Shown one piece after another: positions 1 through 26,659 of a DNA stretch of 26,659 nt (positions are counted from its first letter, which is position 1; each line of letters opens with the position of its first letter). A program made the translations under genes and the position numbers. This DNA is from a virus, in IMG/VR virus record IMGVR_UViG_3300037189_009721, positions 1 to 26,659 of that record. One strand, given 5' to 3'. The notes beneath the pieces are model-generated. The model did no database searches. It saw only the letters and a list, made by a program, of their open reading frames with translations, and was not told the origin of the DNA.

Positions 1-1008
1 GAAATTGTGCTTGAGTCTACAGCAAATGGGGTAGGCAATTTTTTTCATCAACAATGGCAAAAAGCAGAGGCTGGCGAATCAGAATACATTGCAATCTTTG
101 TACCTTGGTTTTGGCAAGAGGAATACCAATCTGACATTCCGTCAAACTTTGTCATGACAGTTGACGAAGAAGATTTAATGCATCAATATAGACTGACTAT
201 TAATCAGATTGCTTGGCGCAGGAACAAGATAACAGAATTTAGCGTCAATGGCACTGATGGCGTGAAGTCATTTATGCAAGAATACCCTTGCAACAGTGCT
301 GAGGCTTTCCAGTTAACTGGCGAGGATAGTTATGTCTCTAATGAGCTTGTGCTTCGTGCTCGGAAAACAGAGCAAATCGATGATTATGGGCATCTTGTTG
401 TCGGTGTTGACCCTGCTCGGTTTGGCTCTGATAGATCAGCAATTATCAGGCGGAAGGGAAGAAAAGCGTTTGGTTTACAAACTTATGTCAAAAAAGATAC
501 GATGGAAATCGTTGGAATCGTCAACAATATCATTGTTACAGAGCAACCCGCCAAAGTTTTCATAGATATTGGTGGCTTGGGCGCAGGGATTGTTGATAGA
601 CTAAAGGAGCTAGGACATGGGCAAGTTGTCATCGGGGTCAATGCTGGCTCGACACCGCTTGATGGTCGTAAATACAGTAATAAACGGTCTGAGATGTGGG
701 GAGAACTTAAATCCTGGCTTGAAGATGAGCCTTGTCAAATACCTGACTCAGATGAACTCCATTCTGACATTTGCGGAACACGTTATAAAATTGATAGCAA
801 CTCACGATTAGTTATGGAAAAAAAAGAAGAAATGAAAAAACGTGGAATACGTTCAAGCGATTGTTCCGATGCCTTATGCCTCACATTTGCTTTGCCAATA
901 ACACAGATAACAAATAGTAGCAAAACAAGCCAAACTGCTGGTAAGATTATGGGTAAACAAAGAACGTTGCTCAACGCTAAGGGACAGCTCTATGGTAACA
1001 GTAGCTAA
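1..1008 (+). CDS. Terminase large subunit, C-terminal part (5' truncated by window)
   Basis: This is the DNA-packaging motor and headful nuclease. The frame is open at base 1, so the N-terminal ATPase Walker A region is missing. What remains starts at an ESTANG motif, typical of the ATPase coupling region of large terminases, and includes a conserved EYP...AF segment. It then runs into an RNase H-like nuclease domain. Counting from the codon at base 7, acidic residues expected in the metal site are D135 (in VVGVDPARFG), D187 (in VFIDIGG) and D285/D288 (in RSSDCSDAL). The final 17 bases overlap the portal gene, which fits translational coupling. The family call is firm; which terminase subfamily it belongs to cannot be decided without the N-terminus. 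Confidence 0.95.
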   Translation, partial: EIVLESTANGVGNFFHQQWQKAEAGESEYIAIFVPWFWQEEYQSDIPSNFVMTVDEEDLMHQYRLTINQIAWRRNKITEFSVNGTDGVKSFMQEYPCNSAEAFQLTGEDSYVSNELVLRARKTEQIDDYGHLVVGVDPARFGSDRSAIIRRKGRKAFGLQTYVKKDTMEIVGIVNNIIVTEQPAKVFIDIGGLGAGIVDRLKELGHGQVVIGVNAGSTPLDGRKYSNKRSEMWGELKSWLEDEPCQIPDSDELHSDICGTRYKIDSNSRLVMEKKEEMKKRGIRSSDCSDALCLTFALPITQITNSSKTSQTAGKIMGKQRTLLNAKGQLYGNSS

Positions 1009-3142
1009 AAGTGCATCTGATAAGCTTGCACGGATAAAAGAAGATGTCTCAACATCTTATAAATATTTCCAAGATAACTATAAACGTTTTCATGAGTTTC
1101 GAAAATATATTTTTAAAGAATCAATTAGTGAACAGCAACGGGCAGCTATGCAACAATTGCATCGCCCTGTACTTGAGTTTAATATATTAGAAGCTTACAT
1201 ATCACGCCTTCTCGGTGAGTTTGCACAGCAAGAGCCAAGTATCTGCGTTACTCCTGCTGAAGGCGTTCCTATTCCATACGAAGTTTTAAATCTTGTTGAA
1301 GGTCACATTAGGCATATTTTACACCAAGCTGATAAAGATTCTTTTAGTTATGAGATTTATAAAGATTTGCTATCTGGTGGTTATTCAGCAGCAAAAGTTT
1401 GGACTGACTACTCAAGTCCAATGAGTTTTAATCAGCAAATTTATCTTTCCCGTGTATTTGACCCAACATTATGTGGTTTCGACCCAGCCGCTCGTGCGTC
1501 TCATAAGGGCGATGGCCAATATTGTTTCGAAGTATTTCCTATGGATGTTAAAGATTTTGAGCGCGATTATCCTGATGTTGAACTTAAAGGAATCAATTAT
1601 GAAAGAGATTTTCAAGGGTTTAACTGGTCATACAAAGATGCTATGGGTAAAAAGCTTATTCTTGTAGTCGATTATTTTGAAAAAAAGAAAAGACGCACGC
1701 GAATTGTAAGACTTGCTGATGGACGAGTCATGACAGTTAAAGATTATGAGCGCATGCAAGCGTATTGGGAAGAAATGAATTTTATTGAGCAATTGCCAAT
1801 TGTTGTTGGTAAACCTCGATGGACAGAGCTTGAAACAGTTTGTCGATATCGCTTAATTGAAAACCAAGTGCTAGAGCACGAAGAAACTGATTATACTTAT
1901 TTACCTTATGTGTTCATCGATGGTAATTCGATTAATCTGACTCAAGGTACATCAAATACAACTTACCAAATGACGCGTCCTTATGTTTATCATGCAAAAG
2001 GTATTCAGGACCTTAAAAACTTTGCGGGTATCAGCTTAGCTAACTATTTAGAAAATCAAATACAATCTAAGTTTATCATCATGAAAGAAGCAATTCCGCA
2101 AGAAGATGATTACATTGAAGCGTTAACTGACATTCAGAAAGCTAATACGATTGTGGTGAATGCGTTTTATGAAAATGATCCCAATAAAGCGATTCCGCAA
2201 CCTATTCGTGAAGTGGTCAATACTGGCGCACCACCTGAAATTATGAGTGCGTTCCAAATCACCGATCCCACAACTCAAACTATTCTTGGCTCTTACGCTT
2301 CTAATCTGGGTCGAGACGATACAAGATTGTCTGGGAAAGCCGTTATTGAAACGGCCGCCCAGGGAAATTCTGCCGCAATGCCTTACATTGTCGGTTACTT
2401 ACAGGGTTTAACCCAGATTGGGAATATCATCGTAGATTTGATGCCTAAATATTTGATTGGTAAGCGTATTATTCCTGTGATTGATAGCAACGGCGAACAG
2501 TCTTATCAAGAAATTAATATGGAAGGCAGGCCAATTCTTGACTACAAGGACAGAGCAATTAAAGTCAATATTGATGCTGGTGTGAATTTCCAAGTACAAA
2601 AAAACAAAGCGCTAGAACAAATTGTTGCACTCATGCAAGCTAGCCCTCAGTTCGGCCAGTTTATGAATAGTCCTCAGGGCCTTAAAATCTTAGTATCTAA
2701 CCTAACCATTTATGGCGCGGATAGATTACAAGAATCAATCGACCCATATTTACAGGAACAAGCTCAACAACAACAACAGGTTATGCAAATGCAACAAGAA
2801 GCTATGTCACAGAACCCGCAAATGATTCGTGCGCAAGCTGAGATGATTAAAGCTCAATCTGATGTACAACAAAATCAAATTGAAAATCAGTTCGAACTAG
2901 CGCGTCTTGCAACTGAGAAAGAACTTGCTGATGCAAAAATACTTGAAGCTGAGGCAAAAATATCGCAAGCTCAAATTGATAGTGCTGTGCGTTTAGAAGA
3001 GTCACAAACAAGTCTTGAAGTACATGCGCTTGAATCAGCAGCTAAACTTGCTGAAGTACAACAACGTGCTCAGGCTCATGGTTTAAAAATGAATAAAGAA
3101 TTAAAAGATTTAATGCAAGGAGCAGAAAATGAAGAAATATAG
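992..3142 (+). CDS. Portal protein, P22 gp1-like
   Basis: The product is the dodecameric portal at the unique head vertex, through which DNA enters and leaves. It is 716 aa, against 725 aa for P22 gp1. The N-terminus (residues about 1-60, with SYKYFQDNYKRFHEFRKYIF) is characteristic of P22-type portals. From about residue 585 the chain becomes glutamine- and alanine-rich with long heptad-like helices, matching the C-terminal helical barrel of P22 portals that projects into the capsid. The ATG at 992 lies inside the terminase end and is preceded by AAGGGA at 979-984. The terminase-portal overlap followed by scaffold and coat is the expected order. Confidence 0.95.
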   Translation: MVTVAKSASDKLARIKEDVSTSYKYFQDNYKRFHEFRKYIFKESISEQQRAAMQQLHRPVLEFNILEAYISRLLGEFAQQEPSICVTPAEGVPIPYEVLNLVEGHIRHILHQADKDSFSYEIYKDLLSGGYSAAKVWTDYSSPMSFNQQIYLSRVFDPTLCGFDPAARASHKGDGQYCFEVFPMDVKDFERDYPDVELKGINYERDFQGFNWSYKDAMGKKLILVVDYFEKKKRRTRIVRLADGRVMTVKDYERMQAYWEEMNFIEQLPIVVGKPRWTELETVCRYRLIENQVLEHEETDYTYLPYVFIDGNSINLTQGTSNTTYQMTRPYVYHAKGIQDLKNFAGISLANYLENQIQSKFIIMKEAIPQEDDYIEALTDIQKANTIVVNAFYENDPNKAIPQPIREVVNTGAPPEIMSAFQITDPTTQTILGSYASNLGRDDTRLSGKAVIETAAQGNSAAMPYIVGYLQGLTQIGNIIVDLMPKYLIGKRIIPVIDSNGEQSYQEINMEGRPILDYKDRAIKVNIDAGVNFQVQKNKALEQIVALMQASPQFGQFMNSPQGLKILVSNLTIYGADRLQESIDPYLQEQAQQQQQVMQMQQEAMSQNPQMIRAQAEMIKAQSDVQQNQIENQFELARLATEKELADAKILEAEAKISQAQIDSAVRLEESQTSLEVHALESAAKLAEVQQRAQAHGLKMNKELKDLMQGAENEEI

Positions 3143-3302
3143 AATTACTGAACACCATATTACACAGCCTGGTGGCGTAGAAAAAATGAAACGCGATGGC
3201 TACACTCGAAGTGAAATTATGCAAACCATGTATAAAGTTACCAGCGGCGCATCTAAGGACGAGAGAAGCAAACTTGTTTCTGACTTATTCAGGAAAGATT
3301 AA
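3129..3302 (+). CDS. Small conserved-looking phage protein, 57 aa
   Basis: I do not recognise the family. The reading frame starts with ATG inside the portal end (14-nt overlap), with a strong AAGGAG Shine-Dalgarno at about 3117-3122. It ends in TAATG, where its stop overlaps the start of the next gene. This tight coupling on both sides argues for a real gene. The product begins MKKYRITEHHITQPGG and is charged throughout, with a probable amphipathic helix in the second half (SKDERSKLVSDLFRKD). There is no signal peptide or membrane segment. Function is unknown; the position suggests a head-assembly or packaging accessory. Confidence 0.75.
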   Translation: MKKYRITEHHITQPGGVEKMKRDGYTRSEIMQTMYKVTSGASKDERSKLVSDLFRKD

Positions 3303-3577
3303 TGAAGACGTTGCTTAAAGACGAAAGTGGATCTGATGTAGTTTTGCCGCGCGTAACCGACGTACAGCCTGTTGCAAATTGGTGGATATGGAAACCAAAT
3401 GGCATGTTTGAACGAGCTATAGCGTTTGTAATATTTGATTATTTTGAGCCTGAAATGGAAGTCATTGAGCAATCTTCCGCCCTAATGGGTGTTTCTGATT
3501 TAGGCCTTGCATCAATGGTTGAAATTTTAAGCGAAGAGCGTAATTATATATATTCTGAAACTTACCCTGGAAGCTAA
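3302..3577 (+). CDS. Hypothetical protein, 91 aa
   Basis: An unrecognised small acidic protein. Its ATG shares one base with the previous stop (TAATG), and the next gene starts 2 nt after its stop, so it belongs to the late operon. A tryptophan-rich patch (VANWWIW) and an aromatic beta-like stretch (AIAFVIFDYFEPEMEVI) sit mid-protein, and the second half is probably helical. No catalytic motif, signal or membrane segment is seen. It differs from its neighbours, which are strongly basic. No function is assigned. Confidence 0.7.
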   Translation: MKTLLKDESGSDVVLPRVTDVQPVANWWIWKPNGMFERAIAFVIFDYFEPEMEVIEQSSALMGVSDLGLASMVEILSEERNYIYSETYPGS

Positions 3578-3579
3578 TC

Positions 3580-3777
3580 ATGGCAGATAAAAAGTGGATA
3601 CAAAAAGCTGTTAAACACCCTGGGGCTTTGTCAAAGAAATTAGGCGTGCCAGAAGAAAAAAACATTCCTATGTCTAAGCTTAAAAAAGCAGCAAAGTCAT
3701 CAAGTCCAAAAACCCGTAAGCAAGCCAACTTGGCTATTACACTTAAATCAATTGCCAAAAAAAGAAAAGGTAAATAA
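3580..3777 (+). CDS. Small lysine-rich phage protein, 65 aa
   Basis: The sequence has the pattern KHPGALSKKLGVPEEKNIP, typical of a small protein widespread in phage head-gene regions: a GAL..KLGVP..K.IP core, then a helix rich in alanine and lysine. I count 18 lysines and 2 arginines in 65 residues, so it is strongly basic and probably binds nucleic acid. Its biochemical role is not known to me. It starts 2 nt after the preceding stop and is followed closely by another basic microprotein. Confidence 0.75.
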   Translation: MADKKWIQKAVKHPGALSKKLGVPEEKNIPMSKLKKAAKSSSPKTRKQANLAITLKSIAKKRKGK

Positions 3778-3779
3778 TC

Positions 3780-3932
3780 ATGAAAGCAAAGTCAAAATCT
3801 AAATCTGCAAAACATATGGATGTAGCACAAGACAAAAAACTTATTTCTAAGATGATTAAAAAATCTGAAAAGAAAGATGTCAAAGAAGATAAATCTATGA
3901 TGAAAAAAATGATGAAGGGGAAATGCAAATAA
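3780..3932 (+). CDS. Lysine/methionine-rich microprotein, 50 aa
   Basis: A 50-codon frame starting 2 nt after the preceding stop. The product is extremely biased: 19 lysines and 7 methionines in 50 residues, ending KMMKGKCK. Such composition is compatible with a disordered nucleic-acid-binding peptide. No family is recognised. Its stop codon ends only 1 nt from the stop codon of the convergent HNH gene, so it marks one edge of that insertion. Composition alone cannot prove that it is translated; spacing and strand support it. Confidence 0.6.
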   Translation: MKAKSKSKSAKHMDVAQDKKLISKMIKKSEKKDVKEDKSMMKKMMKGKCK

Positions 3933-3933
3933 T

Positions 3934-4497
3934 TTAATGTTGATATCCATGACATATATGATTGAGATGCTCCAGACTATGGCAATTAGGGCAAAGAACT
4001 TCAAGATTATCTCTGATGTTGTTTTCCCTGTTTCTGTCTTTATGATGAATACCAAGAATATGAGGATACTGATCGTATCCACATCTTTCACATTTGGTTA
4101 TTTCGCCAGCTTTTTTCATATTTGCTCGAACAGCGGCAAAAGATGGAGCGCCATCTTTAATTTTTTGTTTGTTGCAACATTGAATAGAACAATATTTTTT
4201 CCCAGAACTTTTGGTTGCTGGATAAGAAATGCCACATGTTTGGCAAATTCTCGGTTCTTTAGCAGTTTTTCTACGATTAGCATTATAGCATTCATTAGAA
4301 CAATATTTTGCAATACTAATCCTAGAATAGAGAACATCAAAAATTTTATGACAAATTAAACATGTTTTTTGTTTTTTGGTAGTATTTGATAAACAACTAC
4401 ACCGTTTGGAACAATATTTTGATGTGGTAATGCCAGATGGCTTAACGTAATATTGTTTAGAGCATCGGTTGCAATTTCTATAAATGCCATTTTTCAT
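3934..4497 (-). CDS. HNH endonuclease with three N-terminal Cys4 zinc modules (homing-type)
   Basis: This is a probable free-standing homing endonuclease, opposite in strand to all its neighbours in the late block. The start is taken at the ATG at 4497 (187 aa); the frame is open 54 bases further, but those would overlap the downstream gene's start. Three repeated zinc modules of type CxxC...YCSxxC occupy residues about 9-33, 46-70 and 85-107. The C-terminal HNH domain has C136/C139 and C169/C172 as zinc ligands, the H151-H152 pair in GIHHKDRNREN, N160/N164, and H173 in LCPNCHSLEH. The zinc modules likely give DNA specificity. No clear Shine-Dalgarno is seen, which fits a weakly expressed mobile gene. 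The nuclease family is certain; mobility is inferred. Confidence 0.9.
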   Translation of the reverse strand: MKNGIYRNCNRCSKQYYVKPSGITTSKYCSKRCSCLSNTTKKQKTCLICHKIFDVLYSRISIAKYCSNECYNANRRKTAKEPRICQTCGISYPATKSSGKKYCSIQCCNKQKIKDGAPSFAAVRANMKKAGEITKCERCGYDQYPHILGIHHKDRNRENNIRDNLEVLCPNCHSLEHLNHICHGYQH

Positions 4498-4539
4498 ATA
4501 AATGGAGTTGGTAAAAACGTCGATACCAAGGAGTATAGC

Positions 4540-4764
4540 ATGAAGAAACAAGTAGCAAAAGAAAAAGCTAAAGGTTTATTAGTTAAAGGAAAGGCAGCTG
4601 CTAAGCCTTCAAATATGGAGTACAATAAAAAATTAATGGAATCCAAAGGCTATTCTAAAAAAAGAGCGGTTGGAACAGCTTATGGCGAAGTTGGCATGGA
4701 AAAGAAAGGCCGTAAAGACGAATCTAAAGCCATGAAAGCTAAAGGTAAAAAATCATGCCGCTAA
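4540..4764 (+). CDS. Small lysine-rich protein, 74 aa
   Basis: The start is set at the ATG at 4540, because AAGGAG (4529-4534) sits just upstream. The frame is open to 4453, but that extension overlaps the antisense HNH gene and has no ribosome site. The product is basic (about 21 lysines) with a middle segment [22 protein letters not shown] that looks folded, between lysine/alanine-rich ends. No family is recognised with certainty. It overlaps the next small gene by 10 nt. Before the HNH gene was inserted it probably followed the 50-aa microprotein directly. Confidence 0.7.
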
Positions 4765-4892
4765 AGCCCGGGAAAAGTAAAAAAGTCATTTCCGAAAATA
4801 TTTCTGAAATGGTTAAATCTGGCTACCCCCAAAAGCAAGCGGTTGCTGCTAGCCTTTCAAAAGCAGGCAAATCTAAAAAGAAAAAGAAATAG
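4755..4892 (+). CDS. Small basic phage protein of the [12 protein letters not shown] type, 45 aa
   Basis: This short frame overlaps the previous gene by 10 nt. It encodes a 45-aa protein with the pattern [20 protein letters not shown] followed by [22 protein letters not shown]. Proteins with this pattern (GKS.kviS.Ni..m..sG.pqkQAvA.aLs.A) are common small genes near phage head modules. Their role is not known to me. It has 13 lysines in 45 residues and a single predicted helix-turn-helix-sized core. It is the last gene before the parS cassette. Confidence 0.75.
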
Positions 4893-4897
4893 CATTC

Positions 4898-4927
4898 ACT
4901 GTTCGCGGTTCGCGAATCACGAACAGT
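4898..4927. repeat. 30-bp imperfect dyad (inverted repeat) next to parS
   Basis: The outer arms ACTGTTCG (4898-4905) and CGAACAGT (4920-4927) are perfect reverse complements. The interior continues the dyad almost fully around the centred palindrome TTCGCGAA (4909-4916). No T-run follows, so it does not look like an intrinsic terminator. It begins 5 nt after the preceding stop and ends 3 nt before the first parS, so it could be a protein-binding site or an RNA hairpin at the start of the cassette. Function unknown. Confidence 0.6.
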
Positions 4928-4930
4928 AGA

Positions 4931-4946
4931 TGTTTCACGTGAAACA
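4931..4946. promoter_or_regulatory. parS site 1 (exact chromosomal-type ParB site)
   Basis: TGTTTCACGTGAAACA is identical to the classic 16-bp parS palindrome bound by chromosomal ParB (Spo0J) proteins. The dyad extends to 18 bp (4930-4947). A further half-site, GTGAAAC, follows at 4953-4959. No parA or parB gene is in the window, so the expected reader is the host ParB or a phage protein outside the view. Confidence 0.9.
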
Positions 4947-4959
4947 TAGTTGTGAAACC

Positions 4960-5253
4960 ATGGATAAAAATTTAATTGATTTAATCGAACAATGTGAAGA
5001 TTTGTCGTATCTAAATAGATTTGCTCCTTATCTTCGAGAAACAGAATACCGTATTTTATTATTAATCTGCGGTCATACCCGTCATGGAAAAGTTTCTATT
5101 TATGAAGTCACAAATCTTCTTGAGGAATACTGGGAAATTTATGGGAACAAAAATCATATTAAAAATATTACATACCTAATTAGTAAAGCATTAAACAGCA
5201 TACAACGTGCTAAATTGTTTATGGTTTCACGTGAAACATTCGCAAGTGCTTGA
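4960..5253 (+). CDS. Small winged-helix-like protein between two parS sites, 97 aa
   Basis: I do not recognise a named family. From the ATG at 4960 the product is 97 aa. The segment ETEYRILLLICGHTRHGKVS followed by an EVTNLLEEYW helix and HIKNITYLISKALNSIQRAK resembles the layout of an OmpR/PhoB-type winged-helix effector domain without a receiver, so DNA binding is plausible but unproven. An alternative in-frame ATG at 4930 lies at the edge of parS site 1 and would add MFHVKHSCET, the translation of parS itself. Neither start has a good Shine-Dalgarno. The 3' end reads through parS site 2 (encoding VSRET), and the stop TGA overlaps the -35 box of the next promoter. Confidence 0.65.
   Translation: MDKNLIDLIEQCEDLSYLNRFAPYLRETEYRILLLICGHTRHGKVSIYEVTNLLEEYWEIYGNKNHIKNITYLISKALNSIQRAKLFMVSRETFASA
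5223..5238. promoter_or_regulatory. parS site 2 (15/16 match)
   Basis: GGTTTCACGTGAAACA differs from the exact parS only at the first base, and the inner 14 bp (5224-5237) are a perfect palindrome. It lies in the coding end of the small gene, centred 292 bp from site 1, and ends 11 bp before the -35 of the scaffold promoter. A TGTTTC half-site (5261-5266) falls between that promoter's -35 and -10. Confidence 0.85.
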
Positions 5254-5279
5254 CACAAAATGTTTCTATAGTGAATAAT
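5250..5279 (+). promoter_or_regulatory. Sigma70-type promoter for the scaffold/coat genes
   Basis: TTGACA (5250-5255) is a perfect -35 and AATAAT (5274-5279) a 5/6 -10, separated by 18 bp. The predicted transcript starts near 5286 and carries a leader of about 90 nt before the scaffold ATG at 5378. The parS half-site TGTTTC lies within the spacer, so ParB binding or spreading could affect this promoter. Confidence 0.65.
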
Positions 5280-5377
5280 TAGGGTATTACGTCCCCAAAC
5301 GGCATCCTGGGCGCAACCTTACAGCGAAATGTATTGAATCACGGTGACACCGACAGAAAGTCAAACGAGGGTTTTAA
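5280..5377 (+). ncRNA. Candidate structured 5' leader of the scaffold gene
   Basis: This 98-nt gap has no credible gene and is richer in G+C motifs than its surroundings. Visible pairings are CCCA (5294-5297) with TGGG (5308-5311), and CGGTG (5342-5346) with CACCG (5348-5352), a near-perfect local dyad. A weak Shine-Dalgarno (GAGGG, 5368-5372) precedes the ATG. This could be a regulatory leader controlling capsid synthesis. The structure is inferred by eye only. Confidence 0.4.
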
Positions 5378-6115
5378 ATGGAAGAAGTAGAGAATATTGT
5401 TGATACTGAAATCACTAATCCTGAAGTAAAAGAGCAAGAAACTGCTCCTGATGACGATTTGCAAGCACCTGTGTTCAATAGAATTCAAGTTGCCGATGTC
5501 GTAAAAAGGGAAAAACAAAAAGCTTTTGAAAAAGGGAGATTAGCAGCTATGCAAGAATTACAAGCTCAGCAACAGCAACAACAAGCAGCCCCACAACAGG
5601 CTCCAAGCTTAGGTGGAATGGCGCAATTGTCACAAGCTGACATTGAGCGAATGATTCAAGAGCAAGCGACACGTGCGACACAAGAGCATATTCAAGGCCA
5701 ACTTGCTGAATTAAAACAGCAACAAATGGTGAATAGCTTTGTGCAAAAAATGCAGGTGGCAGAACAACAATATCCTGGACTCGAACAAGAACTCAATCAG
5801 CTCAATTATAATGACCCCAGAATCCATTCATTCATCGGAATGGTCAATGACATGGAAAACACTGGCGACATTATGAAAGAGGTTCTTGATAATCCGCACA
5901 AGCTTTCACAAATCTTGTCTGATATTCAAGACCAGCCATATCTAGCTCAGAAAAACTTGCAAAAGCTATCTGCAAGTATCAAGCAAAATATGTCTGCAAA
6001 AGCTGAAGAAGCTCAAGCTCGTGACCCCTACTCTCAACTAAAACCTTCACCTACGGCTGGAATGGACAATGGCTCTATGTCGGTGAGTGATTTTAGAAAA
6101 ATGTTTAAAGGCTAA
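5378..6115 (+). CDS. Capsid scaffolding protein (P22 gp8-like role)
   Basis: A scaffolding protein directs coat assembly into procapsids and then leaves. This 245-aa protein lies directly before the coat gene, the standard position. It is predicted mostly helical and charged: an acidic N-terminus (residues 1-35), a very glutamine-rich segment (about 60-75), and a long coiled-coil region with QQQ runs in the middle. A basic C-terminal tail ends SVSDFRKMFKG; in P22 the basic helix-turn-helix at the C-terminus binds coat, and this end fits that role. P22 gp8 is longer (303 aa). The call rests on position and composition more than on sequence motifs. Confidence 0.85.
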   Translation: MEEVENIVDTEITNPEVKEQETAPDDDLQAPVFNRIQVADVVKREKQKAFEKGRLAAMQELQAQQQQQQAAPQQAPSLGGMAQLSQADIERMIQEQATRATQEHIQGQLAELKQQQMVNSFVQKMQVAEQQYPGLEQELNQLNYNDPRIHSFIGMVNDMENTGDIMKEVLDNPHKLSQILSDIQDQPYLAQKNLQKLSASIKQNMSAKAEEAQARDPYSQLKPSPTAGMDNGSMSVSDFRKMFKG

Positions 6116-6133
6116 AAAACTCGCTATTGTCCT

Positions 6134-6165
6134 TCCAGTTAAGAAGATTTTTTTTATTAACTGGA
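6134..6165 (+). promoter_or_regulatory. Hairpin that would mask the coat-gene ribosome site
   Basis: TCCAGTTAA (6134-6142) is the exact reverse complement of TTAACTGGA (6157-6165), giving a 9-bp stem with a 14-nt loop that contains a run of eight T. The 3' arm includes the GGA of the coat gene's Shine-Dalgarno GGAGAG (6163-6168), so the stem would reduce initiation at the ATG at 6175. An alternative short hairpin, CTTC (6132-6135) with GAAG (6143-6146), is followed by the T-run. Confidence 0.55.
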
Positions 6166-6174
6166 GAGACCAAA

Positions 6175-7506
6175 ATGCCTTCTACACCTACTAACGTCTT
6201 ACAGATAGTTCAAACCTATCAAAAGGCTGAATTGGCTTGGCTATTAAATAGCTTTGTCGGTATCAGCATGTCCAACAAAAAGTTTAAAGACTTTAATACC
6301 ACAGCTCCTAGCAACTTAGGCGATACTGTAACCTTTGATACCACTCCACGGTTCACTTCTTACAATGGTCTTGTGATTACACAACAACCATCTGTACAAC
6401 GTGTCCAATCATTAGTTTGCTCTCAAGCATCTAACGTAAGTGCTGGATACACTAACCAACAATTCATCTTCAACGTAAGAGAATATATGGACAGATTTGG
6501 TATGGCCGCCATGAAAGAATTAGGTTCTAGAATTGAAGCTGACATTCTTCAAAACTTTGTGTCTGGCGTAACTGTTAATGACCCACAAGCCGTTAGTTTC
6601 GGAACAACCCAATTTAAATCAGGTCCTTTCCGTTTCTATGGTGATGGTGTTACTCCAATCAACAGCTTCACTCAATTAGCGCAATCTGTTGCTAACTTTG
6701 AAGACTTTGGTGCTGCTACTCATAAAATGATGGCGATTTTGCCAGTTGCGAACATTCCTGCAATTGTTGGTAGCGGTTTAAACCAATTCGCAATGGACCG
6801 AAACAATGAATTAGCATCAAGCTGGATGTTAGGTAAATTTGCTAACTCTGACTGGTATGAGTCAAACTTATTACCTGTTCATGTATCTGGTGCCGTTGCT
6901 GAAGCTGCTGCTCCTGCTAACGTGTTAACCGTTGTTTCTACTAATGACCCAACAGGCCAAAACGTAACAAGCATTACTTTTAGCACTGATGCTTCAGTTG
7001 GTAATAGTGCAGATGCAATCAAAGCTGGCGACTTATTCCAGTTTAACGATGGTGTTTCTGGTAAACCAAACATGCGTTTCTTGACCTTTATTGGCCATCA
7101 ACCATGTCAACAACCAGTACAGTTCCGGGCTATTGCTGATGCTGCAAGTTCTGGTAACAGTGTTACAGTGCAATTACAAACCATCAATGATGTTGGTTTA
7201 GTTTCAGCTGCTAACCAAAACCAAAACTTGAACAACGCTATCCAAGCTGGCATGACCGTAACACCAGTACCTTCACACCGTGCAGGTATCTTGATGTCAG
7301 GCGACCAGTTCTATTTAGCGATGCCACGTTTACCAGACGAATCACCATTCACCACTGTTACCAGTATTGATGAAGATTCAGGTGCGTCTATTCGTCACTA
7401 CTTCGGTTCTCAATTCGGTCTTAACAATCGTGCTTATGTACGTGACTGTATTTGGGGTTCAACCTTAGTTGCTGAAAACTCATTACGTTACTGTTTCCCA
7501 TTATAA
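6175..7506 (+). CDS. Major capsid (coat) protein, P22 gp5-like
   Basis: This is the shell-forming HK97-fold coat protein. From the ATG at 6175 (GGAGAG Shine-Dalgarno at 6163) it is 443 aa, against 430 in P22. The frame is open to 6127, but that extension has no ribosome site. The N-terminal half (residues about 1-130: MPSTPTNVLQIVQTYQKAEL, then VTFDTTPRFTSYNG and the FNVREYMDRFGMAAMKELGS helix) is characteristic of the P22 coat family. Residues about 225-345 (SGAVAEAAAPANVLTVVS through DAASSGNSVTVQLQT) correspond to the inserted beta-rich domain found in P22-type coats. The gene is flanked by hairpins at both ends, consistent with tuned high expression. Confidence 0.95.
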   Translation: MPSTPTNVLQIVQTYQKAELAWLLNSFVGISMSNKKFKDFNTTAPSNLGDTVTFDTTPRFTSYNGLVITQQPSVQRVQSLVCSQASNVSAGYTNQQFIFNVREYMDRFGMAAMKELGSRIEADILQNFVSGVTVNDPQAVSFGTTQFKSGPFRFYGDGVTPINSFTQLAQSVANFEDFGAATHKMMAILPVANIPAIVGSGLNQFAMDRNNELASSWMLGKFANSDWYESNLLPVHVSGAVAEAAAPANVLTVVSTNDPTGQNVTSITFSTDASVGNSADAIKAGDLFQFNDGVSGKPNMRFLTFIGHQPCQQPVQFRAIADAASSGNSVTVQLQTINDVGLVSAANQNQNLNNAIQAGMTVTPVPSHRAGILMSGDQFYLAMPRLPDESPFTTVTSIDEDSGASIRHYFGSQFGLNNRAYVRDCIWGSTLVAENSLRYCFPL

Positions 7507-7511
7507 GCGTA

Positions 7512-7533
7512 GGGCGGTGAAAGCCGCCTCTTT
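7512..7533 (+). terminator. Terminator-like hairpin just after the coat gene
   Basis: GGCGG (7513-7517) pairs with CCGCC (7524-7528). G-U pairs extend the stem on both sides to a GAAA tetraloop (7519-7522). It begins 6 nt after the coat stop and is followed by TCTTT, a poor T-tract. It could be a partial terminator or attenuator, or a 3' stabiliser of coat mRNA. A competing hairpin, CCTCTT (7527-7532) with AAGAGG (7540-7545), would break the stem and mask the next gene's Shine-Dalgarno. Confidence 0.55.
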
Positions 7534-7554
7534 AAACTTAAGAGGATAAAAATC

Positions 7555-8307
7555 ATGACTGTTTACACATCATTTAATCAGGCGCTCTTCCCTTATGCTT
7601 ATGGCTTAGGATTGAGTAACAATGCAACTACTCCAAACACTAAATTAGATGTTGCAGTAGGAAGCATTTTAGATTCAAGCAAAACCTTTCAGTTAAACTT
7701 AGATGTTGCAGTTACAATTAATGCAGCAGTAAATGGCTTGAATGGATTAGACACAGGCGCATTAGCTGCAAGCACTTTATATTATGTTTATGTTGTAGCT
7801 GACCCACAAGCTTACAATGTAACTGGTGCAATAATTTCTGCTTCTAGCACACCTTTGCTTCCTTTTGGCTATGGTGCTTATGCTTTAATTGGCTATGTTG
7901 CAACAGGCGCAGGTTCTACATTCTTGAAAGGCTACTGGACTGACGAAAAGTCAAGCTGGCGTACCTTCATGTATGACGCACCTCAAGCTACTGCAATCAC
8001 TGCTGGTAATGCAACTTCTTACACAGCAATTGATTTAAGTGCTTTTGTTCCTGCAGTTGCAAACACACCTGTGTTTATCAGCTCTGCATTAACTCCAAGT
8101 GCTGCTAGTCAGACATTGAAGTTACAACCTGCATCTGGTACTGGCGATATGGTTACTATCACTGGCCAAGTTGCCGCTGTTGTTGTATCTAGCCAAGACT
8201 TGTGTATTGCGACTTTAGCTTCTGGCGATCCTAAAGTTAATTACAAAGTGAGTGCTAGTGCTGCTGCTGCTGCAATCAATGTTGGTGGTTATCAGTTCGC
8301 AATTTAA
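7555..8307 (+). CDS. Virion structural protein, possibly capsid decoration, 250 aa
   Basis: I recognise no named family. The 250-aa product is low in charge and rich in alanine, serine, threonine and valine, with repeated beta-strand-like segments throughout, typical of exposed virion proteins. No signal peptide or coiled coil is seen. It starts after AAGAGGA (7540-7546) and lies between the coat gene and the gp4-like connector, a place where decoration or head-fibre proteins are commonly encoded. Alternatives are a minor capsid protein or a fibre attached to the head. It is structural by context; the exact role is a guess. Confidence 0.6.
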   Translation: MTVYTSFNQALFPYAYGLGLSNNATTPNTKLDVAVGSILDSSKTFQLNLDVAVTINAAVNGLNGLDTGALAASTLYYVYVVADPQAYNVTGAIISASSTPLLPFGYGAYALIGYVATGAGSTFLKGYWTDEKSSWRTFMYDAPQATAITAGNATSYTAIDLSAFVPAVANTPVFISSALTPSAASQTLKLQPASGTGDMVTITGQVAAVVVSSQDLCIATLASGDPKVNYKVSASAAAAAINVGGYQFAI

Positions 8308-8326
8308 TCTATAGGAGGCAGATATT

Positions 8327-9031
8327 ATGGCGTATACAGCTCGAATGCTTATAACTCGTGCGTACTATCTGTCTCAGATAGTTAGTAGACAATTACAGAC
8401 CGTCTCAGGTGAGCAAATTGAGGACGGTTTGTTTCTTCTAAATGCGCTTTTGCAATTCAAATCGACTGACTTACGGGAAATTCCGTATTTCAAGCGCGAT
8501 GCAATAACTTTAGTTGCTGGGCAAGAAGAATATTTTATTGAAAAACTACTTTATGTAGATGCATTGACGTACAACATCGGGGATGTTCGTTATCCGATGC
8601 GGCAATTAACCCGACACGAATTCTTTGATACAGGCCGAATTGACGGCATACAAGCTTTGCCATTTTCATATCGCCCTGAGCGTGAAAAAGGTGGCATGAG
8701 AATTTACTTATACTTTTTGCCACAGGGCAATTATGTTATGAAGTTAAGTGGTAAATTTGGGCTAGATGAAGTAACACTTGATACAGATTTGTCATTAGAA
8801 TATGACCCTTACTATATCGAATTCTTGCGTTATCAATTAGCTGAATATATTTGTTCAGATTATGGCGCAACCTTTCCAGATGAATCAAAAGCAAAACTTC
8901 GGGCTTATGAAGCAAAAATATTAGATGTTAGCCCGCCAGATTTATCTATTAGTAAGACAACTTTCTTCCCAGGAAGAAGTCCGCTTGACTGGCAGACAAT
9001 CAATTTATCAAAAGGCTGGCTACCGTTCTAA
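8327..9031 (+). CDS. Head-tail connector / tail accessory protein, P22 gp4-like role
   Basis: The 234-aa product has the look of a gp4-type head-completion protein: an N-terminal helical part with RAYYLSQIVSRQLQTVSGEQ and DGLFLLNALL, a beta-rich middle (GGMRIYLYFLP, NYVMKLSGKFGLDEV), and a helical return (YYIEFLRYQLAEYICSDYGA). P22 gp4 is shorter (166 aa) and closes the portal after packaging. The position, between coat and the gp10-like gene, is where that protein is encoded in P22. AGGAGG at 8313-8318 supports the ATG at 8327. The functional assignment is by fold pattern and gene order. Confidence 0.75.
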   Translation: MAYTARMLITRAYYLSQIVSRQLQTVSGEQIEDGLFLLNALLQFKSTDLREIPYFKRDAITLVAGQEEYFIEKLLYVDALTYNIGDVRYPMRQLTRHEFFDTGRIDGIQALPFSYRPEREKGGMRIYLYFLPQGNYVMKLSGKFGLDEVTLDTDLSLEYDPYYIEFLRYQLAEYICSDYGATFPDESKAKLRAYEAKILDVSPPDLSISKTTFFPGRSPLDWQTINLSKGWLPF

Positions 9032-9066
9032 CAATTTGCATTTATTATTTACTATAAGAGAGTATT

Positions 9067-10707
9067 ATGCCTGCACCAAATGCGATACAACAAATACAAG
9101 ATGTGCCTCTCAAAATAGTAGGTGGCTCCAATTTCGGCCGCTATCCAAAAATAAGTCAAGAGCAAACCTGGAACTTTATTGTAAGCGATGACTTTCTTGT
9201 GCCTTATGCAGGCTATGCTGCAGCAGTTGAATTAAATCCATCTGGCATAGGTCGAGGGCTTTACACCACATTTAATGGTGACATCATGGTTGCTGTGATT
9301 GGCGATGGCTTCTACAAAATTACGCAAAATACTACAACTGGGCAACTTCAATCATTTTCCCGTGGCGTGTTAGAAACTTTTAATGGCGATGTCTATATTG
9401 CAGAAAACAACAACGCGCAAATTGTGGTAACAGATGGTGTTTTTGTTTATGTATATAATTGGAAAACTGATGGTCCAATTACAAAAATACCTAATGGAAC
9501 TGGCGTTGGTCAATATGATTACACTACATACAGTAACCCAGGGTATACCTCATTTCAAAATGGTCGATTTATCTTAGCCTGTCAGAATACTAATTATTGG
9601 ATTCTGTCAGGGTTTAATGATGCATTTACATGGCCAAAAGGAGCTTCTAATCCAGAACTTGTTGGCTCCATTCAAACTAAGCCCACACGAACACAGGCAG
9701 CTATTCCTGTGCCAGGCGGCGGAAATAACTTATTAGTCATGGGAACAAACGTCACAGAAAGCTGGCAAGACGTAGGCGCGGCATTATTTCCCTATCAGCG
9801 TGGAACAACTTATAATGTGGATTATGGCTGTTTAAATGCATCAAGTATTGCTGAGCTAGACAATTTAATCGTATGGCTTGCTGTTAATGAACAATCAGGT
9901 CCGATTATTATGTATGCGACCGGCAGCCAAACTAAAATGATTTCGACAGATGGTATTTCTTATGTACTAGCTAATCTTACCAATCCAACAAACTGCACTG
10001 GATTTTTGTTTCGCCAAGACGGACATATGATTTACCAGTTTACATTCCCAGATGATAATATTAGTTATGCTTATGACTTCAACACAAGTTTGTTTTTTAA
10101 TGTATCTGATGAAAAATTAAATTATCATATAGCAAGGCAAGTTGTTTTATTTAACAATGATTATTATTTTGTATCATTAAATGGCGGCGATATATATAGA
10201 TTTGGAACACAATACAGTGATGCAATTTACACTATCAATGGCGCAGCTACACCAAAAGAAATCCCACGTATACGCATAACACCCCCCGTAAGGTTGCCTA
10301 CACAACGTTATTTCATTGCTAAAAGCTTAGGGTTTACCATTGAAAATGGTCAGAAAAACATAAAAACATTATTACCAGTACAATCTAACACTTTGGGTCA
10401 AATAATCGCTACTGAATCTTATGTGGACATCACAACTGAATCAGGCGAGCCAATAGGAATTGAAGCAACAACATCACAGACTGAATATGTAGTGAATTAT
10501 TCTGAAGCCGTAGATTTAAGTATTTCGCGTGATGGGGGTGAATCATTTGGTTCAAGCTGGCGACTTAACATGAATCCTACAGGCCAGCGTAAATCTCGTT
10601 TTATTTACCAACGTCTTGGAATAGTTAACGATGCTACATTTCAACTTCGATTCAGTGGCTTTGGCCGCTTTGTTTGCACTAATGGAGTATTGGAGGTGTA
10701 TCAATGA
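9067..10707 (+). CDS. Packaged-DNA stabilisation / tail hub protein, P22 gp10-like
   Basis: P22 gp10 binds below gp4 and plugs the packaged head while forming part of the tail hub. This 546-aa protein is longer than P22 gp10 (472 aa). Its C-terminal part carries the family's hallmark: residues about 490-535, with LSISRDGGESFG, SWRLNMNPTGQRKSRFIYQR and LG...FQLRFSGFGRFV. The N-terminal two-thirds are repeated beta strands consistent with a propeller-like fold. The N-terminus (NAIQQIQDVPLKIVGGSNFG) also fits. It overlaps the next start by 4 nt (ATGA), and GGAGGT lies in its own last codons to serve that gene. Confidence 0.9.
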   Translation: MPAPNAIQQIQDVPLKIVGGSNFGRYPKISQEQTWNFIVSDDFLVPYAGYAAAVELNPSGIGRGLYTTFNGDIMVAVIGDGFYKITQNTTTGQLQSFSRGVLETFNGDVYIAENNNAQIVVTDGVFVYVYNWKTDGPITKIPNGTGVGQYDYTTYSNPGYTSFQNGRFILACQNTNYWILSGFNDAFTWPKGASNPELVGSIQTKPTRTQAAIPVPGGGNNLLVMGTNVTESWQDVGAALFPYQRGTTYNVDYGCLNASSIAELDNLIVWLAVNEQSGPIIMYATGSQTKMISTDGISYVLANLTNPTNCTGFLFRQDGHMIYQFTFPDDNISYAYDFNTSLFFNVSDEKLNYHIARQVVLFNNDYYFVSLNGGDIYRFGTQYSDAIYTINGAATPKEIPRIRITPPVRLPTQRYFIAKSLGFTIENGQKNIKTLLPVQSNTLGQIIATESYVDITTESGEPIGIEATTSQTEYVVNYSEAVDLSISRDGGESFGSSWRLNMNPTGQRKSRFIYQRLGIVNDATFQLRFSGFGRFVCTNGVLEVYQ

Positions 10708-11033
10708 CAACCGTAAGCGATAGAAATGTTACCCGCATTCCTAACTTACATATGGGTGAAATGGTTGATAAGGAAGGTTATCCAACTGACGATGAGCTTA
10801 CTTTTCGACAAGTGCTAATAAGCAATTTACAAAGACTATTCGGCAGCGAGGGCGTCGTTTTGCCATCATTAACAAGCGCTGATATATTGGTAATACAAAA
10901 CAATGTAGATATACAAGGACGCAAGACTTGCGCATATGGCACAATGGTTTATGACACAACAGTAAACCAAGTAAAAGTTGCCATTAATATCGGCGGAAAT
11001 CCTGTATTCAAAGTAATACCCTATACACCATAA
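10704..11033 (+). CDS. Small tail-associated protein, 109 aa, unknown
   Basis: The start overlaps the gp10-like stop (ATGA), with GGAGGT at 10692-10697. The second half (LPSLTSADILVIQNN, GTMVYDTTVNQVKVAI, GGNPVFKVI) resembles short beta hairpins found in phage tail-fibre and tail-tip proteins. In P22 the tail needle gene follows gene 10, but this product is far shorter than a needle and shows no long coiled coil, so that identity is not supported. The next gene begins 9 nt after its stop. Structural role inferred from context only. Confidence 0.55.
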   Translation: MTTVSDRNVTRIPNLHMGEMVDKEGYPTDDELTFRQVLISNLQRLFGSEGVVLPSLTSADILVIQNNVDIQGRKTCAYGTMVYDTTVNQVKVAINIGGNPVFKVIPYTP

Positions 11034-11042
11034 GGACACATC

Positions 11043-11732
11043 ATGGCACAAGACTTCTCAGAACTTACAAAACTATTCAATCAACTGTCGATGGGGTCTG
11101 GATTAGCTGGCCTTGGTGGTGGATTATTCAATATTTTTGGCAAACAAAAAAGCCCATACGATGCCGCAAATAAAATTTACGGTCAAATACCTGGAGCCAC
11201 AGAAAAATATTTAAGCCCCTATATGCAAGCAGGTCAATCGGCACTTGGTGATTTGATGGGCCAATATGGCCAACTTACAGGCTCTACTGGTGATGTTTAT
11301 AATAAACTTGCTGGAGGCTATCAACAAAGCCCTGGTTTTCAATCAGCGCTTAAACAAGCACTTGGAGCCGCAGGAAACCAAGCAGCAGCAGGCGGTATGA
11401 GCGGTACGCCACAAGCTCAATTACAATCTGCTGATGTTGCTGGAACCCTATCACAAAAAGACTTTGGCGATTACATGGGTCGTATGATGGGTCTTTATGG
11501 CACTGGCTTACAAGGGATGGGCGATATTGGCAAAATGGGCTATGGCGCAAGCACAAACTACGCTGATATGCTAGGAAACATCATGGCGCAACAAGGTGGC
11601 ATGGCTGGAATGTCGCAAGCCCTGCAAAACCAACAACGTTCTGGCGGTGTATCACAAGCCTTGCAAGGTTTGATGAGTCTTTTAGGCGGCGCGGGTCTTT
11701 TTGGCGGTTTTACTAATTTATTTAATAAGTAG
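11043..11732 (+). CDS. Ejection (pilot) protein, P22 gp7-like role
   Basis: The 229-aa product equals P22 gp7 in length and sits in the same operon position. It is rich in glycine, alanine, glutamine and methionine, with an N-terminal glycine-rich segment (MGSGLAGLGGGLFNIFG) and a C-terminal one (LMSLLGGAGLFGGFTNLFNK) that could insert in membranes, and with amphipathic helices between. That composition is typical of podovirus proteins ejected with the DNA to form a trans-envelope conduit. A GAGERY-like or catalytic motif is not seen. The call is by composition, size and order. Confidence 0.7.
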   Translation: MAQDFSELTKLFNQLSMGSGLAGLGGGLFNIFGKQKSPYDAANKIYGQIPGATEKYLSPYMQAGQSALGDLMGQYGQLTGSTGDVYNKLAGGYQQSPGFQSALKQALGAAGNQAAAGGMSGTPQAQLQSADVAGTLSQKDFGDYMGRMMGLYGTGLQGMGDIGKMGYGASTNYADMLGNIMAQQGGMAGMSQALQNQQRSGGVSQALQGLMSLLGGAGLFGGFTNLFNK

Positions 11733-11740
11733 GTGACAGC

Positions 11741-12529
11741 ATGGCTATTAACTTTCCTACAATGCCTAAATTTACGCCTGAAGAAGCAGGTGCGCTACCA
11801 GATTTGCAGCAAGCTATCATGCAAGGCCTTGGCAATTACATGCAAATGCAAACCCAGCCTAAACAGATGGCGCAAGACTTTTTGGCTAAACAACTGTCAA
11901 ATAAAATGTTAGGCACGCAAGCGCAATATGCTGAGCCGTTAGTGCAAGCACAAATAAGCAAAGCACTACAACCTAGCGCTGCGGCCGCAAAATTACCTTA
12001 TGAAATAGCACTTTTGCAAGCACGAACAGAAAAAGCAAGAAGGCCGGAAGGCGGCGTTGTATCTGGTGATAGAATCCCATTAACCACCGGTGCTAAAACA
12101 ACAGCACAAAAAAATATCGGTTATTACCGCAAAACTTTGGATAGTTTGGATCAGTTGTTAGCGTTAGAAGATAAAGAAATACCTGGGATGCTTTCTGTCG
12201 AATCAACTAAACCTAAATATTTATCCAGCTTAGCTAAAGTAAAAGATCAATTTGCCAAATCAGAATCTTTTCCTGGAACTATACCAGGCATGAAGGCTTC
12301 GGAAGATGTTTTAAGAAAATATCGGACTGAATCAGTGCCTGAGTACCGCAAAAGAATTAGTTCGCTGAAAAAAGAAATTCAAAATGGCATGAAAGTAGAA
12401 TTAGAAAATTTAAAAATGGGTATGCCATTAGATGAATCACAACAATTGCAATTTAATAATCAAGCAAATCCAAATGAAAATATTGTGGAATACCATTTAG
12501 TAAATGGTAGATATATTCCTAAAGGCTAA
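11741..12529 (+). CDS. Second ejection-type / DNA-transfer protein, 262 aa
   Basis: An unrecognised helical protein, glutamine-, lysine- and methionine-rich (LQQAIMQGLGNYMQMQTQPK, MAQDFLAKQLSNKM), whose N-terminal half is predicted as long amphipathic helices and whose C-terminal half is charged coiled coil (YRKRISSLKKEIQNGMKVEL). It has no membrane helix or enzyme motif. It lies 8 nt after the gp7-like gene and 9 nt before the gp16-like gene, which is the slot of P22 gene 20 (471 aa), although this product is much shorter. The role as a virion ejection protein is inferred. Confidence 0.6.
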   Translation: MAINFPTMPKFTPEEAGALPDLQQAIMQGLGNYMQMQTQPKQMAQDFLAKQLSNKMLGTQAQYAEPLVQAQISKALQPSAAAAKLPYEIALLQARTEKARRPEGGVVSGDRIPLTTGAKTTAQKNIGYYRKTLDSLDQLLALEDKEIPGMLSVESTKPKYLSSLAKVKDQFAKSESFPGTIPGMKASEDVLRKYRTESVPEYRKRISSLKKEIQNGMKVELENLKMGMPLDESQQLQFNNQANPNENIVEYHLVNGRYIPKG

Positions 12530-12538
12530 GGGGAAATC

Positions 12539-14488
12539 ATGGTGCAACGAATAAAAGTTAATAATCAAATACATGTATTTCCTGATGAAGCTAGTCAAGA
12601 GGATATTAATTTAGCCTTAGGTGGCAAAACATCAGATGAATCTCAATTTGGGCAAATTGGTACAGATATATTTAGAAAATTAACCGAAGCCCCTGAGGAG
12701 TTAAGGACTGGGATAGTAGAAACCATAAAAGGTCTTCCTAATGTTGCAAAATTTTCTATGGAACACCCAGGAAAGGCCCTTGCTAACATTCCATTTGGTA
12801 TTGCTGAGGCAGGCACAAAATTATTTGAATTGCCATTCACAACGGGAAAATATTTAGGCGAAAAAAATATTCCCTATTTTAAACAACTTAAACCCGCTTA
12901 TGAGTTTTTAACTAAACCAAGCTCCTTATTACAATCCGTTGAACAAAAAATAGGATTAGGACAAACACCAGAGGAGGAAGAAATAAAAGGTTTAGCTGGT
13001 TTTGCAATACCTATGAAAGGATTGTCAAAATTACCATTAAAATCAAGATTAGCTGCAGAATCAGCAATAAGCGCTTCACAAACTGAAAATCCATTTACAG
13101 GCCCTCTTGGTTATGAAATTGGTCGTGGGATTGCACAGGCACCAGAAAGCTACTCATTAGCTAAAAATATTATTACACAAGGCACGCAAAAAGCGTTAAA
13201 AACTGTACCGCAAATAAGTGAAATAACTAAATTACCTGAATATGAGCAAAGATTAAGAATAGCAAATCAAAGAGCTGAACAAGCAGCTAATAAATTTAAT
13301 CAACAGCAAATAAATTTAGGCAAGGCACCCGAAGCAATCGCTCAAAATTATGAAGAATTTTTAAAACAAGGTTTAGGTTTATCAGAAGACCCAAGCATGG
13401 GAATGGCTAATAGTTTAAATGAAATTGTAAAAGGAATAGATAGTGAGGTTGCAAATTTATATAATGATGTAATACCAGAAACAGCTCCATCATCTATTCT
13501 TTCTGGCTCTAGAGGATTTGATATTTTCAGTAATATTAAACAAAATTTGAGCAAACAATTTCAACCTTTAAAAAACATAATTGAAGATTATGTTGAAACC
13601 CCTGAAGAAAAAAGTTTAGTTTCCACCATCGGCAATGTTGAGAAATTAAAAGAAATACCTACTGCGGATATTGTATCAATGTATAAAACTGCAAAACAAT
13701 TATCATATCGCTTCAAAAGCAGGGCCTGGCAAGAAGCAACTGGGTTGACTGATGCTGAAAGAAATAAATTTAATGAGGCAAGTCAATTTTTTGATGGCAT
13801 ATCATCCAATCTTAAAGATGTTTTAAATTCTATTGATCCGCAAATAGAGACAAACTTAAAAGCTGCAAATAATTTTTTTAAAAACTATAAAGCTCCATTA
13901 TATAAACGACCTGAATACTGGGAAGCGCAAAAAAAAGGAAGAATCAGTGGAGATATATTAAAAAATACGCATGCACGCACTGAAGATGCTATGTTATTAA
14001 GAGATATTATTGGAAATGACGCAAACTTTTCAAGATTTGCATTGTCCCGTGTATTAAGAGAAAAGCCTTTAAAATTAAAAACATTAATAAATAAAGACGA
14101 GTATATGCCTTTTATAACTCTTAACCCAATTACAAATACAGTAATGAAGGGTCTTTTAGGATTAGAAGAGGGTAAAAAACAAATTTCACGGTTGAAGCCC
14201 GAAGTTTCATATAAAGAACAATTGCAACAACAATTAATTAGTCGACCTAATCAAACATTAACACAAGCACAATTACAGAATTTAAATAGCAATGAAGCGC
14301 AAAGTGTTTTAAGACTAATTAATCGTGAAATTGAACAAACACAGAAAAGCCAAAAAGTACAAGAATTTTCAAAAGAAAGAGCAGAAAAGTTGCAACGTAA
14401 AGTTGAGAACTTGAAAATTTCACAAGGTAAATTAAAAAAATATGTCATAGGGTTAATAAGTGGAAAATATTTGAAAAAAATAATTTGA
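12539..14488 (+). CDS. Large ejection protein, P22 gp16-like role, 649 aa
   Basis: The third of the consecutive ejection-type genes, 649 aa against 609 aa in P22 gp16. It opens with a short module (IKVNNQIHVFPDEASQEDIN) of the type 'propeller of the form V-x-FPd-x-x-s-x-x-dI' that heads many phage virion proteins. A hydrophobic region follows (about 80-110 and 155-190), then long helical charged stretches (about 220-640). It is very AT-rich at the DNA level compared with the fibre genes downstream. It ends with the short hydrophobic segment YVIGLISG. No lytic transglycosylase motif is seen. The call rests on order, size and composition. Confidence 0.65.
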   Translation: MVQRIKVNNQIHVFPDEASQEDINLALGGKTSDESQFGQIGTDIFRKLTEAPEELRTGIVETIKGLPNVAKFSMEHPGKALANIPFGIAEAGTKLFELPFTTGKYLGEKNIPYFKQLKPAYEFLTKPSSLLQSVEQKIGLGQTPEEEEIKGLAGFAIPMKGLSKLPLKSRLAAESAISASQTENPFTGPLGYEIGRGIAQAPESYSLAKNIITQGTQKALKTVPQISEITKLPEYEQRLRIANQRAEQAANKFNQQQINLGKAPEAIAQNYEEFLKQGLGLSEDPSMGMANSLNEIVKGIDSEVANLYNDVIPETAPSSILSGSRGFDIFSNIKQNLSKQFQPLKNIIEDYVETPEEKSLVSTIGNVEKLKEIPTADIVSMYKTAKQLSYRFKSRAWQEATGLTDAERNKFNEASQFFDGISSNLKDVLNSIDPQIETNLKAANNFFKNYKAPLYKRPEYWEAQKKGRISGDILKNTHARTEDAMLLRDIIGNDANFSRFALSRVLREKPLKLKTLINKDEYMPFITLNPITNTVMKGLLGLEEGKKQISRLKPEVSYKEQLQQQLISRPNQTLTQAQLQNLNSNEAQSVLRLINREIEQTQKSQKVQEFSKERAEKLQRKVENLKISQGKLKKYVIGLISGKYLKKII

Positions 14489-14500
14489 ACAATAACGCAA

Positions 14501-14529
14501 TTGTATTATCGACGAACTAATAGCATAAT
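14501..14529 (+). promoter_or_regulatory. Weak candidate promoter before the fibre genes
   Basis: In the 65-bp gap after the gp16-like gene, TTGTAT (14501-14506) and CATAAT (14524-14529, 5/6) stand 17 bp apart. The -35 matches only at three bases, so this is a weak candidate. The fibre gene's Shine-Dalgarno AAGGA follows at 14541-14547. Confidence 0.3.
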
Positions 14530-14553
14530 GATGTAATAAAAAAAGGACTTAAT

Positions 14554-16725
14554 ATGGCAACACCGAACCCATTGTATTTCGCTTGCTTTCCTTTGCAAGA
14601 ATATTTTGTAAACAAAGATACAGGCTTCCCATTGGCAGGCGGCTATGTTCAGTTCTTCAGCGACCCAGCCTTTACTGTACCAAAAGATGTCTATCAACAA
14701 TCTTTAGTTGGCGGAACAACTTATAAGTATACTAATCTTGGCCCTGTATTAGTTCTTTCTAGTGTTGGTACTTTTCAAAATAACAATGGTGATGATATTA
14801 TTCCTTTTTTATTTCCATACGATGGAACACCTGAAGCCCCAGGAAATGTTCAATTATATTTTATAAGAGTTTGGAGTGGCGACCCTAGCGTTCAAGGCTC
14901 TGTCTTGCAATTTACGCGCCAAGGCTGGCCTCCTAATTTAATTCATAGCACAAGTCCCACTGATGTTTTTGAAAGCTCACAAAATTTATTTACTAATCCA
15001 CAATTTTCAATTGTTAATTTTGTTAATACCGTAGGGCAAACTTATTATGAAATTACCGTTGCAGGTGCTGGGAACTTTGAATTTGCGCCAGGCTGGTCTA
15101 TTTATTATGCAGGAACAGGTAGCCTAAAGCTAAGCCAAGTACTTTTGGCTGCGGACTTGCAAACAAACCCAAGTTATTACTTGCAGATTGACAGTGCGTC
15201 AACAGTTGCGCCAATTACAATACGACAACGCTTAGACCAATCACCCCGTGTGTTTGAAAATAATTATCTTAGTGTTGCCATGCTTGCAGCTTGTGCTGAT
15301 AATATTGCAGAAGTTTTAACTATTAATTATGTTATTAATGGCGGCACATCAAAACAAGTATTATCTCAAGCCGTACCAAATAATTCGGCTTTTGGTTTAT
15401 TAGCAGGTGTTGGCGGCGCACCTGTGCTGATTGATATAACAAATAATACCGCTCCTGATACTGGATATGTTGAAATGCAAGTTTCAGTACCATCGGGTCG
15501 CATTATGCGCTACACAAGCTTATTTGGATGCACTGTTCAGAATGCAACTTCTTTAGTTTCAGGAACACAATCAACGAATGCTCAGCAAACAAATGCAACT
15601 TTTTGGTATTACAAGCCACAGCTCGCATACAAGCCTATTCCAAGTTATACATTAGGCTGGGATTTTGCAATGAACCCGTTCCAAGCGCAAGGCACCGCTG
15701 GGGTAACATACAACGTAACTGGTCCTGGCAAATCAACTTATATAGCTGACCAAACTATTTTGTTTCAAAGCGTTGTAAACAATACGACCGTATCTAAGGT
15801 TGATAATCGTGCATTAAAATTAGCCGTCGCAGGAACCGCCACATCTTTGGCGTTAGTTCAATATTTAGGGCCAAATGAAGCACAAGAATTGCTTAATAAT
15901 CCTGTATGTTCACAGTTAAGAGCTAAAATAAGCACAGGCACCTTAAAAGGGCAAATTCATCTGTATTATACAGTTGCTGCAAATTTACCAACATTAGGCG
16001 TTGACCTAACCGCAAACTCTTATAGCTTAGTCACCGCAGTCAATAATACAACTGGGGCGCCTACAGTGGGAGGTGGTTCTTCTGGAACATGGATTGAAGT
16101 CACGCGCGATACTTTAGGCGCTGCAAACTTTACGCTTTCTAGCGCTATGGCTAATTATGGTTTTGCAGGCTGGGATGAATCAGCGGTGGCAGGTATAAAC
16201 AGTGCTACATATTTTGCAATTGTTGTTAGCTTTGCACAAATACCTGTTGGTTCTAGCGTAGAAGTTGAACATATTAGTTTACAAAAAGGCTATATTCCAA
16301 CACCTCCTGCTGCGATGAGTTTCGGTGAAACCTTGGCTGCGTTACAGCAATATTATGAAAAAAGTTATAACTACGACGTCGCTAAACAAACTGCAACAAA
16401 TATTGGCGCTGTAGTTTTTGGCCAGTCCACAAATAACTTACAAGACCAAATAGGCACAACAGCATTTTATAAAACCATGAAAAGAGCCGCGCCTACTGCA
16501 TCATCACCTCCAGCTGCTACAGATAATTTAAAAGTTTATTCTACTGTTGCGCCTTTTACTGAAGGACAAATTTATGATGCGTCAACAGCAGGTAATAGAA
16601 TTGTGAATTCTGTTATTTCGGGGCAAAGTTCATTTTGGATAACTTTTGGAGCGCAAGCTGGTGGTCTTGGCAATACTTTAATTTATCAATGGGTTGCAGA
16701 TGCGCGTTACGGCATACAAAACTAA
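14554..16725 (+). CDS. Large tail fibre / receptor-binding-type protein, 723 aa
   Basis: The N-terminal domain (residues about 1-105: YFVNKDTGFPLAGGYVQFFS, TNLGPVLVLSSVGTF, IIPFLFPYDGTP) is a recurring phage tail-attachment module. The middle has two beta-rich regions that look like carbohydrate-binding jelly-roll modules (about 130-355 and 370-590), with paired motifs such as ENNYLSVAMLAACADNI. The C-terminal part (ALQQYYEKSYNYDVAKQTAT...) is a common fibre tip sequence. There is no depolymerase motif that I can name. It heads the fibre gene group and likely attaches to the tail hub, contacting the host envelope. The exact receptor cannot be inferred. Confidence 0.8.
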   Translation: MATPNPLYFACFPLQEYFVNKDTGFPLAGGYVQFFSDPAFTVPKDVYQQSLVGGTTYKYTNLGPVLVLSSVGTFQNNNGDDIIPFLFPYDGTPEAPGNVQLYFIRVWSGDPSVQGSVLQFTRQGWPPNLIHSTSPTDVFESSQNLFTNPQFSIVNFVNTVGQTYYEITVAGAGNFEFAPGWSIYYAGTGSLKLSQVLLAADLQTNPSYYLQIDSASTVAPITIRQRLDQSPRVFENNYLSVAMLAACADNIAEVLTINYVINGGTSKQVLSQAVPNNSAFGLLAGVGGAPVLIDITNNTAPDTGYVEMQVSVPSGRIMRYTSLFGCTVQNATSLVSGTQSTNAQQTNATFWYYKPQLAYKPIPSYTLGWDFAMNPFQAQGTAGVTYNVTGPGKSTYIADQTILFQSVVNNTTVSKVDNRALKLAVAGTATSLALVQYLGPNEAQELLNNPVCSQLRAKISTGTLKGQIHLYYTVAANLPTLGVDLTANSYSLVTAVNNTTGAPTVGGGSSGTWIEVTRDTLGAANFTLSSAMANYGFAGWDESAVAGINSATYFAIVVSFAQIPVGSSVEVEHISLQKGYIPTPPAAMSFGETLAALQQYYEKSYNYDVAKQTATNIGAVVFGQSTNNLQDQIGTTAFYKTMKRAAPTASSPPAATDNLKVYSTVAPFTEGQIYDASTAGNRIVNSVISGQSSFWITFGAQAGGLGNTLIYQWVADARYGIQN

Positions 16726-16734
16726 GGAATCAAC

Positions 16735-17103
16735 ATGTCTACAAAATACAATGTAATAAGAGATATTAACGGTAGTGTAACTGGCATCAATGGCTTTGGT
16801 TTGCAATTCAGTGATGATATTCAAAATGGTTTACTAGCCGCAACTGTTGCGCAAAGCATTACTGTACCTGACAATTATCAAAAATGGATTGCAATTTTTA
16901 GCTACCAATCTGGTAAAAATGTGTTTGTCAGTACCAAAACAACTGCCGCGGTTCCTGCTGGAGCATTTGGAGCTGCATCATCCTTGCTTAATCCACTAGC
17001 TCTGCAAGTTAATGCAGGAGATACTATCAGTTTGATTACGAATGATACTGGCGGAGCATTAGTTTCTGTTCAATTCCAAGTCATACAAAACTATCAAAAT
17101 TAA
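16735..17103 (+). CDS. Small fibre-associated structural protein, 122 aa
   Basis: An unrecognised beta-rich protein with little charge. A strand-like stretch such as YQKWIAIFSYQSGKNVFVST, then PAGAFGAASSLLNPLALQVN and DTISLITNDTGGALVSVQFQ, suggests a compact beta-sandwich. It starts 9 nt after the large fibre gene and 9 nt before the next one, so it belongs to the fibre cluster. It may be a fibre-tip or decoration subunit. No family name is supported. Confidence 0.6.
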   Translation: MSTKYNVIRDINGSVTGINGFGLQFSDDIQNGLLAATVAQSITVPDNYQKWIAIFSYQSGKNVFVSTKTTAAVPAGAFGAASSLLNPLALQVNAGDTISLITNDTGGALVSVQFQVIQNYQN

Positions 17104-17112
17104 GGGTGAGAC

Positions 17113-19986
17113 ATGTCGATTCCTATTAGTCAGCTTGTCAACGGTGGGTTGCCGAACGGCGACATTGAAATACCCGCTACTAATCCGTTAAATACAACAC
17201 AATCTATTAACGGGACAACATTTAAATATATTCTCGCTGACATTTTGCAATATATTTTAATTGCCCAAGGTTTTACAACTTACACAAGTTGCCGAGTTGC
17301 TACAACTGCGGCACTTACTACAACATACGCGAATGGTGTTGCGGGAGTAGGGGCGACCCTTACAAATGCTGGCGCACAAGTAGCATTAAGCATTGATGGT
17401 GTAACTCTTGCACTTGCTGACCGTGTATTGATTAAAAATCAAATTAACACGTTTGAAAACGGAATTTATGTTGTAACTAATATTGGAAGTGGAGCAACTA
17501 ATTGGATTTTGACTAGAGCTGACGATTATAATCAATCATTTGAAATTGTTTATTTAGGTGTTGTTGCCATCACCCAAGGCACACAAAATGCAGGCCTTGT
17601 ATTTCAAGAAAACTCTCAAGGTCCATTTGTTATTGGCACAAGCCCAATTACATTTCAGCAATTGCAAATTGATATTACGTTATTGCCTTCTGCAAGCCCT
17701 GCTAATAAGATTTTAAGAAGCGACGGTACTTACTGGGTGCAAAGCACAAATGCTTCTCTTGACTCTTCCGACAAGCTTTATAACATATCTGAGTTGCAAG
17801 TTGATAATATCAATATCAATGGCAACACAATCACTTCCACTAACGTGGGAGGCAACATTGTCATTACACCTAACACTGTAGGCAGTATTGTATTAGACGG
17901 TTTAAATTGGCCACAAGTTGACGGCACATCCAATCAGGCTTTAGTTACAAATGGTGCTGGTCAATTATCTTGGGCAAGCTTTGGTTCTCCTTATACACCT
18001 TCAGCGCTTACAGAAGTTGATGATGCTAACGTAACTATGACGCTTGGTGGATCACCTAATACAGCATTATTGCAAGCAGTCTCAATGACTTTAGGCTGGA
18101 ATGGCCAATTAAGCATATCGCGAGGCGGTACCAATACCAACACATTAGGCTCTAGCGGACAGCTAGCACAATCTGACGGCACAAAATACGCCTGGACTAC
18201 TGCAACCTATCCTGCAACTGCTACAGCAATTGGTACGATTTTAAGGGCTAATGGCACTAACTGGGTAGCAACTACTGCAACATATCCAGCAACGACTACG
18301 ATTAATCAGATTCTTTATAGTTCTGCTAACAGTGTCATTGGTGAAATCACTACAGCTAATAGCGCTGCTTTAGTTACAAACGCTTCAGGAGTTCCAAGTT
18401 TTACTTCGAGCATGACAGATGGTCAGCTTGTAATTGGAAAAACAGGCGATAAACCATCTACTGCGACTATTACAGCTGGAACAGGAATTTCTGTAACAAA
18501 TGGTGCGGGTAGTATTACAATCACAAATACAAGCACCGCAAGCGGCCAAGTCAATCCAGGTGTAGCAAATCAAATCACTTATTACGCAACCACAGGAAGT
18601 GCTGTAAGTGGATTAACTGGAGCAAATGGCTCCGTATTAGTTACAGATAATACTGGCGTTCCAAGCATGCTGGCTAATCCAGCTGCAAATTACAGAACTT
18701 TGATGTCACAAAATGCGGGCATCCCTGTCTGGTCTACTGCTGCATATCCTAATACCGCCACAGCAACAGGCACAATTATTAGGGCTAATGGAATAAATTG
18801 GGCTGCAACTACTGCAACCTATCCAGATACCACTACTATTAATCAGCTACTTTTTAGCTCTGCTAATAACGTGATTAGTGAGATTGCCACAGCTAACAAT
18901 GGAGTGTTAATTACAAGTGCTGGCGGCGTTCCAAGCATTAGCTCCACGCTACCTACAGCAGTTCAAGGGAATATTACAAGCGTAGGTACAATTGGCTCAG
19001 GTACATGGAATGGCGGCATTATAGGTTCTGCTTATGGCGGCACAGGCGTCAACAATGGCACAAGCACAATTACCTTAGGCGGAAGCTTAACGACATCTGG
19101 AGCTTTTGCTTCAACATTCACTATGACAGGGATTACGACAGTAACTTTCCCAACAAGTGGCACTTTAGCAACAACTTCTCAGTTGCCAACACCTTCAGCT
19201 ATGACTAAAGTTGACGACACCAACGTCACTTTGACTTTGGGTGGAAGCCCAGCTACATCATTGTTACAAGCTGTATCATTAACTTTGGGATGGTCTGGGC
19301 AGTTAGGCGTAACTAGAGGCGGTACAGGCGCAAGCAGTGTTGGAACTAACGGGACATTAGCACAAAGCAATGGCTCGATTTATACATTTACAACAGCCAC
19401 ATACCCATCAACAACAACTGCAAATCAATTACTTTACAGTTCTGCAACCAATACTGTAAGCGGATTGTCAACAGCAAATAGTGCAACTTTGGTGACTAAT
19501 GCGTCTGGCGTTCCAGCTTGGACTGGTTCGATGACTAACGGTCAGGTCCTAATTGGCTCGACTGGTGCAACGCCTGTATTAAGTACGTTGACGGCGGCTG
19601 GCGGTATAACTATAACAAATGCCGCGGGTGCGATTACAATTTCTGGTTCGGGCGGTGGTTTTTCTTGGACAGAAGTCACGGGCGTAGCACAGACTATGGT
19701 AGCCAATAACGGCTATGTGACATCGAATGCGGGACAAGTTGTATTGACATTACCAGCTACTAGCGTGATTGGCGATACTATAAAAGTACAAGGAAAAGGC
19801 ACTGGAGGTTGGAAAGTTGCACAAAATGCTGGTCAATTAATTCATTTTAATTCATCCACTACAACATTAGGCGTCTTGGGTTACATAGAATCTACGCAAA
19901 GATATAATTCTGTTGAACTTGTATGTATAACAAATACGAATGAGTGGGCTGTAAATTCAGCATCAGGAAATCTAACAGTATTTTAA
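17113..19986 (+). CDS. Modular tail fibre with internal repeats, 957 aa
   Basis: A long fibre subunit. Residues about 55-190 (CRVATTAALTTTYANGVAG, ADRVLIKNQINTFENGIYVV, WILTRADDYNQSFEIV) form a known phage tail repeat-type domain. From about residue 295 two diverged copies of a module occur (LTEVDDANVTMTLGGSP at about 297, MTKVDDTNVTLTLGGSP at about 696). There are several TTATYP units (about 361, 386, 565, 760) and a SALVTNASGVP-type unit (about 419, 511, 598, 796). The C-terminus is a compact head domain (FSWTEVTGVAQTMVANNGYV onward) of the type that caps fibres. The architecture suggests length variation by recombination between repeats. Confidence 0.8.
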   Translation: MSIPISQLVNGGLPNGDIEIPATNPLNTTQSINGTTFKYILADILQYILIAQGFTTYTSCRVATTAALTTTYANGVAGVGATLTNAGAQVALSIDGVTLALADRVLIKNQINTFENGIYVVTNIGSGATNWILTRADDYNQSFEIVYLGVVAITQGTQNAGLVFQENSQGPFVIGTSPITFQQLQIDITLLPSASPANKILRSDGTYWVQSTNASLDSSDKLYNISELQVDNININGNTITSTNVGGNIVITPNTVGSIVLDGLNWPQVDGTSNQALVTNGAGQLSWASFGSPYTPSALTEVDDANVTMTLGGSPNTALLQAVSMTLGWNGQLSISRGGTNTNTLGSSGQLAQSDGTKYAWTTATYPATATAIGTILRANGTNWVATTATYPATTTINQILYSSANSVIGEITTANSAALVTNASGVPSFTSSMTDGQLVIGKTGDKPSTATITAGTGISVTNGAGSITITNTSTASGQVNPGVANQITYYATTGSAVSGLTGANGSVLVTDNTGVPSMLANPAANYRTLMSQNAGIPVWSTAAYPNTATATGTIIRANGINWAATTATYPDTTTINQLLFSSANNVISEIATANNGVLITSAGGVPSISSTLPTAVQGNITSVGTIGSGTWNGGIIGSAYGGTGVNNGTSTITLGGSLTTSGAFASTFTMTGITTVTFPTSGTLATTSQLPTPSAMTKVDDTNVTLTLGGSPATSLLQAVSLTLGWSGQLGVTRGGTGASSVGTNGTLAQSNGSIYTFTTATYPSTTTANQLLYSSATNTVSGLSTANSATLVTNASGVPAWTGSMTNGQVLIGSTGATPVLSTLTAAGGITITNAAGAITISGSGGGFSWTEVTGVAQTMVANNGYVTSNAGQVVLTLPATSVIGDTIKVQGKGTGGWKVAQNAGQLIHFNSSTTTLGVLGYIESTQRYNSVELVCITNTNEWAVNSASGNLTVF
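17998..19500 (+). repeat. Diverged repeat modules inside the fibre gene
   Basis: The segment 17998-18132 recurs in diverged form at 19192-19326, and the segment about 18229-18330 recurs at about 18769-18870. Copies share their protein pattern more than their bases, so the duplications are old and under selection. Shorter units occur at about 18196 and 19390. Confidence 0.7.
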
Positions 19987-19995
19987 GGAATTAAT

Positions 19996-20553
19996 ATGGC
20001 AACTAGAAATACAGTTGATACTAGTTTGGCGGGTCAAACCGGGACTGGAAATTTTGTAGGGTCTACAAGCCCAACTTTTGTTACGCCAGTTTTAGGCGCA
20101 GCAGCAGCCACTTCAATTGCATTTAGTTCAACAACAGGAATTATTGGGACCACTACAAATGATAGTGCTGCTGCCGGAAGTGTTGGGGAATATGTTTCTA
20201 GCGTAATTTCTTATGCTAGTCGCATTCTTGTTAATTCGTTCAATACAGCGCAAAATTTAACATCTATTAGTTTAACTGCTGGTGATTGGAATGTTTATGG
20301 AAATATATTTTTTGAACAAATAGCGGGCACATCAAATGGATTAAATGGATGGATAAGCACTTCTAGCGCAACACAACCTGATGCTTCCTTATATAATGGA
20401 ATTGGTGTCACAAGCAGCAATTTGTCCTTTAATGTGCCTTTTGTAAGAATGTCATTGTCTGTTACCACAACTATTTATTTGTCCGGGCTTGTTGCAACTG
20501 GAAGTGGGACATGGAAGTTTTGTGGCGGAATATTTGCACGGAGAGTAAGATGA
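19996..20553 (+). CDS. Fibre tip / C-terminal fibre domain protein, 185 aa
   Basis: The N-terminus (SLAGQTGTGNFVGSTSPTFV, TPVLGAA) is a linker module common near the ends of phage fibres. The second part (GSVGEYVSSVISYAS, LTSISLTAGDWNVYGNIFFE, VRMSLSVTTTIYLSG) matches a widely occurring fibre-tip beta domain. Here these are encoded as a separate gene rather than as the end of the long fibre. It starts 9 nt after that fibre and overlaps the next gene by 4 nt (ATGA). It is probably an interchangeable receptor-binding tip. Confidence 0.7.
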   Translation: MATRNTVDTSLAGQTGTGNFVGSTSPTFVTPVLGAAAATSIAFSSTTGIIGTTTNDSAAAGSVGEYVSSVISYASRILVNSFNTAQNLTSISLTAGDWNVYGNIFFEQIAGTSNGLNGWISTSSATQPDASLYNGIGVTSSNLSFNVPFVRMSLSVTTTIYLSGLVATGSGTWKFCGGIFARRVR

Positions 20554-21008
20554 ATATTGTAGATTTATGTCAAATTAAATACCCCGGTCAAGTTGAATTA
20601 AACAATATCAAATTTGGCCAAGACTCTCAAGATTCGCCTATTGTTATTAAGTATTGGGCGGTTCCTGATATTGTACAACCAACTGAGGCAGAACTCGAGG
20701 CTGAGATACCACAATATCAACGACAGTTTGATGTAGAAACCTTTAAGTCAGATATTGACAGAAAAGTTGGTGCATTACTTGATAGTACTGCTCAAAGTCG
20801 TGGCTATAGTAATTCTCAAAGCATTGCTAGTTATGTTAGTTCCTCTAACGTGCAATGGCATTCTGAAGCTGAAGCATTTGTTGCATGGCGCGACCAAGTT
20901 TGGGAGCATGTTTATATTGAATATATGGCAATTGATGCAGGGGGAGATATTCCTAACGAAGATACATTCATGGCTTCTCTGCCGCCAATCGTTTGGCCAG
21001 GTGCATAA
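20550..21008 (+). CDS. Fibre-associated protein or fibre assembly chaperone, 152 aa
   Basis: The start is taken at the ATG at 20550, which overlaps the previous stop and follows GGAGAG (20540-20545); the frame is open 39 bases further without a ribosome site. The second half (VGALLDSTAQSRGYSNSQSI, then VSSSNVQWHSEAEAFVAWRD) resembles the C-terminal domain of small proteins encoded after fibres in many phages, some thought to be assembly factors. The N-terminus (YPGQVELNNIKFGQ) is beta-like. The role is inferred from location and resemblance. Confidence 0.6.
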   Translation: MNIVDLCQIKYPGQVELNNIKFGQDSQDSPIVIKYWAVPDIVQPTEAELEAEIPQYQRQFDVETFKSDIDRKVGALLDSTAQSRGYSNSQSIASYVSSSNVQWHSEAEAFVAWRDQVWEHVYIEYMAIDAGGDIPNEDTFMASLPPIVWPGA

Positions 21009-21277
21009 TGAAAAAGAAACCATCCGTGGTAATGACTAAAAAAGACAAAAATCCTTCTGGGGGATTGACCGCTGCTGGAAGAGCTAAATATAACGCTGCC
21101 ACAGGTGGAAATCTTCAGGCGCCAGTAAGTGCTAAAGCTGCCGCTAAAAGCCCAAAGAAAGCTGCTAGACGTTCATCTTTTTGTGCTCGTATGTCTGGAG
21201 TTAAAGGACCTATGAAAGACGAAAAAGGTAGACCTACACGCAAAGCATTAGCTCTTAAGAAATGGGATTGCAAATGA
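21008..21277 (+). CDS. Small basic DUF6321-type phage protein, 89 aa
   Basis: The sequence shows the conserved pattern of this small domain: KDKNPSGGLTAAGRAKYNAA then TGGNLQAPVS, and near the C-terminus SFCARMSGVKGPMKDEKGRP followed by TRKALALKKWDC. I place it in the DUF6321 group from memory of that pattern. It is very basic, with no membrane segment. It shares one base with the previous stop (TAATG) and overlaps the next gene by 4 nt, so all three are coupled. Function is unknown; nucleic-acid binding is possible. Confidence 0.8.
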   Translation: MKKKPSVVMTKKDKNPSGGLTAAGRAKYNAATGGNLQAPVSAKAAAKSPKKAARRSSFCARMSGVKGPMKDEKGRPTRKALALKKWDCK

Positions 21278-21438
21278 AAAAAGAAATTTGGGACAAACCT
21301 AGGCCCGCTAAACTTGGCAAACCTAAACCATTATCACCAAAAAAGAAAACGGCTGCCAAAGCTATGGCAAAAAAAGCAGGCAGAGTATATCCTAATTTGG
21401 TCGATAATCTTCGTATGGCACGAAAAAAAGGAAAATAA
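21274..21438 (+). CDS. Small lysine-rich phage protein, 54 aa
   Basis: A 54-aa product starting MKKEIWDKPRPAKLGKPKPL and ending NLVDNLRMARKKGK. The pattern EIWdKPRP..LGKPK.LSP.kK..AK..AkkAGR.YPNLVDN is one I recognise from small genes in many phages and prophages, usually beside the DUF6321-type gene as here. It overlaps that gene's stop by 4 nt (ATGA). It has a high lysine content and no known role. It is a second, separate site of basic microproteins in this phage. Confidence 0.75.
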   Translation: MKKEIWDKPRPAKLGKPKPLSPKKKTAAKAMAKKAGRVYPNLVDNLRMARKKGK

Positions 21439-21441
21439 ATC

Positions 21442-22128
21442 ATGGCAATTTTAAACATTGTAACATCTGTAACAGGACTGGTGGGCGTGACGCCTCGTGT
21501 AGTCTACATTGACACAAATGACACTTTGGCTACTGTAACTACAGCAGGTTATTTGAACAAAGCTCAACAAGACGGCGCAAGCTTTAAAGAATCAGACATG
21601 GCGCTGGTTACTATCAAGTCCTCTCCAAGTGCTATAAGTGTACAAGTAGCTTGGCTTGAAATCAGTTATAGTTCAGGCAATTGGTCACTTGTTGCTTCAA
21701 GTACCACATTACCTTTAGCAGCGGCTAAAATTTTAGTGGGAAACGCAGCTGGAGTTGCAACAGCAGTTTCAATGTCTGGGGATGCCACAATAGCATCGTC
21801 GGGCGCATTAACAATTGCAGCTGACGCTGTGACTACAACTAAAATAATTAATGGTGCGGTAACCAAAGCAAAACTCGCTACTGCTTTACAACCTGCGGCA
21901 GTTGTTAAGTTTGCTAACAAGCATACAGAAGCTGGTGGCTCTGCAACTGTAACTATTACAGCAACTGGTGCGGCTGCTACAGATTTAGCTTTTGTTAGTA
22001 TCCAGTCAAGTGCAAATGCTGTATCAATTCAAAAAGTGACACCTAGTACTAATACCATCACAGTTCTTTGCTCTGGAGACCCAGGAGCTTCTGTGTTTGC
22101 GTGGCAGGCGCTGACGCTAACACCATAA
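21442..22128 (+). CDS. Tail/fibre structural protein, 228 aa
   Basis: Beta-rich, low-charge product with the fibre-stalk type motif AAKILVGNAAGVATAVSMSG then DATIASSGALTIAADAVTTT and KIINGAVTKAKLATALQP, common in phage tail collar and fibre proteins. The C-terminal part (TVTITATGAAATDLAFVSIQ, SVFAWQALTLTP) looks like a small beta-sandwich. It starts 3 nt after the preceding microprotein with an AAGGAAAA ribosome site. It is the last gene of the late block, followed directly by the terminator. Confidence 0.65.
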   Translation: MAILNIVTSVTGLVGVTPRVVYIDTNDTLATVTTAGYLNKAQQDGASFKESDMALVTIKSSPSAISVQVAWLEISYSSGNWSLVASSTTLPLAAAKILVGNAAGVATAVSMSGDATIASSGALTIAADAVTTTKIINGAVTKAKLATALQPAAVVKFANKHTEAGGSATVTITATGAAATDLAFVSIQSSANAVSIQKVTPSTNTITVLCSGDPGASVFAWQALTLTP

Positions 22129-22131
22129 TAT

Positions 22132-22158
22132 AAGGCCCCTTAATTGGGGCTTTTTTTT
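22132..22158 (+). terminator. Rho-independent terminator of the late block
   Basis: GCCCC (22135-22139) pairs with GGGGC (22146-22150) around the loop TTAATT. The stem extends by one G-U and two A-U pairs, and eight T follow (22151-22158). It ends the run of structural genes 30 nt before the lysis-like genes, so those would need antitermination, read-through or their own promoter. Confidence 0.9.
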
Positions 22159-22190
22159 AACTTTAGTTTGAAATAAGGAGATATCAAGCT

Positions 22191-22406
22191 ATGTTTTGTC
22201 ATGCCTATAATAATTATTTGTCAAAAAAATTGTTTGTTTTATTATTTTTTATACTAATTTGCCATGCTTATTTTTACACAGTCTTGTTACAATTAGATGA
22301 ATTAGTTAATCTAACAAAAAAACATGGATTTTTTGGTAATGGGTATCGACGTAAAATTAATATAGAGTCTATAAAGGGATGTTATGAAAGTAAAAGATAT
22401 ATTTAA
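22191..22406 (+). CDS. Small single-pass membrane protein, holin candidate, 71 aa
   Basis: The product has one clear hydrophobic segment (residues about 13-32, LFVLLFFILICHAYFYTVLL) after a short N-terminus, and a basic C-terminal tail (YRRKINIES...ESKRY). An AAGGAG sequence (22174-22179) precedes the ATG with about 11 nt spacing. It overlaps the next gene by 23 nt. Size, one membrane span and its place before an endolysin suggest a holin or pinholin, but there is no recognisable holin family motif. It could also be an unrelated membrane microprotein. Confidence 0.5.
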   Translation: MFCHAYNNYLSKKLFVLLFFILICHAYFYTVLLQLDELVNLTKKHGFFGNGYRRKINIESIKGCYESKRYI

Positions 22407-22923
22407 AAGATATGGTTTAATAGGTTTTGCTATTTTTGCTGTTGTTTTTTTTACAGGAACCATAGCTTTAAATGAAATTGAAGAATATAACGTAGATGTT
22501 ATGGAAAAAAGCCCTGTGTTTCCTTACCAAAATTATGATTACATGACAACGGAAGATACTTTTTACTCTATAGATAAAGAATATTCTGTGGTTCCATCAT
22601 ATTTTAGAACTGATTTTGCGAGCATTCCCAGGGTTTTATGGTTTATTGACGCGCCATACAAAGCATCTTTTATATATCCTGCTTTATGGCATGATTATAA
22701 TTATAGCTGCCCAAGCAAAAGAACAAGAAAACAAATTGATGATATCTTTTTTTGGTTGTTACGAAACGAACAAAATTCATTATATACGAGTTTAAAAATG
22801 TATTTAGCGGTTCGTATATTTGGAATGTCGCATTTCAATGAGAATGGCGTATGTGAAGATATTGTTGTTCAAATGGAAAATGATGAACAATATTACAAAC
22901 AGGAGAATATAAACCATGGCTAA
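22384..22923 (+). CDS. Membrane-anchored DUF1353 protein, 179 aa
   Basis: After a cytoplasmic KVKDIFKRY start there is a hydrophobic span (residues about 10-29, YGLIGFAIFAVVFFTGTIAL), so the body is probably periplasmic or held at the membrane. The body shows the DUF1353 pattern: SYFRTDFASIPRVLWF at about residues 76-91, then PALWHDYNYS with the conserved HD at about 106-107, and TRKQIDDIFFWLL with the conserved D. Proteins of this family are often encoded near phage lysis genes, but their activity is unknown to me. It overlaps the muramidase gene by 8 nt. Confidence 0.8.
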   Translation: MKVKDIFKRYGLIGFAIFAVVFFTGTIALNEIEEYNVDVMEKSPVFPYQNYDYMTTEDTFYSIDKEYSVVPSYFRTDFASIPRVLWFIDAPYKASFIYPALWHDYNYSCPSKRTRKQIDDIFFWLLRNEQNSLYTSLKMYLAVRIFGMSHFNENGVCEDIVVQMENDEQYYKQENINHG

Positions 22924-23455
22924 CTATGGCAAAGCATTTGATAAAACAATCAAGCACGAAGGCGGGTATAATGATATACAAGGTGATAATGGAGGCCCTA
23001 CGAATTTTGGCGTTAGTTTGCGTTTTCTTAGTTTACTTTACAAAGATTGTGGCATTGGCGATTTTGACAATGATGGCGATGTTGATAAGGATGATATTAA
23101 AAAACTCACCATTGAAAATGCTAAAGAAATTTACTTTAAAGCTTTTTGGATTAAGCAAAAATGTGATTTGATTGATGACGATGAAATAGCCGCTAAACTT
23201 TTTGATTTATCTGTTAATACAGGATTGATTCAAGCTGCAAAACTCATACAAAGAGCGTGCAATCAATTTGGTAAAGATTTAACAGAAGATGGCAAGCTAG
23301 GCCCTAAAAGTATTATAGCTATTAATAACATTAATCCTGACGAGCTTTTAATTGCATATCGTTATGAATGCGTACAATTTTATTTAAATCTTGTCGAAAA
23401 AAATCCGAGCTTTTCAAAATTTATTAAAGGGTGGTTGCGCAGGGCTATAAGTTAA
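22916..23455 (+). CDS. Endolysin: GH108-type muramidase with EF-hand-like loop, 179 aa
   Basis: The enzyme would cleave the glycan of peptidoglycan at lysis. The N-terminus carries the family signature IKHEGGYNDIQGDNGGPTNF with E15 as the likely catalytic acid. The loop DFDNDGDVDKDD (residues 49-60) fits a dockerin/EF-hand calcium site, with acidic residues at its 1, 3, 5 and 12 positions. The C-terminal half (FDLSVNTGLIQAAKLIQRAC, EDGKLGPKSIIAIN) matches the peptidoglycan-binding part usual in this family. There is no signal peptide, so release depends on a holin. A Shine-Dalgarno (AGGAG, 22901-22905) lies in the previous gene. Confidence 0.9.
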   Translation: MANYGKAFDKTIKHEGGYNDIQGDNGGPTNFGVSLRFLSLLYKDCGIGDFDNDGDVDKDDIKKLTIENAKEIYFKAFWIKQKCDLIDDDEIAAKLFDLSVNTGLIQAAKLIQRACNQFGKDLTEDGKLGPKSIIAINNINPDELLIAYRYECVQFYLNLVEKNPSFSKFIKGWLRRAIS

Positions 23456-23796
23456 TGTCTGAGCGTGATGAGCAAATAAAACTTTTTCAATGGATTAAGC
23501 GAAATCCAAAAATAAAACCATTCGCATTGTATATTCCTAATGATGGAAAACGCAGCCCGCAATTAGGGGCAATATACAAGCGTATGGGACTACGTCCAGG
23601 AACAAGCGACATCTTTATTGCTATACCTACAAGACGTTACCATGGGCTGTGGATTGAGCTTAAATGGGGAAAAAATAAAGCAACTCCAGCACAACTTCAA
23701 TTTATTAATGATATGCGCTCACAAGGTTATTATGCGGAAGTAATTTGGGGTGCTGATGATGCTATTCAATTAATTAAAGATTACTTGTTATCTTAG
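23455..23796 (+). CDS. VRR-NUC domain nuclease, 113 aa
   Basis: A small nuclease of the PD-(D/E)xK superfamily. From the ATG at 23455, which shares a base with the endolysin stop, it is 113 aa; the frame is open 24 bases upstream inside the endolysin. Motifs: E6 in the first helix, IPNDGKRSPQLGAIYKRMGL, then D52 in RPGTSDIFIAIP and E68-x-K70 in GLWIELKWGKNKATPAQLQF. Free-standing VRR-NUC proteins are common in phages and may resolve branched DNA or trim DNA before packaging. It ends the rightward block. Confidence 0.9.
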   Translation: MSERDEQIKLFQWIKRNPKIKPFALYIPNDGKRSPQLGAIYKRMGLRPGTSDIFIAIPTRRYHGLWIELKWGKNKATPAQLQFINDMRSQGYYAEVIWGADDAIQLIKDYLLS

Positions 23797-23843
23797 GAGC
23801 CGCCTCTGAGGAGTGCAAAGACGGCTAGGGTAGAGCGGACGTT
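23797..23843. other. Junction between convergent blocks
   Basis: Forty-seven bases between the VRR-NUC stop and the SSB stop. Partial self-complementarity is visible: AGCCG (23798-23802) with CGGCT (23822-23826), or alternatively CCGCCTCT with AGAGCGG (23832-23838). Neither is followed by a T-run on either strand, so a classical terminator is not supported. Confidence 0.4.
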
Positions 23844-24248
23844 TTACCAGGGGATATCATCATCCAATAAAGGCCCTGATGATTTTACATTACCACTATT
23901 TTTATTTGTTTGTACAGCTTCTTCTTGTGGTGTGTTATTTAATATTTTAAATTCAGAAGCCGTAATGCTGGAACTAATTTTTTCAACGCCTGATTCATCT
24001 TTATATTTGTTTTGGTTAATTTTGCCCTCGACATAAACAATATCGCCTTTTTTAGCATATTTAGCCATAATTTCTGCCAATTTATTAAAGCCACAGACAT
24101 TGTGCCAGATAGTTTTTTCTTGTTTTTCACCATTTTTATCTTTCCATTTTTCATTCGTTGCAACAGAAAGTTTGGTGTATTGGATGCCATTATTATTTTT
24201 ACTTTCAATAAAACCGATACGCCCTAAAATAATTACTTTATTTATCAT
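23844..24248 (-). CDS. ssb: Single-stranded DNA-binding protein
   Basis: An OB-fold SSB of 134 aa, shorter than cellular SSBs (about 170-180 aa in enterics). The N-terminus MINKVIILGRIGFIESK, then the YTKLSVATNEKWKD and TIWHNVCGFNKLAEIMAKYA strands, and GDIVYVEGKI are the standard fold. The C-terminus is a short linker ending LLDDDIPW, the acidic tip that recruits partner proteins. It is the last gene of the leftward recombination operon, and its ATG lies inside the 55-aa gene upstream. It would protect single strands made by the RecE-like exonuclease. Confidence 0.95.
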   Translation of the reverse strand: MINKVIILGRIGFIESKNNNGIQYTKLSVATNEKWKDKNGEKQEKTIWHNVCGFNKLAEIMAKYAKKGDIVYVEGKINQNKYKDESGVEKISSSITASEFKILNNTPQEEAVQTNKNSGNVKSSGPLLDDDIPW

Positions 24249-24405
24249 TTTTTTTGCCTATTTTGTTGAGTTTGGTTATTAAATCCAATCTTTGGTTTTC
24301 TAAAACTAAATAACTTTTAATATCTTGTGCGCCAACTAGAGCCTTATTTAATTTCTTTAATTTACGATTAATAAGATAACGTTTTAATCTTTTAGAAAAT
24401 ATCAC
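24238..24405 (-). CDS. Small coiled-coil protein, GTG start, 55 aa
   Basis: The interval between recT and ssb holds one open frame on the minus strand, starting with GTG at 24405 and overlapping ssb by 11 nt. The product (MIFSKRLKRYLINRKLKKLN..., ...VLENQRLDLITKLNKIGKKN) is strongly basic with heptad-like leucines, probably one coiled coil. An AGGG lies 2-5 nt before the GTG, a weak and close ribosome site. No family is recognised. It may only couple translation into ssb, or it may be an accessory of the recombination module. Confidence 0.55.
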   Translation of the reverse strand: MIFSKRLKRYLINRKLKKLNKALVGAQDIKSYLVLENQRLDLITKLNKIGKKNDK

Positions 24406-24420
24406 GTCCCTGTGCCCCCA

Positions 24421-25401
24421 TTAGTTAGATTTGAGTTTATTAAGTTGATAGATAAGTATTTTGGCTTTGGTTTCAGTAAGCTCTTCAAGACAACTAACTT
24501 CTTGTTTGCTTAACATAGATGTGATTTGTTCTTGCGATGTGCCTAATTCTAACAATAATGATTCAATTTGTTTTAACTGCTCAAGTGTTACTGATGGATG
24601 CTCAAAGGGCTCATCTTGCACAGTTGGCGTGAACAATTCTTCCATTTCGTTTTTGGATTCAACTGGCTCATGCTCGAGAAAACCGATATTCATGTCTTCT
24701 GAAAGAGAAGCTTTTATATCTTGTATACCTGCTTCTTGAAATTCATCAAGCATTGCTGTTTTTTGCATTTCAGGGCTAGCTGGCAACCATTTAAACAATC
24801 TTCTTACAACAGTTTTTTTAGCCATTTCTTCAAAATGTGTTACCCAGGGCCCTTGATCTTTTGATTTGGAAGAACTTCTAATTTGATTAATTTCATCTAA
24901 ACTCATAACTTCAAACTGATGACCACCATCTTTAAGAATAGCGACTGCATAAACGGCTATTAAATTGCCTTTGTTATTCATTGCAGGCTTATGTTCAAGT
25001 TTCTCATGTAATCCAAATTCAAAATTAAAAAAATCATTTTCATATACAGCTCTAGCGACCAACGAAATAATTTTTCCAGAGCGTCTAGCTAAATCAATAA
25101 AGCCCCTATAACCAGGCATAAACTGGCATTCCATTGAATTGGTTTTAAAATTGTAAAATGGAATTAAATAACACTGCCCTAAAACGCCTGGCTCTAAACC
25201 TAATTGCGCTGCTTGCATAATTGAAGCGATAAATGTCGTTGGTTCGCATTGTTGTAATTTTGGGGTTTGGCGTAAACAAGTAAGAGCAATTCTAGCTAAA
25301 CGTGATGGAGACAAATGTTTTGGCAAACACATTGCCATTTGCGGCTCCATTTTCTTTAATAAACTTTGGATTGTATTTTGATTTGTCATTGCGTTACTCA
25401 T
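24421..25401 (-). CDS. recT: RecT-type single-strand annealing protein
   Basis: RecT anneals complementary strands made by its partner exonuclease. The start is set at the ATG at 25401, preceded by GGAG with 9 nt spacing (326 aa); the frame is open 24 bases further. The conserved core spans residues about 10-215, with SPSRLARIALTCLRQTPKLQ, FIASIMQAAQLGLEPGVLGQ, CYLIPFYNFKT, CQFMPGYRGFIDLARRSGKI and GPWVTHFEEMAKKTVVRRLF. A C-terminal extension of about 100 residues is acidic and helical, longer than that of E. coli RecT (269 aa in total). It lies 5 nt after the exonuclease gene, as expected for an Exo-RecT pair. Confidence 0.95.
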   Translation of the reverse strand: MSNAMTNQNTIQSLLKKMEPQMAMCLPKHLSPSRLARIALTCLRQTPKLQQCEPTTFIASIMQAAQLGLEPGVLGQCYLIPFYNFKTNSMECQFMPGYRGFIDLARRSGKIISLVARAVYENDFFNFEFGLHEKLEHKPAMNNKGNLIAVYAVAILKDGGHQFEVMSLDEINQIRSSSKSKDQGPWVTHFEEMAKKTVVRRLFKWLPASPEMQKTAMLDEFQEAGIQDIKASLSEDMNIGFLEHEPVESKNEMEELFTPTVQDEPFEHPSVTLEQLKQIESLLLELGTSQEQITSMLSKQEVSCLEELTETKAKILIYQLNKLKSN

Positions 25402-25406
25402 TCTAA

Positions 25407-26195
25407 TTACTCCGTTTTTAACCAAGCAGGTATTGAAAGTGTTTGTATTCCATAATCGGGGAATTCGTTTTTTTGTATATTTTTATTAAGCTCAACCATA
25501 AGCGTGTCAAATTCATTCGCGCCAAACTCTAGGGCTTCATCGTCAAGCTTATAGATGCCGATAGCATAAGGAGCTTCCTTTTCTACAGCAACAAAGATAA
25601 AGTTTTTAATGGGCTTATTTAAGCTCTCTAAGGCGCGTTTAATCATACCTGCTTGCAGATAGTAGCCATAGTTGTATGCGCTAGATTGAAAGCTTCTGAA
25701 TGAGGCGTCAGCAGATGTTTTTAAATCGATAACAATATCACCAAGCCAAGCATCAGGTCGTACTTTGCATTGCAAGCCAGTCAATTCATGTCGAAAAAAG
25801 ATAGAATTTTCGACACGATAGCCTTGTTGTAGGTATTGCTTAAACTCATGATTGTTAACAGCGTCTGCCATTTTGCTGGCTTCGGTAAAATGGTTTGCTT
25901 CTACGATATGTTTGCCTTCGCTGGCAATCATAAATTCTGCGTGCTCAGCTTTGCCTTCTTTAGTGCGTCGGTCAAAGCCTGGATTAACAATGTATCTATC
26001 ATTAAAGAAATGTGGCTCAAGCACTAATGTATGGACTAATTCACCGATAATTAGTGATGGCGTTTCTTTGAGTGATTGTTTGTGTTTGAAATGCATTGGG
26101 GATTTTTTAAAGCGCATTAAATCGCTTCGTGAGATACCTTCTGAGCTGTGATATTGCTCATTGGTAATTGCATGTATACCGTTTTCAAATTTCAT
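25407..26195 (-). CDS. RecE-like (exonuclease VIII-type) PD-(D/E)xK exonuclease
   Basis: A 5'-3' double-strand exonuclease that makes substrate for RecT. The start is set at the ATG at 26195, after GGAGTT with normal spacing; the frame is open to 26258, but that part overlaps the promoter and operator. The 262 aa match the catalytic C-terminal domain of RecE: ITNEQYHSSEGISRSDLMRF at the N-terminus, GELVHTLVLEP (H55), E129, D148 in CKVRPDAW, and D157-x-K159 in VIDLKTSADAS. The long N-terminal half of E. coli RecE is absent, as is common in phages. It is the first gene of the leftward operon. Confidence 0.9.
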   Translation of the reverse strand: MKFENGIHAITNEQYHSSEGISRSDLMRFKKSPMHFKHKQSLKETPSLIIGELVHTLVLEPHFFNDRYIVNPGFDRRTKEGKAEHAEFMIASEGKHIVEANHFTEASKMADAVNNHEFKQYLQQGYRVENSIFFRHELTGLQCKVRPDAWLGDIVIDLKTSADASFRSFQSSAYNYGYYLQAGMIKRALESLNKPIKNFIFVAVEKEAPYAIGIYKLDDEALEFGANEFDTLMVELNKNIQKNEFPDYGIQTLSIPAWLKTE

Positions 26196-26229
26196 TTTAT
26201 GAACTCCGCTACTCGTTATTAACAAGACA

Positions 26230-26258
26230 ATTATACTTAATATATTTTTATTCGTCAA
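26230..26258 (-). promoter_or_regulatory. Leftward early promoter for the recombination operon
   Basis: On the minus strand TTGACG (26258-26253) and a perfect TATAAT (26235-26230) are exactly 17 bp apart. The predicted transcript begins near 26223 and has a leader of about 28 nt with GGAG before the exonuclease ATG. The -35 lies in the left arm of the operator. Confidence 0.8.
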
Positions 26259-26272
26259 ACTATATTTGACGA
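26252..26272. promoter_or_regulatory. Shared 21-bp operator of the divergent early promoters
   Basis: TCGTCAAA (26252-26259) and TTTGACGA (26265-26272) are a perfect inverted repeat with a 5-bp spacer CTATA. Each arm contains the -35 (TTGACG) of one of the two divergent promoters. A dimeric repressor bound here would block both; the Cro-like product of the next gene is the obvious candidate. Confidence 0.8.
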
Positions 26273-26294
26273 TGAATATTTATTATAATATAGT
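26266..26294 (+). promoter_or_regulatory. Rightward early promoter for the Cro-like gene
   Basis: TTGACG (26266-26271) and TATAGT (26289-26294) are 17 bp apart, each 5/6. Transcription would begin near 26301, right at the Shine-Dalgarno AAGGAGGT (26301-26308), leaving a leader of only about 13 nt before the ATG at 26314. Confidence 0.8.
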
Positions 26295-26313
26295 TAGCTA
26301 AAGGAGGTACAAA

Positions 26314-26565
26314 ATGACTATAGATGAAGTTTTAAATCATTTCAAGAGTGAGTATAGGGTTTGTCAATTGTTAGGAATAGGAAGGCAGAATTTTACTTAT
26401 TGGAAAAAGAAAGGTTACATTACTTACATGCAGCAGCTTGAGCTTGAAAAGTTATCGGAAGGAGAGCTTAAAGCAAATATTCAAGACTTATACGACAGAT
26501 ATTCAAATCATAGCGTGAAAACAAAACAGGGTTTAAACAAACGTAAGGAAATAGCAAATGATTAA
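26314..26565 (+). CDS. Cro-like DNA-binding repressor, 83 aa
   Basis: A small helix-turn-helix protein of the Cro/YdaS type. The N-terminal 50 residues show the compact Cro pattern: MTIDEVLNHFKSEYRVCQLL then GIGRQNFTYWKKKGYITYMQ, where RVCQLLGIGRQNFTYWKKKG is the helix-turn-helix with W30 in the recognition helix and YITYMQQLELEKLS following. The C-terminal tail is basic and probably disordered. It has the best ribosome site in the window and a promoter overlapped by the operator, so autoregulation is likely. It overlaps the next gene by 8 nt. A CI-like antagonist is not in the window. Confidence 0.85.
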   Translation: MTIDEVLNHFKSEYRVCQLLGIGRQNFTYWKKKGYITYMQQLELEKLSEGELKANIQDLYDRYSNHSVKTKQGLNKRKEIAND

Positions 26566-26659
26566 GGCGTTAAGTTGGGCATTGAGGCAGCATCCTGATA
26601 AAGTCTCAAGCATTGAAAAGCTTGTTTTAATTGGAATGGCGGATATGTGCGATGAAGAC
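26558..26659 (+). CDS. Replication-initiator-like protein, N-terminus (3' truncated by window)
   Basis: Only 34 codons are visible: MIKALSWALRQHPDKVSSIE, then KLVLIGMADMCDED. The LSWAL...KLVLIGMAD pattern is the start of the N-terminal winged-helix domain found in phage replication O-like and DnaT-like proteins that bind origins. The ATG overlaps the Cro-like stop, and AAGGAA (26545-26550) gives the ribosome site. Position directly after Cro agrees with a lambda-type cro-O arrangement. The gene's function is inferred from this short piece. Confidence 0.6.
   Translation, partial: MIKALSWALRQHPDKVSSIEKLVLIGMADMCDED

Follow-up and report, generated by a model that had tools for sequence, protein, structure and literature searches.

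The stretch of DNA analysed here (the window) is a 26,659-bp virus record from IMG/VR, with matches to terminase large subunit, portal, head and ejection proteins; the isolate relatives of its portal protein are distant (about 20% identical) and come mostly from Vibrio phages. Near the right end of the window, two groups of genes point away from each other. On the minus strand, the first gene of the leftward early operon (25407-26195) is a family match to exonuclease VIII, or RecE-like nuclease (DUF3799), and the same operon encodes the RecT single-strand annealing protein (24421-25425) and the single-strand DNA-binding protein SSB (23844-24248). On the plus strand lies the gene of an 83-aa helix-turn-helix protein that resembles Cro (26314-26565), overlapped by a second rightward gene that is cut by the end of the window (26558-26659). 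The orthologue of this second gene in the related contig L122 has a weak match to a replication-initiation protein, and the rightward operon of the relatives, as seen in G001, encodes the Cro-like protein, then replication-initiation-type proteins and thymidine kinase. The preliminary description had recombination and replication genes diverging from one element, and this is what is found, the replication genes being those of the relative G001.

Two divergent promoters on one inverted repeat

The intergenic region holds a 21-bp inverted repeat, TCGTCAAA-CTATA-TTTGACGA (26252-26272, in full TCGTCAAACTATATTTGACGA; hereafter O1), the proposed operator common to both early promoters. It forms eight perfect pairs, six of which are the -35 hexamers themselves: a promoter scan places TTGACG of the leftward promoter in the left arm (26253-26258, minus strand) and TTGACG of the rightward promoter in the right arm (26266-26271, plus strand). 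The respective -10 elements, each across a 17-bp spacer, are TATAAT at 26230-26235 on the minus strand and TATAGT at 26289-26294 on the plus strand (TATTAT in L003). The leftward promoter scores 11/12 and is the best promoter-like match in the 6.7 kb scanned; the rightward one scores 10/12. One palindrome overlaps core elements of both promoters, exactly in the arrangement first described, and a single dimer bound to the dyad would, by this geometry, lie over both -35s.

The predicted leftward start is at about 26223 and the rightward one at about 26300-26302. A start about 7 nt past the rightward -10 would fall at the Shine-Dalgarno sequence of the Cro-like gene, AAAGGAGGT, assigned by its position (26300-26308, plus strand), in agreement with the earlier suggestion that this transcript begins at its own Shine-Dalgarno; since the latter sits at the expected start, the rightward leader would be about 13 nt long. 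Reading of the repeat as an RNA structure was dropped, because it lies upstream of both predicted starts and hence outside their transcripts.

Just past the predicted leftward start there is a distinct leader element, TTAATAACGAGTAGCGGAG on the minus strand (26204-26222). In relatives this element, TTAAYAACGAGTARCGGAG, recurs before two or three leftward genes, directly past the predicted leftward starts (L003:10285; L124:10729 and 11075), including the second leftward promoter discussed below; perhaps it is a ribosome-binding or translational control element.

Chance expectation of the repeat

When the 118-bp intergenic region was shuffled 200 times, no shuffle reached the base-composition-weighted score of the O1 repeat (p = 0.005). 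None of 5000 intergenic shuffles, and 1 of 60 shuffles of the whole window, contained two divergent promoters with -35s this close, at least 5/6 matches being required in each hexamer. In DNA this rich in AT, the symmetry of O1 is weak evidence when taken alone, unlike the double-promoter geometry. Because the hexamers account for six of the eight arm pairs, symmetry alone cannot decide between an operator and two -35s. The repeat might accordingly be no operator at all, simply the back-to-back -35s of strong divergent promoters, with regulation, if any, coming from mutual exclusion of polymerases; such a view would account for most of the arm pairs, it fits with arm-plus-loop symmetry arising in 8% of intergenic shuffles (401 of 5000, for an 8-bp-arm repeat as such), and the predicted starts are about 79 bp apart. 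The evidence that bears on it further comes from the relatives.

Within the window, the pattern TCGTCAA-N7-TTGACGA has one exact match, which is O1; no further exact copies of the palindrome were found there, the next-best match having 2 mismatches and lying within a structural gene (17135). The half-site TCGTCAAA occurs in the window at chance level (22 observed versus 22.7).

Conservation of the element in close relatives

Six related contigs (L002-L007) encode a close Cro-like protein, and O1 is present with both promoters in all of them; in IMG/VR, six contigs match the exact double-promoter pattern, every one a relative. The arms, the 7-bp gap and the promoters are kept in these contigs while surrounding bases vary, the outer seven bases of each arm are invariant, and the leftward -10 is conserved across all close relatives. 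L003 and L007, for example, differ over much of the other intergenic sequence but have TCGTCAA-N7-TTGACGA, the -10s and the leader in common. The Cro-like proteins of L004 and L005 are identical letter for letter, and the centre of their O1 reads ACTATAT in one and GCTCTAT in the other, with unchanged outer arms; therefore it is the outer arms, not the centre, that go with the protein. In L012, with a 60% identical Cro-like protein, one arm base is changed (TTGTCAA-N7-TTGACGA). The arms also share the non-consensus sixth base G and a flanking T/A pair, both kept in the six relatives, which argues against the promoters alone having shaped the repeat.

A second copy in the relatives

A matrix trained on O1 sites only ranks the same place second in all six records that hold the region (G001, G002, G004, G005, G015 and the record of L022). 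This place, O2, is a half-degenerate second copy that reads YGTCAAGCTTTATTTTACTAA or nearly so. It overlaps the -35 of a further leftward early promoter, TTGAC(G/A)-16-TATAAT, which drives a conserved protein of 102-108 aa with no function assigned. The right arm of O2, TTTTAC, is invariant in all six, though that position has no need of a rightward -35, and the bases immediately outside this arm differ in L004 and L007. A mirrored half kept where no promoter calls for one is at odds with the reading of the repeat as promoters only. In G001, where O2 falls in the fragment L122:4860-4935, its score of 15.4 lies within chance when taken alone (maximum 16.7 in 100 shuffles), so that the weight of O2 comes from its place and conservation, the six occurrences being orthologous and not independent.

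The search for copies beyond the window, proposed in the preliminary description, has thus turned up a second copy in every relative covering the region, and the description of the operator as single holds for the window, where there is one copy, and not for the six relatives that reach further. Given O2 and the three palindrome copies of L017 (below), O1 is probably one of a small set of sites, as judged from sequence.

A different repeat, GTCAAA-N5-TTTGAC, lies in coding sequence at the start of an early leftward gene (L122:7244-7266, L125:7381, L024:5578, L025:4696, L022:2317), its arms being kept while the intervening codons change; it is broken in L124. As a third operator this candidate (L122:7247) is doubtful, since it lies within a gene, whose codons can account for it, and L124 does not preserve it.

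More distant lineages

The clearest picture outside the close relatives is in L017, whose Cro-like protein is 38% identical. Its locus has three copies of TATGTCAA-N4-TTGACATA (303-322, 1255-1274 and 5919-5938), with at most one mismatch each. Every copy contains the -35 of a TTGACA-17 promoter; one belongs to exo/cro, and the other two precede genes of 76 and 164 aa. No other plus-strand TTGACA promoters were found in the 12.9-kb locus, and the chance of each mirrored arm is 0.0003 to 0.006. Repetition of a full palindrome at one-directional promoters is hard to reconcile with a repeat made of two back-to-back -35s; together with the conserved sixth base and the mirrored half of O2, it makes the explanation without an operator unlikely.

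Elsewhere the pattern is more varied. The exo/cro region of L042, in which the -35 is not TTGACA, has two copies of TATAGCAA-N4-TTGCTATA, with 0 and 2 mismatches; in L015 (ATTGACGTCAAT) and L142 (AACGATTGATTTATGTCAAACGTT) the -35s of the divergent promoters overlap inside one symmetric element. No significant palindrome was found in the exo/cro regions of L018, L033, L034, L037, L039, L107 and L108, so that a palindrome is not significant family-wide, none reaching significance in most of the distant lineages. As the spacing varies by lineage (N7, N4, overlapping), no common operator rule is established. Among 50,697 records, no isolated phage matched this Cro-like protein, and no comparable divergent promoter region was seen in S-H1 and Mcat13, the two exonuclease relatives examined.

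The Cro-like protein and other candidate ligands

The AlphaFold model of the 83-aa protein has five helices and is confident over residues 1-55. Its top Foldseek matches are N15 Cro (free and operator-bound), Xfaso Cro and P22 Cro, with probability 1.00 and E-values of 0.016-0.12, the chain being so short; the TM-scores (target) are 0.76-0.79 to 2HIN/6ON0 and 0.77 to 1RZS. Profile search of PDB likewise finds P22 Cro (1RZS, E = 8.8e-6) and N15 Cro (2HIN, E = 0.0033). The match to the Pfam P22_Cro family is at 16.8 bits, below the gathering score of 30.2, and there is an extra C-terminal helix beyond the N15/P22 Cro fold. By the modelled structure, and not by the Pfam threshold, the protein belongs to the N15/P22 Cro fold group.

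O1 may instead serve some other protein, either a 75-aa HTH_3 regulator, found above the cut-off in G001, G002, G004 and G015, or a regulator of the host. No match to the former was found in the record of L017, where the three-copy operator is at its clearest, and it is the Cro-like gene that always adjoins the element; host operators were considered in the light of general background. We regard another ligand as quite unlikely, and the Cro-like protein as the better candidate. The HTH_3 regulator itself (L122:5327-5554) is encoded just upstream of the small terminase gene and is a candidate late regulator. Another protein of G001 (L122:6502-6948, minus strand) joins a DUF3310 domain to the C-terminal domain of RNA polymerase alpha subunit (Pfam RNA_pol_A_CTD, 4.6e-8, over the cut-off), and could touch early-promoter control.

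Absence of a CI-type repressor and the proposed mechanism

In lambda, the Cro-type helix-turn-helix protein acts on the early promoters PL (recombination) and PR (replication), with three sites each at OR and OL and with cI between PL and PR. In the locus studied here, by contrast, the counterparts of PL and PR point away from each other out of one shared site, the intergenic region has one copy of the element instead of several tandem operators, and cI was not found. On its divergent side, cro adjoins the exonuclease gene.

The most informative relative is G001, of 34,434 bp. Identical 126-bp stretches (100%) are found at its two ends (the start of L123 and the end of L122), and the window maps across these ends; for these reasons G001 appears complete, at about 34.3 kb, despite its record being classed as linear. 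Searches for integrase and resolvase (PF00589, PF00239) gave no match in G000, G001, G002, G005 and G006, and those for the S24 peptidase and Phage_CI_repr families (PF00717, PF07022) none in the window or in G001, an absence of recognised families that does not prove a virulent life style, as divergent repressors could escape detection. A lambda-like switch would require a temperate phage with CI, also using O1, in the missing part of the genome, and the window record is indeed a 26.7-kb fragment that ends just past the Cro-like gene; given the results for G001 and the position of the exonuclease gene where cI would be expected, we consider it very improbable. The contrast with the three-site operators of lambda, drawn in the preliminary description, is therefore not supported: an apparently complete relative in which neither integrase nor resolvase nor a CI-type repressor can be detected makes lambda a poor model, and, no CI having been found, three sites would have no choice between CI and Cro to encode.

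We propose, with a probability of roughly 0.7, that O1 is the operator for the adjacent Cro-like protein, a Cro without CI that would shut the early promoters through their -35s. Binding and repression, as well as their timing, the identity of the ligand and the transcription starts, are what we infer. Early in infection, host polymerase of the sigma-70 type would use the two strong promoters with -35s in the arms of O1. The Cro-like protein would accumulate and then bind the dyad as a dimer, blocking sigma region 4 at both -35s simultaneously, so that the leftward recombination genes and its own rightward operon, with the replication genes, would be turned down together. Through O2, the Cro-like protein may also reduce expression of another leftward early operon. 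Since no CI is detected, this would be an early-to-late shut-off loop and not a lysis/lysogeny switch.

Relation to known systems

One palindrome controlling two opposite promoters is familiar from tetR/tetA and the bio operon; these involve other protein families and another promoter geometry, whereas the arms of O1 are formed by the -35s. Cro is commonly understood as one half of the lysis/lysogeny switch. A Cro-fold protein that appears to work with its own operator, in phages where no partner repressor or integrase can be found, would show a lone role of Cro, that of timing the end of early transcription.

A Cro that acts on a single site is not new in itself. In the telomere phages N15, PY54 and phiKO2, OR3 lies between cI/cB and cro and serves to repress the repressor gene only, not cro, and the Cro proteins of PY54 and phiKO2 bind one 16-bp palindrome only (PMC4488713, PMC4997575). 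These phages have the same Cro fold as the protein described here; the site here, in contrast, is between the exonuclease gene and cro, holds both -35s and would repress both promoters, with no CI found. The cro mRNA of PY54 is leaderless (PMC4488713, PMC4997575), comparable to the very short leader predicted in our case. What differs here is that the site is common to the recombination and replication promoters, that there is probably a second copy, and that CI is not detectable. Among openly licensed papers, we found nothing relevant on a lone Cro in lytic phages or on back-to-back promoters sharing one site.

More tentatively, with somewhat less than even odds in our judgement, Cro without CI might be a general early shut-off device of RecE/RecT phages that have no detectable lysogeny genes: a palindrome built of -35s, shared by divergent promoters and present again at one or two other early promoters, its sequence, spacing and orientation differing from lineage to lineage, since these would be specific to the lineage (outward with N7, outward with N4, or overlapping inward, as in L015 and L142). 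The compact site, two -35s in one dyad, offers a simple setting in which to test how two operons are shut off together, and its natural variants, with the same protein at different centres and different palindromes across lineages, allow testing of recognition rules.

The likeness to P22 Cro extends from the profile match to 1RZS to gene order, the Cro-like gene being the first gene of the rightward early operon; the protein here differs from P22 Cro in scoring below the Pfam gathering threshold, in its additional helix, and in having no repressor gene adjoining. Two P22-Cro-like genes stand in tandem in L134 (IMGVR_UViG_3300036806_000187, about 1811-2204).
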